Positions 1 to 64,000 of a DNA stretch of 64,000 nucleotides are shown one piece after another; the stretch's first letter is position 1; each line of letters opens with the position of its first letter. The DNA comes from Denitrobaculum tricleocarpae (lineage in GTDB: Bacteria > Pseudomonadota > Alphaproteobacteria > Kiloniellales > Kiloniellaceae): NCBI RefSeq assembly GCF_007004665.1, contig NZ_ML660055.1, positions 310,001 through 374,000 of the forward strand. Direction: 5' to 3'. The notes beneath the pieces are model-generated. The model was not told the origin of the DNA. It worked only from the letters and a program-made list of their open reading frames with translations, and ran no database searches. A program made the position numbers and the translations under genes.

Positions 1-150
1 CTCAACCTCTACGTGATCCAGGCCGTCGGAAAGGCCAAGATCGGCGAGGTCGCCAGCGGCGTCTGGCCGTTCCTGCTGCTCATGCTTCTGACGGTTTTGC
101 TCTGTTATCTTTTCCCGGATCTGGTGCTCTATATTCCCTTCAAATTGTAG
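1..150 (+). CDS. TRAP transporter large permease (DctM-like), C-terminal end only
   Basis: Open from the first base and ends at TAG 148-150. The 49 visible residues read LNLYVIQAVGKAK followed by a hydrophobic helix (WPFLLLMLLTVLLCYLFPD) and a short polar tail, as at the C-terminus of the large membrane subunit of TRAP transporters, which use an ion gradient and a periplasmic binding protein to import carboxylates and related solutes. The rest of the gene lies outside the window. The next genes on the same strand encode an M24 hydrolase and an Asp/Glu racemase-like enzyme, so the transporter may supply their substrate; that is inference from position. Confidence 0.75.
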   Translation, partial: LNLYVIQAVGKAKIGEVASGVWPFLLLMLLTVLLCYLFPDLVLYIPFKL

Positions 151-289
151 CGCGCGCGGCGGAGTGAAACCGATCGCAGCTGATGTAGCGGAATTTCCGC
201 TCTCTTCTCGACTAACAGGTTGCAATTAAAGAGCAATTGCCCGACAAATAACGCCGGAGCGTGTGCCAGAATACAAGGGTCGGGGGCTG

Positions 290-1483
290 ATGAGCGGATC
301 GAACGTTTTGTATGAGTTGCGGCCGGCCCCGGAACGGGGGTTCCCGGAGTCGGAATTCGAGGCGAGACTGCAAGCCGCTCAGAGACTGATGTCCGTGCAA
401 CGCATGAGCGCGCTTCTGCTTTCTACCGAACCAGAAGTCCGTTATTTCTCCGGCTTTCTCACGCAGTTCTGGCAAAGTCCGACCCGGCCATGGTTTCTGG
501 TGATCCCCGCTAAGGGCAAACCCATCGCTGTTGTCCCGGCCATTGGCGCGGACGTGATGGCACGGACCTGGGTCGAGGATATCCGTACCTGGTCCTCCCC
601 CCGGCCGGAGGACGACGGCATCACGCTGTTGACCACGGCGCTGCGCGACTCTGCCGGTGCGACCGGACGGATCGGCGTGCCGATGGGTCCGGAGACGCAT
701 CTGCGCATGCCACTCGGCGATTTCGACAAGATCCGGAAGACCCTGCATGGAAATGACTTTGTCGATGCAACAGGCATTCTGCGCAGCCTGCGCATGGTCA
801 AGTCGGACATTGAGGTCGAGAAAATCCAACACATCTGTGGGGTGGTCTCCAGCGCCTTCGAGGCCCTGCCCGAACTCCTGTCCGATGATCAAACCGAGAT
901 CGAGGCCTTTCGGACCTTCAAGACCGAGATTCTGCGCCGGGGCGGCGATGACGTGCCCTATCTTGTCGGCGGGGCCGGTCAGGGCGGATACGAGGATATC
1001 ATCTCGCCACCCACGAACCGCCGCCTTCAACAGGGCGATCTGCTGATGCTCGACACCGGTGCGGTGTTTGATGGCTACTTTTGTGATTTCGACCGGAATT
1101 TCTGGTTTGGCAAAGCCTCCGATCAGGTCCGGCGCGCCTATGACACGGTCTATGCGGCAACCCAGGCAGGCTTTCGCGCGGCCAGGCCAGGCGCGACCAC
1201 CAGTGACCTTTTCCAAGCCATGTGGCGCGCCCTGGAGGACGGCGGCGCCCTCGGTAACGACGTCGGGCGGCTGGGACACGGCCTGGGCATGCAGTTGACC
1301 GAATGGCCCTCCAATACGGCGACCGACGGCACCCTGCTGGTCCCCAACATGGTGCTGACCCTCGAGCCCGGCATGACCTTCGCGCCCGGCAAGCAGATGG
1401 TCCATGAGGAAAACATCGTTATCCGTGATGGTGGCGCCGAGTGGCTGACCCGGCGCGCGCCGGCGGAATTGCCCGAGATATAG
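290..1483 (+). CDS. M24 family metallohydrolase (Xaa-Pro peptidase / creatinase fold)
   Basis: A 397-residue pita-bread-fold protein with an N-terminal creatinase-like domain (to about residue 150) and a C-terminal M24 domain. All five metal ligands of the family are visible: Asp255 in LDTGAVFDG, Asp266 in YFCDFD, His330 in LGHGLG, Glu359 in LTLEPGM and Glu373 or Glu374 in VHEENIV, so a two-metal hydrolase is likely. An in-frame GTG lies at 263; ATG 290 is preferred because a run of Gs sits just before it. It stands between a TRAP transporter and an Asp/Glu racemase-like gene, which suggests uptake and breakdown of an amino-acid derivative. The exact substrate (dipeptide, creatine-like or ectoine-like compound) cannot be told. 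Confidence 0.85.
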   Translation: MSGSNVLYELRPAPERGFPESEFEARLQAAQRLMSVQRMSALLLSTEPEVRYFSGFLTQFWQSPTRPWFLVIPAKGKPIAVVPAIGADVMARTWVEDIRTWSSPRPEDDGITLLTTALRDSAGATGRIGVPMGPETHLRMPLGDFDKIRKTLHGNDFVDATGILRSLRMVKSDIEVEKIQHICGVVSSAFEALPELLSDDQTEIEAFRTFKTEILRRGGDDVPYLVGGAGQGGYEDIISPPTNRRLQQGDLLMLDTGAVFDGYFCDFDRNFWFGKASDQVRRAYDTVYAATQAGFRAARPGATTSDLFQAMWRALEDGGALGNDVGRLGHGLGMQLTEWPSNTATDGTLLVPNMVLTLEPGMTFAPGKQMVHEENIVIRDGGAEWLTRRAPAELPEI

Positions 1484-1562
1484 CAGGCGCGTGATCACGT
1501 CAGGACGTGATACCCTGCGCGCATCACCAGTCGGCCCTTTAATATGCGGAAAGTTTCGGGAG

Positions 1563-2375
1563 ATGACAGCATTGGAAGCCGCAGCGGCGCCGGACTTGCC
1601 GCTGACGTTCGAAACCGATGCCGGGATCGGGTACCGCGCCAAACTGGGCCTGATTGTCCTGGAAACCGACCAGACCATTGAGCCGGAACTGCGCGACTTG
1701 CTTGGCCTGGAGGGCGTGGCCCTCTATCACAGCCGCATCCCGAGCGATCGCGAGGTGACACCTGAAACCCTGGCGCGCATGGAAGCGAATCTGCCTGCCG
1801 CCTCCCGGCTTTTACCTGCTGCTGCGGCACTCGACGTGGTGGGCTACGGCTGTACGTCGGGCACGACCATCATCGGCGAAGAAAAAGTCGCGCAAGCGGT
1901 CCGCGCGGGCCTCGAAGCAAACGGCGGCAAAAGAGCCGGCGGCACGGCGGTCACCAATCCCCTCACCGCCGTCAAAGCCGCCTTGCGTGCCCTTGAGGCT
2001 GTCAGGATCGGCTTTATCACACCCTATTTGCCGGACGTAACGGACGCCATGCGCCGCCACCTCGAACAGCAGGGCATCGTCATTATGCAGATGGCCTCCT
2101 TTAATCAGAGCGAGGAGGAGGTCGTCGCCCGCATCACGCCCGCTTCAATCCGCGACGCCATTCTCTCGGTCGGGCGCGGAGAAGACTGCGATGCCGTGTT
2201 TGTTTCCTGCACGAACCTGCGCGTCCTGCCGGTCATCGCGGAGGCCGAGGCCGAGTTGGGCAAAGCCGTAATCTCGAGCAATCTGGCCCTCGCCTGGCAC
2301 ATGCTACGGCTGGCCGGTATCGCCGACAGCCCTCCCGGGCGCGGGCGGCTGTTTGAAACCACGATGACCCGCTAA
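1563..2375 (+). CDS. Asp/Glu racemase superfamily enzyme (maleate isomerase / arylmalonate decarboxylase-like)
   Basis: A 270-residue protein with the two cysteine motifs of the Asp/Glu racemase superfamily: VGYGCTSGTT in the first half and VFVSCTNLR in the second, with the family-typical ISSNLALAWHMLR near the end. Members isomerise maleate, racemise amino acids or decarboxylate malonates through one or two catalytic Cys. GTG 1491 would give 294 residues, but ATG 1563 has a clear GGGAG ribosome site just upstream and drops a tail with no family character. It follows the M24 hydrolase by 79 bases on the same strand and may act on its product. Its stop overlaps the stop of the convergent azlD (TAA/TAG at 2372-2375). 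Confidence 0.82.
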   Translation: MTALEAAAAPDLPLTFETDAGIGYRAKLGLIVLETDQTIEPELRDLLGLEGVALYHSRIPSDREVTPETLARMEANLPAASRLLPAAAALDVVGYGCTSGTTIIGEEKVAQAVRAGLEANGGKRAGGTAVTNPLTAVKAALRALEAVRIGFITPYLPDVTDAMRRHLEQQGIVIMQMASFNQSEEEVVARITPASIRDAILSVGRGEDCDAVFVSCTNLRVLPVIAEAEAELGKAVISSNLALAWHMLRLAGIADSPPGRGRLFETTMTR

Positions 2376-2668
2376 ATCAGCAGAGCCCGCAGCGCCACGA
2401 GAACGAGCATACCCGCAGCCACACTCATCATCAGAGACGCCCTGAGCGCCATCAGGCCCGCCACCAGGATAGCCAATGCCTCGGAACTGCCGTTGGTGAA
2501 AACGTAAGGGGCGACCAGCGCCGTCAGAACCGCGGTCGGCACGGATGCCAGGGCGGCCTTTGCCCGGTAATGAATCTCACCAAACCTCGATAAGACCAGA
2601 TGACCGCCGATACGGGTAAGATAAGTGACGGCGGCGCAGGCAAGGATGATCAGCACTGTCTCATGCAT
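2372..2668 (-). CDS. azlD: AzlD family branched-chain amino acid export subunit
   Basis: A 98-residue, three- to four-helix membrane protein (YLTRIGGHLVL near the start, then VPTAVLTALVAPYVF). AzlD is the small partner of AzlC in a branched-chain amino acid exporter of the inner membrane. An in-frame start further upstream would add residues encoded inside azlC; ATG 2668 is chosen because it follows a purine-rich GGAGGGGGAG site and overlaps the azlC stop by 8 bases, the usual arrangement for translational coupling. It ends exactly against the convergent racemase-like gene. Confidence 0.88.
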   Translation of the reverse strand: MHETVLIILACAAVTYLTRIGGHLVLSRFGEIHYRAKAALASVPTAVLTALVAPYVFTNGSSEALAILVAGLMALRASLMMSVAAGMLVLVALRALLI

Positions 2669-3386
2669 TGAGCTTCTCCCCCTCCGGCAGGTCCTCTTTT
2701 TCCGGCCGCGCCAAAACCGCAGCGACCAGCAGACCGGCAAGTCCGCCCAGCGTGATGTGCCAGGGTGTTCCGAGGGTGAAGTATGCGATCAAGGAGACGC
2801 CGGCGCTGACCACGAGGACCGGCAGAAAGCTGGGACGCTTATGAAAGCCGACCACGAGACCGGTGAAGTAAATCGGCAGAATGAAATCAACGCCGTAGCG
2901 TTCCACATTCTCAATCAGCGACCCAAAAAGGCCGCCGAGGCTGGCAGTGGCAATCCAGGTGACATAGACGCAGGCCGCATAGGCGAAGTAGTAGGCCGGG
3001 CGCAACCCGCTGCGCGCAGCGCGCGCTTCCGAAGCCGCATACTGCGGATCGACCAGAAGGAAAAAGGCCGCCGCCCTCTGCGGGCCGGAAAAGCGCGCCA
3101 TGCTCCGGCCAATGGCCGCCGAGTACAAGACATGCCGGAAGTTGATGGCGAAGACCGAGAGCACGACAGACCAGGCCGGAACATTCTGACCCAGGAGTTC
3201 GACCATGACGTATTGGCTGGCGACCGCATAGATCGTCAGACAGGCCAGCAGCATCTCATGAAAGCTTAGTCCCTGCTCGATTGCGACCGCGCCGAACACT
3301 GCCGAGAAGGGGGCCACGGCCAGCAGGACCGGCGCAGCGTCCTTTACACCATCGCGAATATCGGCCGAACGATTGACCACAGACAT
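2661..3386 (-). CDS. azlC: AzlC family branched-chain amino acid permease
   Basis: A 241-residue polytopic membrane protein with the AzlC hallmarks PFSAVFGAVAIEQG (about residues 26-39), the SQYVMVELLGQ segment and INFRHVLYSAAI. With AzlD it forms an exporter of branched-chain amino acids or analogues. The gene is divergent from an XRE-cupin regulator across about 110 bases that carry several inverted GAAC/GTTC half-sites, so it is very probably controlled by that regulator, as azlCD often is by a neighbouring transcription factor. It overlaps azlD at its 3' end. Confidence 0.9.
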   Translation of the reverse strand: MSVVNRSADIRDGVKDAAPVLLAVAPFSAVFGAVAIEQGLSFHEMLLACLTIYAVASQYVMVELLGQNVPAWSVVLSVFAINFRHVLYSAAIGRSMARFSGPQRAAAFFLLVDPQYAASEARAARSGLRPAYYFAYAACVYVTWIATASLGGLFGSLIENVERYGVDFILPIYFTGLVVGFHKRPSFLPVLVVSAGVSLIAYFTLGTPWHITLGGLAGLLVAAVLARPEKEDLPEGEKLNA

Positions 3387-3398
3387 GAATCTCTATCC

Positions 3399-3476
3399 AA
3401 ACGAACAACGTTCTTTATAATGAACACATGAAGGTTCGTTCGTCAAACCGAACGATGTTTGTTTTAAAGAACAAAC
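3399..3476. promoter_or_regulatory. Divergent azlC / XRE-regulator control region with inverted GAAC-type half-sites
   Basis: The spacer holds GAAC-AAC-GTTC (3403-3413), a TATAAT box on the + strand (3416-3421), scattered GTTCG/CGAAC copies (about 3433-3455) and a perfect 7-bp inverted repeat GTTTGTT-N6-AACAAAC (3457-3476). Such clustered palindromes are expected for a self-regulating XRE protein. The last palindrome would lie inside the coding region if translation began at ATG 3428, which supports the downstream start at 3497. That the XRE protein binds here is inference. Confidence 0.6.
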
Positions 3477-3496
3477 TCTCTCAACAGGATGTGGAC

Positions 3497-4045
3497 ATGA
3501 CACCGGGTGCCTTGATCGCCAGAGCAATCCAGAAAGAACGTCAACGGGCGGACCTGAGCCTGTCGGCTCTGGCTTCCAGGGCCGGCCTCGCGAAATCCAC
3601 TCTGTCTCAACTGGAGGCCGGCCAGGGAAACCCCAGTGTCGAGACGCTTTGGTCGATCGCGTCAGCCCTGGACATTCCCTTCAGCTTTTTATTCGAGACG
3701 GCTGAGCCCGAGTTGACCCTCATCCGGGCGCAAGAAGGCCTGAGCCTTTCATCAGAGCTTTCGGAATTCTCAGCGACCCTTCTGGCCAATTGCCCGCCTG
3801 CCAGCCGGAGAGATCTCTATCGTGTGCACCTGCGCAAAGGATCTGTCCGGCAATCAGAGCCCCATCCGCAGGGAACGCTCGAGCATGCTCTGGTTTCCAG
3901 CGGCCGCGTCAGACTGGGTCCGCTGGACGCGACCGAAGACCTCGGGCCCGGCGATTACTTTCGCTATCCCGCCGATATCAGTCACAGCTATCAGTCGCTC
4001 TCGGATCACGCTGTGCTTTTGCTGGTCATGGAAAGTCCGCGGTAA
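3497..4045 (+). CDS. XRE family transcriptional regulator with C-terminal cupin domain
   Basis: A 182-residue regulator: helix-turn-helix of the XRE type at about residues 5-60 (LSLSALASRAGLAKSTLSQLEAG, then NPSVETLWSIASALD) followed by a cupin sensor domain (HPQGTLEHALVSSGRVRLG to the C-terminus, with GDYFRYPADISHSYQ). Such proteins bind a small ligand through the cupin and control transport or amino acid genes. ATG 3428 is also in frame, but ATG 3497 has AGGA seven bases upstream, starts right at the domain and leaves the palindromic control region outside the gene. Divergent from azlCD, so probably its regulator. Confidence 0.85.
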   Translation: MTPGALIARAIQKERQRADLSLSALASRAGLAKSTLSQLEAGQGNPSVETLWSIASALDIPFSFLFETAEPELTLIRAQEGLSLSSELSEFSATLLANCPPASRRDLYRVHLRKGSVRQSEPHPQGTLEHALVSSGRVRLGPLDATEDLGPGDYFRYPADISHSYQSLSDHAVLLLVMESPR

Positions 4046-4140
4046 AACGGCTCACTGCGGGCCTCCGGCACTGGAATGCAACCGAACGACGCCGTCTTCG
4101 GCCAGTGGCCGTTGTCTTTTAGAGGGAAAAGAAGGAAACA

Positions 4141-4215
4141 TGGAGCGGGCGATGAGATTCGAACTCACGACCCTAACCTTGGCAAGGTTATGCTCTACCC
4201 CTGAGCTACGCCCGC
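4141..4215 (-). tRNA. tRNA-Gly (GCC)
   Basis: Read on the minus strand: acceptor stem GCGGGCG pairing with CGCCCGC, D-arm with AGCTCAGGGGTAGAGC, anticodon loop TTGCCAA (anticodon GCC) on an AACC/GGTT stem, T-loop GTTCGAATC, and an encoded CCA end (TGG at 4141-4143 on the + strand). All arms fold. The anticodon reads GGC and GGU glycine codons. Confidence 0.97.
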
Positions 4216-4424
4216 ATCTTCATGTTCGGCGGCGGAGATACCGCCTTTCCGCGGGCAATGCAAGCCCCTCCTCTCTGATTTTTTGATTTTTCTTTAACCC
4301 TCACAGAGCGCGGCTTCAGTGGCACCGCGTCGTGCGCCGCACTTAGCCTGCACTTCAGGCTTGCGGGAGGGCCGTTCCGGACGTTATCAGGCTAAGTCTG
4401 CTAAGATTTACCGGAAAGATCGCC

Positions 4425-4970
4425 ATGTCCGAAAGCGAACAGGAAACAGCACTGCCCACCAAACCCGAGCAGCTCTTTGATTGCTTCAGGGAACTGGGTA
4501 TCGAGACCCGCACGATCGAGCATGCCCCGGTCTTTACGGTCGAAGAAGCGAAATCGGTTCGGGACGATCTGCCCGGAGGCCACAGCAAAAACCTTTTTCT
4601 GCGTAACAAAAAGGGCCAGATGTGGCTCGTGACCTGCTTCGAAGACCGCAAGATCGATCTCAAGGCGCTTGGCGCGGCCCTGGGCGCCGGAAGAGTCTCC
4701 TTCGGTTCACCGGACCGCCTGCGCACGCATCTCGGGGTAGAACCCGGCGCCGTCACGCCCTTTGCGGTCATCAACGACCGCGACAGCAACGTGACCTTCG
4801 TTCTGGACCAGGGAATGCTGGAGGCGGACCCGCTTAACTTCCATCCCCTGGTCAACCGCATGACCACCGCAATTGCGCCGCAGGATCTCATTAAGTTCCT
4901 CGAAGCGCAGAACCACGCCCCTGCGTTCCTCGACCTCGATGCACTCGAATCGGCGGCGCAGGAGAGCTAA
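4425..4970 (+). CDS. Prolyl-tRNA deacylase / YbaK-ProX family editing protein
   Basis: A 181-residue free-standing aminoacyl-tRNA editing domain of the YbaK/ProX family, which removes wrongly attached amino acids (Ala for ProX, Cys for YbaK) from tRNA-Pro in the cytoplasm. Visible hallmarks are the early VFTVEEAKSVR segment, the GGHSKNLFLRNKK region with the conserved catalytic-site lysine, and AVTPFAVINDRDSNVTFVLD. The length and GGHSKNLFLRNKK pattern fit the ProX (Ala-tRNA-Pro) group best. Starts at ATG 4425. It lies upstream of the cnoX-like gene on the same strand, with a 300-base gap. Confidence 0.85.
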   Translation: MSESEQETALPTKPEQLFDCFRELGIETRTIEHAPVFTVEEAKSVRDDLPGGHSKNLFLRNKKGQMWLVTCFEDRKIDLKALGAALGAGRVSFGSPDRLRTHLGVEPGAVTPFAVINDRDSNVTFVLDQGMLEADPLNFHPLVNRMTTAIAPQDLIKFLEAQNHAPAFLDLDALESAAQES

Positions 4971-5270
4971 CTCAGCCAATGGTCGCAGAAGACCCGGCGC
5001 CTTCGCCGGATGCCGCAGAATTGCTTGCTGTAACGGCTTGCTTTCCATCGCAGTAGCCGCCATGTAAATTGCGATTGCACAGAAATATGGCAGTCAGAGA
5101 CTGTGATATTCGGTTCCAGTGGAGCGCGGTCGCTAGACTGAGGGGGTTATTGCTTCTCTCAAGAAACGACATAGCTCCGGAATCGTAATCGGACTCTATA
5201 TCGGCTGCGGACAACAGCTCCCGGGCACAGGAAACACCGGGAACCTTGAACGAGAACAGGATTGCAATCT
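4971..5270 (+). other. 300-base gap between the deacylase and the thioredoxin gene
   Basis: No convincing gene. It presumably holds the cnoX promoter. A TTG at 5262 is in frame with the next gene but has no better ribosome site than the ATG at 5271. Confidence 0.4.
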
Positions 5271-6200
5271 ATGGAAACCATCATTGGGACCGACGGCCTG
5301 AACGGCGGCACAGCCGATGCCGATGCCATCAAGGACGGATCACAGGAAACCTTCGCGAAGGACGTCATCGAAGCCTCGATGAAGACTCCGGTTATCGTTG
5401 ATTTCTGGGCACCCTGGTGCGGTCCCTGCAAACAGTTAGGGCCCATGCTCGAGCAAGCCGTACGTGCGTCGCGCGGTGCTGTACGTATGGTTAAAATCAA
5501 CGTTGACGAGAACCAGGCGATCGCACAGCAGCTGCGGGTTCAGTCCATCCCTGCGGTCTATGCTTTTTTCCAGGGCCAGCCGGTCGACGGTTTTGTCGGC
5601 GCGCAGCCCGAAAGCCAGATCAAGGCCTTCGTTGAGCGTCTGGCGCAGGAAGCCGGCGGCAATCAGGGTGACAACCCCATTGAACAGGCTCTGGCGCAGG
5701 CTGAGGCCGCTCTGGAAGAAGGTCAGCACGGCCCCGCATCCGCCATCTTCGGCCAAATCCTGCAGCATGAAGCGGACAATGTCAGGGCGCTGGCCGGCTC
5801 GATCCGCTGCCGTCTGGGTGCAGATGATGTCGAGGGCGCGCGCGAGTTGCTCGATGCCCTCACGCCTGAGACCGCGAAAGCACCGGAGATCGCATCGGCC
5901 GCCGCCGCCGTCGAGCTCGCGGAGCAGTCGATGGACGCTGGCGAAATCACCGAACTGACACGCAAGGTCGAGCAGAACGAAAACGACCATCAGAGCCGCT
6001 TCGATCTGGCCCTGGCGCTTCAGGGTGCCGGAAAATCCGAAGCCGCCGCCGACGCGCTGCTGGAGATCGTCCGCCGTGACCGGGAATGGGACGAGCAGGC
6101 CGCGCGCAAGCAGCTGGTTAAACTTTTCGACGCCTGGGGCCAGACAGACCCGCTGACCCAGGATGTGCGAAGCCGCCTCTCCTCGATCCTCTTTTCGTAA
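5271..6200 (+). CDS. cnoX: Chaperedoxin CnoX-like: thioredoxin domain plus TPR region
   Basis: A 309-residue protein: thioredoxin domain at about residues 20-125 with active site Trp49-Cys50-Gly51-Pro52-Cys53, cis-proline in SIPAVYAF, then a helical TPR-like half (two A/E-rich repeats, about 135-309). This is the build of CnoX (YbbN), a holdase that works with GroEL and DnaK and protects proteins from over-oxidation. E. coli CnoX lacks the first Cys, while many alphaproteobacterial forms, like this one, keep both, so it may also be redox active. ATG 5271 is preferred over TTG 5262. Downstream are a coupled small ORF and a LON-domain gene, a proteostasis context. Confidence 0.85.
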   Translation: METIIGTDGLNGGTADADAIKDGSQETFAKDVIEASMKTPVIVDFWAPWCGPCKQLGPMLEQAVRASRGAVRMVKINVDENQAIAQQLRVQSIPAVYAFFQGQPVDGFVGAQPESQIKAFVERLAQEAGGNQGDNPIEQALAQAEAALEEGQHGPASAIFGQILQHEADNVRALAGSIRCRLGADDVEGARELLDALTPETAKAPEIASAAAAVELAEQSMDAGEITELTRKVEQNENDHQSRFDLALALQGAGKSEAAADALLEIVRRDREWDEQAARKQLVKLFDAWGQTDPLTQDVRSRLSSILFS

Positions 6201-6284
6201 CGCGGGACGTTTCCGTAAAAACGCTTGGGCTTGGGGCAAAGGCTTTTCAAAAGCAGGAATGTGAAGAGGACTTCAGGGCGCACT

Positions 6285-6404
6285 ATGAACGACAAGATGT
6301 CAGAGTTTCTGCGTTCGGCCGCCGTCCACTGGGCTAAACCAAGTGGCGCTGCAGGCTGTCTCGAACAAGAGGGCGAACGCCGTGCCGCAAAGGTGGCGGA
6401 ATGA
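6285..6404 (+). CDS. Small 39-residue ORF overlapping the start of the LON-domain gene
   Basis: ATG 6285, with AGGG six bases upstream, opens a 39-codon frame (starts MNDKMSEFLRSAAVHWAKP) that ends at TGA 6402-6404, overlapping the ATG of the next gene as ATGA. The peptide has no signal or membrane segment and is charged. The overlap and the ribosome site suggest it is translated and coupled to the LON-domain gene. I do not recognise it; it could be a leader peptide or a real small protein. Found by reading the gap, so only comparison with relatives can confirm it. Confidence 0.5.
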   Translation: MNDKMSEFLRSAAVHWAKPSGAAGCLEQEGERRAAKVAE

Positions 6405-7096
6405 CCCGCTCTCCCTTCGATCCCATATTCGACGATCTGCCCGCAGAGATCCCGGTCTTCCCGCTCTCCGGGGTCCTTTTGCTGCCCGGCGGGCATTTGC
6501 CATTGAATATCTTTGAGCCCCGCTATCTCGCGATGATCGACTCGGCGCTGAAAAGCAATCGCATCATCGGGATGGTTCAGCCCTGCGCGGAAGACAGCTC
6601 CAACACTCCGTTGCAATGCCCGCCGCCGGATCGGCCGACACTCTATGGTGTGGGGTGCGCCGGTCGCATCAACGCCTTCAGCGAGACCGACGACGGCCGT
6701 TATCTGCTCACGCTCGCAGGAGTCATCCGCTTCGAGATCACGTCTGAACTGGATCTGGAAAAGGGTTTCCGGCGGGTCACGGCTGATTACTCCCGGTTCC
6801 GGAACGATCTGTCGTCCGGCGCGGCGAACATCGACCGCGACCACCTGCTCGAGACCGTGCGCGGCTACTTCTCATCTCAGGGTATCCGGGGCGACTGGGA
6901 AGCCATCGGCCAGACCGAAGACGAGCATCTGGTAACGTCCCTGGCGATGATCTGCCCCTTCGCGGCCTCGGAAAAGCAGTTGCTGCTGGAAGCCGGCACC
7001 CTGCAGGAACGCGCAGAAACCATGACCAAGATCATGGAGATGGCAATCCACCAGCCGGGCGCCGACAAATCCAGCAGCGGTTTCTCGACCCACTGA
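6401..7096 (+). CDS. LON substrate-binding domain protein (peptidase S16 N-domain only)
   Basis: A 231-residue protein consisting of the LON N-terminal domain: IPVFPLSGVLLLPGGHLPLNIFEPRY at about residues 18-43, then GMVQP and GVGCAGRINAFSETDDGRYLLTLAGVIRF. The ATPase and protease parts of Lon are absent, as usual for this stand-alone family, whose exact role is unknown but which is thought to bind protein substrates. The start overlaps a small ORF by ATGA. In related genomes this gene is commonly followed by a Trm112 gene; here that gene is 6.4 kb away beyond a LacI/ABC block (recall of typical gene order, not checked). Confidence 0.88.
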   Translation: MTRSPFDPIFDDLPAEIPVFPLSGVLLLPGGHLPLNIFEPRYLAMIDSALKSNRIIGMVQPCAEDSSNTPLQCPPPDRPTLYGVGCAGRINAFSETDDGRYLLTLAGVIRFEITSELDLEKGFRRVTADYSRFRNDLSSGAANIDRDHLLETVRGYFSSQGIRGDWEAIGQTEDEHLVTSLAMICPFAASEKQLLLEAGTLQERAETMTKIMEMAIHQPGADKSSSGFSTH

Positions 7097-7097
7097 A

Positions 7098-7124
7098 CTT
7101 CGCATTTGCGAAGCGCCCGGGCGC
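7098..7124. terminator. Two adjoining palindromes in the convergent LON / lacI-type gap
   Basis: CTTCGCA-TT-TGCGAAG (7098-7113) is followed at once by GCGCCCGGGCGC (7113-7124), filling the whole 29-base gap between convergent genes. No T-run is present, so it is at best a bidirectional, imperfect terminator or an mRNA 3'-end protector. Confidence 0.4.
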
Positions 7125-7125
7125 G

Positions 7126-8136
7126 CTATTCGCCCCGCGTCGTCTCGCCCGCGATCAGCGTAATGGGCAGCGTGGTGGTGCGTTCCGTAGCCACCCCATG
7201 GATCCGGGCCAGCAGGTTTCGGGCGCCGACCACACCCATTTGGCGCCGGGGTGTTTTGGCAGTGGTGATGGGCACCGGCAACACCGTTGTCAGATCCAGT
7301 GCGTTAAAGCCCACGACACCGATGTCCTGGGGAATGCGCAGGCCATGGCGGCCGCAAGCCATCATGCCGCCGAAGGCCATATGGTCGTTCAGAAAAAACA
7401 CCACGTCCGGGCGTGACTCCTGCAGCAGCTCGTCAATGCCGGCCGCTCCGGCCCCAAAGGCGTGCCGTTCCGGCCGCCCGGCAACACGGATGGGATGTGA
7501 GCACGGCCCCTCATCAAAGGCCCGCTTGATCCCGCGCAGGCGCGCATCGGCTCGCCGGTCACGGCCAATCGGTGCCCCGACATAGGCCGGGCTTTGGTAT
7601 CCTAGAGTGACCGCATATCGGCCGAGTTCGTAACCGGCCGCCTCGTGATCGATCCCGACGCAGATGTCGATGGGATCAGCAGTGACATCCCAGATCTCGA
7701 GCGTGGGAATGCCTGCGGATCTTAGTTTCTGGCCGACGTCCGGCAGGTGATCGATCCCGGTCAGGATGACCGCCGCCGGGCGCCAGGTGAGGAGTCTCTC
7801 GACCCAGCGCTGCTCGCTCTCAGGACTGTATTCGGTCGTGTCGATGACACTGGCATAGCCCGCCCCTTCGAAGGTGCCGCGCATGCCCGCCAGGATTTCG
7901 GCGAAAACATCGTTGGCAAAGGTCGGGAGGGAAATGCCCACGAGATTTGAGTTCTCCACAGCCAGCGAACGGGCGTTGCTGTTGGGAACGTAGTTCAGCT
8001 TTTTCGCGATGCGCAGGATCTCCGCCCGCTTTTTTTCGGACACCCCCTCCACACCCCGGATCGCGCGCGAGACCGTCATCATGCTGACCTTCGCCGCTTC
8101 CGCCACTTCCCGAATTCCAACGCTGCTGCGCCGCAT
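7126..8136 (-). CDS. LacI/GalR family transcriptional regulator of the adjacent sugar ABC importer
   Basis: A 336-residue repressor-type protein: N-terminal LacI helix-turn-helix (IREVAEAAKVSMMTVSRAIRG, residues 8-28) and hinge (LNYVPNSNARSLA), then a periplasmic-binding-protein-like sensor domain (LVGISLPTFANDVFAEILAGM onward). It is divergent from an ABC sugar importer, with a LacI-type palindrome between them at 8178-8193, so it most likely represses that operon until the transported sugar, or a derivative, binds. The ligand cannot be named from sequence. Confidence 0.9.
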   Translation of the reverse strand: MRRSSVGIREVAEAAKVSMMTVSRAIRGVEGVSEKKRAEILRIAKKLNYVPNSNARSLAVENSNLVGISLPTFANDVFAEILAGMRGTFEGAGYASVIDTTEYSPESEQRWVERLLTWRPAAVILTGIDHLPDVGQKLRSAGIPTLEIWDVTADPIDICVGIDHEAAGYELGRYAVTLGYQSPAYVGAPIGRDRRADARLRGIKRAFDEGPCSHPIRVAGRPERHAFGAGAAGIDELLQESRPDVVFFLNDHMAFGGMMACGRHGLRIPQDIGVVGFNALDLTTVLPVPITTAKTPRRQMGVVGARNLLARIHGVATERTTTLPITLIAGETTRGE

Positions 8137-8177
8137 CTTGTTTTTGCGCCTTTTAACAAAGGTTTGGATTGGAGATT

Positions 8178-8193
8178 ACGTTAACGCTAACGT
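8178..8193. promoter_or_regulatory. LacI-family operator between the regulator and the ABC importer
   Basis: The 16-mer ACGTTAACGCTAACGT is an inverted repeat with 6-bp arms (ACGTTA/TAACGT) and a central CG, the usual shape of a LacI/GalR operator. It lies in the 159 bases between the divergent starts (8136 on minus, 8296 on plus). Confidence 0.75.
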
Positions 8194-8295
8194 TATTAAC
8201 ATGAACAGAGTCTTCTTAAAACCAGCGCTCACGTGCACTCTGAAGCGCATAAAAAGGTGGACTCAGCCTTAAATGAGCCGCCACGGGAGGAAAAT

Positions 8296-9378
<1,083 letters not shown>

Positions 9379-9425
9379 CGCGATAAAAAAACCAAAAAAC
9401 AGGAAAAACGAGGGAGGTAAAGACG

Positions 9426-10754
9426 ATGCGAGCACTCTTTAATCCGTTAACCGGCGCCGCTGCCGCCTTGGCCGTTTCGGCCAGCCTGGCATGGGCCAAT
9501 CCTTATGAAGACTACGCGGGCACCACGCTGGTGGTGAACTTCCCCGCGCACCCGCATTACAACGCGGTGATGAAGGTTCTGCCGGAATTCACCAAGGAAA
9601 CCGGCATCCGGGTCGAGGTCGACCAGCTGCAGTACCTGAAAATGCGCGAGCGCCAGACCCTGGAGCTGACCAAGAACAAGGGCGACTACGACCTCATCGC
9701 CTACGTGGTCTTTTCCAAGGCCGACTATGTCTTCGCGGACCAGTTGGAGAACCTCGCGCGTTTCTTCATGAACCCGAAACTGGCCAACCCCCGCTACGAC
9801 GCGGAAGACCTGATCGACGGCTACGTGCAGAACATCGGCGTGGCCGGCGGCACCAAGGGTTATCTGCCGGGGAAAACCGGATCCCTCTTCGGGATTCCTT
9901 TCGGCTCCGAAACGTCGGTCCTGGCCTATCGCAAGGACATCTTCGAAAAGCATGGCCTGAAGACGCCGGAGACCTACGACGAACTGCTCGAGGTCACCTG
10001 CCGGATCCCCAAGCTTGAAGACGGCATGGGCGGCATGGCCTCACGCGCGGCCTCCGGTCATCAGGCCAGCCACGCCTTCCTGCTGCATCTGGCGCCCCTG
10101 GGCGGACGCGTCTTCGATGACGAGTGGAACCCGATCATCAACAATGACGCCGGTGTCGCGGCGGCCAATGCCTTGAAAACGATTGTCGACTGTGGACCTG
10201 AGGGGTCGCAGACCTTCGGTCCCGCCGAAGCGGCGGCCTCCTTCAGCCAGGGCAAGTCGGCCATGTTCATGGATTCCATCGCCTTTGCCGCCGGCTTCGA
10301 AGACCCTTCCAAGAGTAAGGTCGCCGGCAAGGTCGGCTACGCCCTGCATCCCGAAGGCGTGCGCCGTGGCTCGCAGACCGGCGGCTTCGGCATTGCGATC
10401 CCCCGCAACGCCCAGAACAAGGAAGCCGCTTTCCTGCTGATGCAGTGGCTGACCTCGAAAGAGGGCGATCTGAAAGTGGCCATGGCCGGCGGCAATCCCT
10501 CGCGCTTCTCCACCTATCAGAATGCCGAACTCAACGCCAAGTACCCCTACTCGGCCACCTTCGGCGAAGCGCTGAAGTATGCCGATCCGGACTGGCGCCC
10601 GATCATCCCGACCTGGGGCAAGATCAACGCCGACATCGGCACGACCATGTCCAAGGTCCTGACCGAGGGTCTGGACCCGCAGGAGGCACTTGACGGTGTC
10701 GCGGACCGCGCTCGCGCCATCATGGACGAGGCCGGCTACTACACCTGGAACTGA
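9426..10754 (+). CDS. Extracellular solute-binding protein, family 1 (sugar ABC importer)
   Basis: A 442-residue periplasmic binding protein with a signal peptide (MRALFNPLTGAAAALAVSASLAWA, cleavage after AWA) and family 1 features such as IRVEVDQLQYLKMRERQTLEL and GIPFGSETSVLAYRKDIFEKHG. It captures the substrate in the periplasm and delivers it to the permeases encoded downstream. ATG 9426 is well placed behind GGGAGGTAA. Family 1 covers oligosaccharides, polyols and glycerol phosphates; I cannot narrow it further. A strong stem-loop follows the stop, which commonly sets a higher level for the binding protein than for the permeases. Confidence 0.92.
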   Translation: MRALFNPLTGAAAALAVSASLAWANPYEDYAGTTLVVNFPAHPHYNAVMKVLPEFTKETGIRVEVDQLQYLKMRERQTLELTKNKGDYDLIAYVVFSKADYVFADQLENLARFFMNPKLANPRYDAEDLIDGYVQNIGVAGGTKGYLPGKTGSLFGIPFGSETSVLAYRKDIFEKHGLKTPETYDELLEVTCRIPKLEDGMGGMASRAASGHQASHAFLLHLAPLGGRVFDDEWNPIINNDAGVAAANALKTIVDCGPEGSQTFGPAEAAASFSQGKSAMFMDSIAFAAGFEDPSKSKVAGKVGYALHPEGVRRGSQTGGFGIAIPRNAQNKEAAFLLMQWLTSKEGDLKVAMAGGNPSRFSTYQNAELNAKYPYSATFGEALKYADPDWRPIIPTWGKINADIGTTMSKVLTEGLDPQEALDGVADRARAIMDEAGYYTWN

Positions 10755-10769
10755 TCTTTCCAAGCTAAG

Positions 10770-10799
10770 GCCGGGCCAGGGCTTTTGCTCTGGCCCGGC
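10770..10799 (+). promoter_or_regulatory. Intercistronic stem-loop after the binding-protein gene
   Basis: A 13-bp stem (GCCGGGCCAGGGC / GCTCTGGCCCGGC, one G-U pair) with a TTTT loop lies 16 bases after the binding-protein stop. There is no T-run, so it is more likely an mRNA-stabilising or processing hairpin within the operon than a full terminator, as seen after malE-like genes. Confidence 0.65.
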
Positions 10800-10853
10800 T
10801 ACCTTGAAACAGAAGCTCGAAGCCGACTTTCCGCCCACTCAGGACACCGCGTC

Positions 10854-11804
10854 ATGCAAACCGCGAATGTAAACAGGCTGACGCCCTATCTCTTTCTGGC
10901 GCCGGCGGCCGCTGTCCTGGCGATCGCCCTGCTCTACCCCATCGGCTACATGATCTACGCCAGCTTCCTGGACTGGAACCCCAGCCAGCGCATTGGCGAA
11001 GCCGAGTTCGTGGGTCTGCGGAACTACATCAACCTGCTGGGCGACGAGAGCTTCCGCGAGAGCTTTGCCGTCACCCTGAAGTTCGCCGCCATCGTGGTCT
11101 CGCTGGAGATGTTCGTCGGGGTCGGTCTGGCCCTGCTGCTGGACCGCAACATCCGCGGCATGAGCCTGCTGCGCACCCTCTTCATCCTGCCCATGATGAT
11201 CGCGCCCATCGTGGTCGGCCTCATGTGGCGTTACATGTATCACCCGACCGTCGGCATCTTTAACCGGACCCTGAAGAACCTGGGGCTCGAGCCGGTGCCC
11301 TGGCTTTCGGACGGGGACTGGGCCTTTGCCTCGGTGATCATCGCCGATGTCTGGCAGTGGACCCCCTTCATCTTCATTCTTTCGCTCGCCGCCCTGCAGT
11401 CCCTGCCCCAGTCGGCCTTGGAGGCCGCGCGCATCGACGGCGCCACCGGCTGGCAGCAGATCTGGTACATCAAGCTGCCCCTCATGATGCCGGTCCTGAT
11501 CGTCACCTGCCTGCTGCGCCTGATCGACGCCTTCAAGGTGCTGGAAGTCATTCTGGTCCTGACCAACGGTGGACCCGGACTTTCGACGGAGATCCTCAGT
11601 CTGAGGATTTCGCGTACCGCCTCGGAGTTCCGAGAGCTCGGCGTGGCAGCAGCCATGTCGAACTACCTGCTCATCATGTTGCTGGTGCTGACCCTCGGCA
11701 TGTTCCTCTACAACAAAGTCGCCGAGACCCGCGCCCTTCGCCTGCGCGCCCAAGCCGAGAGATCCCCCACCGATAGATTCCCCGCCGAGGGAGCCGCGTC
11801 ATGA
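10854..11804 (+). CDS. Sugar ABC transporter permease (MalF/UgpA type)
   Basis: A 316-residue inner-membrane permease with about six helices and the EAA motif EAARIDGATGWQQIWYIKLP, which contacts the ATPase. Pairs with the next gene. ATG 10854 is chosen rather than TTG 10785, because the upstream codons lie in and just after the intercistronic hairpin and add a polar stretch foreign to the family. Its stop overlaps the next start as ATGA (11801-11804). Confidence 0.92.
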   Translation: MQTANVNRLTPYLFLAPAAAVLAIALLYPIGYMIYASFLDWNPSQRIGEAEFVGLRNYINLLGDESFRESFAVTLKFAAIVVSLEMFVGVGLALLLDRNIRGMSLLRTLFILPMMIAPIVVGLMWRYMYHPTVGIFNRTLKNLGLEPVPWLSDGDWAFASVIIADVWQWTPFIFILSLAALQSLPQSALEAARIDGATGWQQIWYIKLPLMMPVLIVTCLLRLIDAFKVLEVILVLTNGGPGLSTEILSLRISRTASEFRELGVAAAMSNYLLIMLLVLTLGMFLYNKVAETRALRLRAQAERSPTDRFPAEGAAS

Positions 11805-12673
11805 GCACAAAGACCTACCAAAAGCAAAACCCGGCCTTCTACGCCCTGCTGGTCGCGCTGATCGTGATGTCGATCGGGCCGATTCTGATGATGCTGATCA
11901 CCTCCTTCAAGCTGAACGTCGACATCATGTCGGACACGGTCGGCCTGATCTTTGTGCCGACGCTGAACAACTACGAAGCCGCGCTCTGCGACATGCTCTG
12001 GTACGAGCCGGAGAGCGTCGACTACTGCGACCCGACCTTCGGACGTGCGCTGATCAATTCCCTGATCATCGCCCTGGTCTCGACCGCGCTGACCCTGGTG
12101 ATCGGCTGCATGGCGGCCTACGCCCTGGTGCGCTTCCGTTTCATGGGACGTGATACCGTGTCCCTGACCACCCTGATGATGCGCATGGTGCCGCCGGCGG
12201 TGCTGCTGGTGCCGGTCTTCGGCATCTGGACTTTCCAGTTCGAGATCGACGGCACCCGCCTGGGCATCATTCTGATCTACGTGGCCATGAACCTGCCCTT
12301 CGTGATCTGGATCCTGCAGAGCTTTATCGTCCAGGTGCCGATCCAGCTGGAGGAAGCCGCGCGGATCGACGGCGCCGGTCCGTTCCAGGTCTTCTTCCTG
12401 GTGGTGCTGCCCGTCATCAAACCGGGTCTCGCCGCGGCTTCGATCTTCACCTTCCGCATTGCCTGGAACGAATTCCTGCTGGCCAACGCGCTGGCGGACC
12501 GTAACTCGCGCACGGTGCCGGTCACCATCGTGAACTCCCTGACCGAATACGACATCGACTGGGGCGTCATCATGGCCACGGGCATGCTGCTGGCGATCCC
12601 GCCGATCATCTTCACCTTCGTGGCTTCGCGCCAGATCATCACGGGCATGACCGCCGGGGCGGTCAAAGGCTGA
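11801..12673 (+). CDS. Sugar ABC transporter permease (MalG/UgpE type)
   Basis: A 290-residue second permease with a MalG-like EAA motif (EEAARIDGAGPFQVFFLVVLP) and about six membrane helices. It completes the importer. Translation is coupled at both ends: ATGA with the upstream permease, and TGATG (12671-12675) with the b561-like gene downstream. The loop NYEAALCDMLWYEPESVDYCD carries two Cys that may face the periplasm. Confidence 0.92.
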   Translation: MSTKTYQKQNPAFYALLVALIVMSIGPILMMLITSFKLNVDIMSDTVGLIFVPTLNNYEAALCDMLWYEPESVDYCDPTFGRALINSLIIALVSTALTLVIGCMAAYALVRFRFMGRDTVSLTTLMMRMVPPAVLLVPVFGIWTFQFEIDGTRLGIILIYVAMNLPFVIWILQSFIVQVPIQLEEAARIDGAGPFQVFFLVVLPVIKPGLAAASIFTFRIAWNEFLLANALADRNSRTVPVTIVNSLTEYDIDWGVIMATGMLLAIPPIIFTFVASRQIITGMTAGAVKG

Positions 12674-13413
12674 TGTGGGAGTGGCTGGCCGCACCGATCG
12701 ATCCGGATCGGGTCCATGAGGTCGGCACCCAGCTCTCCTGGCACGCACGTCTGATGGTCTTTGCCTGGGGCGGTTGCGTCCCGATCGGCATCCTGGCGGC
12801 CCGCTTTTTCAAGATCTGGCCAGGACAGAGCTGGCCCCGGCAACTGGATAACCGCACCTGGTGGCACATCCACCGCATCTGCCAGTATGGCGGCGGCGTT
12901 CTGATGGTCATCGCCCTGGTGCTGATCCTGACCGCGCCGCCACCAACACTGTCGCCCCAGGTCATCCTGCCGGGACCCCACGCCTGGTTCGGCTGGATCG
13001 TCCTCTCCCTCGCCCTGGTCCAAATCAGCAGCGGTGTCCTGCGCGGCTCCAAGGGCGGGCCCGACGAGGCGGGAAGCGGCGAGATTCTGCCAGGTGATCA
13101 CTATGACATGACCCGGCACCGGCTGATCTTCGAATACATCCACAAATTCGCGGGCTACGCCGCGGTGCTGCTCTCTATCGCCGCGATCCTGACAGGGCTC
13201 TATCAGGCCAACGGGCCCAACTGGATGTGGCTCACGCTTCTGCTCTGGTGGGGCCTTTTGCTGAGCGCCTTTATCGCGTTCCAGCGCCGCGGCATGGCCG
13301 TCGATACCTACGAAGCGATCTGGGGCCCGGACAAGGAGCATCCTGGCAATCAACGGCGTCCGATCGGCGTGGGTGTCCGCCGCCTGGGTTCGTCGGACAG
13401 TGAACGGGTCTGA
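12673..13413 (+). CDS. Cytochrome b561 domain membrane protein coupled to the ABC importer
   Basis: A 246-residue protein with five or so hydrophobic helices and four spaced histidines that fit the two b-heme ligand pairs of the cytochrome b561 / DOMON-linked group: His in SWHARLM, WWHIHRICQY, GPHAWFGW and YIHKFAGY. Such proteins move electrons across the membrane. It starts inside the stop of the second permease (TGATG), so it belongs to the sugar import operon. What an electron carrier does there is unknown; it may serve a periplasmic oxidoreductase for the same substrate. Family call is by pattern only. Confidence 0.7.
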   Translation: MWEWLAAPIDPDRVHEVGTQLSWHARLMVFAWGGCVPIGILAARFFKIWPGQSWPRQLDNRTWWHIHRICQYGGGVLMVIALVLILTAPPPTLSPQVILPGPHAWFGWIVLSLALVQISSGVLRGSKGGPDEAGSGEILPGDHYDMTRHRLIFEYIHKFAGYAAVLLSIAAILTGLYQANGPNWMWLTLLLWWGLLLSAFIAFQRRGMAVDTYEAIWGPDKEHPGNQRRPIGVGVRRLGSSDSERV

Positions 13414-13546
13414 GCCTGCGCCAATTTCCACTTTCCCGCCTTGGCGGCGCGGGGCTTTGTCGCGTAAAGTCCGAACTTGAAACTGGATCTTCTATTGCCA
13501 GTTAAGTCACTTAGAGTTCCGCGCACCATCACATAAGGCGAAGAGA

Positions 13547-13735
13547 ATGACCGAGTCCGCCGCCAAGCTGGATAGAAAGCTTCTGGAGATCCTGGTTTGC
13601 CCGGTAACCAAGAGCCCGCTGGAATACGACGCCGATGCTCAGGAACTGATCAGCCGTCAGGCGCAGCTGGCCTACCCCATTCGCGACGGCATTCCCATCA
13701 TGCTGGCCGACGAGGCCCGCCCGCTCGACGATTAA
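13547..13735 (+). CDS. Trm112 family protein (YcaR type)
   Basis: A 62-residue protein with the Trm112 pattern [17 protein letters not shown] near the start and [18 protein letters not shown] near the end. The second CxxC pair of zinc forms is missing; only one Cys is seen (LVCPVTK), as in many bacterial members. Trm112 proteins stabilise partner methyltransferases; the bacterial form has no settled role. It is followed after 45 bases by a DUF971 gene, a common alphaproteobacterial pair. Confidence 0.92.
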
Positions 13736-13780
13736 GACACCTTCAATTCTCTCTTTTACCAGCGAAAGCCCCGCCGTCTC

Positions 13781-14170
13781 ATGATCGAAGAACAGCCCGC
13801 TCAGGAGCTCGAAACCAAGCACTGGCCCAGCGAGATCCGCTATATCTCCGAGGAAAAACGCCTGGAGATCGACTTCGACAACGGAACCGCCTTCTCCTAC
13901 TCGGCGGAGCTGCTGCGTGTCGAGAGTCCCTCGGCAGAGGTGCAGGGGCACGGTCCGGGGCAGAAGCAGACTCTGCCGGGCCGCCGCCATGTTGGCATCA
14001 TGGGGATCGAGCCGGTCGGCAACTACGCGGTCAAGATCAAGTTCGACGACCTGCACGATACCGGCATCTTCTCCTGGCAGTATCTCTACAAACTGGGTGA
14101 GAACCAGGAAGAGATCTGGGCCGAGTATCTCAATGCCCTTGAGACGAAGGGCCTGTCGCGCGATCCCTGA
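13781..14170 (+). CDS. DUF971 / gamma-butyrobetaine hydroxylase-like N-terminal domain protein
   Basis: A 129-residue single-domain protein: WPSEIRYISEEKRLEIDFDNGTAFSYSAELLRVESPSAEVQGHG at the start and the typical YAVKIKFDDLHDTGIFSWQYLYKLG near residues 83-107. This domain is found alone in bacteria beside Fe-S and Trm112 genes and fused to dioxygenases in eukaryotes; its function is not known. Follows the Trm112 gene on the same strand and is followed by a C-rich tandem repeat. Confidence 0.9.
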   Translation: MIEEQPAQELETKHWPSEIRYISEEKRLEIDFDNGTAFSYSAELLRVESPSAEVQGHGPGQKQTLPGRRHVGIMGIEPVGNYAVKIKFDDLHDTGIFSWQYLYKLGENQEEIWAEYLNALETKGLSRDP

Positions 14171-14195
14171 TCGGTAAAAACATCGGCGCCCTGCT

Positions 14196-14245
14196 GCTCC
14201 CCCCGTGACGCTCCCCCCATGAAGCTCCCCAGTGACGCTCCTGGG
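14196..14245 (+). repeat. C-rich 14-nt tandem repeat carrying NTGA start/stop units
   Basis: Three and a half units: GCTCCCCCCGTGAC (14196-14209), GCTCCCCCCATGAA (14210-14223), GCTCCCCAGTGAC (14224-14236), GCTCCTGGG. GTG 14205 opens a five-codon frame that stops on the TGA inside the next ATGA. A frame from GTG 14232 runs 49 codons and ends at TGA 14379-14381, just past the likely TTG start of the DddP-like gene. Confidence 0.8.
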
Positions 14246-14374
14246 CAAACCCCGGACGATGGCGGGACAGCCCTGCATCCGGTCTGCGGCAAACTGCTCT
14301 TCTGAAACAAGCGACAAACTCCGGTGCTCTCACCCGAGATCTCTCCGGTCTTGGTCGCGAAATTGGAGGTGCGG

Positions 14375-15628
14375 TTGCTGACGTCCCGGACATCCTGGAT
14401 CGACACGCAGGCGAAGGCCCGGCGGATCATCGACCACACCCGCGCATCCCTGGATTTCGGCAAGCTCCGCCACTACCGCCTGGAGCGGGTCCGCGCGCAA
14501 CTGCGCCGGCTCGATTACAGCGGCTGTGTCCTCTTCGATCCCCTGAACATCCGCTACGCCACCGATAGCCGCAACATGGCGGTCTGGACCCTGCACAACG
14601 CGGTGCGCTACGCCTATATCGCGACCGAAGGGCCGGTGGTCCTCTTCGACTTTCATAACTGCGAACATCTCTCCGATCACCTGGACCTGATCGACGAGAC
14701 CCGCCCGGCCACCGCCTGGTCCTACTTCGCGGCGGGTCCGAGAAAGCAGGAGCGCGCAAAGACCTGGGCCGCCGAGATCGCGGATCTGGTCACGGCACAC
14801 GGCGGCGGCAACAGCCGGCTTGCGATCGACAGCTGCAATCCGGAAGGCTACCGGGCCCTCGCCGATCTCGGGATCGAGGTTTTCGACGCCCAGGGCGTCC
14901 TGGAGCAGGCGCGCAGTATCAAATCGGCGGAGGAACTGGCCTGCATGCGGGCCTCGGTTACGACCGCCGAAGCCGCCATGGCCCGAATGTACGAAGAGCT
15001 CAAACCGGGGATGACCGAAAATCAGCTCTGGGCCATCATGAACGAAGTCAACGCCTCCATGGACGGCGAATGGATCGAGACCCGCCTGCTGGCCAGCGGT
15101 ACACGCTGTAATCCCTGGTTCCAGGAGAGCAGCGACGCGGTGATCCAGTCGGGTGACCTGGTCTCCTTCGATACCGACCTTGTCGGTCCCTTCGGCTACT
15201 GTTCCGACATTTCGCGCAGCTTCATCTGCGGCCCGGCCAACGATGAACAACGCCGTCTCTACCGCCTGGCGCTGGAGCAGATCAAGACCAACATGGAACT
15301 GTTGCGCCCTGGGTTATCGTTCCGGGAACTGGCTGAGATCGCCTGGAAAATGCCCGCCTCCTGCCTGCCCAACCGCTACTCAGTGGTGGTACACGGCGTC
15401 GGCCTCTGCGACGAATACCCGAGCTGCGTCTACCTGGAAGACTTCGAGACCGGCGGATACGACGGCCATTTCGAAGCCGGCATGACTGTCTGCGTGGAGA
15501 GCTACATGGGCGAGGAAGGCGGCAGCATCGGCGTGAAGCTGGAACAACAGGTCCTGATCACGGAGACCGGCATCGAGGAGATCTCAAGCTTCCCCTTCGA
15601 GGAAAAACTGCTGAACCGGGAGATATGA
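14375..15628 (+). CDS. DddP-like M24 family protein (candidate DMSP lyase)
   Basis: A 417-residue creatinase-fold protein that resembles the DMSP lyase DddP more than ordinary M24 peptidases. Shared stretches include EWIETRLLASG, NPWFQES and the FDTDLVGPFGYCSDISRSF region. From memory of RlDddP, all six metal ligands have counterparts with matching spacing: Asp266, Asp268, Asp278, His340, Glu375, Glu390 (DddP 295, 297, 307, 371, 406, 421), and the proposed catalytic Asp377 and Tyr366 match Asp346 and Tyr335. DddP splits DMSP to DMS and acrylate. TTG 14375 is preferred for its GGAGGT four bases upstream; GTG 14324 would add 17 residues. No acrylate-handling genes are adjacent, so a different substrate remains possible. 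Confidence 0.75.
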   Translation: MLTSRTSWIDTQAKARRIIDHTRASLDFGKLRHYRLERVRAQLRRLDYSGCVLFDPLNIRYATDSRNMAVWTLHNAVRYAYIATEGPVVLFDFHNCEHLSDHLDLIDETRPATAWSYFAAGPRKQERAKTWAAEIADLVTAHGGGNSRLAIDSCNPEGYRALADLGIEVFDAQGVLEQARSIKSAEELACMRASVTTAEAAMARMYEELKPGMTENQLWAIMNEVNASMDGEWIETRLLASGTRCNPWFQESSDAVIQSGDLVSFDTDLVGPFGYCSDISRSFICGPANDEQRRLYRLALEQIKTNMELLRPGLSFRELAEIAWKMPASCLPNRYSVVVHGVGLCDEYPSCVYLEDFETGGYDGHFEAGMTVCVESYMGEEGGSIGVKLEQQVLITETGIEEISSFPFEEKLLNREI

Positions 15629-15682
15629 CATGCACTCTTTGCCGGATCTAAAAGGCTTCTGCCAGCAAACGCAGAAAGTTTC

Positions 15683-17116
15683 TTAGCTCCCCTCTGGAAC
15701 AGTCTTAGTGTCCTGACTGTTTGCAGGATCAGGCACAACATTGAGACTCTCCAAGGCAGAGTGGATAGGGATGAAAAGGTTCAGCCCTTCGGTCCCTGTT
15801 CCCGTAAACTTCGCTACGGAAATCCCCACAACTCTCCCGCTTTCATCAACCAAAGGACCTCCACTGTTGCCAGGAGAGATAGCAGCATCTGACTGGATAA
15901 AGTCGAGTCCGTTCGAAGTCGTGCTGCGCAACGCGCTGACGATACCCGTTGTGATCGTCGATTCGAGAGAGACCTTCAGCGGACTGCCAATAGCAAAAAC
16001 CCGATCCAGAGGCTGAGGCAACTCCTGCCTGACCTGCAATGCTGAAGCAAGGCGAAGCGGCACCTCAATAACGGCAACATCTCGTTTCTTGTTGAGCCGG
16101 ATGACCTGACCCACAACCTCCACGCCGTTGTTGAATATCACGCTGACCCGCGAAGCGTTGCCAACGACGTGAGAGTTGGTGAGAATCAATCCTTCTGTAC
16201 TGATTGCAAAGCCCGAACCATGCCCCTGACCCACTCGGATAGTAACAACCGATGGAAGGATGTCACTCAGGTCTCGGCTCAACGCCCGGTCCGTTGAGAG
16301 CGTTGGCTTGAAATAGATCGGAGGCTCATCTTCTAGTGCTTGGGGTCTATTTTCAGCCCTGCGCAAAGCAAGATCCACAAAGTCTTGATCACTTGCAAAG
16401 CTCTCAGCCGAGCTGGCAAAGGCCTGATTGAATAGAATTGCGATGCCATCCCTGACGTGATTTTTCGACTTATGATAACCGGCTTTTTCGACCTTAAGTA
16501 TCGTTTGCTGGGATAAAGTCGAGAAGACGCTCCACTCAACCGAGACAGACATCTCGCCACTAAAACGATCCAACGGTCGCCCGGTCCACCAGTCGTGCCA
16601 TTGACAAAGATTCCCACGGATATCGGTTATGCGGGCTCCGATTAGATATTCAGCAGAGGAAACAGACTGCCGCTGGCCAAAAAGATCTTTTGGATCGCCG
16701 GTAATGTTGTATCCCCTGTTCGACAGAGTATCGAAGAACAACTCCCCCAGTTCGGTACTCCAGTTACCCAAGTATGATGTCCCTGATCCCCATTCGAGAA
16801 AAGAATCGCTTCGGTGGGAATAGTTGCATTGGATCCCGCCCACGCCTTTCCCGTTTGCGGGAAAATGCGAGATAACCGTTCCACGCCGTAAATTGGCAAT
16901 CACCTTTGTCAGAGCGAAGCTGGCTTGTGCATGTGCTGGCTGTGAAATCGTAACAGCCTCAGGCGGCTCAATTGGAGTGACAACCATACTACCCGTAGTA
17001 TTACATCCTACAAGTCCCGTCAGGGCAGCAAAACAGAGGCTGAACCGTGCCATCCGGAACCTCAAAGCTTTTCGTGCAAAAGGTGAGTGTTGCCAATTCA
17101 TGTTTGCTTTCCCCAA
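15683..17116 (-). CDS. HtrA-like trypsin-fold serine protease, probable lipoprotein
   Basis: A 477-residue protein in an AT-richer stretch. A signal segment ends in a lipobox (LTGLVGCN), so an outer- or inner-membrane-anchored lipoprotein is likely; ATG 17053 (MARFSLCF) is the best start for it, leaving 456 residues. The first half (about 50-265) is unrecognised. The second half is a trypsin-like domain: GSGFAISTEGLILTNSHVV (His), KKRDVAVIEV (Asp), and SPGNSGGPLVDESGRVVGIS (Ser). No PDZ domain follows. Divergent in base use from its neighbours, isolated on the minus strand between backbone genes, it looks recently acquired. Substrate unknown. Confidence 0.8.
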   Translation of the reverse strand: MGKANMNWQHSPFARKALRFRMARFSLCFAALTGLVGCNTTGSMVVTPIEPPEAVTISQPAHAQASFALTKVIANLRRGTVISHFPANGKGVGGIQCNYSHRSDSFLEWGSGTSYLGNWSTELGELFFDTLSNRGYNITGDPKDLFGQRQSVSSAEYLIGARITDIRGNLCQWHDWWTGRPLDRFSGEMSVSVEWSVFSTLSQQTILKVEKAGYHKSKNHVRDGIAILFNQAFASSAESFASDQDFVDLALRRAENRPQALEDEPPIYFKPTLSTDRALSRDLSDILPSVVTIRVGQGHGSGFAISTEGLILTNSHVVGNASRVSVIFNNGVEVVGQVIRLNKKRDVAVIEVPLRLASALQVRQELPQPLDRVFAIGSPLKVSLESTITTGIVSALRSTTSNGLDFIQSDAAISPGNSGGPLVDESGRVVGISVAKFTGTGTEGLNLFIPIHSALESLNVVPDPANSQDTKTVPEGS

Positions 17117-17636
17117 AAGCTAAAGTCTTTAATCTGCTCCAACTAAAAACGCGCGGGTAACAGATCAGTGGTAGCGCAAAGTCTTTTTATCTGGCCGTTG
17201 GATGTTCCATTTATCCATACAGAAAAATGACTTAACGCATAGTTGAGTTTACACGCGATGTCAGTCTAGTCGTTCGACATACGTGTCACGCACGCACCGA
17301 GCACCTAGTGGTCATGCGCTAGCCGACACATGACCAAGTGGCATTGCAAGGTCTTTCCTTATCCAAATGGAAACGCCGAGATCAAATTCTCATTCAGTCA
17401 TTTCTAACTTCAGTCTACAGTTGAACATCATAATGAATCAACATAAGTGTTCGTTTTTTGTTCCATAAAGAGGGCAGGCGAAAGGTCTGCCAGCTTGTTT
17501 ATGAAACACTGCGCTCGTGCAACGCGATCGACCATTCATTCGAAAACCGACACAGGAACCCCGTCTCCCAGTTGCCGAGACATTCACGTAGGTCGATACA
17601 AATCTGATCGTAAGACTTTCAGCTAAATCCTGGTGA
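17117..17636. other. 520-base AT-rich gap with no gene found
   Basis: Follows the start of the HtrA-like gene and shares its lower GC. No ORF, clear hairpin or RNA was recognised. It presumably holds the promoter of the HtrA-like gene and marks the edge of an acquired segment. Confidence 0.5.
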
Positions 17637-18362
17637 TCATTGCCCTGCTGGAAAGACCGTCACCGCCTGACCGGCAACGAGGCTGTCCAGGGCCGGCGTC
17701 CAGCCTTCCGGACAGGGCGAGGTGCCGCCCGCCGCTCCGCTCTCTGGCGCCTTACGCTGACAGGCAAGGCCCAACTCCAGGCTCTCTTTACCCAAGGCCA
17801 GGAAATCGTTGTCGAAAGGGATGGTGCCGGGCGCAAAGGGTTCGGTCCGGTAGATGCGCTCCATCATATAGAGGGCCTTCTGTCCGGCAATCACGCGGAA
17901 CAAGACGACCTCGCCAAAACCGCTGCCGCTGTTGCGGCTGCAGGCCACGGCCCGGAACGCGGAAGGCAGGCCATTGATTGACTCCGGTTTAATCGAAGTG
18001 GTCGAGATCGAATCACAGGCCTGATCGTAGCCCGCCGTCACCCGGTCGAGAAAAGCGGCCGGATCCCGGCCCCCCAGGTCGGAGAAGAGCTGCGCGGCGA
18101 TCATCTCCCGCCAGTCATTGCTGGTCTGGCCGCGCGGGGTCCAGGCCGCGAAATCGACCGGCATGCCCTCGACCCGGGCCGCGGCTGTCCAGCCTGGTGG
18201 CAAGCCGCCGATATAGACCTCGCCGCCGCCGCCCTGCAGAACCACCGAATCCCCTTGCTCCTGGGCCGCCGTTGCGCCAGCGCCGAACAGCAGAAACAGC
18301 AATACCGGCACCGCCGCCAAGCGCGCCAGACTGCCTCCCATCTCGCCGATCCCGCCAATCAT
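17637..18362 (-). CDS. Secreted hypothetical protein
   Basis: A 241-residue protein with an N-terminal signal segment (LARLAAVPVLLFLLFGAGATAAQ) and a mature part rich in Gly and Ser. Three or four Cys (QACDSIST, AVACSRN, LACQRK, SPCPEGW) could form disulfides in the periplasm. Visible phrases include VVLQGGGGEVYIGGLPPGW and YMMERIYRTEPFAPG. I do not recognise a family. It lies just downstream of ubiH on the same strand, 33 bases apart, so the two may be co-transcribed. Confidence 0.65.
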   Translation of the reverse strand: MIGGIGEMGGSLARLAAVPVLLFLLFGAGATAAQEQGDSVVLQGGGGEVYIGGLPPGWTAAARVEGMPVDFAAWTPRGQTSNDWREMIAAQLFSDLGGRDPAAFLDRVTAGYDQACDSISTTSIKPESINGLPSAFRAVACSRNSGSGFGEVVLFRVIAGQKALYMMERIYRTEPFAPGTIPFDNDFLALGKESLELGLACQRKAPESGAAGGTSPCPEGWTPALDSLVAGQAVTVFPAGQ

Positions 18363-18395
18363 GATCTCTCCCCCGGAGTCACGTTACCTGAACGC

Positions 18396-19718
18396 TCACA
18401 GAGGCCGCCCCTGCACCAGACGCGGCAAATCCCCGACCAGGCCCATGGCATGCTTCATGAAAAAGCGTTTGAGGCCGGGCATGCGGTTGACCGCCGCCAG
18501 ACCGACATCGCGCGCCAGGCGCACCGGCGGCAGGTCGTTGGAAAACAGCCGGTTCAAGCCGTCGGTGGTCGCAATCAGCGCGATATTGTCGAAGCGCCGC
18601 CAGCGTTCGTAGCGCTCCAATACCTGGGGCGAGCCGATATCGAGCCCCAGGCGCCGGGCATCGACGATACATTCGGACAACGCCGCCACGTCCTTGAGCC
18701 CCAGATTGAAGCCCTGACCCGAAATCGGATGAATGGCGTGGGCCGCATCGCCGATGAGAACCAAACGATGATCGCTGTAGCGTTCCGCATGCATCATGGA
18801 CAGCGGATAGGACCAGCGCTTGCCGGGCACCCGTAAAGCGCCCAGCGAGTCTCCGAAACGGCGCTGCAGCTGATCCGAGAAGTCCTCGTCATTGAGCGCC
18901 AGCATGTGCGGCGTCACTTCGCGCGACTCGGTCCAGACCAGCGATGACCGGTATTCGCCGTTTTCCCCGTCGACCATGGGCAGAAGAGCAAAGGGACCCG
19001 CGGGCAGGAAGTGCTCATGTGCCACGCCGTCATGCGGCCGCTCATGGTGCACCGTGCCCACGATGCCGCATTGCGCATAATCCCAGTTGGTCGAGCGGAT
19101 CCCGGCCTCCCGCCGCAACATGGAATTCCGGCCGTCAGCGGCGATCACCAGTTCCGCCGTGAGCACCTGGCCATCCTCCAGAACCGCCCGGACCCGGCTC
19201 GACCCCGGCCCGCTCGACCCCGGTCCGCCTGATCCCCGCCCGCTGGCCGCGCCGCGGTCCAGTTTTGCCAGCGAATTCGGCGCGAAAGCCGTTAAGGTCG
19301 GCAGTGTGGGCAGATGCGCCTGAAAGGCCACACGGGTTTCCCGGTTCTCGACAATGTAGCCCATGGGCTCGCCGGCAACGTCGTTGTGGTCGTAGTGCAG
19401 GAACAGCCGCGAGGTCGGGCGGCCGATCTTGCCGTCGGACACCCGGATATCCAGGATCGGCTGCGCGGCGTCAGCCATCTTCGGCCAGACACCTATGGCG
19501 TTGAGCATCTGCTGTGATCCGCGCGCCAGGGCGGAAGAGCGCCCGTCATAAGGCGCGGCGACCAGCCTGGCCGGATCTTCCCGATCGATCACGGCCACGG
19601 ATACGCCCGCGCTGGCCAGCGCAGAGGCCATCGAAAGCCCGGCCAGTCCGCCGCCGACGACCAGGACCTCAAACTGCTGCACCGTTGTTTTGGAAGCTCC
19701 CGCTTTCACTCTTGCCAC
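18396..19718 (-). CDS. ubiH: UbiH/UbiF/COQ6 family FAD monooxygenase (ubiquinone ring hydroxylase)
   Basis: A 440-residue flavoprotein hydroxylase of ubiquinone biosynthesis: FAD-binding GxGxxG in VLVVGGGLAGLSMASALASAG at about residue 15, the mid-protein motif ELVIAADGRNSMLR, and GDAAHAIHPISGQGFNLGLKDVAALSE near residue 320. It uses oxygen to hydroxylate the quinone ring; which position (C1, C5 or C6) is not clear. GTG 19718 with GGAG upstream is chosen; the longer frame begins in non-homologous sequence. An odd Gly-Ser-Pro linker with a 15-nt DNA repeat interrupts it at 19193-19246. The window also has the O2-independent set ubiTUV. Confidence 0.88.
   Translation of the reverse strand: MARVKAGASKTTVQQFEVLVVGGGLAGLSMASALASAGVSVAVIDREDPARLVAAPYDGRSSALARGSQQMLNAIGVWPKMADAAQPILDIRVSDGKIGRPTSRLFLHYDHNDVAGEPMGYIVENRETRVAFQAHLPTLPTLTAFAPNSLAKLDRGAASGRGSGGPGSSGPGSSRVRAVLEDGQVLTAELVIAADGRNSMLRREAGIRSTNWDYAQCGIVGTVHHERPHDGVAHEHFLPAGPFALLPMVDGENGEYRSSLVWTESREVTPHMLALNDEDFSDQLQRRFGDSLGALRVPGKRWSYPLSMMHAERYSDHRLVLIGDAAHAIHPISGQGFNLGLKDVAALSECIVDARRLGLDIGSPQVLERYERWRRFDNIALIATTDGLNRLFSNDLPPVRLARDVGLAAVNRMPGLKRFFMKHAMGLVGDLPRLVQGRPL
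19193..19246 (-). repeat. 15-nt in-frame tandem repeat inside ubiH
   Basis: On the + strand: CCCGGCTCGACCCCGG, CCCGCTCGACCCCGG, TCCGCCTGATCCCCG, CCCGCTGG. On the protein it gives GSGGP-GSSGP-GSSRV, three five-residue units that insert a flexible linker into the FAD monooxygenase. Confidence 0.8.
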
Positions 19719-19881
19719 ATCCTTCTCCGCTATCCCGGAACTCTGATCACATTGCAGCAATCTATCAAGGCCGCTGATCGGCCGCGACAGACCAAAGGCC
19801 GCAGGTGCGCGCCTGCGCGCGCCATCACGCACCTGATTTTGCGGTGTTTCCGGGAGGCATCTCCGGTTTTATGTTTATTTT

Positions 19882-19907
19882 TTAGGCAAAAATAAATTTA
19901 TGCCTAA
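19882..19907. promoter_or_regulatory. Perfect 7-bp inverted repeat upstream of glnK
   Basis: TTAGGCA-N12-TGCCTAA lies in an AT-rich stretch between the divergent ubiH and glnK, about 100 bases upstream of the sigma-54 promoter. The 19-bp centre-to-centre spacing is close to two helical turns, suiting a dimeric regulator. It does not match the NtrC consensus as I know it. Confidence 0.5.
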
Positions 19908-19951
19908 TTTTTAATCTTGTCTGATTAGTAATTTTGCAGCCCTCCGGCTGA

Positions 19952-20497
<546 letters not shown>

Positions 20498-20509
20498 GAG
20501 GCCTTTTCG

Positions 20510-21889
20510 ATGAAACTCTTTTCACTCCCGACTCCGGGGCGCAAGATTCTGGTTCTGACCGGCCTTGCCGCCTCGACCACGCTGGTTCTCAGTAACGCGG
20601 CAGAGGCTGCGGTCAGCGAAGAAACTGCGTTCATTTTCAATACCTTTTCCTTTCTTATCCATGGCGTACTAGTCATGTGGATGGCAGCCGGTTTCGCGAT
20701 GCTGGAGTCCGGCCTGGTCCGCACCAAGAATACCGCCGCGATCTGCCTGAAGAACATCGCGCTCTATTCGATCGCGGGTATCGCCTACTACCTGATCGGC
20801 TACAACCTGATGTATGTCGACGTGGCGCCGGACGGCTTCATCGGCTCCTTCAGCATCTTCTACAACACAAGCGAAGCCGAACTTGCCCTAATCGGCGCCG
20901 ATGAAGCGACCGACGAACTGATCGCCGCTGTCACCAGCAACGGCTACTCGGTCATGTCCGACTGGTTCTTCCAGATGGTCTTCGTGGCAACCACGGCCTC
21001 CATCGTTTCGGGTGCTCTGGCAGAGCGCATCAAGGTCTGGCCCTTCATGATCTTCATCCTGGTCCTGGCCGCCTTCATCTACCCGATCCAGGCTTCCTGG
21101 ACCTGGGGCCAGGGCTGGCTCACGACCATGGGCTTCTCCGACTTTGCCGGATCGACCATTGTCCACTCCGTGGGCGGTTGGGCGGCTCTCGCGGGCGCTC
21201 TGGTTCTGGGCGCGCGCAAAGGCAAATACGGTCCCGACGGCCGGGTCAATCCCCTGCCGGGCGCCAACCTGCCGCTGGCAACTCTGGGCACCTTCATCCT
21301 TTGGATGGGCTGGTTTGGCTTTAACGGCGCATCGCAGCTGGCGATGGGCTCGGCCCTGGATGTCGCAGCCATCGCAATCATCTACGTCAACACGACCCTG
21401 GCTGCCGCCGCGGGTGTGGTTGCCGCGATGGTGCTGACCCAGATCCTTTACAAGAAGATGGACCTGACCATGACCCTGAACGGCGCTTTGGCCGGTCTGG
21501 TCTCCATCACCGCTGGACCTGATGTGCAGCACCATGGCCTTGCGTTGATCATCGGTGCCGTCGGCGGCGTCATCGTGGTCTTTGCCGTGCCGCTGCTCGA
21601 CAAGCTGAAAATCGATGACGTGGTCGGTGCGATCCCGGTCCACCTTTGCGCCGGCATCTGGGGCACGCTCTGCGTCGGCATCTTCGGCGGTGCAAGCATC
21701 GGCACCCAGATCGTGGGTATCGCAGCCATCGGCGCCTTCACCTTCGGTACCAGCCTGGTGATCTGGTTCGCCCTGAAAACTGCGGTCGGGATCCGGGTTT
21801 CCGAGGAAGAAGAGGAAATGGGCCTCGACAAGGCGGAACTGGGCCTGGAGGCCTATCCGGAATTCGGTCAAGGCTCCCAGGCCTTCTAA
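20510..21889 (+). CDS. amtB: Ammonium transporter AmtB
   Basis: A 459-residue Amt channel with a cleavable signal segment (LTGLAASTTLVLSNAAEA), then about 11 helices. Family features include AGFAMLESGLVRTKN, DFAGSTIVHSVGGWAALAGALVLGARKGKYG with the first pore His, and the second pore His in DVQHHGLALIIGAVGG or IPVHLCAGIWGTL. It takes up ammonium when nitrogen is scarce. Preceded by AGGAGG, co-transcribed with glnK, and closed by a strong terminator at 21964-21994. Confidence 0.96.
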   Translation: MKLFSLPTPGRKILVLTGLAASTTLVLSNAAEAAVSEETAFIFNTFSFLIHGVLVMWMAAGFAMLESGLVRTKNTAAICLKNIALYSIAGIAYYLIGYNLMYVDVAPDGFIGSFSIFYNTSEAELALIGADEATDELIAAVTSNGYSVMSDWFFQMVFVATTASIVSGALAERIKVWPFMIFILVLAAFIYPIQASWTWGQGWLTTMGFSDFAGSTIVHSVGGWAALAGALVLGARKGKYGPDGRVNPLPGANLPLATLGTFILWMGWFGFNGASQLAMGSALDVAAIAIIYVNTTLAAAAGVVAAMVLTQILYKKMDLTMTLNGALAGLVSITAGPDVQHHGLALIIGAVGGVIVVFAVPLLDKLKIDDVVGAIPVHLCAGIWGTLCVGIFGGASIGTQIVGIAAIGAFTFGTSLVIWFALKTAVGIRVSEEEEEMGLDKAELGLEAYPEFGQGSQAF

Positions 21890-21963
21890 AGACCGAACTT
21901 GAGCGTTTGAGTCGCCCGTTGGTTTGAATCGGCGCCTGTAACGACATCCAGCTAAACTATCTG

Positions 21964-21994
21964 GCCCGGCGGCTTCCCCCGCCGGGCTTTTTTT
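21964..21994 (+). terminator. Rho-independent terminator of glnK-amtB
   Basis: Perfect 9-bp stem GCCCGGCGG / CCGCCGGGC with a CTTCCC loop, followed by seven Ts, 75 bases after the amtB stop. Confidence 0.93.
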
Positions 21995-22068
21995 GCACCC
22001 TGGGACCTGTCTGGCCGGAACCACCTTGCAGTTACGCCTCAATATGTGATCCTGATCGATCCGAATAA

Positions 22069-22131
22069 AAGAACAGATTTGCCGGGACGACGGATCGCCT
22101 ACGGAAGCTCCATCTGGGTTGGGTCCGCTCT
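22069..22131 (+). repeat. Dispersed repeat copy 3 (second hairpin only, degenerate)
   Basis: Shares ACGACGGATCGCC, CCATCT and CCGCTCT in the same order and spacing with the second half of the elements at 50417-50556 and 53206-53343. The first hairpin is missing or eroded. Lies between the amtB terminator and the convergent AT-rich gene. Confidence 0.6.
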
Positions 22132-22141
22132 AAAAGGACCA

Positions 22142-22171
22142 GGCGATCTGCTTTTTCGCCAGCAGATGGCC
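22142..22171 (-). terminator. Possible terminator of the AT-rich membrane protein gene
   Basis: A stem GGC-ATCTGCT / AGCAGAT-GCC with an 8-base loop, about 70 bases past the stop on the minus strand; a short CCTTTT follows in that direction. Weak but suitably placed. Confidence 0.4.
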
Positions 22172-22240
22172 TTCGCTATCCCCCCTCCTACCGCGTAAAA
22201 ACCGTCTCCAAAAAAATCCGGCCGGCGATACAATCCACTC

Positions 22241-23878
22241 TTATTCTACATTCCACAGGCTCTTTCGAGACTCGATATCCACCAAAATAGCGCCATTCGC
22301 CGCAAAAACTGTTCCACAGTTTGACCCCAACTGACGATCCTTGGCTTGAAGAACATGCACTTGAGGAGACGTGGGCCAATCACGGAACAGGCGTTTGAAA
22401 TCATCATCAAAAATCTGAGGTAGAACTTCGGGAGAAACGGCCTCGTAAGCGTAGTCCGAGCGCCAATCGTCATTGACATCGCGGGCCGTAAGCACCCTTA
22501 AAGTAGTCTCTGCGCCACTCCAGCGAAGGTAGTAAACAGGGCACCCATCCCGCAAAATCTCGGCAGCTTTGTTAAAGTAAGAATTGGCCGAAAACATATC
22601 GTATCTTTGATATGGAGACTTACGATCATCGTTTTCCAATCCGCGATCAACAACACCGAAAACCGTAAAAACAGCGACCATCAATGCCGCTGCTTTTAAG
22701 ATGTTATCTAGCGGAAAGCGAACACCCAGATCCCGTGCGAAACCGGCAACAAAGCCGAATGCTCGCTGAGCCGCCCAAGCAAGGGATATTGCCGCCACGG
22801 GCGTCAGCACCAGCAGGTACCGTTCTCTCAGCGGCTGACCAAGCCTAAATGGATCTATCGAGATAATAAAAAAAGTTGTGAAAAATGCAAACGACCCGCC
22901 CAATAAAAGCAGGAGCATTTCTCTCTTATCTAAATGTTTAAACCGAATGATTCCATAAATACACAAAGAAAAAAATGAATAATAGATAATTTTCGGGACG
23001 ATAGAAATTATTGTCCACCTATTTATTATATCATCATAACTGTAATTAATATGATTTGGGCGTGTCAGCATGTTATTGATATGACCGCCAGTCAACAATG
23101 CTTCAAGCCGGCCAAAAATAAGGTTGGCATCAGAGCCCGCGTTCACAAGCAAGGTCTCAATTGAGAAGAGGCATACAAGAACGAGAGATACTATTGAAAT
23201 CGCCCGCCAATCTCTCGTAATCAGAAAAAATAGATATATCCCTGGGAAAAAGAACAAGTTCGTTTCTTTCCCACCATACATCAAAAATATACATAAAGAA
23301 AAAATCACCACATAGGTGACTTTATTTGTATTTATATACTTAAATGCAAAAAATAGCGATACAACAAAATAAAATATACTGAAAGCATTTGGCATCAGTT
23401 GCAGTGATGAAAGGTGTACTTTGTAATTTAAGACAAATATAAATACAGCAACAAACGCAGTTACAAGGCCACCTAATTCGTAAGAAATAAGCCAGAGCAA
23501 AGCAACACATAACGAAGAAAAAAACAATGGGACGATATAATAAACAAAAGGTGATGTTCCAAATAACTGAACCAAAATATAGGCCGGGTAATTAATTCCC
23601 CATCGCAGTCCATGATGTGAGGGCATTTCGCCGGAAAGCGTACGCAAAAAATTCCCGGCTTCATCGCTGTACACTATCAACAGCCAGCGCTCTGTGGCGT
23701 TTCCACCAGTACGAATTGGATGGGAAAAAATTGCGTAAAAAACAAAAAACAGTGCGAAAATAACGAAGAAAATTATATACTTATCAGTTTCGCGTGACAG
23801 TTTTAAACGAAAATTTTGATCAACAAAAAAATGATTTACAACACCACAATTAATACCGCCAGTTTTCATAAATAACAC
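22241..23878 (-). CDS. Polytopic membrane protein, GT-C / glycosyltransferase 39-like
   Basis: A 545-residue membrane protein with about ten hydrophobic helices (from IIFFVIFALFFVFYAIF at about residue 35) and a soluble C-terminal part from about residue 420. The early acidic YSDEAGNFLRTL segment in the first periplasmic loop, followed by GLRWGINYPAYI, fits lipid-phosphate-sugar-dependent GT-C enzymes (ArnT/PMT-like), where an acidic loop residue is catalytic. The N-terminal two thirds are strongly AT-rich against the rest of the window, the C-terminal third less so, which points to horizontal transfer. It stands alone, flanked by backbone genes amtB and an aminotransferase. Acceptor unknown. 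Confidence 0.65.
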   Translation of the reverse strand: MLFMKTGGINCGVVNHFFVDQNFRLKLSRETDKYIIFFVIFALFFVFYAIFSHPIRTGGNATERWLLIVYSDEAGNFLRTLSGEMPSHHGLRWGINYPAYILVQLFGTSPFVYYIVPLFFSSLCVALLWLISYELGGLVTAFVAVFIFVLNYKVHLSSLQLMPNAFSIFYFVVSLFFAFKYINTNKVTYVVIFSLCIFLMYGGKETNLFFFPGIYLFFLITRDWRAISIVSLVLVCLFSIETLLVNAGSDANLIFGRLEALLTGGHINNMLTRPNHINYSYDDIINRWTIISIVPKIIYYSFFSLCIYGIIRFKHLDKREMLLLLLGGSFAFFTTFFIISIDPFRLGQPLRERYLLVLTPVAAISLAWAAQRAFGFVAGFARDLGVRFPLDNILKAAALMVAVFTVFGVVDRGLENDDRKSPYQRYDMFSANSYFNKAAEILRDGCPVYYLRWSGAETTLRVLTARDVNDDWRSDYAYEAVSPEVLPQIFDDDFKRLFRDWPTSPQVHVLQAKDRQLGSNCGTVFAANGAILVDIESRKSLWNVE

Positions 23879-24281
23879 TCGGAATTCACTATGGTTTTAA
23901 CTGTGACTGCATCAGTCAAGGAACTCAAAAGAAAGCATGAAACCAATGCGCACACGCTAAAGACTCCCGCCTGCGAGCGCCTGAGGCGTGCGTTGGACGC
24001 GAAAAATTTCTTCGCATGTATGGTTCGAAGTGGCAACCCCAAAACTCGGTCGTTTTGTCCGAGATTCCAACCGGAAGGGATCTGTTTTCAGCCTTCTGGT
24101 TGTGGAAATGAGTTACCCACTCTTGCCAGCCGGATTCACGTGACGCTAGTGTGGTTGAACTGAAGTCCCGTTATTGCGCTATAAACTGTGGCCTGATCGT
24201 TCTTGACCGAAAAAATCAAGTATCATCCGATTCTTTTAAGAACGTGATGCTTCCTCCACGTAGGCAGTAAAGTAAATCTGA
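23879..24281. other. 400-base gap with one imperfect hairpin
   Basis: No supported gene; a 90-codon frame at 23891 has no family character. A stem-loop at 24068-24102 (CAACCGGAAGG / CCTTCTGGTTG, one mismatch) has no T-run. It likely contains the promoter of the AT-rich gene on one side and of the aminotransferase on the other. Confidence 0.4.
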
Positions 24282-25505
24282 TTGGAACTTCATAACGTGA
24301 TCGATCGTCAAAACCTGCAGGCTTTTCACCCCTTCACGCGATTACGCAGTCTCCTGGACAATATTCCGGCGGGACCCGCGCCACGAGGAGCTTCTGCCCC
24401 GCTGGCGCTCTCGATAGGAGAGCCCAAGGGTCAGCCGCCCGCCTTCGTCGCCGAGGAAATCGCAGCCAATGCTGGCGAGTGGTCGCGCTATCCGCCGGGC
24501 CGGGGCAGCACGGTGTATCTTGAGGCCTGCACTGCCTGGCTCCAGCGGCGTTATGAGATCCCGGCGGGCATCATCGACCCACAGCGCCATGTCCTGGCCT
24601 TGCCCGGCACCCGCGAAGGCCTGTTTTTCGCCACCATGGCAACGGTCCCGCAAACAGCGGAAACCCCGGACGCGCCGCCGCCTGTGGTTCTGATCCCCAA
24701 TCCCTTCTACCACGTCTACGCCGGGGCCGCGGTGGCCGCAGGGGCTGAGCCGGTCTTTCTGCCGACCTCCAGTGAAACCGGCTTCCTGCCGGATTATCAG
24801 GCAGTACCGGAGGAGATTCTGAAACGTACGGCGCTCTGCATCCTCTGCTCGCCCTCCAATCCCCAAGGCGCCGCCGCCAACCGCCGGCAGCTTGCGGATC
24901 TGCTGACTCTGGCCCGCAAGCATGACTTTGTCGTCGCCTTCGATGAATGCTACGCGGAGATTTATACGCGTACACCTCCAGCGGGTGCGCTGGATGTCGT
25001 AGACCAACTGGGTGGTTCGTTGGATAATCTATTGGTTTTTCATTCGCTTTCTAAACGCTCCAACGCGGCAGGGCTGCGCTGCGGGTTCGCCGCGGGCAAC
25101 GAAAAGCTGATCAACGCCCTCAACGCGATCATGCTGGTCGGCGGCGCGGGCGTACCGCTGCCGGTGATGGCGGCGGGCACCCGCCTCTGGCGCGACGACA
25201 CACATGTCGAAGCGATCCGCGCGTTTTACCAAGCCAACTTCGAGATCGCCCAGCAGGTTCTGGGCAACCGCTTCGGTTTCAGCATACCCGACGGCGGCTT
25301 TTTCCTCTGGCTGGACGTGGGTGACGGCGAAGCCGCGGCGAAAAGGCTCTGGCAGGAAGCAGGTATTCGCGTGCTGCCGGGCGCTTACATGTCAGTCGCC
25401 GACAACGAGGGTTATAATCCAGGGGCGAAATACATTAGAATCGCCCTTGTATTCGATGCCGAGGTCACAAAAGCTGCCCTTGGCCGCATTGCTGAGATCT
25501 TGTAG
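24282..25505 (+). CDS. PLP-dependent aminotransferase, class I/II (succinyldiaminopimelate aminotransferase DapC-like)
   Basis: A 407-residue fold-type I aminotransferase: FHPFTRLRSLLDNI at the start, PSNPQGAAANRRQL (Asn of the PLP pocket), VAFDECYAEIY (Asp and Tyr), the Schiff-base Lys in FHSLSKRSNAAGLRCGF, and the C-terminal Arg region YIRIALVFD. The opening segment and SKRSNAAGLRCGF fit DapC-type enzymes of lysine and cell-wall biosynthesis. Start is uncertain: TTG 24282 and GTG 24297 are both in frame and neither has a good ribosome site. The ftsK gene follows on the same strand. Confidence 0.85.
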   Translation: MELHNVIDRQNLQAFHPFTRLRSLLDNIPAGPAPRGASAPLALSIGEPKGQPPAFVAEEIAANAGEWSRYPPGRGSTVYLEACTAWLQRRYEIPAGIIDPQRHVLALPGTREGLFFATMATVPQTAETPDAPPPVVLIPNPFYHVYAGAAVAAGAEPVFLPTSSETGFLPDYQAVPEEILKRTALCILCSPSNPQGAAANRRQLADLLTLARKHDFVVAFDECYAEIYTRTPPAGALDVVDQLGGSLDNLLVFHSLSKRSNAAGLRCGFAAGNEKLINALNAIMLVGGAGVPLPVMAAGTRLWRDDTHVEAIRAFYQANFEIAQQVLGNRFGFSIPDGGFFLWLDVGDGEAAAKRLWQEAGIRVLPGAYMSVADNEGYNPGAKYIRIALVFDAEVTKAALGRIAEIL

Positions 25506-25654
25506 ACCCTCTGCAACGACGGAAGCTTTTCATGAAAACCGCTTTTAGCTGGCTTTAATGGCCTGAATTCGGCAGTTTCTAACCAAGACTCAAGAACTTA
25601 GAGTTCGACTCTGGACTGAAACCGCAAAGATTCGAGAAAGGGACTGATCCAACG

Positions 25655-28042
25655 ATGGCGGCAAGAGACAGCGCAATCAGCCGATCAGGCCGGGACGAAC
25701 GGCCCCGGTTTCTGCCGGAAGGCAGTGGAGACTTCATGCGCCGGCGTCTTGTGGAAGCGCTCGGCCTGCTGGTGCTCGCGTTTGCCCTCGCAGCACTGGC
25801 CGCCCTGCTGACCTTCAACCCCATGGATCCCTCGCCCAATCACGCGACCGACGGGCCTGTCACGAACCTGCTGGGCCGCCCTGGCGCCGGCATCGTAGGT
25901 TTCCTGCTGCCGCTGCTGGGACTGAGTTGTTTTATGCTCACCCCGGTCCTAGGGGGCTGGTCCTGGCGCCTGTTCCGGGATCACACGCTGCCCCATTGGT
26001 GGCTTCGCCTCGGCGCGATGGTGGCCGGAATCATCATATTCGCCGCCGGACTCGCCGCGCTGCCCCAGCCCGAGGGCTGGCTGGTCGAGAATGCCGGCCT
26101 GGGAGGTATCCTGGGCGGCATCATCCTCAACAGTCTCTCCCAAATGATTGGTCTGACGTCCTGGATTATCGCAATCCCGGCTTTCCTGCTGGGCGGCACG
26201 GCATTGGTCTACGCCATGGGTCTGAAACGTCAGGAATGGGTGGCACTGCGTCACAGCCTGTCGGGCTTTGCGGATAACTTCGGCCGGCGCGACGGCGCTG
26301 ACGAACCGCACGATTCCCTGGAAACCGCCGTCAGCCGCCCGAAAGCGCCCCGGCGCAAAGCCCAACGCAGCAAGGAGCGGATCGAGCCGAGCCTTGGCGA
26401 AGAGAGCAGGCCCCTGTCCAAGGCGGTCGTGGAGACGGAAGACGACCTCAACTTCGTCGCCCCGCGTAAAGCACGCCCCAAACCGGGCAAACGCGCGCAG
26501 GAAGCGCAGCAACCCAAGCTTTTCGGCAGCCACGGAGAGTACGAGCTCCCGCCCCTCACCCTCCTGGCGCTGCCCCCGGCCTCGGCCCAGGACGCGATCC
26601 AGACCCGCGACGCTCTGAAAAAGAACGCCGCGATGCTCGAGACGGTGCTACAGGACTTCGGCGTGCGCGGCGAAATCGTCAAAGTCCGGCCCGGTCCCGT
26701 GGTGACCCGCTACGAGCTTGAGCCGGCACCGGGCACCAAAACCAGCCGGGTCGTGGGCCTGGCCGACGACATCGCCCGCTCCATGAGCGCTATTTCCGTG
26801 CGTGTCGCGGTGGTGCCCGGCTCCAGCGTGATCGGCATCGAGCTACCCAATGCCCTGCGCGAGACCGTTTATCTGCGCGAGTTGCTGGGCTCGGACGTCT
26901 TCGACCGCGCCGGCGGAAAGCTGCCGATGATTTTGGGCAAGGATATCGGTGGACACCCGACCATTGCCGACCTCGGGCGCATGCCGCATCTGCTCATGGC
27001 AGGCACCACCGGTTCCGGTAAGTCCGTGGCCGTGAACTCCATGATTCTCTCGCTGCTGTTCCGCTTCACACCGGACCAGTGCAAGTTCATCATGATCGAC
27101 CCCAAGATGCTGGAGCTCTCGGTCTACGACGACATTCCGCATCTGCTGGCCCCCGTGGTCACCGAGCCGAAAAAGGCTGTGGTGGCGCTCAAATGGACCG
27201 TACGGGAGATGGAGGAGCGCTACCGGAACATGTCGCGCCTCGGCGTGCGGAACATCGACGGCTACAACAGCCGGATGGAGGAAGCGAAGAAAAAGGGCGA
27301 GATCCTGACCCGCAAGGTCCAGACCGGCTTCGACCCGGACACCGGGCAGCCGATCCACGAGGAACAGCCTTTCGAGACCGAGCCCCTGCCCTTCATCGTG
27401 GTGGTTGTCGACGAGATGGCCGATCTGATGCTGGTCGCGGGCAAGGACATCGAGGGCGCGGTACAGCGCCTGGCCCAGATGGCACGCGCGGCAGGCATCC
27501 ACCTGATCATGGCGACTCAGCGGCCCTCCGTGGACGTCATCACGGGCACCATCAAGGCGAACTTTCCGACCCGGATCAGCTTCCATGTGACTTCGAAAAT
27601 CGACAGCCGGACCATTCTGGGCGAACAGGGCGCGGAACAGTTACTGGGCCAGGGCGACATGCTCTACATGGGACAGGGCGGCAGAATTGCGCGTGTTCAC
27701 GGCCCGCTTGTGACCGATCAGGAAGTCGAAGATGTCGTTGCCTGCTTGAAACGGCAGGGGCAGCCTTCCTACATCGAGTCTGTGACCGAGGATGAAGAGC
27801 CCTCGTTTGACGGTATGGATAGCCCCGGTGGCGGCAACAGCGGCGATGAGCTTTATGATCAGGCCATCGCCATTGTCGCCCAGCATCGCAAGGCCTCAAC
27901 GAGCTTTATCCAGCGCCAACTGCAGATCGGCTACAACCGGGCGGCGCGGATTATTGAAAAGATGGAAGCGGAAGGCGTCGTCAGCCCGGCCAATCACGTT
28001 GGAAAACGCGAAGTTCTCGCCCCCGGCGGACACGACGATTAA
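25655..28042 (+). CDS. ftsK: DNA translocase FtsK
   Basis: A 795-residue FtsK: four or five N-terminal membrane helices (about residues 30-185) that anchor it at the septum, a short charged linker (about 205-300, shorter than in E. coli), the RecA-like motor with Walker A GTTGSGKS at about residue 450 and Walker B VVVVDEMADLM near 582, and the C-terminal gamma winged helix (STSFIQRQLQIGYNRAARIIEKME, from about 730) that reads KOPS sites. It pumps chromosome ends and activates dimer resolution at division. lolA follows after three bases. Confidence 0.96.
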   Translation: MAARDSAISRSGRDERPRFLPEGSGDFMRRRLVEALGLLVLAFALAALAALLTFNPMDPSPNHATDGPVTNLLGRPGAGIVGFLLPLLGLSCFMLTPVLGGWSWRLFRDHTLPHWWLRLGAMVAGIIIFAAGLAALPQPEGWLVENAGLGGILGGIILNSLSQMIGLTSWIIAIPAFLLGGTALVYAMGLKRQEWVALRHSLSGFADNFGRRDGADEPHDSLETAVSRPKAPRRKAQRSKERIEPSLGEESRPLSKAVVETEDDLNFVAPRKARPKPGKRAQEAQQPKLFGSHGEYELPPLTLLALPPASAQDAIQTRDALKKNAAMLETVLQDFGVRGEIVKVRPGPVVTRYELEPAPGTKTSRVVGLADDIARSMSAISVRVAVVPGSSVIGIELPNALRETVYLRELLGSDVFDRAGGKLPMILGKDIGGHPTIADLGRMPHLLMAGTTGSGKSVAVNSMILSLLFRFTPDQCKFIMIDPKMLELSVYDDIPHLLAPVVTEPKKAVVALKWTVREMEERYRNMSRLGVRNIDGYNSRMEEAKKKGEILTRKVQTGFDPDTGQPIHEEQPFETEPLPFIVVVVDEMADLMLVAGKDIEGAVQRLAQMARAAGIHLIMATQRPSVDVITGTIKANFPTRISFHVTSKIDSRTILGEQGAEQLLGQGDMLYMGQGGRIARVHGPLVTDQEVEDVVACLKRQGQPSYIESVTEDEEPSFDGMDSPGGGNSGDELYDQAIAIVAQHRKASTSFIQRQLQIGYNRAARIIEKMEAEGVVSPANHVGKREVLAPGGHDD

Positions 28043-28045
28043 AGA

Positions 28046-28813
28046 ATGAAGACTTGGCTCAAAGCTGCGGTGGTCTCCGGCCTGACCGCGTCGGCCACCG
28101 CTATCGGATTACCGGCAGTGGCCCAAAACGCTGCTGAAGAAGCACCGGAGGCGGCCAACGAGCTCGCGCGCCCGCCTGGGTTGGAACCAGCGATCAACTG
28201 GACCGGCCCACGTAAGCTCAGCAACGGCGAGCCCCCCCTTCAGACCACCGCGCTCTCACCCGACGACAGCGCCGCCGTGGCACGGGTCGAGCGCTATCTG
28301 AACACCCTGACCTCGGTGCATGCGCGCTTCATCCAGGTTTCGACCAACGGTTCCTTCGCCGAGGGTGAGGTTCACATCCAGCGGCCGGGAAAGATGCGCT
28401 TTCAGTACGACGACCCGCACCCGGCGCTCCTGATCGCCAACGGCCTGACCCTGCTGTATTACGACCGTGAACTGAAGCAGGCCACCTTCCTGCCCCTGTG
28501 GGAGACTCCGCTCTGGTTCCTGATCCGGGAAAAGGTGGAGCTGACCGACGACATCGAGATTGTCGACGTCGTCCAGGACGCCGGTGTGCTTTCCATGATT
28601 CTGGAGGACTCCTCCAATGGCGACGTGGGCCGCATCACCCTGACCTTCAGCGACAAGCCGCTGCGCCTGCATAAGTGGGAGGTGGTGGATGCCCAGGGGA
28701 TCGCCACACAGGTGTCCCTGTTCAACGCCGAATACGACGTTCCGATCGAGAAATCGGTCTTCGAATACGACGATCTGGAAATCGATACCCCGGGATTGGG
28801 AAATAACCGCTGA
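28046..28813 (+). CDS. lolA: Outer membrane lipoprotein carrier protein LolA
   Basis: A 255-residue periplasmic protein with a signal peptide (KAAVVSGLTASATAIGLPAVAQ) and an extended N-linker before the LolA fold: ARVERYLNTLTSVHARFIQVSTNG, EGEVHIQRPGKMRFQYDDP and LLIANGLTLLYYDREL. It ferries lipoproteins from the LolCDE complex to the outer membrane. Only three bases separate it from ftsK, a common alphaproteobacterial pairing, so they are very likely co-transcribed. Convergent with the sterol-desaturase-like gene nine bases on. Confidence 0.92.
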   Translation: MKTWLKAAVVSGLTASATAIGLPAVAQNAAEEAPEAANELARPPGLEPAINWTGPRKLSNGEPPLQTTALSPDDSAAVARVERYLNTLTSVHARFIQVSTNGSFAEGEVHIQRPGKMRFQYDDPHPALLIANGLTLLYYDRELKQATFLPLWETPLWFLIREKVELTDDIEIVDVVQDAGVLSMILEDSSNGDVGRITLTFSDKPLRLHKWEVVDAQGIATQVSLFNAEYDVPIEKSVFEYDDLEIDTPGLGNNR

Positions 28814-28822
28814 CGGGAATGC

Positions 28823-29662
28823 TTACGAGGAAATCCGGTTTTCCGCTGCTGGAGATCCGCGTCGTCCCCTGAAGGGACGCATCAGCAGATGTAAGAACCT
28901 GCGCTCTTCCGTCCGTTCGACGCCGATCGGCATATCCGGCCAGCGCTCGGTCTTGGAGCTCGATCCGAAAATCCGGTCCCAGAAGCTGAAGATCGTGCCG
29001 TAGTTGGAATCCGTATCGCGCCGGATCGCGTGATGGTGCACCCAATGGATCGAGGGGGTGATGATCACGCGTGAGAGCAAGTGTTCGGTCTTTGCGCCGA
29101 GTTTCAGGTTTGAATGCTGAAAGAGCGCGCAGAGAAGCACCAGAATCTCGAAGACGATGACCGAAAAGAAGGGAATTCCGAGCAAAAGGATGACCCCGGC
29201 CCGGGCCGCGGCGGAGAGAAGCACCTCGCCGAAATGGAAGCGCAGGGCGGTCGAGGTGTCGAGAAAGCGGTCAAGGTGGTGCACTTCGTGAAAGCGCCAG
29301 AGGAACTGGACTTCGTGGTTGGCCCGGTGCCACCAGTAGATCAAACAGTCCAGGATGATCAGATCGATGATCAGGCCGGTCAGCCCCGACCACCAGTCGG
29401 GACGCCAGTCCAGCGCGTGGGTCGAGGCCCAGAGCGTCAGCGGAATGACAATCAGGGGCGCCAAACCGACGTTCGCCAGCCAGAGGCTGAGATTACGCCC
29501 GACCCGCTGCCACGCGCCCAGGGGACGTTCACCTGCGGTCAACGCCGGCTCAGGCCGCTCCCGCGCCGCCGGTTTCCAGCGTTCGGCCAGGAAAAACAAC
29601 GCGAACCAGGCCAGAACGACAGCGGCTTTCCACTCGAGAATGGATGATTCCAGGGCTTCCAT
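28823..29662 (-). CDS. Sterol desaturase / fatty acid hydroxylase superfamily protein
   Basis: A 279-residue membrane di-iron protein. Histidine clusters of the superfamily are visible: HRANHE, FHEVHHLD and HWVHHHAIRRDTDSNYG, among four or five hydrophobic helices. Members hydroxylate or desaturate lipids, carotenoids or sterols using O2. The substrate cannot be read from sequence. Convergent with lolA and alone on its strand. Confidence 0.88.
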   Translation of the reverse strand: MEALESSILEWKAAVVLAWFALFFLAERWKPAARERPEPALTAGERPLGAWQRVGRNLSLWLANVGLAPLIVIPLTLWASTHALDWRPDWWSGLTGLIIDLIILDCLIYWWHRANHEVQFLWRFHEVHHLDRFLDTSTALRFHFGEVLLSAAARAGVILLLGIPFFSVIVFEILVLLCALFQHSNLKLGAKTEHLLSRVIITPSIHWVHHHAIRRDTDSNYGTIFSFWDRIFGSSSKTERWPDMPIGVERTEERRFLHLLMRPFRGRRGSPAAENRISS

Positions 29663-29799
29663 GTCCTTTAGGTATTCTTCTCGCCCGTCTCCCGCAAGGA
29701 CAGCCGTTGAAAATCGCCTTCACGCTTGTTTGATCATCTGCCGCGCATTCCAGCAGCCAACCCCTTGCCATAATAGGTCGACACGCTAAGCTTCCTCTT

Positions 29800-30591
29800 A
29801 TGACACATTCATCCTACGCGCCGCTGATCGGCGTCCCCGCCTGCGTGCGCGAATACGACGGCAAGAGCTTTCATACGGTCGGCGACAAGTATGTCCGGGC
29901 GATTTCGCTGGCAACCGGCGGCCTGCCGGTCATGTTGCCCTCGCTGGGCGAGCTGATCGACATTCCCCAGGCCGTGGCGCGCCTGGACGGCCTGCTTGTC
30001 ACCGGCAGCCCCTCCAACGTCCATCCGGATCACTACGGGGTCGCACCGACACCCGAGGCCGAGCCCCATGACATTGCGCGCGACGCCACCACCCTGCCGC
30101 TGATCCGTGAGGCCGTACGCCAGGGCCTGCCGCTTTTCGCCATCTGCCGCGGCATGCAGGAACTCAATGTGGCTTTCGGCGGCACGCTGCACGCCCGCGT
30201 CCACGAGATGCCGGAGAAGTTCGATCACCGCCAGCCCCGGCACGATGATCCGGACGTCCAGTACGGACCCCGGCACCCGGCCCATCTGGTGAAAGACGGT
30301 CTGCTCGAGAGCCTGCTTGGAGAATCCGAAATCACCATCAACTCGCTGCATTGGCAGGCGGTTGACCGCCTGGGCGAAGGCCTCAGCCTGGAAGCTCTGG
30401 CCCACGACGACACCGTGGAGGCCATTAAGGTGGACGGTGCGAGGGATTTCGCGCTGGGTGTGCAGTGGCATCCCGAATACAAGGTCATGGAAAATCCGCA
30501 GTCCGTGAAGCTTTTCGAGGCCTTCGGCAAAGCCGCCCGGACCCGGGCGCTCGCCCGCGCCGCAGGGTCCCTTCAGGCATTGTCTGCCTGA
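29800..30591 (+). CDS. Gamma-glutamyl-gamma-aminobutyrate hydrolase family protein (PuuD-like, class I glutamine amidotransferase)
   Basis: A 263-residue peptidase C26 member: early PLIGVPACVREYDGKSFHTVGDKYV, LDGLLVTGSPSNVHPDHYG, the nucleophile Cys in LFAICRGMQELNVAFGG, and the catalytic His in GVQWHPEYKV. PuuD cleaves gamma-glutamyl-GABA in putrescine breakdown. No other putrescine genes are nearby, so the substrate is open. Starts at ATG 29800 and is followed by a long spacer holding a candidate small RNA. Confidence 0.88.
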   Translation: MTHSSYAPLIGVPACVREYDGKSFHTVGDKYVRAISLATGGLPVMLPSLGELIDIPQAVARLDGLLVTGSPSNVHPDHYGVAPTPEAEPHDIARDATTLPLIREAVRQGLPLFAICRGMQELNVAFGGTLHARVHEMPEKFDHRQPRHDDPDVQYGPRHPAHLVKDGLLESLLGESEITINSLHWQAVDRLGEGLSLEALAHDDTVEAIKVDGARDFALGVQWHPEYKVMENPQSVKLFEAFGKAARTRALARAAGSLQALSA

Positions 30592-31004
30592 GCCGTTGCA
30601 GTCCAGGCGCCGGCCTCTCGAGAGAGGGCCCGCCACCGAACTGGAAAAAGCAGTGATGGTCGCCCCGGGCAGCAGCAGCGTGCCGGAAATGCGATGGAAC
30701 GCGGCGCGAACACCTCGGGCGAGAGTGCTTGATAGATATTTTCTATTAAGCCTGAAGTGGGATTTCTCATCCGTTCGGCGCGCGGAAACGGCGTCCGTCA
30801 CCAAGTCTATGAAAAAAAATGGGAATTCATTTTTTTCGGGACCGCGGTGGCCGGTCACGTCGGTCGCAGGTGCCCGGAAACTGCCCTGGTTTCCGTTCGA
30901 AATCGGCAGATTTCGCCTGCTCTGCATCCTATGCGGGGCGGTTTTGCACAGGACGCATAGCAAGAGACGATTGTAAGTTCAGAAATGTGACCTATCTATT
31001 AATC
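30592..31004. other. Spacer upstream of the candidate small RNA
   Basis: No supported gene. A 126-codon frame at 30596 shows mixed composition and no homology I can see. The 3' end supplies a possible promoter for the small RNA: TTGTAA (30971-30976), 16 bases, TATCTA (30993-30998). Confidence 0.4.
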
Positions 31005-31132
31005 TAAGACCGCAGCCAGTATGGCACGCGGCCAGAATGGAAAGAGATAGCTCCCCCCTATCGTCTTTCTAATCTCTGCGAAGAACTGGAACGCCCGGCT
31101 CTCCCCCCGACCGGGCGTTCCTTTATTTTTTC
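31005..31132 (+). ncRNA. Candidate small RNA with two C-rich (anti-Shine-Dalgarno) loops
   Basis: About 128 nt from a plausible promoter to a strong terminator, with no frame. Hairpin one (31039-31070): 11-12 bp stem with one bulged G and a seven-base loop CTCCCCC. Hairpin two is the terminator (31089-31122), whose loop reads CTCTCCCCCCGA. Paired loops with CUCC-type sequence are the hallmark of alphaproteobacterial small RNAs that bind ribosome sites, such as the mmgR/alpha-r8, alpha-r14 and CcsR groups. The family match is by architecture only; ends are estimates. Confidence 0.6.
31089..31132 (+). terminator. Rho-independent terminator with C-rich loop
   Basis: Perfect 11-bp stem GGAACGCCCGG / CCGGGCGTTCC, 12-base loop, then TTTATTTTTT. 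It is about 500 bases after the last gene upstream, which argues that it ends a separate short transcript. Confidence 0.92.
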
Positions 31133-31474
31133 AATAGCTTACTTCCCCCGGTACTTGCTTCTGCGGCTTTTGGCGCAGTTGGATTCTTCGAGAGTCGGCA
31201 GGTTACTTCCCCACACCACCCCTGACCCGGCGAGAACTTAACACTTTAACCTGTCGCTGGACCGGATCTCGTTCTGACGGAAGCACAGCTTGCGGGGCCG
31301 CATACGCTTAATTCGTTCCAATCCTGCCGACTTTCCTCTAGCTTCGGGTTCAAGCTGTCTCACGGCTGAATCCATTCCGGTACAGAAACGACAATCTGCG
31401 GGAGAATCCCGCCGCACTGATTTTTGTTCCGGAAACGAAACAATAACAACCTCCATCGAAATTCGGGAGCCTGC

Positions 31475-32269
31475 ATGTCCGTCCGATTGATCACCTGGAA
31501 TGTCAACTCTCTACGCCAGCGGTTGGATCATCTGGCGCGCATCACCGAGGAACAGTCGCCACAGGTTGTCTGCCTGCAGGAGACCAAGGTCCAGAATGGC
31601 GATTTTCCTGTCGAAGCCATAAAATCCATGGGCTACGAGCACCTGAGCATTCATGGTCAGAAGAGCTACAACGGCGTCGCGATCCTCTCGCGCCTGCCCT
31701 TCGAGACCGAGGACCGCCGGGTCTGGTGCGAAAAGGACGATTGCCGCCACCTCAGCGTCACCGTCGCCGGCGGATTGGAGATTCACAACTTTTACGTTCC
31801 CTCAGGCGGGAATGTTCCGGACCCGGAACAGAATGACAAGTTTGCCCATAAGCTTCAGTTTCTGACCGAGATGGCGGCCTGGGCCAAGAGTGACAAAGTC
31901 GCGCAGCGCAAAGCGGTCCTGGTCGGCGACATGAACGTCGCGCCCTTCGAGCAGGATGTATGGAATCACAAACGCCTCGTGAAGTCCGTCGGCCACACGC
32001 CGGTCGAGACCGAACATATGCTCGCGCTCCATGCGGCGGGCGATTTCGTCGATGTCGGGCGGCATTTCGTTCCGCTTCCGGAACCTTTGTATAGCTGGTG
32101 GGGATACCGCTTCAAGGAAGCCTTCGCGCGCGATTACGGCTGGCGCCTGGATCACGTCCTGGCCTCGCCGGCTCTCGCGCCCTCGGTCTCGGCCATGCAG
32201 ATCCTGCGCGACAGCCGGTCCTGGGAAAAGCCGTCGGATCACGTTCCGATCATGGTGGACATCGACTGA
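31475..32269 (+). CDS. xthA: Exodeoxyribonuclease III (AP endonuclease)
   Basis: A 264-residue ExoIII family enzyme of base-excision repair: start MSVRLITWNVNSLRQR (Asn metal site), CLQETKVQNGDFP (Glu), LVGDMNVAPFEQDVWN (Asp, Asn) and the terminal WRLDHVLASP and PSDHVPIMVDID (Asp, His). It cuts DNA 5' to abasic sites and trims 3' ends. ATG 31475 has CGGGAG upstream; a longer frame from 31424 is not homologous. Confidence 0.95.
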   Translation: MSVRLITWNVNSLRQRLDHLARITEEQSPQVVCLQETKVQNGDFPVEAIKSMGYEHLSIHGQKSYNGVAILSRLPFETEDRRVWCEKDDCRHLSVTVAGGLEIHNFYVPSGGNVPDPEQNDKFAHKLQFLTEMAAWAKSDKVAQRKAVLVGDMNVAPFEQDVWNHKRLVKSVGHTPVETEHMLALHAAGDFVDVGRHFVPLPEPLYSWWGYRFKEAFARDYGWRLDHVLASPALAPSVSAMQILRDSRSWEKPSDHVPIMVDID

Positions 32270-32320
32270 CCGAGCGGCCAGATCTCAATATCAGACCTCA
32301 CTACCAGATCTACATGTAGG

Positions 32321-32818
32321 TCACGCAGCCCCGCCTGCCCGGTACATGTAGTAGCGGCCCGGCCTTACACCTTCGGGAAGCGCAAGGGCTTCGGCACCTG
32401 AAAAGGCGGTTTCCTGATCCGAGATAATGATCCCGCCCGGACAAAGAAGATCCGGCACGAAGCCTGCGATGTAACGTCCGATCTCGGCATTGCGGGCCTG
32501 GTCGCCGGTGCCGATATCCGAGTGGATCAGCCGGACCTGTCCCCGGAAGCGCTCGACCGCCCTGGGCAGGGTCTCGGAAAGATCACCCAGAAAGAGATGT
32601 TCATCGTCGGGGATGCAGTCCGGATGTGCCGCAACCTTACGCTCAAAAACGAAGATCTCGCAGTTGGAGCAGATCTCCCGGATGTGATCGTAGGTCCGGC
32701 CGTTGCCAAGGCCCAGTTCCAGGACCGGCCCCTGAAGATCACGCACAAGGTCGACACCCTGCTGCAGGCAGGCGCGCTGCGCCTGCAGGCGCCGGATGAC
32801 ACTGTCTAAGCGACTCAT
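32321..32818 (-). CDS. Class I SAM-dependent methyltransferase-like protein
   Basis: A 165-residue protein with a Rossmann motif I VLELGLGNGRTYDHIRE near residue 34, a motif II acid in IFVFERK, and RLIHSDIGTGD further on. It is short for a methyltransferase and its C-terminus (GRYYMYRAGG) ends soon after the core strands, so it may be a minimal enzyme or have lost activity. ATG 32818 is chosen over 32866, which adds a tail without family character. On the minus strand with the next two genes; substrate unknown. Confidence 0.75.
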   Translation of the reverse strand: MSRLDSVIRRLQAQRACLQQGVDLVRDLQGPVLELGLGNGRTYDHIREICSNCEIFVFERKVAAHPDCIPDDEHLFLGDLSETLPRAVERFRGQVRLIHSDIGTGDQARNAEIGRYIAGFVPDLLCPGGIIISDQETAFSGAEALALPEGVRPGRYYMYRAGGAA

Positions 32819-32916
32819 TTGAATTCCTGTTGTTCCGAAGGTGATCGCGCAACGCCCAACCGGCAAAGACCGCGAACCAATTCTATTTCGTTCAATGTGA
32901 GGATATTCGCTTGCTT

Positions 32917-33369
32917 CTAAGCATTCCCTGCGCGCGCAGCCATCAGCTGTGCCGTTGTGGCCTCAAGGCGGTGCGCCAGCACACGCATGACCTCGACGCC
33001 CATCTCCGGGAAATCCGTCACCATGCGGAAGAAGAGGTCCTTTGTTACCTTCAGGGTGACCAGATCACTCTCCGCAATCACCGTCGCGGTCCGGGGTACA
33101 TCGCAGAGAATTGCGATTTCACCAATAATATCATTGCGTTCCATGGTTGCGACCGTCAAGGGACCTTCCGGCGTGTCGACTTCAACATTCGCCTTCCCGT
33201 CGATCAGGATAAAGGCTGAGTCGCCCGGATCGCCCTGGCTGCAGAGTACTTGTCCCGGTTTGAACATCATCCTTTCACTGGCAAAGGCCATCAGTTTCAG
33301 CTTCGCCGGCTCCACATTGGCGAAAAGCGGAATATTCCGAAGGATTTCAACTTCCTGCTCGATGCTCAT
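32917..33369 (-). CDS. Cyclic nucleotide-binding domain protein (CRP-like sensor without DNA-binding domain)
   Basis: A 150-residue protein that is one cNMP-binding domain: FKPGQVLCSQGDPGDSAFILIDGKANV, then GEIAILCDVPRTATVIAE, the phosphate-binding cassette with Glu and Arg of the cAMP site. No helix-turn-helix follows, so it probably controls a partner protein directly. ATG 33369 starts at MSIEQEVEILRNIPLF. It lies 116 bases downstream of the odd ABC gene on the same strand. Two class III cyclases elsewhere in the window could make its ligand. Confidence 0.85.
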   Translation of the reverse strand: MSIEQEVEILRNIPLFANVEPAKLKLMAFASERMMFKPGQVLCSQGDPGDSAFILIDGKANVEVDTPEGPLTVATMERNDIIGEIAILCDVPRTATVIAESDLVTLKVTKDLFFRMVTDFPEMGVEVMRVLAHRLEATTAQLMAARAGNA

Positions 33370-33485
33370 CTTAGCGTTCCTATGTTTCGGCGAGTGCCTC
33401 ACCCTTTACGAGATAGTTACCGTATCCGCGTTCCACCAATCACGACTTCGCGTTTCCCGCGCGCAACTCTTCACGCACCATTCCC

Positions 33486-36206
33486 CTATTCGGCCGCCAG
33501 CAGCGCGCTCAAGGCAGAGCCCGGCTGGGTCAGCTCGGCGAAGCTGCCCTGTTCCGCTACCCGGCCGGCACGCATGACCAGCACATGATCAAATAGCTCC
33601 GCGGACCTGGGGTGCTGTAGCGTCCAGAGGACGCCTTTCCCCCGTCGCTGATGCAGCACGGTCTCCAGAAGTCTTGTCTGGGTTGAGCTATCCATCCCGG
33701 CCGCCGCCTCGTTCACGATCAGGACATCCGGTTGCTTCAGGAGGCAGCGCGCAAACCCGAGCTTCTGGCGCTGAACGATGGAAAGCCGAGAGCCGGCAAT
33801 GCCGACATTGAAGTCCAGGCCCGCCTCGATCACGCGCTGGCGCAACCCCAGCTCCTCCAGCAGTTCGGACATGACCCGGCCAATGGTCTCAGCGGCCTGT
33901 GCCTGACCATAAACCAGGCGTCCGAACAGGATATTGTCCTGGATTGACGCGGCCGCATTATAGGACTCCGGCCGGTAGAAAGCCACCGCGCCCGGGTCCT
34001 GATCCAACAAGAGCTCGGAGAAGCGCTGACGCCCCTCGACAAGCTTCCTCTCGACCTCCGGATCGATCAGACCGAGACGATGCCGCTCCTCGATATACTT
34101 GAATGGCAGGTTCAGCAGAAGGCCCTGCTCCGTCTCGTTCAGCGCGGCGCGGCCCGACTTCTCGCCCCTTGCGATCAGGGCCGTAAACTCCGGCAGGTCG
34201 TCAGCCTCAATGAAACTGAACTGTTCGAAGAAAGGGTGGCCTGAAGGCAGATCCGCGAAGATTTCCACCATGGTCTTCGCGATGCTGTAGCCCATATCCA
34301 GCAGGACGTCGGTCAGGCCTTTCTCCTTCAAAACCTGCAGCATCAGGGGATTCTGGGCGAGCGCGTCTGTCCCATAGATCGGGTTGGTGGGCGTTCCGAA
34401 CAGAAGGTTTTCCGCCAGGGTGGCGTTTCGGTTATAGGCACCGGGATCGAACCGCACCACCAAATCCTCCGCATCCTCGGACGCCAGCCGGTCCGAGAGC
34501 GCGGAGCGCGCCAGCAGAATGCCCTGCGCCACTTCGGGGTGGGCATCGGCATCGATCGTTCCGCTCAGCCCGAGCCGGTAGATGTCGTCCTCGAGGCCCA
34601 CATCCTTGAGGATCTGGATCATCCGGACATTGATTTCATCCGGCCCGGACGCCCCGGCAGCCGCGTATTCGACCCAGTCCGCCTCGTAGTCCAGGTCCGA
34701 GTTACCGGCCCGCAGGGCCTCGGCCACGTCCGCCGTCCGCTGCGTTTTGCCATCGCTATCATATTCCGCCTCCCGCAGTGGCCTGTGTTTCAGGCCGAAA
34801 AGCAGATTGTCGCGGACCGAGACCGGGAAGAAATAGGTATTAGGGCCGATGTAGGAAAGCCGGCGGCCGGTCACGGCCGAGGGCAGATCGTGAAGGTTTC
34901 TGCCGCCGATCTTCACGCCGCCCGAGGTCGGCGGGATCAAACCGGACAGCATCATGCTCAAGTGATCCTTGCCGCTGCCGCTGGGGCCGACAATCGCCAC
35001 GTGATCCCCGACATCGCAATCAAAGCTGACGCCCTCAACCAGTTTGGTGTTGTTGTCGTCTTCCAGGGTCAGGGAATTGACCTCGATCTTACCGGATAGC
35101 GTGGGACCGCTGTCCTGTCCCGGATCCTGCAGTTCCGGTGCGATAATCATGGGCGGCTGGAACTGGTCGATGACCTGATCGTATTTGATCTGGACGTCGT
35201 TGCGGCGCTGATCCCAGTCGATCAGCTCCTTGATCGGGCCTGGCAGGTCCTTGTAGGCCGCGATCACGGCGACCAACGCACCGACATCCAGGCGGCCGCT
35301 GATCACCAGGACGCCACCGGCCGAATAGAAGATGAAAGGCGTGAACTGAGAAAGCAGGTTATTCAGAAACTTAACGAAGAACTTGCGTTGAAAAATCTCA
35401 AAACGAATATCGTAAATCTCGCCCAGGCGCTTGGTCATATCGGCGCGTTCGTAGTTTGTCGTATCGTGCGCCTGGATTTCGATCGCCCCGTCGACAATCT
35501 CCGCGACCCGGCCCGCGAGCTTGCGCGCCGTCAGCTGGCGCTGCCGTCCCAAGTCGAGAATCCGCCGGCGCAGTTTCGGGATCAGAATCGCCTGAAACAA
35601 CACGATTGCCGCGGCCACCAGACCGAGCCAGAGATTCTGAACCATGATGAAGAGCATGGCGGTCAGCGCCTGCCCTCCCAGAAACGCGGGCGTCACGAAG
35701 GCGTCGCCGATAAATCCGCCCAGCGGCTCGACCTCGTCCTTGATCATGGTGGCCACTTCGGCCTGCTTCATGCGCCGGATAAAGGGGATCGGAAAGCGCA
35801 GAACCCGGTCGGTCAGCTCGAACCGCAGGCGCCGCAGCATGCGCTCGCCAAGCTGTCCCTTGAAGGTATTGACGAAAAACTTGAAGCCGCCGTTGACCAT
35901 GACGAGGCTCAGGAACACGACACAGAGCGCCAGCAGATAGGCATAGGGATCGAGCAGGAAGCCCTCGAACAGACCTTCTTCGCCTCCCAGACCAAAAATC
36001 GCGTCGATCGAGAAAAGAGAGCGTTGCTGTTCCTCAGGCGCCTGGCCGATCAGGTCATAACCATCGATGATGCCCTGATTGACAATCTGCTTGGGAAGAT
36101 TGAGCGATAAAAAGTAAAACGGCAGGGATATCGCCACCAACAGGAGGATACCCACCTGCTCGCGCCGGCTGTGATGCCAGATGTATTTGAAAAGATTGCG
36201 TTCCAT
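33486..36206 (-). CDS. ABC transporter fusion protein with expanded, degenerate nucleotide-binding domain
   Basis: A 906-residue membrane-ATPase fusion. An exporter-type membrane domain fills about residues 1-345. Walker A GPSGSGK lies near residue 406. The Q-loop lacks its Gln (YIGPNTYFFPVSVRDNLLFG, about 450-470). About 330 residues then separate it from the signature, where about 80 is usual, and hold two further copies of the same motif (LAENLLFG near 602, IQDNILFG near 759). The signature is LSIVQ instead of LSGGQ (about 807), and Walker B reads LIVNEAAAG, with Asn for Asp. H-loop LQHPRS is present. The ATPase may be slow or regulatory. It is upstream of the cNMP-binding gene, so both may form one unit, and divergent from the glycosyltransferase cluster. 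Confidence 0.8.
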   Translation of the reverse strand: MERNLFKYIWHHSRREQVGILLLVAISLPFYFLSLNLPKQIVNQGIIDGYDLIGQAPEEQQRSLFSIDAIFGLGGEEGLFEGFLLDPYAYLLALCVVFLSLVMVNGGFKFFVNTFKGQLGERMLRRLRFELTDRVLRFPIPFIRRMKQAEVATMIKDEVEPLGGFIGDAFVTPAFLGGQALTAMLFIMVQNLWLGLVAAAIVLFQAILIPKLRRRILDLGRQRQLTARKLAGRVAEIVDGAIEIQAHDTTNYERADMTKRLGEIYDIRFEIFQRKFFVKFLNNLLSQFTPFIFYSAGGVLVISGRLDVGALVAVIAAYKDLPGPIKELIDWDQRRNDVQIKYDQVIDQFQPPMIIAPELQDPGQDSGPTLSGKIEVNSLTLEDDNNTKLVEGVSFDCDVGDHVAIVGPSGSGKDHLSMMLSGLIPPTSGGVKIGGRNLHDLPSAVTGRRLSYIGPNTYFFPVSVRDNLLFGLKHRPLREAEYDSDGKTQRTADVAEALRAGNSDLDYEADWVEYAAAGASGPDEINVRMIQILKDVGLEDDIYRLGLSGTIDADAHPEVAQGILLARSALSDRLASEDAEDLVVRFDPGAYNRNATLAENLLFGTPTNPIYGTDALAQNPLMLQVLKEKGLTDVLLDMGYSIAKTMVEIFADLPSGHPFFEQFSFIEADDLPEFTALIARGEKSGRAALNETEQGLLLNLPFKYIEERHRLGLIDPEVERKLVEGRQRFSELLLDQDPGAVAFYRPESYNAAASIQDNILFGRLVYGQAQAAETIGRVMSELLEELGLRQRVIEAGLDFNVGIAGSRLSIVQRQKLGFARCLLKQPDVLIVNEAAAGMDSSTQTRLLETVLHQRRGKGVLWTLQHPRSAELFDHVLVMRAGRVAEQGSFAELTQPGSALSALLAAE

Positions 36207-36493
36207 GCAGTGGAATCGACGGCTTTCGGCTGTAAATTGGTGTCCCCTGTGTTTGGACCTTAAACGATGACCTGATGGCGGTAAACACTACGCAGGCTGG
36301 GATTTTCGCAACGCGGCAATCCGGCCACAGTCGCATGCTCATCGATAAAATCCGATCATGGAGACTTTTTGACGCTTCAATACTGTGCAATGCTCGGCGC
36401 TTGTGTCTGGCGGTTTGACACCTACATGATGAGACGTCAGAGTGCGCATAGCTGGCAGTACACCTTGTCGGCGGGGGAACGAGAGAAGACTTG
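36207..36493. other. 290-base divergent promoter region of the ABC and glycosyltransferase genes
   Basis: No gene or clear operator seen. It must carry the start signals for the ABC/cNMP-binding genes on the minus strand and the glycosyltransferase cluster on the plus strand. Confidence 0.4.
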
Positions 36494-37738
36494 ATGACCC
36501 AAAGCCCGCGCGACACGCGCGTTCTGATCTACAGCCACGACAGCTTTGGGCTCGGACACCTGAGACGCTGCCGTGAAATCGCCCACACCCTGGCAAAGGC
36601 CGAAGACAACCTCTCGGTCCTGATCCTTTCGGGCTCGCCTATTATTGGCAACTACGGCTTCTCGTCGCGCGTGGATTTCGTCCGGATTCCCGGCGTGATC
36701 AAGCTGCGCGACGGCGACTACACCTCTTTGAGCCTGCGGATCGATATCAGCGACACCCTGGCGATCCGCTCCTCGATCATCGAACATACCGCCAAGGTCT
36801 ACGATCCAGACATTTTCATCGTCGACAAGGAACCGCTCGGCCTGCGCGGCGAGGTCAAATCAACCCTGGAGATGCTGACAGCGCGCGGCACGCCCTGCGT
36901 TCTTGGGCTGCGCGATGTCATGGACGAGCCGGATCTGCTGGCGCCGGAATGGGAGCGCAAGGGCGTGGAGCCGGCGCTGCGCAACTATTACGACGACATC
37001 TGGATCTACGGCCTGCCGCAAATCTGCGATCCGCTGGAAGGCATTGATCTGCCGCCCTCCGTGCACCGCAAAGTCACCTACACGGGTTATCTGCGCCGCA
37101 GCACGACCGAGGATGCCCCGCAGCCCCGGCTGGAAAAGATCAAAGACCCTTTCCTGCTGGTCACCGTGGGGGGCGGCGGTGACGGCGAAGCCATTATCGA
37201 CTGGGTCCTGCGCGCCTATGAAACTGACCATGATCTGCCGCATCCGGCTCTGATCGTCCTCGGGCCCTTCATGGGCTCCGAGCTTCAGAGCGAGTTCATC
37301 GAGCGGGTCAACCGGCTGGATAATGTGGAAGCCATCACTTTCGACGCGCAGTTGGAGGCCTTCGTAAAGCGCGCGGTGGCCGTGGTGGGCATGGGCGGGT
37401 ACAATACTTTCTGCGAAATCCTCTCCTTCGATAAGCGGGCGCTGATCGTTCCGCGTACGGAACCACGGCTGGAACAGTTCATCCGGGCGTCCCGGGCGCA
37501 GGATCTCGGTCTGCTGACCATGCTGACCGACGATGGCGAACGCAATCCGGCCACCATGGCGACTGCCCTGCGAAATCTGCCGCAACAGAGCCTGCCCTCG
37601 GAAACCGTGGTGCCCGGCCTGCTGGACGGCCGGCGTAACGTGGTCAAATTGACCAATCAGTGGGTATCACGCCGCCAGAGGGGCCTCGCGACGCTCGAGG
37701 ATGCCCGCGACGACGTCATGATGCCCGGCGGCTCCTAA
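36494..37738 (+). CDS. Predicted glycosyltransferase, MurG-like (COG4671 type), copy 1
   Basis: A 414-residue GT-B fold protein. The opening VLIYSHDSFGLGHLRRCREIAHTL contains the GHxxR pattern of MurG-like enzymes, and the C-terminal donor domain carries VGMGGYNTFCEILSFDKRALIVPRTEPRLEQFIRA. Two more members of this family follow in the same cluster (40267, 42070). Such enzymes use a nucleotide sugar in the cytoplasm or on the inner membrane face. ATG 36494 is chosen over the adjacent TTG. First gene of a seven-gene run with overlaps and short gaps. Confidence 0.82.
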   Translation: MTQSPRDTRVLIYSHDSFGLGHLRRCREIAHTLAKAEDNLSVLILSGSPIIGNYGFSSRVDFVRIPGVIKLRDGDYTSLSLRIDISDTLAIRSSIIEHTAKVYDPDIFIVDKEPLGLRGEVKSTLEMLTARGTPCVLGLRDVMDEPDLLAPEWERKGVEPALRNYYDDIWIYGLPQICDPLEGIDLPPSVHRKVTYTGYLRRSTTEDAPQPRLEKIKDPFLLVTVGGGGDGEAIIDWVLRAYETDHDLPHPALIVLGPFMGSELQSEFIERVNRLDNVEAITFDAQLEAFVKRAVAVVGMGGYNTFCEILSFDKRALIVPRTEPRLEQFIRASRAQDLGLLTMLTDDGERNPATMATALRNLPQQSLPSETVVPGLLDGRRNVVKLTNQWVSRRQRGLATLEDARDDVMMPGGS

Positions 37739-37805
37739 CGCGCGGTTTCGCTCAGGCCAACCCCCGCATTTGGCGGAAATCTCTTCTTAATTGCGCTCCA
37801 GGGTT

Positions 37806-39056
37806 ATGAATTCCCATCCCAGCATCGCCGTCATTCTCAAAGGCTATCCGCGGCTTTCAGAGACCTTCATCGCGCAGGAGCTGCATGCGCTCGAGCAGCG
37901 CGGCCTGCATTTGCATTTCTTTTCGCTCCGCCATCCGACGGACACCTCGGTGCATCCGGTTCATCGGGAAATCAAGGCGCCGGTAACCTATCTGCCGGAG
38001 TACCTGCACAATGAACCCGCCCGGGTCTGGCGCGCCTGGCGGGCCGCGGCGAAGCTGCCCGGTTACAAAAGGGCCCGCGCGGCCTTTCTGCGCGATCTGA
38101 TCCGCGATCTGACGCCCAACCGTATCAGGCGCTTCGGGCAGGCCTGCGTTCTGGCAACCGAACTGCCGGGCGGAATCACCCAGCTCTACGCTCATTTCCT
38201 GCATACGCCGGCCTCGGTCACGCGCTACGCGGCGCTGATGACCGGCCTGCCCTGGTCCGCCTCCGCCCACGCCAAGGATATCTGGACCACGCCGGAGTGG
38301 GAAAAACGCGAAAAGCTCGCGGAACTGGCGTGGCTGGTCACCTGCACGGAAGTGGGTCGGGATCACCTCGCCGGCCTCGCACCCCAGCCGGATAAGGTCG
38401 GTTTGGTCTATCACGGCCTGGATTTTGAGCGCTTTACGGCCAACGGCAGTGACAGTCCCTGCAACACACTCCTTTCCAACCGCGATGGCAGCGCCGCCGC
38501 GGATCCCGTCGTTCTGCTCTCCGTCGGGCGGGCCGTGGAAAAGAAAGGCTACGATGATCTGCTGAACGCACTGACCCGGTTGCCCAAGGATCTGCAGTGG
38601 CGTCTGGTGCATATCGGCGGCGGGAAACTGAAGGAAAAGCTGAAGGCCCTGGGTCAGCAGCTCGGCATCGATGATAGGATAGAATGGCTTGGCGCGCAGC
38701 CCCAGGAGGTCGTTCTGGAACACTACCGCAAGGCTGATCTTTTCGTACTGGCCAGCCGGATCGGTAAGGACGGCGACCGGGATGGCTTGCCCAATGTCCT
38801 GATGGAAGCGCAGAGTCAGGCCATCGCCTGCGTTTCGACAGTGGTTTCCGCGATTCCGGAGCTGATCCGTGACGGAGAGACAGGACTTCTCGTCGCGCCC
38901 GAGAATCCCCCGGAACTGGCGGCGGCCCTTCATGACCTGATCACTGACCCTGCCCGGCGGGCGCAGCTCGCAAATGCCGGCTGTCAGAGAGTCAGGCGTG
39001 ACTTCACCATGGGGAAAGGCATCGACGCGCTGGTGTCCCGTTTCGGTCAAAACTGA
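37806..39056 (+). CDS. Glycosyltransferase family 4
   Basis: A 416-residue GT-B enzyme: N-domain ILKGYPRLSETFIAQELHALEQRGL, and a donor domain with VLLSVGRAVEKKGYDDLLNAL, then FVLASRIGKDGDRDGLPNVLMEAQSQAIACVSTVVSAIPELIRDGETGLLVAPEN, the E(x7)E region of family 4. Makes a retaining sugar linkage, probably on a lipid-linked or surface glycan. ATG 37806 is used. Its TGA at 39054-39056 is the first TGATG of a triple stop/start repeat leading into the next glycosyltransferase. Confidence 0.88.
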   Translation: MNSHPSIAVILKGYPRLSETFIAQELHALEQRGLHLHFFSLRHPTDTSVHPVHREIKAPVTYLPEYLHNEPARVWRAWRAAAKLPGYKRARAAFLRDLIRDLTPNRIRRFGQACVLATELPGGITQLYAHFLHTPASVTRYAALMTGLPWSASAHAKDIWTTPEWEKREKLAELAWLVTCTEVGRDHLAGLAPQPDKVGLVYHGLDFERFTANGSDSPCNTLLSNRDGSAAADPVVLLSVGRAVEKKGYDDLLNALTRLPKDLQWRLVHIGGGKLKEKLKALGQQLGIDDRIEWLGAQPQEVVLEHYRKADLFVLASRIGKDGDRDGLPNVLMEAQSQAIACVSTVVSAIPELIRDGETGLLVAPENPPELAAALHDLITDPARRAQLANAGCQRVRRDFTMGKGIDALVSRFGQN

Positions 39057-39094
39057 TGCTTGGGCAAAACTGATGCTCGGACCAACCTGATGCG
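39044..39094 (+). repeat. 17-nt tandem repeat with three TGATG stop/start units
   Basis: CTGATG occurs at 39053, 39070 and 39087. The upstream gene stops at TGA 39054-39056; ATG 39056 opens MLGQN and stops at 39071-39073; ATG 39073 opens MLGPT and stops at 39088-39090; ATG 39090 starts the real gene. Each stop overlaps the next start by one base. Confidence 0.88.
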
Positions 39095-40238
39095 CCTCGC
39101 CTTCTACGCGCCCATGAAACCGCCCGACCATCCGGTGCCCTCCGGAGACCGGCACATGGCACGGCTGTTTCTGAAGGCCTTCGAGCAGGCCGGACATCAG
39201 GTCGAACTCGCCTGTCGTCTGCGCAGCCGCGACCCCAAAGGCGATCCGCAGCGCCAGAAGCGGCTGAAACAGCTGGGTGAGAGCCTCGCCGACCGCCTGC
39301 TGCGGCGCTACCGGGCAAGGCCCCCTGCCGAACGGCCGCAGGCCTGGTTTACCTACCACCTTTACTACAAGGCCCCGGACTGGGTGGGGCCTAAAGTGGC
39401 CGCCGGCCTAGGCATCCCCTACCTGGTCGCCGAGGCTTCCGTTGCGTACAAGCGTGCGAGCGGCCCCTGGGATGAGGGCCACCGCGCGACCCTGTCCGCT
39501 TTGGCCCAATGCGCCGCCGTGGTGACGGTCAATCCGCACGATGCCGCCTGCTTGCCCGCGGGCATCCCGCTGGAGACGGTCAAGCCCTTCCTGGACACCC
39601 GCCGGTTTCAGTCGGCGGCACTCAAGCCCGAACAGGCCCGCCCTCTGCTGGCAAAGGCGCATGGCCTGGACCCGGATCAGCCCTGGCTGCTGGCCGTCGC
39701 CATGATGCGCCGGGGCGACAAACTGGCCTCCTACCGGGTCCTGGCCGACGCCCTGACGCCCTTGCAGGACCGCCCCTGGCAGATCCTGCTCGTCGGCGAC
39801 GGACCGGCCTGGGCGGAGGTCCAGGCCGCCTTTTCGACGATCGCCCCGGAGCGCCTGCGTTTCCTGGGCGAATGCGGACCGTCGGTCTTGCCTGAGATCT
39901 ACGCTGCGGGCGATCTTTTCGTCTGGCCTGCGGTGAACGAAGCCTACGGCATGGCGCTTCTGGAAGCGCAAGCCGCCGGCCTGCCGGTCGTCGCCGCCCG
40001 CACCGGCGGCGTGCCCGCCATCGTCGAGCACGGCGTCACCGGTCTTCTCACGCCGCCCGAAGATGCCGCTTCCATCGGCGCCGCGGTCGCCGCCCTGCTC
40101 ACCCAGCCCGAGCACCGGTGTGAGATGGCAAGGGCCGCCATTGAAAAGACCGCCCGCGAACACGACCTCTCCAGCGTATCCCGCCGGCTCGATGCCATCC
40201 TGCGGCGCGCCCAGAAAGCCAAAGAGAGCCCCCCGTGA
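39090..40238 (+). CDS. Glycosyltransferase (GT-B, family 4-like)
   Basis: A 382-residue GT-B protein: start MRLAFYAPMKPPDHPVPSGDRHMARLFLKAFEQAGH and donor domain ILLVGDGPAWAEVQAAF, FVWPAVNEAYGMALLEAQAAGLPVVAARTGGVPAIVEHGVTGLLTPPED, with the family 4 Glu pair. TTG 39060 is also in frame; ATG 39090 is preferred since it begins at the conserved first strand and follows two micro-ORFs in a tandem repeat. The stop lies in the next tandem repeat, as GTGA. Confidence 0.87.
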   Translation: MRLAFYAPMKPPDHPVPSGDRHMARLFLKAFEQAGHQVELACRLRSRDPKGDPQRQKRLKQLGESLADRLLRRYRARPPAERPQAWFTYHLYYKAPDWVGPKVAAGLGIPYLVAEASVAYKRASGPWDEGHRATLSALAQCAAVVTVNPHDAACLPAGIPLETVKPFLDTRRFQSAALKPEQARPLLAKAHGLDPDQPWLLAVAMMRRGDKLASYRVLADALTPLQDRPWQILLVGDGPAWAEVQAAFSTIAPERLRFLGECGPSVLPEIYAAGDLFVWPAVNEAYGMALLEAQAAGLPVVAARTGGVPAIVEHGVTGLLTPPEDAASIGAAVAALLTQPEHRCEMARAAIEKTAREHDLSSVSRRLDAILRRAQKAKESPP

Positions 40239-40270
40239 GCCCAATTGTCTTCTTGAGCCCAACCTCATGA
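40235..40270 (+). repeat. NTGA-SCCCA tandem units at a glycosyltransferase junction
   Basis: GTGAGCCCA (40235), TTGAGCCCA (40253) and ATGACCCCA (40267) repeat at 18 and 14 bases. The upstream gene stops at TGA in the first unit. GTG 40235 opens an 11-codon frame (starts SPIVFLSPTS after the initiator) that stops on the TGA of the third unit, whose ATG starts the next glycosyltransferase. Confidence 0.82.
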
Positions 40271-41475
40271 CCCCAAACACCGTAACCCGGGGCGGCCGCA
40301 CCGATGTTCTCTTCTACGTTCAGCATCTGCTGGGAATCGGCCACCAGAAGCGCGCCGCGACCCTGGCCCGGGCCATGGAACGCCAAGGCCTGAAGGTCAC
40401 CTTCGTTTCCGGCGGTATGCCCGTGCCTGGGCTGAACACGGGGTCTGCGAACTTCGTTCAACTCCCGCCCCTGCGCGCCGAAGACATCCACTTCCGGCGT
40501 CTGGTCAACGACCAGGGCCTGGAGGCCGACGAGGCCTTCAAATCCGCCCGGCGCGATCAATTGCTCGCACTTTACGAAGCCGTGCGACCGCGCGCCCTGC
40601 TGATCGAGATGTTCCCCTTCGGCCGCCGCCAGATGCGCTTCGAGCTCCGCCCCCTTCTGGACGCCGCCCGGAAGGCCGAGCCGCGGCCCCTGATCCTCTC
40701 CTCCGTGCGCGACATCCTGGTCGAGCCCCCGAAACCGGAACGCATCGCCGAGATGATCGACTGGATCAAGCGGGTGTTCGACCACGCCCTGGTGCACGGC
40801 GATCCCAATCTCATTCCCTTCGACGAGACCTTTCCGCCCCTCACGGAGATCGCGGATCAAGTTGTCTATACAGGTTATGTGGTTGACGAATCGGTGGATC
40901 AACCGCCTCATCCCCAGGACGGGCGCGATGAAATCCTGGTTTCGACCGGCGGCGGCGCGGTCAGCGAAGCCCTGGTCACCGCCGCACTGGCGGCGAGCAG
41001 GGAACTGCCCGACAGCCTGGCCCGGCTGCACGGCCTGCGCTGGCGCATTCTGATTGGCCACAGCCTGCCTGAAATGCAATTCCAAGCCTTTCAGGCGCAG
41101 GCGCCCTCTCACGTCACAGTCGAGCGGGCCCGTCCGGACTTCACATCCCTGCTGCCCAACTGCCGCCTCTCCATCAGCCAGGGCGGCTACAACACCGTGA
41201 TGGAAGTGCTGCGCGCCGGCTGCCCGAGAGTCGTCGTACCCTATTCGGGCGGTCTGGAGACCGAGCAGACCCTGCGGGCGCGGCTTCTGGCCGAGCGCGG
41301 CGCTCTGACCCTCCTGGAGGAACAGAACCTGACCGCGGAGAGCCTGCTGCAGGCCGTGGGCGCTGAGTTCGCGCGCAGCGGTGCCTCGAAGCTGAACCTG
41401 GATACCGATGGTTCAGACAACACAGCGATCCGCATTCAGGTCCTCCTGTCCCGCCACGAGGGAGACCGGGCATGA
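40267..41475 (+). CDS. Predicted glycosyltransferase, MurG-like (COG4671 type), copy 2
   Basis: A 402-residue GT-B enzyme, close paralogue of the product at 42070: both have VLFYVQHLLGIGH near the start, FEMFPFGRRQMRFEL or IEMFPFGRRQMRFEL, and ISQGGYNTVMEVLRAGCPRVVVPY with a following ETEQTLRARLLAERG. ATG 40267 is chosen (MTPNTVTRGGRTDVLFY), because it lies in the ATGA of the third repeat unit; the longer frame overlaps the upstream gene. Coupled at its end to the phosphatase by ATGA (41472-41475). Confidence 0.83.
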   Translation: MTPNTVTRGGRTDVLFYVQHLLGIGHQKRAATLARAMERQGLKVTFVSGGMPVPGLNTGSANFVQLPPLRAEDIHFRRLVNDQGLEADEAFKSARRDQLLALYEAVRPRALLIEMFPFGRRQMRFELRPLLDAARKAEPRPLILSSVRDILVEPPKPERIAEMIDWIKRVFDHALVHGDPNLIPFDETFPPLTEIADQVVYTGYVVDESVDQPPHPQDGRDEILVSTGGGAVSEALVTAALAASRELPDSLARLHGLRWRILIGHSLPEMQFQAFQAQAPSHVTVERARPDFTSLLPNCRLSISQGGYNTVMEVLRAGCPRVVVPYSGGLETEQTLRARLLAERGALTLLEEQNLTAESLLQAVGAEFARSGASKLNLDTDGSDNTAIRIQVLLSRHEGDRA

Positions 41476-42062
41476 CCCTGCTCTACATTCTCCGGCATGG
41501 CGTGACGCCCTGGAACCAGGAGGGGCGCATTCAGGGCCAGAGCGACATCGGCCTCGCCGACGAGGCCCGCGCGGAAATCCCGTCCTGGACCCTGCCTGCG
41601 GGCGCGCGATCCGCGCGCTGGCTGAGCAGTCCGCTGATCCGGGCCCGCGACACCGCCGCGATTCTGGGGCACCCGGATGCGCAGATTGAGGCGCGGCTCC
41701 AGGAAATGCACTGGGGCGCCTGGGAAGGCCAGCGCCTCGCCGATCTGCGCCGGGATCTCGGCGCGGAGATGACCGAGAACGAGGCCAGGGGCCTGGACCT
41801 GCAGCCGCCGGGCGGCGAGAGTCCGCGCGATGTTCAGATCCGGCTGAAACCCCTGCTCACCAGCCTGGCCGAAAAAAAAGAAACCGTGACAGCCGTCAGC
41901 CATAAAGGCGTCATCCGCGCCCTCTATGCGCTCGCCAGCGGATGGGATATGACCGGAAAACCGCCGCTCAAGCTACAAAACGACTGCTGCCACGCCTTTC
42001 GGCTGTCTCCGGACGGCAGGCCCGCGCTAGAAGAGCTCAACATTTCCATGCTCGCCAGGTAA
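41472..42062 (+). CDS. Histidine phosphatase family protein (phosphoglycerate mutase-like)
   Basis: A 196-residue phosphatase: catalytic RHG in LYILRHGVTPWNQEGRIQGQSD, then SSPLIRARDTAAILG, MHWGAWEGQRLADLR with its Glu acid/base region, and VTAVSHKGVIRALYAL carrying the second His. The family removes phosphate from small molecules. Placed between two paralogous glycosyltransferases and overlapping the upstream one by ATGA, so it probably acts on a phosphorylated sugar or intermediate of the same pathway; that is inference. Confidence 0.88.
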   Translation: MTLLYILRHGVTPWNQEGRIQGQSDIGLADEARAEIPSWTLPAGARSARWLSSPLIRARDTAAILGHPDAQIEARLQEMHWGAWEGQRLADLRRDLGAEMTENEARGLDLQPPGGESPRDVQIRLKPLLTSLAEKKETVTAVSHKGVIRALYALASGWDMTGKPPLKLQNDCCHAFRLSPDGRPALEELNISMLAR

Positions 42063-42069
42063 CCCCAAG

Positions 42070-43269
42070 ATGTCCGCAACCAAGAAGCCATCAAAACGCG
42101 CCGATGTTCTCTTCTACGTCCAGCATTTGCTGGGGATCGGGCATCTGCGCCGGGCCAGCGTCCTGGCGCGCGCCATGGACCGGGCCGGCCTGCGGGTGGT
42201 CTTCGTGTCAGGCGGCATGCCGGTGCCGGGCACCGATGTCGGCGGCTGCGCATTTGTCCAGCTGCCGCCCCTGCGCACGCTCGATGAGAGCTTCAGCGCG
42301 CTGGTCGATGCGGAGGGCCGGGAACTGGACGACGCGGGCAAGACCGCGCGCCGCGATCTGCTGCTCGGCCTGCTGGAACAGCACGAACCGCGCGTGATCC
42401 TCTTCGAAATGTTTCCTTTCGGGCGGCGCCAGATGCGCTTCGAGCTCATGCCCCTGCTCGACGCGGCTAAAGCCTCTGCGCATCCACCGCAGGTCTTCTG
42501 CTCCCTGCGCGATATCCTGACCACCCATAAGAAACCCGGCAAAACCGAGTGGATTGTTTCGGCTGTGGAACGTTATTTCGACCAGGTCCTGGTCCACGGC
42601 GATCCGTCTTTCGTCACCTTGGAGCAGTCCTTTCCCGCGACCGAGACCTTCGGCGACAAGATCCGTTACACAGGCTACGTGGTCGAAACGGCCCATCTTC
42701 CGACTCAGGCAGAACCGCGCCGCGACGGCGAGGTCCTGGTGTCCGCGGGCGGCGGCGCCGTTGCCGCGCCCCTGATCGAGGCTGCGATCGAGGCCCGCCC
42801 GCTGACGTCTCTGCGGGATGTCCCCTGGCGGTTGCTTGCAGGCCATAATCTGCCTGAAGACCGCTTCCGGGCCCTACAGGCACTTTGCGGCGAGGGCATC
42901 GTCCTGGAGCGGGCCCGCGCCGACTTCACCGAACTGATGGCGCGGGCGCGACTCTCCATCAGCCAGGCGGGTTACAACACCGTCATGGATATCCTGGCCA
43001 CGGAGGTGCCGGCAGTGCTGGTGCCCTTCGCGGCCACCCAGCAAACCGAACAAACCCTGCGGGCCAAGCTCCTGGCCGAGCGCGGCGCCGCGGTGCTGCT
43101 GCCGGAAGAGCGTCTGGACGCCCAAACACTCGCCAGGTCCGTCGAGGAGGCACTGGCTCCGGCCCGGCCAACACACCCCTTCGACAAGCTGGATATCACC
43201 GGTGCCGAGCGAACCGCGGCCCTGATCAGCGATGTGGCTCAGGGGGATAGAGAGGATGCTGCGCCATGA
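42070..43269 (+). CDS. Predicted glycosyltransferase, MurG-like (COG4671 type), copy 3
   Basis: A 399-residue paralogue of the gene at 40267, with VLFYVQHLLGIGHLRRASVLARAM, FEMFPFGRRQMRFELMPLL, FCSLRDILTTHKK, and ISQAGYNTVMDILATEVPAVLVPFAATQQTEQTLRAKLLAERG. The phosphatase lies between the two, so the pair may have arisen by local duplication. It ends in an ATGA overlap (43266-43269) with the deacetylase-like gene. Confidence 0.85.
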   Translation: MSATKKPSKRADVLFYVQHLLGIGHLRRASVLARAMDRAGLRVVFVSGGMPVPGTDVGGCAFVQLPPLRTLDESFSALVDAEGRELDDAGKTARRDLLLGLLEQHEPRVILFEMFPFGRRQMRFELMPLLDAAKASAHPPQVFCSLRDILTTHKKPGKTEWIVSAVERYFDQVLVHGDPSFVTLEQSFPATETFGDKIRYTGYVVETAHLPTQAEPRRDGEVLVSAGGGAVAAPLIEAAIEARPLTSLRDVPWRLLAGHNLPEDRFRALQALCGEGIVLERARADFTELMARARLSISQAGYNTVMDILATEVPAVLVPFAATQQTEQTLRAKLLAERGAAVLLPEERLDAQTLARSVEEALAPARPTHPFDKLDITGAERTAALISDVAQGDREDAAP

Positions 43270-44096
43270 CCGGCTGGGACAGCCTCGCCCGCGAACTGGC
43301 ATGTTGGCACGACGCAGGAAAAGTGGCGACGGTCTGGTGGCGCGACGACGACGCGGTGGCCTCGACAGACGCCCTGGAGCGCCTGCTGATACTGTCCCAA
43401 AAGCATGCCGCCGGACTGGGGTTGGCCGTGATCCCCGAGCGCTGCGACGCCGCACTGGCCGAAAGACTGAGCGATGCGGCGCGCGGCACCCATGCCCGGA
43501 TCGCCGTGCTCCAGCACGGCATCGCCCACGAAAACACCGCCCCGGCCGGTGAAAAGAAGACGGAACTCAGCCAGGCCGCCCCGCTGAACGAAACAATGGA
43601 ACGCTTGAAAGCGGGCCAAGACCGCCTCGCCGGTCTCTTCGGCCAAGGATTCCTGCCCGTTCTGGTCCCGCCCTGGAACCGGATCTCACCGGAGATCATT
43701 GCCGAATTGCCCGCCCGCGGCGTTTCTGGCCTCTCGACCTACAAAGCCCGTCCGCAGCGGATGGCGGCCCCGGGTCTGCTCCAGGTCAACACCCACGCCG
43801 ATCTGCTGCGCTGGAAACCGGACCGCGGTTTTCTGGGCGAAACCGAGGTCCTGGGCCTGCTGCAGACCCATCTTCAGGACCGGCGCGAGGATCGCGCAGA
43901 TGCAGATGAGCCGACCGGCATCCTGACCCACCATCTGGTGCACGACGAGGCAACCTGGGTCTTTCTCGACCGGCTTCTCGGGTGGCTGAAGCGGCAACCC
44001 GCGATAAAGTTCCTTGCGCCTTCAGAGGCCTTTTCACATTCTGCCCTGACCAACCAAAACGAAAAGCACAGCGCGGCGGGAAAAGGCCCGATGTAA
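43266..44096 (+). CDS. Polysaccharide deacetylase-like protein
   Basis: A 276-residue protein with the order of motifs of NodB-fold deacetylases, in divergent form: TVWWRDDDAVA (acids that bind metal), IAVLQHGIAHENTA, FLPVLVPPWNRIS, then VNTHADLLRW and GILTHHLVHDEATWVFLDRLL. It may remove acetyl groups from a sugar made by the cluster. Sequence likeness to characterised enzymes is weak, so this is a fold-level call. No signal peptide, so it would act in the cytoplasm, as for lipid-linked sugars. Followed by a triple ATGA repeat. Confidence 0.72.
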   Translation: MTGWDSLARELACWHDAGKVATVWWRDDDAVASTDALERLLILSQKHAAGLGLAVIPERCDAALAERLSDAARGTHARIAVLQHGIAHENTAPAGEKKTELSQAAPLNETMERLKAGQDRLAGLFGQGFLPVLVPPWNRISPEIIAELPARGVSGLSTYKARPQRMAAPGLLQVNTHADLLRWKPDRGFLGETEVLGLLQTHLQDRREDRADADEPTGILTHHLVHDEATWVFLDRLLGWLKRQPAIKFLAPSEAFSHSALTNQNEKHSAAGKGPM

Positions 44097-44101
44097 GAAA
44101 G

Positions 44102-44152
44102 ATCTGGGCATGAGGAGAATCTGGCTATGAGGAAAATCGGGGCGTGACGAGA
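44102..44152 (+). repeat. Three 17-nt units, each a start codon plus ribosome site, before a membrane-protein gene
   Basis: Units at 44102-44118, 44119-44135 and 44136-44152. ATG 44110 opens MRRIWL and stops on the TGA of the next ATGA; ATG 44127 opens MRKIGA and stops on the TGA of GTGA at 44144-44147; GTG 44144 is the real gene start (MTRYRY). GAGGA in each unit lies about nine or ten bases before the next start. Confidence 0.88.
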
Positions 44153-44731
44153 TACCGGTACCCGCTCAAATCGGTCTTGGGCGATTATCTGCGCGCCGCG
44201 GCCGGCCTGATCATCGCGCTCGGGCTGCTTTTGACCGGTGCCCTGCCCTGGTTTGTTGCCGTGCTGTTCGGCGCGCTGACCATCCTCTTCGGCCTCTTCG
44301 CCCTGCGCACCGTGAAACGCCAGTACCTGGAAGTCTCGCTCGATGACCAGGGCATCGCGACGCTGGTCAGGCCGGGCGATCCGGAGACCTCCAAGGGGCG
44401 CTTCCCCAGCTATCTCGCCTGGCAGGAGCTGACCGGGATGAAACTGCGTTACTTCGGCAGCCGCCGCAGCCACAAAAAGGAAGGCGGCAGCGGTTTCATG
44501 CAGCTCACTCTGACCGGGCGTACAGCCGGACCCGCAGGCGCAAACAACAGGAAAACCACCATGTCCTTCGAATCCTCGCTGGAGGGTTTTCCCGCCATCG
44601 TGCGCCGGGCCGCCGAAGCCGCCCGCAAGCAGGACATCAATATCGATGCGACCACGGCCAGCAACCTGCGGCCGCTTGGGATCGACCTCAATGCGGATGC
44701 CGGAAGGCCTCGAAGTGTGAGCAGGCCTTGA
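44144..44731 (+). CDS. Small membrane protein with two helices and a PH-like cytoplasmic domain
   Basis: A 195-residue protein: a helical hairpin at about residues 20-55 (AAAGLIIALGLLLTGALPWFVAVLFGALTILFGLFAL), then a basic, beta-rich region (QYLEVSLDDQGIATLV, LAWQELTGMKLRYFGSRRSHKKEGG). The layout resembles bacterial PH-like membrane proteins. I do not recognise a specific family. It is the last gene of the glycosyltransferase run and begins at GTG in the third unit of a tandem repeat, so it is probably translated by reinitiation from the deacetylase-like gene. Confidence 0.7.
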   Translation: MTRYRYPLKSVLGDYLRAAAGLIIALGLLLTGALPWFVAVLFGALTILFGLFALRTVKRQYLEVSLDDQGIATLVRPGDPETSKGRFPSYLAWQELTGMKLRYFGSRRSHKKEGGSGFMQLTLTGRTAGPAGANNRKTTMSFESSLEGFPAIVRRAAEAARKQDINIDATTASNLRPLGIDLNADAGRPRSVSRP

Positions 44732-44875
44732 GAAAAACCCGGGAAAGAACAGGAAAAACAACAGCCCAAGTGACGACTGCAACGACTTCGGATAGTCTGC
44801 GCGTGCGGGCTGCCGCTGCAGAGCGATAGGAGTCCCGTCGCTAAGGTTCGGGAGGAAGAGACGAATTGGGGGAAT

Positions 44876-46807
44876 GTGACGTTGAGTGACCTGGACCAGG
44901 CCTCGAATACCGATCTCCTGCGGGTCCAGGATCTGCGGATTTCTTTTTCCCTGCCCGAAGGCAAGCTGGACGCCGTGCGCGGGGTCTCCTTCTCGATCGC
45001 CCGGGGATCCACGGTCGCGCTGGTGGGAGAATCCGGCTCGGGAAAATCCGTCGTCAGCCAGGCCATCATGGGCATCCTGCCTAAATCCGCGCAGATCGAC
45101 GGCGGTCAAATCCTCTTTGCCGACCCCGCCAACGGCGGCGCAGTGGTCGACATCGCCGCCCTGGCGCCCGACAGCGCGGCCATGCGCGATATTCGCGGCA
45201 GCCGCATCTCGATCGTGTTTCAGGAACCCATGACCTCGCTTTCGGCGGTCCATACGGTGGGCAATCAGATCGGCGAAGCCCTGCACCTGCATCAGAAGGT
45301 TTCGGGCCCCCAGGGACGCGAGATGGTGATCGACATCCTGCGTCTGGTCGGCTTTCCCAACCCGGCCCGCGCCTACGACACCTACCCCTTCGAACTTTCC
45401 GGCGGCCTGCGCCAGCGCGCCGTCATTGCCATGGCCCTGGTCTGCCGCCCGGCCCTTCTGATCGCCGACGAGCCGACCACGGCCCTGGACGTTACGATCC
45501 AGGCCCAGATTCTCAAACTGATCAAGGATCTGCAGACTGAACTGAAGATGTCGGTACTCATGATCACCCACGACCTGGGCGTCGTCGCCAATGTCGCGGA
45601 TCAGGTTGTGGTCATGTACCACGGCGAAGTCATGGAGCGCGGCGATCTGAAGGAAATTTACGGCGATCCCCGCCACCCTTACCTCAAGGCGCTGTTGCAC
45701 GCGGTCCCCCGCTTCGACATGAAGCCCGGCGAGCGCCTGCAGCCGATCCGCGAAATCAAGCACGACAGCGGCGTCAACCTGGGCGACGGCATGAAGCCCT
45801 GGCCCGACGATCCCGACGAGCCGCCGCTGCTGAGGGTCGAACACATCTCTAAGACCTACAACATCCGCAAGGGCGGGTTTTTCGGCCCCAGTGAAGATAC
45901 CTCGGTCCTGGCGGTCGATGACGTGAGTTTCGCGGTCAAGCGCGGCGAGTGCCTGGGACTGGTGGGAGAGAGCGGGTGCGGCAAGACCACGCTCTCCAAA
46001 ATCATCATGCGGGCCGCGACGGCTGATGAAGGCAGCATCGTCTTTAACGATCGGGGCAAAGCCACCGACGTCCTTGCCCTGCAGGGCAAGGAACTGGTGG
46101 ATTTCCGCACCCGGATCCAGTTCGTGTTTCAGGACCCCTTCTCTTCCCTCAACCCGCGCATGACCGTTTTCGAGCTGATCAGCGAGCCCCTCGTGATCCA
46201 CGGCATGACCGATCCCGCGGAACGGGCCGAACTGGTCAAGGAACTGATGCGCGTGGTCGGCCTCGACGTGCGTTATTTGAAACGCTACCCCCACAGCTTT
46301 TCCGGCGGCCAGCGCCAGCGTATCGGAATTGCGCGCGCACTGGCCCTGAAACCGGACCTCCTGATTTGTGACGAGCCGGTCTCCGCCCTGGACGTCTCGA
46401 TCCAGGCCCAGGTCCTCAACCTCCTGAAGGATCTGCAGGCCTCGCTCGGCCTGACCTACATCTTCATCAGCCATAACCTGGCCGTGGTCGATTACATTGC
46501 GGACCGGATTGCCGTGATGTGCCGGGGCCGTCTGGTCGAGCTGGCCCCCCGGGAGCTGCTGTTCCGCGCTCCGACCCATCCCTACACCCAGGCGCTGCTG
46601 ACCGCGGTGCCGGAACCCGATCCGGCCCACCGGCTGGATCTCTCGGCACTGATGGAAGGCCGGGCCTCGAACCCGGAAACCTGGCCCCATCCCTTCACCA
46701 TCGACGGGCGGAACGAACTGGGCATGGTCGATCTGGGCGATGGCCACTTCGTGCGGGCGCAGCCATCCGCGGACGGCGAACTCCGCAGCGCGGCCGGGGG
46801 GATCTAA
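44876..46807 (+). CDS. Oligopeptide-type ABC transporter, fused double ATP-binding protein (DppD-DppF)
   Basis: A 643-residue fusion of two ATPase domains. First: Walker A GESGSGKS, signature [15 protein letters not shown] (Leu in place of Gln), Walker [13 protein letters not shown]. Second from about residue 320: Walker [10 protein letters not shown], signature [15 protein letters not shown], Walker [13 protein letters not shown], and the oligopeptide-binding ATPase tail ([14 protein letters not shown]). It powers the two permeases downstream. GTG 44876 follows GGGGG. The matching binding protein is not in the window. Confidence 0.92.
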
Positions 46808-46812
46808 GACCA

Positions 46813-47811
46813 GTGTTAGGCTATACCGTTCGGCGCATCCTCACCATGATCCCCACTCTGCTGGCGATCAGTTTCATCATCTTCGTCATCATCCAGTTGC
46901 CCCCGGGCGATTTCCTGGAGACCGAAATCGCCGAGATGCAGGCCCAGGGCGAGGCGGTCGATCCAGAAAAGATCGAGTACCTGCGCCGCGAGTACGGGCT
47001 CGACAAACCCTTCCTGGAGCAATACGCGGTCTGGGTCTTCGGTCTGGTCCAGGGGGATCTGGGCTTTTCCTTCGAACATCAGCTGCCGGTCAACGAGGTG
47101 ATCGGCGACCGGCTCTGGCTGACCTTCGTGGTCGCCCTGGCCACCATTCTCTTTACCTATGCGGTCGCTTTCCCGATCGGCATTTACTCGGCAGTGCGCC
47201 AGTACAGTGTCGGCGACTATGTCCTGACCTTCATAGGCTTTCTGGGTCTCGCCACCCCGAACTTCCTGCTGGCGCTGGTGCTGCTGTACTTCGCGAACCT
47301 TTGGTTCGGAACCTCGATCGGCGGCCTGATGGATCCCAAATACGTCGATCACCCCTGGACCTGGAGCAAGGTGAGCTCGATCCTGGAGCACCTCTGGATC
47401 CCGGTCATCGTGATCGGCACCTCAGGCACCGCCGCCATGATCCGCCGCCTGCGCGCCAACCTGCTGGACGAATTGCAGAAACAATATGTCATCACAGCCC
47501 GCGCCAAAGGCCTGTCGCCTCTGAAGGTCCTGCTGAAATACCCGCTGCGCATGGCGATCAATCCCTTCATCGCGGATATCGGCAACGTGCTGCCCCAGCT
47601 GATTTCCGGCGCGGTCCTGGTGTCCGTGGTGCTGAGCCTGGAGACCACAGGCCCCATGCTGGTGCGCGCACTCCAAAGCCAGGATATGTACCTGGCCGGC
47701 TCTTTCCTGATGTTTGAAGCCAGCCTGGTGGTCATCGGGGTCTTTATCTCGGATCTGGCGCTCGCCGTGCTCGATCCCCGCATCCGGCTCGCGGGAGGGG
47801 CAACGAAATGA
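46813..47811 (+). CDS. Peptide-type ABC transporter permease (DppB)
   Basis: A 332-residue permease beginning MLGYTVRRILTMIPTLLAISFIIFVI, the usual opening of DppB/OppB proteins, with DYVLTFIGFLGLATPNFLLALVLLYF and the EAA-like loop ARAKGLSPLKVLLKYPLR. GTG 46813 is five bases past the ATPase stop; the longer frame would lie within the ATPase gene. Ends as ATGA with the next permease (47808-47811). Confidence 0.92.
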   Translation: MLGYTVRRILTMIPTLLAISFIIFVIIQLPPGDFLETEIAEMQAQGEAVDPEKIEYLRREYGLDKPFLEQYAVWVFGLVQGDLGFSFEHQLPVNEVIGDRLWLTFVVALATILFTYAVAFPIGIYSAVRQYSVGDYVLTFIGFLGLATPNFLLALVLLYFANLWFGTSIGGLMDPKYVDHPWTWSKVSSILEHLWIPVIVIGTSGTAAMIRRLRANLLDELQKQYVITARAKGLSPLKVLLKYPLRMAINPFIADIGNVLPQLISGAVLVSVVLSLETTGPMLVRALQSQDMYLAGSFLMFEASLVVIGVFISDLALAVLDPRIRLAGGATK

Positions 47812-49061
47812 GCGATCAGACCTTGCCGCCCAACAGCCGAAACTCCAAAAATCCGGGCTCCCAAACTCCGGGTTCCCAAACTCCGGGTTCACAGACTTCA
47901 GGCGCGCCCCAGAATAACAGCGGTCACTACGTCAATCCGGCACCTTTCGATCCCCAGTCCGTAGCCGCCCTGACCCCGGAACAGGAACGCTATTACATGG
48001 CGTCTCAGTGGCGGATCATGTGGTGGAAGTTCAAGCGCCACAAGCTGGCGGTCTATTCCGGGGTCGTGCTGCTCATGATGTACTTCGTGGCCGCCTTCTG
48101 CGAGATCTTCGCTCCCTACAATCTGCACAGCCGCCACATCGACTTCATCCACGCGCCGCCCCAGGGCATTCATCTCTTTCATGAAGGCGAGTTCATCGGG
48201 CCCTTCGTTTATGGCTACGACTACCGGCTCAACATGGAAAACCTGCGGCGCGAGTACACGCCGAACCCGGAAAAAGTCGACAAGCTGCGCTTCTTCTGCA
48301 GCGGCGAGAGCTATAAATTCTGGGGATTGATCGAAGGTGATTTCCATCTGGTCTGTCCCGCCGAGGGCGGCACGGCCTTTTTCTGGGGCACCGACCGCCT
48401 GGGCCGCGACCTGCTCAGCCGCATCTTCTACGGCTCGCGGATTTCTCTCACCATCGGACTGATCGGCGTGGCGATCAGCTTCGTCCTGGGCACCATCATC
48501 GGCGGTGTGGCCGGCTATTACGGCGGCTGGGTCGATAACGTGGTCCAGCGTGCCATCGAGATCTTCAAGTCCTTCCCGGAACTGCCGCTCTTCATGACCC
48601 TTTCAGCGCTTTTACCGGTCAGCTGGAGTCCGATCGGTGTCTTTTTCGGCATATCGGTGATCCTGGGCCTGCTCGACTGGCCGGGCCTGGCCCGCGCGGT
48701 CCGCTCCAAGCTGCTCAGCCTGCGGGAAGAGGATTTCTGCACCGCGGCCCAGCTCATGGGCGCCTCGCCCTCACGGGTCATCGGACGGCACCTGCTGCCC
48801 AGTTTCGCCAGCCACCTGATCGCCTCGGCCACCCTGGCCATTCCGACCATGATCCTGGGCGAAACCGCCCTCTCCTTCCTGGGCCTCGGCCTACGGCCGC
48901 CGATCACGTCCTGGGGCGTCCTGTTGAACGAAGCCCAGAACATCAACGTGGTCGCGCTCTATCCCTGGCTGATGCTGCCGGTTCAGCCGGTGATCCTGGT
49001 CATCCTGGCCTTCAATTTCCTGGGCGATGGCCTGCGCGATGCAGCGGACCCTTACAAGTGA
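47808..49061 (+). CDS. Peptide-type ABC transporter permease (DppC) with repeat-bearing N-terminus
   Basis: A 417-residue permease: a polar N-terminal arm of about 60 residues with three PGSQT repeats, one helix (YSGVVLLMMYFVAAFCEIFAP), a long periplasmic insert (about residues 105-190, with two Cys in FFCSGESY and HLVCPAEGG), then the membrane core with GTDRLGRDLLSRIFYGSRISL and the EAA-like CTAAQLMGASPSRVIGRHLLPS. It pairs with DppB. The long arm and insert are unusual for DppC, which is about 300 residues, but are seen in a subgroup of longer permeases. Confidence 0.9.
   Translation: MSDQTLPPNSRNSKNPGSQTPGSQTPGSQTSGAPQNNSGHYVNPAPFDPQSVAALTPEQERYYMASQWRIMWWKFKRHKLAVYSGVVLLMMYFVAAFCEIFAPYNLHSRHIDFIHAPPQGIHLFHEGEFIGPFVYGYDYRLNMENLRREYTPNPEKVDKLRFFCSGESYKFWGLIEGDFHLVCPAEGGTAFFWGTDRLGRDLLSRIFYGSRISLTIGLIGVAISFVLGTIIGGVAGYYGGWVDNVVQRAIEIFKSFPELPLFMTLSALLPVSWSPIGVFFGISVILGLLDWPGLARAVRSKLLSLREEDFCTAAQLMGASPSRVIGRHLLPSFASHLIASATLAIPTMILGETALSFLGLGLRPPITSWGVLLNEAQNINVVALYPWLMLPVQPVILVILAFNFLGDGLRDAADPYK
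47851..47910 (+). repeat. 15-nt in-frame tandem repeat in the DppC-like N-terminus
   Basis: ATCCGGGCTCCCAAA, CTCCGGGTTCCCAAA, CTCCGGGTTCACAGA and a decayed fourth unit. Encodes PGSQT three times, close to the gene start. Confidence 0.88.
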
Positions 49062-49110
49062 TGGTCTGCGCTCCGGATTTTTAAGAGTATTTTGCCAGCC
49101 GGACTCCGCC

Positions 49111-49608
49111 TCAATCGCGTTGGTCTTTCAGCCTTTGGCGAATGTACTTGGCCGCCGATCGATAGTGGCTTGGCCCGGCCGCTTCGGCCCAGCGGCCGGT
49201 CGTCCAGAGATTGTTCGCGCCCTTCATGGGGCCGCCGTAGAGGTCTTGGTCCGAATGCCCCTCGATAAAGCCGGTCAGTTTGGCGTGGTTCCCGGCCAGC
49301 AGACGGCAGGCCGCCTGCCATCCCAAACCGGCCTGCTCCGCTCTCAGGGCGGCGTTATAGCGTTTGAGCTCGTTCCACTTGTAGCCTTCGGCGGGAAAGA
49401 ACACCTTCTTGCCCGCCTGGCCATCGGCATACCAGCCCAGAAACAGCGCAATCCAGTGGGCGCGATGGCCCACAACATCCTTGATCGACGTCTCCTCGGC
49501 ATCCTTGACCAAGGCGAGATCCTCGCCGACCTGCTCTAATAAAGAAGCGAGCTTGCCGTACTCCTTGCCTGAAATCTCAAGCAGTGCGGTCTTGTTGGTT
49601 GCAGCCAC
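49111..49608 (-). CDS. ClbS/DfsB family four-helix bundle protein
   Basis: A 165-residue DinB-like protein with the ClbS/DfsB opening NKTALLEISGKEYGKLASLLEQV, the central SIKDVVGHRAHWIALFLGWY (His near the metal or active site) and FPAEGYKWNELKRYNAAL. ClbS hydrolyses the colibactin cyclopropane in E. coli; most homologues are of unknown role, perhaps in detoxification. A single gene on the minus strand between the peptide importer and a GNAT gene. Confidence 0.85.
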   Translation of the reverse strand: MAATNKTALLEISGKEYGKLASLLEQVGEDLALVKDAEETSIKDVVGHRAHWIALFLGWYADGQAGKKVFFPAEGYKWNELKRYNAALRAEQAGLGWQAACRLLAGNHAKLTGFIEGHSDQDLYGGPMKGANNLWTTGRWAEAAGPSHYRSAAKYIRQRLKDQRD

Positions 49609-49780
49609 GGGAATCCTCGCGAAAAGAGCATTATGTACAGAAGACTCAAATCCGCATTTGAGGCATGTCAGTGAATTTTCAATGCATGAGTTTCGCTTCC
49701 GCGTCGCAATTGCCGTCCTGATTAGACCGCAGTAAGCTGTCCCAAGCCTCCTCTCCCAAACCCTTTGTGGAACAGCCTTC

Positions 49781-50299
49781 TTGATCCAGATTCCCCTGTT
49801 GCAAACCGAACGACTGCTCCTGCGTGCCCCGCAGGGCAGCGACGCCGGCGCCTATCAAACGTTCTATGCGGACGCTGAAGCCTCGAAGTTTTACGAAGGG
49901 CCGAAACCACCCCACGTCGCCTGGAACAAACTGGCCGCGGTTCTCGGCCACTGGCATTTGCGCGGCTATGGCATATGGGCGCTGGAAAGACGGGATAGCG
50001 GCGCGTTCATCGGCGCCTGCGGGCTGGCTTGGCCGGACGGATGGCCACGATCGGAACTGACCTGGTGGATCGCGCCGGAAGCCCGGCAACAAGGCTTCGC
50101 CAAGGAAGCCTCCCGGGCCGCCATCGCTTTCGGCTACGACCTGCTGAAGTGGGACCTTGTCCAAACCCACATGTTGGACGAGAACCTCGCCGCCAAAGCT
50201 CTGGTCCTCTCCCTTGGTGGCGAGGTCATCGCACGGGAAACCTTCCCCGACGGCTTTGACCGTGACATTTACAGGTTGCCCAGACCTGATCCGGCCTAA
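49781..50299 (+). CDS. GNAT family N-acetyltransferase (RimJ/RimL-like)
   Basis: A 172-residue acetyltransferase: start IPLLQTERLLLRAPQGSDAGAYQTFYAD, middle GYGIWALERRDSGAFIGACGLAWPDGW, the acetyl-CoA site ELTWWIAPEARQQGFAKEASRAAIAFGYD, and DENLAAKALVLSLGGEV, as in the RimL/ydaF group. Target unknown. TTG 49781 is the only start near the conserved beginning; the ribosome site is weak. A 15-nt repeat begins at once after the stop. Confidence 0.85.
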   Translation: MIQIPLLQTERLLLRAPQGSDAGAYQTFYADAEASKFYEGPKPPHVAWNKLAAVLGHWHLRGYGIWALERRDSGAFIGACGLAWPDGWPRSELTWWIAPEARQQGFAKEASRAAIAFGYDLLKWDLVQTHMLDENLAAKALVLSLGGEVIARETFPDGFDRDIYRLPRPDPA

Positions 50300-50300
50300 G

Positions 50301-50360
50301 GCCTGACCTCCTGCGACCCGGTCCTCTGCGGCCTGATCCTCTGCGGCCTGATCCTCTGCG
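50301..50360 (+). repeat. Four 15-nt tandem units between the GNAT gene and ubiTUV
   Basis: GCCTGACCTCCTGCG, ACCCGGTCCTCTGCG, then GCCTGATCCTCTGCG twice in perfect copy. The minus strand reads AAEDQ repeats but no gene there is convincing. It lies just upstream of the FNR box. Confidence 0.88.
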
Positions 50361-50381
50361 GCTTTCTGGCACACCTCGGAA

Positions 50382-50395
50382 TTGATGTGGATCAA
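50382..50395. promoter_or_regulatory. FNR/Anr-type operator upstream of ubiTUV
   Basis: TTGATGTGGATCAA is a perfect match to the FNR consensus TTGAT-N4-ATCAA, 212 bases upstream of ubiT. A centre at -41.5 would put the transcript start near 50430, inside the first repeat element. FNR control suits the O2-independent quinone genes downstream. Confidence 0.8.
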
Positions 50396-50416
50396 TAGCA
50401 TCGGCCAGCCGCATTG

Positions 50417-50556
50417 CTAGACCGGATCATGTTGAGACGGAAATGCTCAGCGTTTTCGTCTAAACGTGTGAATCCGTTCTAGCTCTTAGTGTTAGATCAG
50501 ATTCATAAGCACGACGCATCGCCTTCGGCGATTCCATCTAAACTTGATCTGATCTA
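50417..50556 (+). repeat. Dispersed two-hairpin repeat, copy 1 (upstream of ubiT)
   Basis: Hairpin one (50417-50482): CTAGA/TCTAG ends, CATGTTGAGACG against CGTCTAAACGTG. Hairpin two (50495-50554): GATCAGAT/ATCTGATC ends and an inner ATCGCC-TTC-GGCGAT. About 140 bases, aligned end to end with the copy at 53206-53343. Confidence 0.8.
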
Positions 50557-50607
50557 GTGAGACTGCTGAAAGCCGAACCGGCTTGCACATAAAAAGCTAT
50601 AAATGAA

Positions 50608-51294
50608 ATGTTGGATTTCCGTTCGCCGCCGCCGCTCAGCGGTGCTCTCGTAGCGGGCCTCCCCCTGCGTCTGCTCCCGACTCCTCCCCTTGCCTGGTTT
50701 CTGCAGCAGACCGCAGATGCCTTTTGCCGTTTGCATCCAGGCGTTCCCGAGCGCCTTACGGATTACGCCGGCCGCCATCTTCTCCTTGACCCAAGTGATC
50801 TGCCGGTCGCGTTTATCCTGACCTTGACGGACAGCACCCCGCGCATTGCCGCCGTTGGGCAAGACCGGCAAGTCCCTGAAGCCCCCGACGCCTCTGTGCG
50901 CGGCGCATTGGCGGACCTCACCGCACTGCTCGAGGGTGAGGTCGACGGCGATGCACTCTTCTTCTCCCGGCACCTGCAGATTACCGGCGACATGGAGCTG
51001 GTGCTGGCCCTGCGCAACGCACTTGATGACGCGCGTGTGGATCTGCGCCGGATCATCGGCGAGAGCTTCGGGCACGCGGCCCCCTTGGCACGCGCGGCCC
51101 TGGATGCCGCGCTCGGCGGCTACACGCGGCTCGACCGGGGCGTGTCGCTCCTGGGGCGCGCGGTCACAGCAGTCACGCAAGAGCGGCTGGACCGCCAGAG
51201 TTCCGAGATCGAGAAACTGCGTGCGGAAGTCCGCGAATTGCGCACACAAAGACGCCGTCCGGCGACGCAGCGTCAGCGAGAGGATATCTCATGA
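50608..51294 (+). CDS. ubiT: Ubiquinone anaerobic biosynthesis accessory factor UbiT (SCP2 domain)
   Basis: A 228-residue SCP2-type lipid-binding protein: LPLRLLPTPPLAWFLQQTADAFCRLHP, RHLLLDPSDLPVAFILTL and the SCP2 core ALFFSRHLQITGDMELVLALRNALDD. UbiT binds quinone precursors for the O2-independent hydroxylation pathway. A charged helical tail (about 190-228, IEKLRAEVRELRTQRR) extends the usual length. The stop overlaps ubiU as ATGA (51291-51294). FNR box and hairpin repeat upstream. Confidence 0.9.
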   Translation: MLDFRSPPPLSGALVAGLPLRLLPTPPLAWFLQQTADAFCRLHPGVPERLTDYAGRHLLLDPSDLPVAFILTLTDSTPRIAAVGQDRQVPEAPDASVRGALADLTALLEGEVDGDALFFSRHLQITGDMELVLALRNALDDARVDLRRIIGESFGHAAPLARAALDAALGGYTRLDRGVSLLGRAVTAVTQERLDRQSSEIEKLRAEVRELRTQRRRPATQRQREDIS

Positions 51295-52283
51295 GCCTGC
51301 CAAGACTGGAACTGGTCTGCCCGGCGGGAACGCCGGCGGCGCTGGAGGCCGCGGTGGATGCCGGGGCCGATACGGTTTACCTGGGCTTTCGCGACTGCAC
51401 CAACGCCCGGAACTTCCCCGGCCTCAACTTCAGCCGGAAAGAACTGGAGGCCGCCATCGCCTATGCCCATCCGCGCGGCAGCAAGGTCTATCTTGCGATC
51501 AACAGCTTTCCGCAGGCCGGGAACGAAGGCCCCTGGCGCCAGGCCGTGGACGATGCGGCCGGACTTGGCGTCGATGCCATCATTGTCTCGGATATCGGTG
51601 TCCTTGACTATACCGCGCGGCGCCATCCGGATCTCAGGCGCCATCTCTCTGTCCAGGCCTCGGCGGCGCATCCTCTGGCGCTCGCGTACTATCACCGCAA
51701 TTTCGGGATTACCCGCGCGGTGCTGCCGCGCGTCCTCACGGTGCCGCAGGTCAAGGAGATTGCCACCGAGGCGCCGGTCGAGACCGAGGTCTTTGTCTAC
51801 GGCGGTATGTGTCCGATGGCGGAGGGCCGCTGCGCCCTTTCCTCCTACGCGACGGGCCGTTCTCCCAATACCGCCGGTGTCTGCTCGCCCGCCAGCCATG
51901 TCAGGTATGTCCCCGAGGGGGAGCGGGTCCAGGTGCGGCTCGGCGATTTCACCATCAACCGCTTTGAATCGGGGGAACCCTCGGGCTATCCGACCCTCTG
52001 CAAGGGGCGCTTCAAGGCGCGCGGCCATGCCAGTTATCTCTTCGAGGATCCGGTCAGCCTGGATGCCCGGCCCTTGATCCCCGAACTGGCGGCGGCGGGG
52101 GTCAAGGCCCTCAAGATCGAAGGACGCCAACGGGGCCGCGCCTACATTGCCCAGGTTGTCGGGGCCTTGCGCGAGGCGGTCGAAAAGGCCGCCGCGGGGC
52201 GGACGCCCGAAACCACCTCTCTGGCCGCGCTCAGTGAGGGGGGCCGGGGCACCGGTGGCGCTTACAGAAAGGATTGGCGATGA
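51291..52283 (+). CDS. ubiU: Ubiquinone anaerobic biosynthesis protein UbiU (U32 family)
   Basis: A 330-residue U32 peptidase-like protein, start LELVCPAGTPAALEAAVDAGADTVYLGF. The four cluster ligands match E. coli UbiU in spacing: Cys174, Cys181, Cys198 and Cys237 (7, 17 and 39 apart, as in C169, C176, C193, C232), so a 4Fe-4S cluster is expected. With UbiV it hydroxylates the ring without O2, using prephenate as oxygen donor in E. coli. Overlaps ubiV by TGA/ATG (52280-52283). Confidence 0.95.
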   Translation: MSLPRLELVCPAGTPAALEAAVDAGADTVYLGFRDCTNARNFPGLNFSRKELEAAIAYAHPRGSKVYLAINSFPQAGNEGPWRQAVDDAAGLGVDAIIVSDIGVLDYTARRHPDLRRHLSVQASAAHPLALAYYHRNFGITRAVLPRVLTVPQVKEIATEAPVETEVFVYGGMCPMAEGRCALSSYATGRSPNTAGVCSPASHVRYVPEGERVQVRLGDFTINRFESGEPSGYPTLCKGRFKARGHASYLFEDPVSLDARPLIPELAAAGVKALKIEGRQRGRAYIAQVVGALREAVEKAAAGRTPETTSLAALSEGGRGTGGAYRKDWR

Positions 52284-53197
52284 CCACGCTCTTGACCCTT
52301 GGGCCCCTGCTCTATCACTGGCCGGCGGAGGCCTGGCGCGATTTCTATTTTCGTATCGCCGACGAAGCACCTGTCGCCAGCGTCTGCATGGGCGAGGTGG
52401 TCTGCCCCAAGCGCGCACCCTTCACCTTCCCCCTCTATGAGGAAGTGATCGAACGCCTTCAGGCGGCGGGTAAGGAGGTGGTGCTCTCAACCCCGGCGCT
52501 GATCACCGATCACCGCGATCTGGCACTGGTGAAGGATGCCGTGGAGTTGGGCGCCGGCCTGGTCGAGGCCAATGATGTCGCCGCTCTGCCGCTGCTCACC
52601 GGCAAACCCCACGTGATCGGGCCTTACATCAACGTTTACAACGAATCCACGCTCGCCCGCATGGCGGCGGACGGCGCAGTCCGTGTGACCCTGCCTGCCG
52701 AACTCCCGGCGGCCTCGATCGGCAAACTTGCAGAACAGGACTCAGCGGCAATCGGAATGCCGGAGATTGGAATGCCGATGATCGAAATACAGGTCTTCGG
52801 GCGCTGGCCGCTGGCTATCTCGGCCCGCTGCTACCATGCCCGTGCCTACGAACGGAGCAAGGACGGGTGCCTTTACGCCTGCGGTGAGGATCCTGACGGT
52901 CTGCCGGTCGAAACCCTGGACGACGAGCCTTTTCTGGTGGTCAACGGCGTGCAAACCCAATCCGCCTCCTACGGCTGCCTTCTCAACGAGCTCGATCTCT
53001 TAAAAGCCTGCGGCGTCCGTCGTTTCCGCCTTTCACCCCAGACAATCGGCATGATCGAAGTCGCCCGGCTCTTCAGGGACCGGCTGGATGGGCGGATCGA
53101 CCGGGAAGAAGCAAGCGTGGCTCTCAGGCAACTGGCGGGCCACACCGCCCTGTCCAACGGTTTTTTTCATGGCCGTGAAGGGGCGCAGTTCGTCTGA
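52280..53197 (+). CDS. ubiV: Ubiquinone anaerobic biosynthesis protein UbiV (U32 family)
   Basis: A 305-residue partner of UbiU. The 4Fe-4S ligands are Cys42, Cys184, Cys197 and Cys201, with the same 13 and 4 spacing as C180, C193, C197 of E. coli UbiV. ATG 52280 overlaps the ubiU stop; a TTG at 52274 is less likely. A 15-nt repeat (AIGMP-EIGMP) lies shortly before Cys184; total length up to that Cys is near the E. coli value, so it replaces and does not add sequence. A second copy of the hairpin repeat follows the gene. Confidence 0.95.
   Translation: MTTLLTLGPLLYHWPAEAWRDFYFRIADEAPVASVCMGEVVCPKRAPFTFPLYEEVIERLQAAGKEVVLSTPALITDHRDLALVKDAVELGAGLVEANDVAALPLLTGKPHVIGPYINVYNESTLARMAADGAVRVTLPAELPAASIGKLAEQDSAAIGMPEIGMPMIEIQVFGRWPLAISARCYHARAYERSKDGCLYACGEDPDGLPVETLDDEPFLVVNGVQTQSASYGCLLNELDLLKACGVRRFRLSPQTIGMIEVARLFRDRLDGRIDREEASVALRQLAGHTALSNGFFHGREGAQFV
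52748..52792 (+). repeat. 15-nt in-frame tandem repeat in ubiV
   Basis: GCAATCGGAATGCCG, GAGATTGGAATGCCG and a more diverged third unit, encoding AIGMP, EIGMP, MIEIQ. Confidence 0.75.
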
Positions 53198-53205
53198 CCA
53201 CAGCT

Positions 53206-53343
53206 TAGAGCGCGTCATGTTTTAACGGAAACACTCTGTGTTTTCGCTAAAACATGTGAACCCGCTCTACATCTTACAATAAGAGCAGATTCACCGGTAC
53301 GACGGATCGCCGAGGGCGATTCCATCTAAACCGGACCTGCTCT
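53206..53343 (+). repeat. Dispersed two-hairpin repeat, copy 2 (downstream of ubiV)
   Basis: Hairpin one (53206-53269): TAGAGCG/CGCTCTA ends, CATGTTTTA/TAAAACATG, and AAACAC/GTGTTT at the tip. Hairpin two (53282-53343): AGAGCAG/CTGCTCT, CCGGT/ACCGG, ATCGCC/GGCGAT. Direct orientation relative to copy 1. Confidence 0.85.
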
Positions 53344-53362
53344 GGAGCGGGAAAACACCCGG

Positions 53363-54703
53363 TCAGTCGGACACAACCACCAGATCGAGCGGCCGGCTGA
53401 TGCCGTCGACCTCAACTTCGGGCAGGGTTCGCTTTTCAAGGGCCGGCACATAGCCCTGTTCCAGGGCCAGACGGTAGGTTTCCGCGTCGGCAACGATGCG
53501 CGTGCCGGCCTGCTTGTTGTATTTCTCCAGCTTGGCGGAGAGGTTCACGGCATCGCCGATCACGGTGTACTCGAGCCGGGTTTCGTCGCCGACCGCTCCG
53601 AAGAGGATCTGGCCCGTGGCGACCGAACCGTTAATCTCGGGGCAGTACTCGCCCGCGGCGCCCCGTTCCGCGTGCCAGCGTTGGGCGGCGGCCCCCACAT
53701 CGTCCAACGCCCGCATGGCATCGGCGGCAAAGGTCTGCGACGGCCTGGAGGCGCCGAAAGTCGCCATAATGCCATCGCCCATAAACTTGTCGATACTGCC
53801 ACCGTGTTTCTGGATCAGTGGCACCATGCGCTGCTGATATTCCGCCAGTACGCCCATCACAACGGAAGGTTCCGCCTGGCTGGCCATGCGGGTGAAGCCG
53901 CGCATGTCCAGATTGACGATCGCCGCCTGACGCATCTCGCCGGTGCCTGCGGCCACGCCTTGATCCGTGGCCGTGATCTTGGCGGCAATCTCGGGTGCGA
54001 AAAAGCGGGAGAGTTCCTTGGCCGCCAGTCCCTCGCTGACCGAGCGGACCAGAAGCGCCCGTCCCCGGCGCAGGGCCACCGCCAGAATCACCGAAACCAG
54101 CAGGATGGAGATGATCTTGTCGAACTCCGCGCCCAGGAGGATGGTGTTCGAGGTCATGTACTGCACATAGTCGCGGGTGATCATGGTGTCGGTCGGATCG
54201 ACTTCGATCACATAAAGAATCAGGATTCCCCAGCCGGCCGCGGCCACCAGCCCGGCCAGCAGCACGAAGCGTGCCTCGAAGCGCAGGGCACGCAGGGCAA
54301 TAAAGATGAAGACATAGAGCAGGGTCGGCGCCTTGAGATAGAAGGACGCGGGCTGCTCATATTGCAGATGGAAGCTCCAGATCAACACCATCAGCAGGGT
54401 CATATCGAAAAAGACCGAGACGGCGAGCGACCAGGATGGCAGACGCGCCCTGTGGGCCCAGACGATACGAATGATGGTCAGCAGAAGATAGATCGACAGA
54501 GCCCAGGGGACGGGTGCGAACTCCGCGTCCTCGGCAAAGACCTTGGGGGACAGGAAGTAAAGCATGCCGAAAACCAGCACGACGGAGAGCTGCACCCAGC
54601 CGATCAGGCGCTCGGTCGCGTCTTCCTGATCGCGAATAGCCTGACTGACCCTCTCGGGTAGCTCCGGTTCACCGGATTTACGCAGCCATTGGGTAATTCT
54701 CAA
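53363..54703 (-). CDS. Membrane class III adenylate/guanylate cyclase
   Basis: A 446-residue protein: about six N-terminal helices (from about residue 35 to 215), a short linker, and a class III cyclase domain with both metal Asp (IVNLDMRGFTRM and DKFMGDGIMATFG). Base recognition Asp is present in TVIGDAVNLSAKLEK, but the transition-state Arg of the NxxxR motif is Lys (NLSAK), so activity may be lower or altered. It probably makes cAMP at the inner membrane. Divergent cyclase 60201 and a cNMP-binding protein (32917) are also in the window. Confidence 0.88.
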   Translation of the reverse strand: MRITQWLRKSGEPELPERVSQAIRDQEDATERLIGWVQLSVVLVFGMLYFLSPKVFAEDAEFAPVPWALSIYLLLTIIRIVWAHRARLPSWSLAVSVFFDMTLLMVLIWSFHLQYEQPASFYLKAPTLLYVFIFIALRALRFEARFVLLAGLVAAAGWGILILYVIEVDPTDTMITRDYVQYMTSNTILLGAEFDKIISILLVSVILAVALRRGRALLVRSVSEGLAAKELSRFFAPEIAAKITATDQGVAAGTGEMRQAAIVNLDMRGFTRMASQAEPSVVMGVLAEYQQRMVPLIQKHGGSIDKFMGDGIMATFGASRPSQTFAADAMRALDDVGAAAQRWHAERGAAGEYCPEINGSVATGQILFGAVGDETRLEYTVIGDAVNLSAKLEKYNKQAGTRIVADAETYRLALEQGYVPALEKRTLPEVEVDGISRPLDLVVVSD

Positions 54704-54959
54704 GTGATCCGCCTGTTCCGCCCGGCTCCAATCGGCTCGAAGCCAAGAGCTGTTTCATGGCCTAAAAATGCCGCATCGAGCGTCGCACTGTCTCAGAAGT
54801 ATGACAAATAAACACTTTCAAGGTCGTTACATGCCAGGAAGGCAGTTTAAGACTCGTTCCTCTATCCTGAAGTATAACTCCGGCACCCGATCACTGGGCG
54901 TCAGTTTGTCGTGATTTTGCGTGACCGCCGGATTTTCGGCCAGGTTGTCACCAAGCGCT
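54704..54959. other. Gap between the cyclase and methyltransferase genes
   Basis: About 255 bases without a supported gene; it should hold the cyclase promoter. Confidence 0.4.
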
Positions 54960-55913
54960 TCAGCCCACAGCGTCGCAGGTCTTGCGCAACCAGAAGGCCG
55001 ACTCAATCGCTTCGGTGGGCATTTCCAGGCCACCTGCGGCAGAAGCGGCCACCTCCTCCGCCATCCGGCTGACGGCAAAGTGACAGGCGAAAACCGCTTC
55101 CCAGCCGCCGGACCCCAGCAACGGAAGCACCCCGAGCTGTTCGTTGTATCCCCGCCAATCCCAGGCGGCCGGATAGTCGTCAGGCAGAAAGACGTCGTGG
55201 ATCTGAACCAGCACCCCGGCGGGCAGCGCCGGCAGAACCTGACCGAACAGCACGTCCACATCGCTGCCGGGCATGAGGATGTGGCTGGAATCGATCATCA
55301 GAAAATCGCCTGCTTCGAGTTGTTCGAAGAGCCCGGTCCCGGCCTCATGCAGGGTTTTGCGGACCAGGTTCACCGGCAGGCTGCCCAGATCCGCCCGTGG
55401 CGCCGGATCAATGGCCGTGACCTGCGTGTCGAGCCCGCCATCCGCGATGGCACGGGCGACGAAGCGTGTCGAGTGCCCTGATCCGACCTCAATGATGCGT
55501 TTGGGCGCATGCGCGCGCACCAGACAGTAAGCTGCCGCGGCGTCCAGACGCGGGAACCAGGACTGGTTCCAGCGCGGCTGCGGCGGCGGATCTGCGCCGA
55601 TCCGCGCAAAGTCATCCGCGTAGGGCGCCATTGAAGCAAGGAACTCGGCAAAAACCGGGCGGGACTGCTCCAGGAGGCGCTCGATAGCGGCATAGGACGC
55701 CCGCTCTCCCGCGTCGGGCAGGCTTTCGGCATAGCGATAGGGAATGAAAAAGCCGCGCCGGGCTATGTTGAAGAGCGTCATCAGCCCGAACCAAAGACGC
55801 CGGCGGCGAATCCGGCCGGAAAGCTTTGGTTTTGCTGAGTCTTGAAGAGCGCTCTGTGGTCCCGGGGAAGGTGACGGTTTGGGACCAGGGGCCGAAGCTG
55901 TCTGAGGTGTCAC
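54960..55913 (-). CDS. Class I SAM-dependent methyltransferase (methyltransferase 24-like)
   Basis: A 317-residue protein with a Pro-rich N-terminus, motif I KRIIEVGSGHSTRFVARAI (about residue 138), VTAIDPAPR as motif II acid, FLMIDSSH and VQIHDVFLPDDYP later. This pattern fits the methyltransferase 24 family, which modifies sugars and small molecules. GTG 55913 overlaps the upstream MBL stop (GTGA), so the two are translated together. Confidence 0.82.
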   Translation of the reverse strand: MTPQTASAPGPKPSPSPGPQSALQDSAKPKLSGRIRRRRLWFGLMTLFNIARRGFFIPYRYAESLPDAGERASYAAIERLLEQSRPVFAEFLASMAPYADDFARIGADPPPQPRWNQSWFPRLDAAAAYCLVRAHAPKRIIEVGSGHSTRFVARAIADGGLDTQVTAIDPAPRADLGSLPVNLVRKTLHEAGTGLFEQLEAGDFLMIDSSHILMPGSDVDVLFGQVLPALPAGVLVQIHDVFLPDDYPAAWDWRGYNEQLGVLPLLGSGGWEAVFACHFAVSRMAEEVAASAAGGLEMPTEAIESAFWLRKTCDAVG

Positions 55914-56743
55914 GGATGCAGGACCATGCCTTCCTGGGCCACGACGGACCCCGGACGGGCCTCCTCCGCCTCCTTCGCAACCAGATCCATGAAGTTGTCA
56001 TCATGGGCCGGATCATGGTGGAAGATCACCAGCTGCCGGACGGCGGCCGCGTTGCAAAGCCGCATACCCTCCTGCCAGGTCGAATGCCCCCAGGTCTTGA
56101 AGCGGGGAAACTCCTCGTCCGTATAGCTGCAGTCGTAGATCATGATATCGGCCCCCTCGATCAGCTCCAGGATATTGCGATCAAGCTGGCCCTCGGTGTG
56201 TTCGGTATCCGTCACGTAGCAGATGGATTTTCCGCCATATTCCACCCGGTAGCCGGTCGCGCCGTTGGGATGGTTCAAAGGCGCGGTCCGAATGCGCACC
56301 CCGGGCCGGGGCTCCAGGATGTCGCCGGAATAAAAATCGTGGAAGGTCACGTTTGCCGCGAAGATCTTGGGCGGTACGGGAAACAGCGGCGCACTCATGA
56401 ACTGGCAGAGCACGTCATGCAGGCTGTGTTCCGGCTGCAGATGGCCGGCCCAGTAGCGGACGCGATTCCGCTTGTTGAAGTTGGGCTTGAAGAACGGCAG
56501 GCCGATGATGTGATCATGGTGGGTGTGGGTCAGGAAAATGTCGGCCTCGACCTCGGACATCCTGCAAAGGCTCTCACCGAACGGCCGCAAGCCCGTGCCG
56601 GCGTCGAAGATCAGCACATGTTCGCCGCAACGCACCTCCAGGCAGGAGGTATTGCCGCCATAACGCTTATGGGCCGGGCCGGGACAGGCAATCGAGCCGC
56701 GAACCCCCCAGAAGCGGACGTAAAAATCAGATTCTTCAGCCAA
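55910..56743 (-). CDS. MBL-fold metallo-hydrolase, FWGVRGS type
   Basis: A 277-residue metallo-beta-lactamase fold enzyme: opening FWGVRGSIACPGPAHKRYGGNTSCLEV, metal motif LTHTHHDHIIGLPFF, VTDTEHTEG and a late His in LVIFHHDPAHDD. The subgroup is often found with cyclic nucleotide signalling domains, so a cyclic phosphodiesterase role is possible but unproved. Co-translated with the methyltransferase, and near two class III cyclase genes. Confidence 0.85.
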   Translation of the reverse strand: MAEESDFYVRFWGVRGSIACPGPAHKRYGGNTSCLEVRCGEHVLIFDAGTGLRPFGESLCRMSEVEADIFLTHTHHDHIIGLPFFKPNFNKRNRVRYWAGHLQPEHSLHDVLCQFMSAPLFPVPPKIFAANVTFHDFYSGDILEPRPGVRIRTAPLNHPNGATGYRVEYGGKSICYVTDTEHTEGQLDRNILELIEGADIMIYDCSYTDEEFPRFKTWGHSTWQEGMRLCNAAAVRQLVIFHHDPAHDDNFMDLVAKEAEEARPGSVVAQEGMVLHP

Positions 56744-56888
56744 ATCGACAGTCTTCCTTTCAGCCCTTAAACATATTTAGGCGAGAGAAAGACGCTTCCC
56801 AAGACAAATTTGGCAAAAATGTGGCGGGAGCGGCATTAATGCCCCAGCAAGACCGGATTTTGAGGGAGCGTGTCGATCAGGTCACTCG

Positions 56889-57584
56889 TTAGGGCACAAG
56901 TCTGTAGCCGCCCGGTTCCGTGACCAGGATCTCCGCGTTCGAAGGATCCGCCTCGATTTTCTGGCGCAGGCGATAGACGTGGGTTTCCAGGGTATGGGTG
57001 GTCACCCCGGCGTTGTAGCCCCAGACCTCGTTGAGCAGGACATCGCGGCCGACCACTTTGCTGCCGTTGCGGTAAAGGTACTTCAGGATCGAGGTTTCCT
57101 TCTCGGTCAGGCGCACCTTGCGTTGCGTCTCACCGTGGATCAGGACCTTTGCGCTCGGACGGAAGGTGTAGGGGCCGATCGTAAAGACCGCGTCCTCGCT
57201 CTGCTCATGCTGGCGCAGCTGCGCGCGCAAGCGTGCGAGCAACACCCCGAGGCGGAAAGGCTTGGTGACGTAATCGTTTGCGCCCGCGTCGAGCCCAAGG
57301 ATGGTATCGGCATCGGACTCCGCGGCGGTCAGCATGATGACCGGCGATTTGACCCCGTTGCGGCGCAACAGACGGCAAACCTCCCGGCCGTCCATATCCG
57401 GCAGGCCCACGTCCAGCAGGATCGCGTCGAAGTGATCGTTCTTGGTAATGTCGATGGCCGCCGCACCGGTATCGACCTCGATGGTCTCAAACTCTTCGTG
57501 CAGGCGCAGCTGTTCGCCCAAGGACTGACGGAGTGGATCGTCGTCGTCCACCAGGAGAATCTTCTTACCGACTGCTGCCACCAT
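56889..57584 (-). CDS. OmpR/PhoB family response regulator
   Basis: A 231-residue regulator: receiver with acidic pocket ILLVDDDDPLRQSL, phosphate-accepting Asp in DAILLDVGLPDMDG, Lys in GANDYVTKPFRL, and an OmpR-type winged helix (RLTEKETSILKYLYRN, GYNAGVTTHTLETHVYRLRQKIE). ATG 57584 is used; GTG 57623 would add 13 residues. No histidine kinase gene is beside it, so it is an orphan in this window. Confidence 0.9.
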   Translation of the reverse strand: MVAAVGKKILLVDDDDPLRQSLGEQLRLHEEFETIEVDTGAAAIDITKNDHFDAILLDVGLPDMDGREVCRLLRRNGVKSPVIMLTAAESDADTILGLDAGANDYVTKPFRLGVLLARLRAQLRQHEQSEDAVFTIGPYTFRPSAKVLIHGETQRKVRLTEKETSILKYLYRNGSKVVGRDVLLNEVWGYNAGVTTHTLETHVYRLRQKIEADPSNAEILVTEPGGYRLVP

Positions 57585-57811
57585 GGATGACGCCCCTCTG
57601 TATTCTTTTCCCTGAGATACCACTGCAAGAGACCCTATTCAAGCAAGCGACTCAGGTATCTGCGGTAAATCAATGATCTTTATTCCGGATAGCGGCTTCA
57701 TTTCAGTGGGTTCGGAAGTCAAAACTGCAAGAAGCCAAGGATTATCTCCTGTTGCATACTGGATGCTGCAGGGTAATTAGGGCCGCCGGCTTTCCCGTTT
57801 CAATAGTTACA

Positions 57812-58696
57812 TCACGAAGAAGTCAGTTCCAGGAGTGCCAGATACAAGGGGTGGTCCCTTTCACCCAGCCGATCGGCCGCGGAAAAATGATTGTCTCCGG
57901 GCAGGTCAATGACCTGACAGGACAGGCCTTTTTGGCGCCAGGCCTCCACGTAAACGCCTTGCTGGCGAATGAACTCGGCGGTCTCATCCGAACCCACGGC
58001 GCAAATCAGAGGCGCGGCGGCGGCGGGCACATTCGTCAAGGGGCTGAAGCTCTCGACGACCCGCGGGGCGATCTGAAGCTCCTCCTGCTGAAAGCTCAGG
58101 GCCACGGGCGCAAGGTCATATACGCCCGAAACCGAGCAGCCGCCCTTGATCACCTCGGGTGACAGGTCGTAGGCCGCCGTCCAGGCCGGATTGACCGCCA
58201 TGGCCGCCAGATGCCCGCCCGCGGAATGGCCGGCGACGTAAAGGCCGCTCGGATCCAGATCGTATTCCCCGGCCCGGCGGACCAGCCACGCCAATCCGCG
58301 ATGGACCTGAGCGACCATCTCGCCGATATCGGCCTTGGGGGATAAATCATAGTTCAAGGAGGCAAACGCGATTCCGCGCTCCAGATAGGCCGGCGCGAGA
58401 TAGCTGAAATCGCCCTTGTCCAGCGATTTCCAATAACCGCCGTGGATGAAGGCGAGCAGCGGCGTTTTCCCCGGTCGTTGCGCCCGCTCCTCGCCACCGG
58501 GCAAAAAAAGATCCAGCTTTTGGCCCGGCGTGTCCCCGTACGCGAGGTCGCTGTGACAATTGTACGTCTTTCTGACATGCAAAGAGTCCGCCGCCCATCG
58601 ATCGAAGTAGCTTTGATGCTCGGGCCAGCGTCCCCGCAGATTCATTTCGCGGTCCAACTGGACCTGGTCGTACTCCAAAAAGACCTTCCCGCTCAT
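57812..58696 (-). CDS. Alpha/beta hydrolase (kynurenine formamidase / HSL-like)
   Basis: A 294-residue esterase fold: oxyanion hole HGGYW in LLAFIHGGYWKSLDKGDFSYLAP, nucleophile GHSAGGH in LYVAGHSAGGHLAAM, a late acid and the His in LPGDNHFSAADRL. The opening FLEYDQVQLDREMNLRGRWPEHQSYFDRWAADS suits the formamidase-like group that includes KynB-type and arylformamidase enzymes. ATG 58696 is the family start. Substrate uncertain; alone on its strand. Confidence 0.83.
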   Translation of the reverse strand: MSGKVFLEYDQVQLDREMNLRGRWPEHQSYFDRWAADSLHVRKTYNCHSDLAYGDTPGQKLDLFLPGGEERAQRPGKTPLLAFIHGGYWKSLDKGDFSYLAPAYLERGIAFASLNYDLSPKADIGEMVAQVHRGLAWLVRRAGEYDLDPSGLYVAGHSAGGHLAAMAVNPAWTAAYDLSPEVIKGGCSVSGVYDLAPVALSFQQEELQIAPRVVESFSPLTNVPAAAAPLICAVGSDETAEFIRQQGVYVEAWRQKGLSCQVIDLPGDNHFSAADRLGERDHPLYLALLELTSS

Positions 58697-58958
58697 GGCG
58701 CCCCTTTTCTCTTCACCCTTTGCGTTGCTTGCAAGACCCCTTGCAAAACCAAGGTCTTGCCATATCATTGTGGGTCCCGGCAGCGCTTGCTCCAGGGCCA
58801 CCGGGCCCCATGTTAATGGCCAAAGACAAAGCGCGACAATCGATTAGCGAAAATCAACTGTCTCTTGACCTGACAGGCGGAGGGTGACATGACGCGGTAA
58901 AAGCGGATTGTTTCCTCTTATGTGAAGAAAACCGTGAAACAGGCCCCAGCGAACGAAG

Positions 58959-60167
58959 ATGTCTGAATTGGTTGCCGAAAATGTCCCCATCGCTGCCAGC
59001 GCGCTGCAGTCCGTTGACCGGGCTATTGCCGACTTGCGCCGGGGGGCCTGCGTGCTTGTCTATACAGGTGACGGCTTTGCGGCGTTGGTGCAATCGGCCG
59101 AGACTCTGTGCGACGCAACCCTCTCGCAGCTGCGCAGCCTGACTGCGGAGTCCAGCGGTTCGATCGATACCACGCCGCGCCTGCTCTTGACCGCGCGGCG
59201 CGCAGCCGCGGTCGGTTTTGACGAAGCCCGAAGTCTGATTCCGGTCAGCGGGGTCTTTGCCCTGTCTCTTGACAGCGATGCCATCGAAGCGAGCACGATT
59301 CAGTCGCTCGCCGACCCGACGGACGAACCCGGTTATGATGTGGAGGTGCTCCGCCCGCGCGTCACCCCTGCCCCGGCCGCCCTGAGCGAAAGCGCAATCG
59401 ATCTGACCAAGCTCGCACGGCTGCTTCCGGCGGCCATCATTGCCCAGGTCGCAATCGGCGCGGGTGCAGCAGCCAACAGCCAGACTCTTCCGGTCAAGGT
59501 GATCAGGGACTGGGCCGGCCGGCACGATCTTCTAAGCGTCTCGACGGAGGATATCGCTGACTACAGGCTGGGTGCCGCAAAGGCCCTAACCAAGGTTGCT
59601 GCCGCAAAGATTCCCCTGGACCACGCTGAAAACACACGCGTTGTGGCCTTTCGGCCCAACGACGGCGGCATCGAGCACCTGGCCTTGATTATCGGCGAAC
59701 CCGACCCTTCAGCACCCGTGCTGGCCCGCATGCATTCGGAGTGTTTTACCGGCGATTTGCTGGGCAGTCTGCGCTGTGACTGCGGCGATCAACTGCGCGG
59801 TGCGATCCGAACCATGGGCGAGGTCGGATCAGGCATCCTGCTCTACCTCTCCCAGGAAGGCCGCGGAATTGGCCTGATCAACAAACTGCGCGCCTATGAA
59901 CTGCAGGACCGGGGCGCCGATACCGCCGAAGCCAACGAACAACTGGGCTTTGACGCTGACGAGCGCATCTACCTGCCCGCGGCGGAGATGCTGCGCCAGC
60001 TTGGCTTTAAAAGAGTCCGGCTTTTGACCAATAATCCCCAGAAAGTCAGTGCACTGGCACGCTGCGGTATCTCCGTGGAGGAACGGGTCGCGCACCATTT
60101 TCCCTCGAACGGTCATAACCAGTTCTATCTGGAAACCAAGGCAGCGCGCTTTGGCCACTATCTGTAA
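58959..60167 (+). CDS. ribA: GTP cyclohydrolase II with degenerate RibB-like N-domain
   Basis: A 402-residue protein. The C-terminal half is a full GTP cyclohydrolase II: zinc site in HSECFTGDLLGSLRCDCGDQLRGA, then LLYLSQEGRGIGLINKLRAYELQ and VRLLTNNPQKVSAL. It opens GTP in the first step of riboflavin synthesis. The N-terminal 180 residues align in shape to DHBP synthase (RibB), but lack its acidic metal motif, so that reaction is not expected; this two-part form is usual in alphaproteobacteria. No FMN riboswitch was seen upstream. Convergent with the cyclase after it. Confidence 0.92.
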   Translation: MSELVAENVPIAASALQSVDRAIADLRRGACVLVYTGDGFAALVQSAETLCDATLSQLRSLTAESSGSIDTTPRLLLTARRAAAVGFDEARSLIPVSGVFALSLDSDAIEASTIQSLADPTDEPGYDVEVLRPRVTPAPAALSESAIDLTKLARLLPAAIIAQVAIGAGAAANSQTLPVKVIRDWAGRHDLLSVSTEDIADYRLGAAKALTKVAAAKIPLDHAENTRVVAFRPNDGGIEHLALIIGEPDPSAPVLARMHSECFTGDLLGSLRCDCGDQLRGAIRTMGEVGSGILLYLSQEGRGIGLINKLRAYELQDRGADTAEANEQLGFDADERIYLPAAEMLRQLGFKRVRLLTNNPQKVSALARCGISVEERVAHHFPSNGHNQFYLETKAARFGHYL

Positions 60168-60200
60168 GCCCTGACCACTTAAGCCTGCGCCAGACGCGGG

Positions 60201-61421
60201 TCATTCCTCAGCGAGGCCAAAAACCTGCCGCTGCACGGAAACACCACGCAGCGGATATGATCCGAGCAAGACAAGATCGCCACTCTTAGACCCGAGCTCT
60301 TCTGAAAAAGTTTCGGATATCAGAAGGTTGCGTCCGAGTTGGTCGCAGAGTCCCTCGATCCTGCTGGCCTCGTTCACCGCAGTGCCAATTACCGTGAAAT
60401 CCAGCCGGTCGGCGGCACCTACGTTGCCATACATGACATCGCCCAAATGCAAAGCGATATCCAGCGGCATCGCGTATTCGCCTTGAGATTCGAGCCGGGC
60501 GTTGAGCTTCGCAACCTCGGTCAGCGCGCTGCGTGCCGCCTGCAACGCACTGGCGCAGACCTGATTTCTGGGTTGGCCATCCTCGAGGGTAAAGGTCGCG
60601 AGGAGCCCATCACCCAAAAACTTCAGGACCTGTCCGCCCCGCTGCTCAACCGGCTGCACAATACAGTCGAAGTAGGCGTTTAGCCGCTGGACGACCGTTT
60701 CTCTCGGCAAAAGGCCCGTGGTCGCCGTGAATCCGCGCAAATCAGCGATCAAAATCACCGCATCGATGCTCTCGACTGAACCACGGTTGAATTTTCCGCG
60801 CAGAACCTGATGTCCTGCATCCTTGCCGAGATAGGCCTCGACAATATTGACCGCTACCTCCTGAACAGAGGCCGACTTCAGCGCCAGGGCAAGGGACGGC
60901 AAGAGACCTTTAATCCAAGTCAATTCCTCATCGCTGAATCCGCCATCACAGTCAGTCGCGCAGGAGAAGAAAATGCCCTCCATGGTCTGAAAGTCCTGCT
61001 CGGCAGCAAAGAGAACCGTTGTGGCGGCGTAATCGGTGTAGCCTTGCGTCCGAAGCGCCTCAACCATGGGGAAAGTAACCTGTAAAGGACGCCCGTCCAA
61101 CTGACAGCGCACATGCTTCGCGGCGCCGCTCACCAGGTAATGAATCGGGCTCTCGAGGAATGTCTGATCCCCCGCCTCCTGATGGAGATGGGCAATTTTG
61201 GAGAGACTGTCGCTCGCGGCGTCCCAGACCAAGCTATGCGCGCCATACTTTGGATGAAGCGTGCGCAAACTGACGCTCACACGGCACAGGGGATGTCCCG
61301 CAGCACGCAGGCGGCGGCAAAAACCAGCCGTGATCTCGTCGAGTGAAGCCCCGCGCAGACCTTGATCTATGATCCAGGCTCTGATGTCTTCCGAATACCG
61401 CGCCGTCAAAGCCAGCTCCAA
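60201..61421 (-). CDS. Soluble class III adenylate cyclase with N-terminal sensor domain
   Basis: A 406-residue cytosolic protein: an N-terminal sensor-like region (about 1-190, GAF-like in length and position, with CDGGFSDEELTWIKGLLPSLALAL at its end) and a class III cyclase domain with ILIADLRGFTATTG and LKFLGDGLLATF as metal sites. Base-recognition residue is Thr in TVIGTAVNEASRIE, the class IIIb variant, and the transition-state Asn and Arg are kept, so it is expected to make cAMP. Convergent with ribA. Confidence 0.86.
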   Translation of the reverse strand: MELALTARYSEDIRAWIIDQGLRGASLDEITAGFCRRLRAAGHPLCRVSVSLRTLHPKYGAHSLVWDAASDSLSKIAHLHQEAGDQTFLESPIHYLVSGAAKHVRCQLDGRPLQVTFPMVEALRTQGYTDYAATTVLFAAEQDFQTMEGIFFSCATDCDGGFSDEELTWIKGLLPSLALALKSASVQEVAVNIVEAYLGKDAGHQVLRGKFNRGSVESIDAVILIADLRGFTATTGLLPRETVVQRLNAYFDCIVQPVEQRGGQVLKFLGDGLLATFTLEDGQPRNQVCASALQAARSALTEVAKLNARLESQGEYAMPLDIALHLGDVMYGNVGAADRLDFTVIGTAVNEASRIEGLCDQLGRNLLISETFSEELGSKSGDLVLLGSYPLRGVSVQRQVFGLAEE

Positions 61422-61696
61422 ACTTCAGCCAAAAGCTCACTTGATCACAGTTTTTAGCATTGAGCCGGCTGACCCGCATTGAATCTCTTTCCATGCAATC
61501 GGCGGAACCGCACATCATCGCTGCGTGTGTTTGGTCTCGATGGCCGCAGAACAGCGGCAAAATCTACCCGGCGGCTTCTGCCGCTAAGCGCGGTCCGGAT
61601 TCTTCTTGCCAATTAAAACAGACACTTATTCCTGGTCCCATTTTTGCAAACCTCTTCTGCCAACGAACCAAAAACACTCTTTTTGCCGAGACCGAT

Positions 61697-62941
61697 ATGA
61701 ACCTTGAGCGCGCCGATCCGTCTTACACGGCCTGGGATAATGCAATTGTCGCAAAGTCCAAAGGCCGGGCACCATCGACACCCGGACATACAGCAGGAGC
61801 CTCGTCGAGGAACCAAGAGACCCGCGCCAATAAAGAGGTTCACCATTCCGTCAAGGCATTCGACGGCGCACTCAGCCATGCAAACGCCCATGAACACGCC
61901 ATCGATCCGTCGCAACGTGACCAGGACGACGAGTCCTTTGGTTTCTGGGACTTCATCGACATCATCAATCCGCTGCAACACATACCGGTTGTCTCATCGA
62001 TCTACCGGGATCTGACTGGCGATACCATTTCCGCACCGGCGAGAATCGCCGGCGGCATGCTCTACGGCGGCCCTCTTGGCTTTGCTTCCGCGATCGGCAA
62101 CGCAATCGTCGAGGAAACCTCGGGCAAGGACGTTGGCGAGATTGCCATGGCCATGATTTTCGATGAAGAGGCGGCCCCAGATAGCGGCGGCACAGCCGTC
62201 GCAGCGGCAGCTGCGCGCCCAGCAGGGCCGACAGACACACAAACCCAGCAAACACAGGCCCCTGCGGCACTCGCGGCACAGACAAGCGGCAGCCAGGTGC
62301 AGCGTGAAAATGCCGGCTCCGCCGCTGTTTCGCAGATGCAGGCAAATAACGCAGCCCTACAGGCCCTTCTCAAAGACATGGGGTTCGCCTCGGCCGCGGC
62401 ATCGAACGCGCCTTCGCCGGGCGCAGCGGCACCAAAGGGCCTCAGCCAGCAGTCAGCGGATGTCGTATCAAGTGGTAAGGTCGCGCAGCTGGCATCTGCA
62501 GCCGCAGGTGCGGCATCGCCGGTCCCATCAGCTCCAGTTCGCGCAAACGTCCCGGAAAGCAACCCGGTGGCAATCCCCGTGACACAACGCCAGCCCGAAC
62601 CTCCGGCAGAGCGGAAGAGCATTCCGATCGATCCCAGCCGGTACATTAACTCCCGCGCCTCGACCTCAGCGGCCGCCCAGGCCTCCAGCGCCGCCGCCAC
62701 GAGTGCCGTCGTCAACGAAGCAGCAAGTGTGACTGCAAACAGGCTTCAGGCGGGCGCGCGTGAAATCGCAGGGGATAGCCAGACCGCAGATACTAGCCGG
62801 CGCAAGGAAAGTGAACGTGCCACTATTCAATCAAGCTTTGCCGATCGTATGCTCGAAGGGCTTGATCGCTATCAATCGATGACCCAGCAACGCAGTGCTC
62901 TTCCGGACGTAGCCCAGGGAAAAACACCCGGCGCGATCTAG
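61697..62941 (+). CDS. Hypothetical protein with conserved core and long low-complexity tail
   Basis: A 414-residue protein from ATG 61697 (MNLERADPSYTAWDNAIV); the longer frame from 61460 looks non-coding. A compact core at about residues 75-150 reads FWDFIDIINPLQHIPVVSSIYRDLTGD followed by ISAPARIAGGMLYGGPLGFASAIGNAIVEE. The rest is Ala, Ser, Gln and Pro rich (about 155-370), likely unstructured, with a short helical end. I have a faint memory of this core in other Rhodospirillales but cannot name it. No signal peptide. The Gly-rich helix might enter a membrane. Confidence 0.65.
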   Translation: MNLERADPSYTAWDNAIVAKSKGRAPSTPGHTAGASSRNQETRANKEVHHSVKAFDGALSHANAHEHAIDPSQRDQDDESFGFWDFIDIINPLQHIPVVSSIYRDLTGDTISAPARIAGGMLYGGPLGFASAIGNAIVEETSGKDVGEIAMAMIFDEEAAPDSGGTAVAAAAARPAGPTDTQTQQTQAPAALAAQTSGSQVQRENAGSAAVSQMQANNAALQALLKDMGFASAAASNAPSPGAAAPKGLSQQSADVVSSGKVAQLASAAAGAASPVPSAPVRANVPESNPVAIPVTQRQPEPPAERKSIPIDPSRYINSRASTSAAAQASSAAATSAVVNEAASVTANRLQAGAREIAGDSQTADTSRRKESERATIQSSFADRMLEGLDRYQSMTQQRSALPDVAQGKTPGAI

Positions 62942-63071
62942 ACTCCCTCTCCCCGCACGCCCCGCGCAGGAAAGGCCCGTAAAGGAACCTGGGTAAGACA
63001 GGGTGAAGATCGGTGTCGGTTCGGGAAACCCGGCATTGAACCGGCGCCACGGCGTCGGATATAACCGCAAC

Positions 63072-63593
63072 ATGGATCTCCTCGTCGAACAAACCGCTGA
63101 GGGTTGGCGCGCCCGCTTCGGTCACCGGGAATGCCGCTGTGCTGTTGGCCGAAGTAACCTGATATCAGCGGAGCGAAAACAGGAAGGCGACGGTGCGACG
63201 CCGGTCGGGCGCTGGCGCATGCTCAGGGTTCTATACCGTCCGGACCGGATCCAGGACGTTCAAACCGCCCTGCCGCTCTCCGCCATCACCACCAATGACG
63301 GCTGGTGTGATGCGCCGGAAGATCCTAACTATAACCGGCAGGTTACCTTACCGTTTGAGGCAAGCCACGAGAAACTGTGGCGCGAAGACCAACTCTATGA
63401 CGCTCTGGTGGTGTTGAACCACAACAGCGATCCGATCGTTCCTGGGCGTGGAAGCGCAATATTTCTTCATGTTGCTCGGGAGAATTTTGAAGCGACGGAA
63501 GGTTGTGTGGCGCTGCAACAGGACGATCTGCTGAAAATCTTGCGAGAAGTGGACCGGGATAGCGCCGTTGTAATTACCGCGCCCGAGACTTAG
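63072..63593 (+). CDS. L,D-transpeptidase-like YkuD domain protein
   Basis: A 173-residue YkuD-fold protein: early CAVGRSNLISAERKQEGDGATPVGRW, and the active-site block IFLHVARENFEATEGCVALQQDDL, with the family HxnSxGC pattern (Thr in place of Ser before GC). It lacks a signal peptide, so it fits the single-domain YkuD/YafK-like group in which export is not seen. Probable role in peptide crosslinking or hydrolysis of peptidoglycan. ATG 63072 chosen; GTG 63003 would add a tail without family features. Confidence 0.82.
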   Translation: MDLLVEQTAEGWRARFGHRECRCAVGRSNLISAERKQEGDGATPVGRWRMLRVLYRPDRIQDVQTALPLSAITTNDGWCDAPEDPNYNRQVTLPFEASHEKLWREDQLYDALVVLNHNSDPIVPGRGSAIFLHVARENFEATEGCVALQQDDLLKILREVDRDSAVVITAPET

Positions 63594-63623
63594 CGCGTCC
63601 CGCAGGCTCGCCGTCGGCCTCTT

Positions 63624-64000
63624 TCAGGCGGGCGCCTTGCGTTTCCCAAAAATTGCCGATCCGACGCGCACAACTGTTGCACCGAGCCGAACAGCTTGCT
63701 CGTAATCCGCGCTCATACCCATCGAAAGCTGCGTAAGTCCTAACCTCCGCGCGAGCTCGTTCAAAAACGCAAAATGGAGGGCGGGATTCTCATCGACGGG
63801 CGGGATACACATCAAACCGACGACTGGAAGGGCAAGCTCATCGCGCGCCAAAGCAACAAACTCGGCAAGATCAGCAGGTGCAATTCCGGCCTTCTGTTCC
63901 TCTTCGCCGGTGTTGACCTGGATGAAACAGTCGGGTCGGCGGCCACTGCGTTCCATTTCGCGCGCCAGTGCCCGCGCGAGCTTGGGGCGGTCCAGTGTTT
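63624..64000 (-). CDS. YggS family PLP homeostasis protein (3' part)
   Basis: Reading on the minus strand from the window edge: TLDRPKLARALAREMERS, then CFIQVNTGEEEQKAGIAP, VVGLMCIPPVDEN, LSMGMSADYEQAVRLGATVVRVGSAIFG, the family patterns of YggS/PROSC, a PLP-binding barrel protein that keeps PLP and amino acid pools in balance. The start and the PLP-binding Lys lie beyond base 64000. The stop is 31 bases past the convergent YkuD gene. Confidence 0.93.
   Translation of the reverse strand, partial: TLDRPKLARALAREMERSGRRPDCFIQVNTGEEEQKAGIAPADLAEFVALARDELALPVVGLMCIPPVDENPALHFAFLNELARRLGLTQLSMGMSADYEQAVRLGATVVRVGSAIFGKRKAPA

Follow-up and report, generated by a model that had tools for sequence, protein, structure and literature searches.

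Between two genes of Denitrobaculum tricleocarpae, here called A and B, the window (the whole stretch of DNA analysed, 64,000 nt) carries three 17-nt tandem units, which form two micro-ORFs and lead to the start codon of gene B. We hold it fairly probable that this array is an ordinary translationally coupled junction which was duplicated by slippage, and whose copies survive if the hand-over of ribosomes is unbroken, rather than a purpose-built switch. Neither gene matched Pfam or NCBIfam at the cut-offs used. Genes were called by a codon-usage script of our own, for which gene starts are approximate. The parts of the junction, with the array read directly from the sequence, are:

43266..44096, plus strand: upstream gene A, 276 aa, ending at TAA 44094-44096 (our own gene caller)
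44093..44096, plus strand: register 1, GTAA here and ATGA, an intact 4-nt overlap, in the sister species
44102..44118, plus strand: unit 1, ATCTGGGCATGAGGAGA, with start ATG 44110 and GAGGA 44112-44116
44119..44135, plus strand: unit 2, ATCTGGCTATGAGGAAA, with start ATG 44127 and GAGGA 44129-44133
44136..44152, plus strand: unit 3, ATCGGGGCGTGACGAGA, containing the real start of gene B, GTG 44144
44110..44130, plus strand: micro-ORF 1, MRRIWL-stop, TGA 44128-44130
44127..44147, plus strand: micro-ORF 2, MRKIGA-stop, TGA 44145-44147
44144..44731, plus strand: downstream gene B, 195 aa, N-terminal half hydrophobic as judged by eye

Tandem Repeats Finder describes 44102-44152 as 3.0 copies of period 17 with 73% matches. 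Together with the sequence itself this bears out the core of an initial annotation of this DNA, namely three 17-nt units giving the two micro-ORFs, with stop-start overlaps, ahead of gene B. The period, 17, is 2 mod 3; hence the TGA within each NTGA terminates the ORF begun one unit earlier, and both micro-ORF TGAs overlap the following start by two bases. A GAGGA had been assigned to every unit; it stands 10 nt ahead of the following start in units 1 and 2, and unit 3 has GACGA in its place. Both steps from ATG 44110 to GTG 44144 have the geometry of coupled gene pairs, with stop and start overlapping or within about 10 nt. The first step does not: ATG 44110 comes 13 nt after the gene A stop, and the relay is incomplete at its upstream end. 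Compared with the intact ATGA of the sister species, the register 1 link, now GTAA, has been lost.

The junction was compared between the own genome holding the window (G000, 6.44 Mb; the window is C4:310001-374000) and three relatives of the same genus, G001, G003 and the sister species G002. Gene B was matched in 53 of the 58 genomes searched, the own genome included, and a GTG occupies the place equivalent to 44144 in all three relatives. The A-B junction of G001 and G003 is one plain GTGA overlap, following gene A tails that read ..RKGKA-stop and ..RKDRA-stop, respectively. The exact 4-nt overlap is common: parsing succeeded at 27 of the 30 loci fetched, the own locus among them, and 21 of the 27 have it. 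This count is possibly low, since three loci were unparsed and L010 and L011 were apparently misparsed. By species, each represented by one genome, the registers number one in G001, one in G003, four in G000 and six in G002, five of the last having starts. Measured from the gene A stop, those of G000 lie at -4 (GTAA, start lost), +13, +30 and +47, and those of G002 at -4 (ATGA), +13 (AGGA), +30 (TTGA), +47 (TTGA), +64 (ATGA) and +81 (GTGA); the period is thus a constant 17 across the array in both species, as in a minisatellite or VNTR. The starts at register positions are ATG, GTG or TTG, except for one lost in each species, and each species has one decayed link, the first register in G000 and the second in G002, where AGGA has lost both start and stop. 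With that TGA gone, the G002 micro-ORF MRKIRAGGKSGLEDDLALRKIWP reads through to a stop at the fifth register, overlapping a start there, since every third register is in frame when the period is 17. The relay chain of G002 is consequently whole from gene A to gene B, through -4, +64 and +81. The serial hand-over layout proposed in the initial annotation is therefore complete in G002, whereas in G000 it begins with a 13-nt gap. With registers numbering 1, 1, 4 and 6 and most NTGA overlaps kept, the comparison gave neither of the two outcomes that had been named as counting against that annotation, relatives without the repeat or overlaps that are lost.

The single overlap in G001 and G003 and the exact 4-nt overlap in most parsed loci show that the coupled A-B junction was multiplied through tandem duplication in the G000/G002 lineage. 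As far as four genomes show, this multiplication is confined to the G000/G002 branch, on which unit number has also changed. By inspection, a tandem copy, 17 nt long, of the G003 segment GAGGAAAGACCGGGCGT would alone yield GTGAGGA..GCGTGA, the architecture observed. Duplication of such a G003-like segment would make the micro-ORF repeat the last codons of gene A, and in frame the micro-ORFs do match that tail (RKDRA in G003, MRKIGA in the micro-ORF); the idea that they are decayed copies of the first codons of the downstream gene has to be given up.

The survey of other junctions covered 2.53 Mb of the 6.44-Mb own genome and 0.32 Mb of the relatives. In the 2.53 Mb of G000, four further junction arrays were found besides 44102-44152, with units that are mutually unrelated. 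One lies in the window:

39043..39093, plus strand: array at a glycosyltransferase pair, 3 x 17 nt, TGATG overlaps, upstream stop ending at 39056 and downstream start at 39090

It reads ..FGQN-stop / MLGQN-stop / MLGPT-stop / MRLAF.., with micro-ORFs MLGQN and MLGPT, and has three units in G000, two in G002, a single TAATG in G001 and no overlap in G003. The other three are named oppB-oppC-like, azlC-azlD-like and SBP-permease from our own reading of the proteins, made without a family search. The oppB-oppC-like junction has micro-ORFs MEEMG and MGEVD, with three units in G000, two in G002 and one each in G001 and G003. At the azlC-azlD-like junction the upstream tail is STKE-stop and the micro-ORFs are VSAKA and MSAEA; the units number three in G000 and one each in G002 and G003, and G001 gave no match to the gene at E 1e-30. 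The SBP-permease junction (upstream tail PKTQ-stop, micro-ORF MSKTP) has two units in G000 and G002 and one in G001 and G003, as read by eye. Likeness of the micro-ORFs to the upstream tail therefore recurs at the azlC-azlD, SBP-permease and glycosyltransferase junctions (FGQN against MLGQN) and is not clear at oppB-oppC. Each of the five junctions shows two or three states, which supports the expectation of copy-number change by duplication. The five periods are 17, 17, 17, 14 and 14, all 2 mod 3, and the gaps from upstream stop to downstream start are +10, +24, +33, +33 and +47 nt in G000, and +81 in G002. Three candidates were set aside: a period-14, NTGA-like array of the window (14196-14241, GCTCCCCCCGTGAC), which lies about 25 nt past a predicted stop and has no gene start established inside, and two repeats at stops, a period-19 ATGA repeat (G000 C4, about 267416) and a period-13 repeat (C3), for which the next predicted gene begins outside the array.

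The mechanism that we favour starts from an ordinary coupled junction with an NTGA or TGATG overlap. The genome is rich in 12-18-nt tandem repeats, and here replication slippage would most likely have duplicated the junction in tandem. When a duplication of length P spans the overlap, every extra copy would become a micro-ORF that opens at one start and closes at the stop of the next copy, and this micro-ORF would be in frame solely when P is 2 mod 3. Stop and start being at zero distance at each step, a ribosome leaving gene A could then, by terminating and reinitiating repeatedly, reach gene B by way of the micro-ORFs, presumably with some loss per step, and gene B may additionally receive de novo initiation through its own Shine-Dalgarno (SD) sequence. 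Copies with P of 0 mod 3 would extend the N terminus of gene B and those with P of 1 mod 3 would send ribosomes into gene B out of frame; both would tend to be lost. Slippage is the probable source of the copies, short repeats of every residue being common in this genome, and misfits were probably removed through loss of coupling, a selection that would account for the 2 mod 3 bias.

The period residues agree with this frame rule in part. Repeats with a score of 12 or more and a period of 7-45 were sorted by place in all surveyed sequence. Inside genes the period is 0 mod 3 in 136 of 143; among the 117 intergenic repeats outside tight co-directional pairs, residues 0, 1 and 2 number 47, 40 and 30, the 30 including the G002 ortholog of the 44102-44152 array (gap 81); and among the 13 at tight co-directional junctions (gap of at most 60 nt) they number 3, 0 and 10. 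The two intergenic distributions differ (Fisher p = 0.0004, or 0.001 after one orthologous duplicate is dropped), and the five relay arrays differ from the 30/117 background for residue 2 with p = 0.0016, in a test on a small sample (n = five relays) that was chosen after the data had been seen. Residue 2 mod 3 is thus favoured at tight junctions in this small sample. The tight-junction repeats that are neither relays nor duplicates lean the same way (4 of 7, p = 0.09), which the model does not predict and which weakens the argument. Arrays over stops number 18, against 5 in a shuffled control, among 729 stops; they comprise four relays, the G002 ortholog, ten that fall short of the downstream start and three with a score of 9.0, which were left out (residues 0, 0 and 2). 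The 44102-44152 array is absent from this list because the gene A stop now lies outside it. Of the ten arrays over stops that fall short of the downstream start, four have residue 2 (against the relays, p = 0.04).

Tandem repeats also occur in other settings. In the window, a period-15 array at 47844-47890 lies in the start of an ABC-transporter-permease-like ORF (47808-49061) and gives a repeated, in-frame, SQTPG-like N terminus; another (GGCCTGATCCTCTGC, about four copies, 50300-50362) directly follows the predicted gene 49781-50299. At L052 of G002 (minus strand, orthologous to window position about 40238), three period-15 copies (TGAGCCCAGCCGCCG) make alternative starts in the same frame, which makes them the relay's counterpart with residue 0 mod 3. 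Outside the window, a nearly perfect period-15 array of about nine copies (GCCCTTAATGACTCT) stands at a predicted gene end (G000 C4:254637-254766). A dispersed sequence, TGAGGTAGTGTCCCGTTGAATCTGAAATTCAATGA, and its near copies occur more than 10 times each in G000 and G002 on many contigs, and are perhaps a mobile-element end. Repeats scoring 12 or more number 224 in the 2.53 Mb sampled from G000 and 43 in the 200 kb from G002; the 60-kb samples of G001 and G003 have 5 and 1, respectively. Samples this small and uneven do not allow a repeat richness peculiar to the G000/G002 branch to be claimed.

The strongest competing account is a neutral minisatellite, in which slippage duplicated the junction, gene B is initiated de novo at the SD and start of the last copy, and neither the micro-ORFs nor their frame matter; we think it unlikely, though it deserves to be taken seriously. 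Several observations suit it. Repeats of 12-18 nt and of all residues are frequent, as the 117 intergenic cases attest. The number 17 has nothing special about it, as junction arrays of period 14 exist and triple TGAs are fewer at period 17 (41 in G000, 45 in G002) than at period 16 (51 and 72) or 18 (102 and 119). Among 58 of the 86 period-17 matches from these two genomes, 15 have units at least 60% alike, and the same is true of 23 among 42 of the 123 period-16 matches. Micro-ORF relays of any sequence, found at 42 of 834 G000 junctions, barely exceed the roughly 33 per shuffle obtained by mononucleotide shuffling of the gaps (620 junctions with a gap above 0), so that they find no support as a genome-wide trait. 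The SD energies are -1.2 (almost none) for ATG 44110, -8.6 for ATG 44127 and -5.6 kcal/mol for GTG 44144, set against a median of -4.3 for predicted gene starts; the copies thus bear their own SD, and gene B could initiate without the relay. No RNA structure was detected across the A-B junction (z = +0.53). Against a neutral origin stand the five junction arrays out of five with a period of 2 mod 3, the lack of any 1 mod 3 period at a tight junction, the retention of the A-B overlap in so many parsed loci, and the glycosyltransferase array, in which the SD is weak throughout (-2.4, -2.4 and -3.2 kcal/mol).

A dedicated regulator, that is, a selected rheostat in which unit number and start strength (ATG, GTG, TTG) fix the B:A ratio by serial reinitiation with stepwise losses, is in our judgement improbable. 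It would accommodate the different register numbers of the sister species (four and six), the differing unit numbers at the glycosyltransferase, opp and azl junctions and the near-complete set of start codons at the registers. The array is absent from G001 and G003, however, and hence dispensable for the gene pair; both species with the array have decayed links, and unit number could simply drift.

A mobile element akin to the mycobacterial MIRU, which has the same placement with an ORF coupled via a stop-start overlap (PMC12548453), is very improbable as the origin, since the units of one junction bear no sequence relation to those of another, the core RTGAGGAN10RTGAGGA has a single match in the own genome (and none in G001-G003), which leaves no shared mobile unit, and the units look like the single-copy form of the same junction (G003 GAGGAAAGACCGGGCGTGACC). 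Assembly error, conceivable in draft genomes, or chance is just as improbable: the separate G002 assembly (CANMQP010000012.1) carries at this position an array that is longer and has diverged, with a repeat score of 30.4 against 12.6 for 44102-44152, and none of 527 shuffled junction windows (one mononucleotide shuffle each) scored 12 or above.

Translational coupling by termination-reinitiation at NTGA and TGATG overlaps is known (PMC6728339, PMC10666635). Every array step is such an overlap, and the relatives, with their single junction, show the ordinary form; in the array, micro-ORFs of 5-6 codons link several overlaps one after another, where the known case has one overlap between two genes. 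The closest known case is the mycobacterial MIRU, which has an ORF coupled at -4 nt (PMC12548453), and which at senX3-regX3 is present as three 77-bp units in H37Rv and as two 77-bp units and one 53-bp unit in CDC1551 (PMC4213456). In that respect the earlier statement that no element of this type had been described is weakened. Both are repeats that carry an ORF, lie at a -4 nt junction and may stand in tandem; by our arithmetic the MIRU lengths 77 and 53 follow the same frame rule (2 mod 3), and the micro-ORFs are predicted from sequence to be overlap-coupled to the neighbouring gene, with a complete chain in G002. The arrays described here have 14-17-nt units that are junction-specific and seemingly derived from the junction itself, whereas MIRU is a family of tens of bp, dispersed and apparently mobile; one repeat family at many loci is not what we found here. 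Phase-variation tandem repeats (PMC3711429) are likewise of slippage type and changeable in number, but those lying near a frame transition shift the reading frame of a gene, whereas with a period of 2 mod 3 the hand-over stays possible however many units there are. The synthetic bicistronic design also uses a short translated ORF to feed ribosomes to the next start, but is engineered, with a single leader ORF and no tandem array. In that design the SD is located inside the short leader ORF. Among the matches listed from the open-licence literature, there was no tandem array of stop-start overlaps made locally.

Published distance data conflict, and to that extent count against the proposed relay. 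In PMC10666635, a +38-nt stop-to-start distance nearly abolished coupling in three native E. coli pairs, and +14 nt cost native pairs 40-80% of reinitiation; for coupling, the final 15 nt of the upstream gene were enough. On these figures, an untranslated insert of the +38-nt size should uncouple A and B, and the present gaps should mostly be uncoupling unless the insert is translated stepwise. The review PMC12548453 cites a synthetic study in which spacings of -4 to +25 nt had no effect and another in which coupling declines just gradually, from +50 nt on. From RRF-depletion data it has moreover been argued, in PMC7538156, that reinitiation is not a major coupling mechanism in E. coli.

Whether reinitiation by the same ribosome underlies bacterial coupling, and how far it reaches, is thus still disputed, as the results in these three papers differ. 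The junction arrays are natural insertions of about 14-85 nt in coupled pairs, with the uninserted form present in sister species; if strict distance dependence is true and coupling survives, the route must be via the micro-ORFs. A bolder reading, which we regard as doubtful, is that this lineage repeatedly makes serial micro-ORF relays kept by the 2 mod 3 rule, so that evolution could tune the ratio of downstream to upstream protein through unit number while the reading frames of both genes always stay intact. What sets these arrays apart from the dispersed family of MIRU is that each junction seems to have made its own units. The frame rule also predicts which small duplications are tolerable in operons, and any set of genomes could serve to test it.
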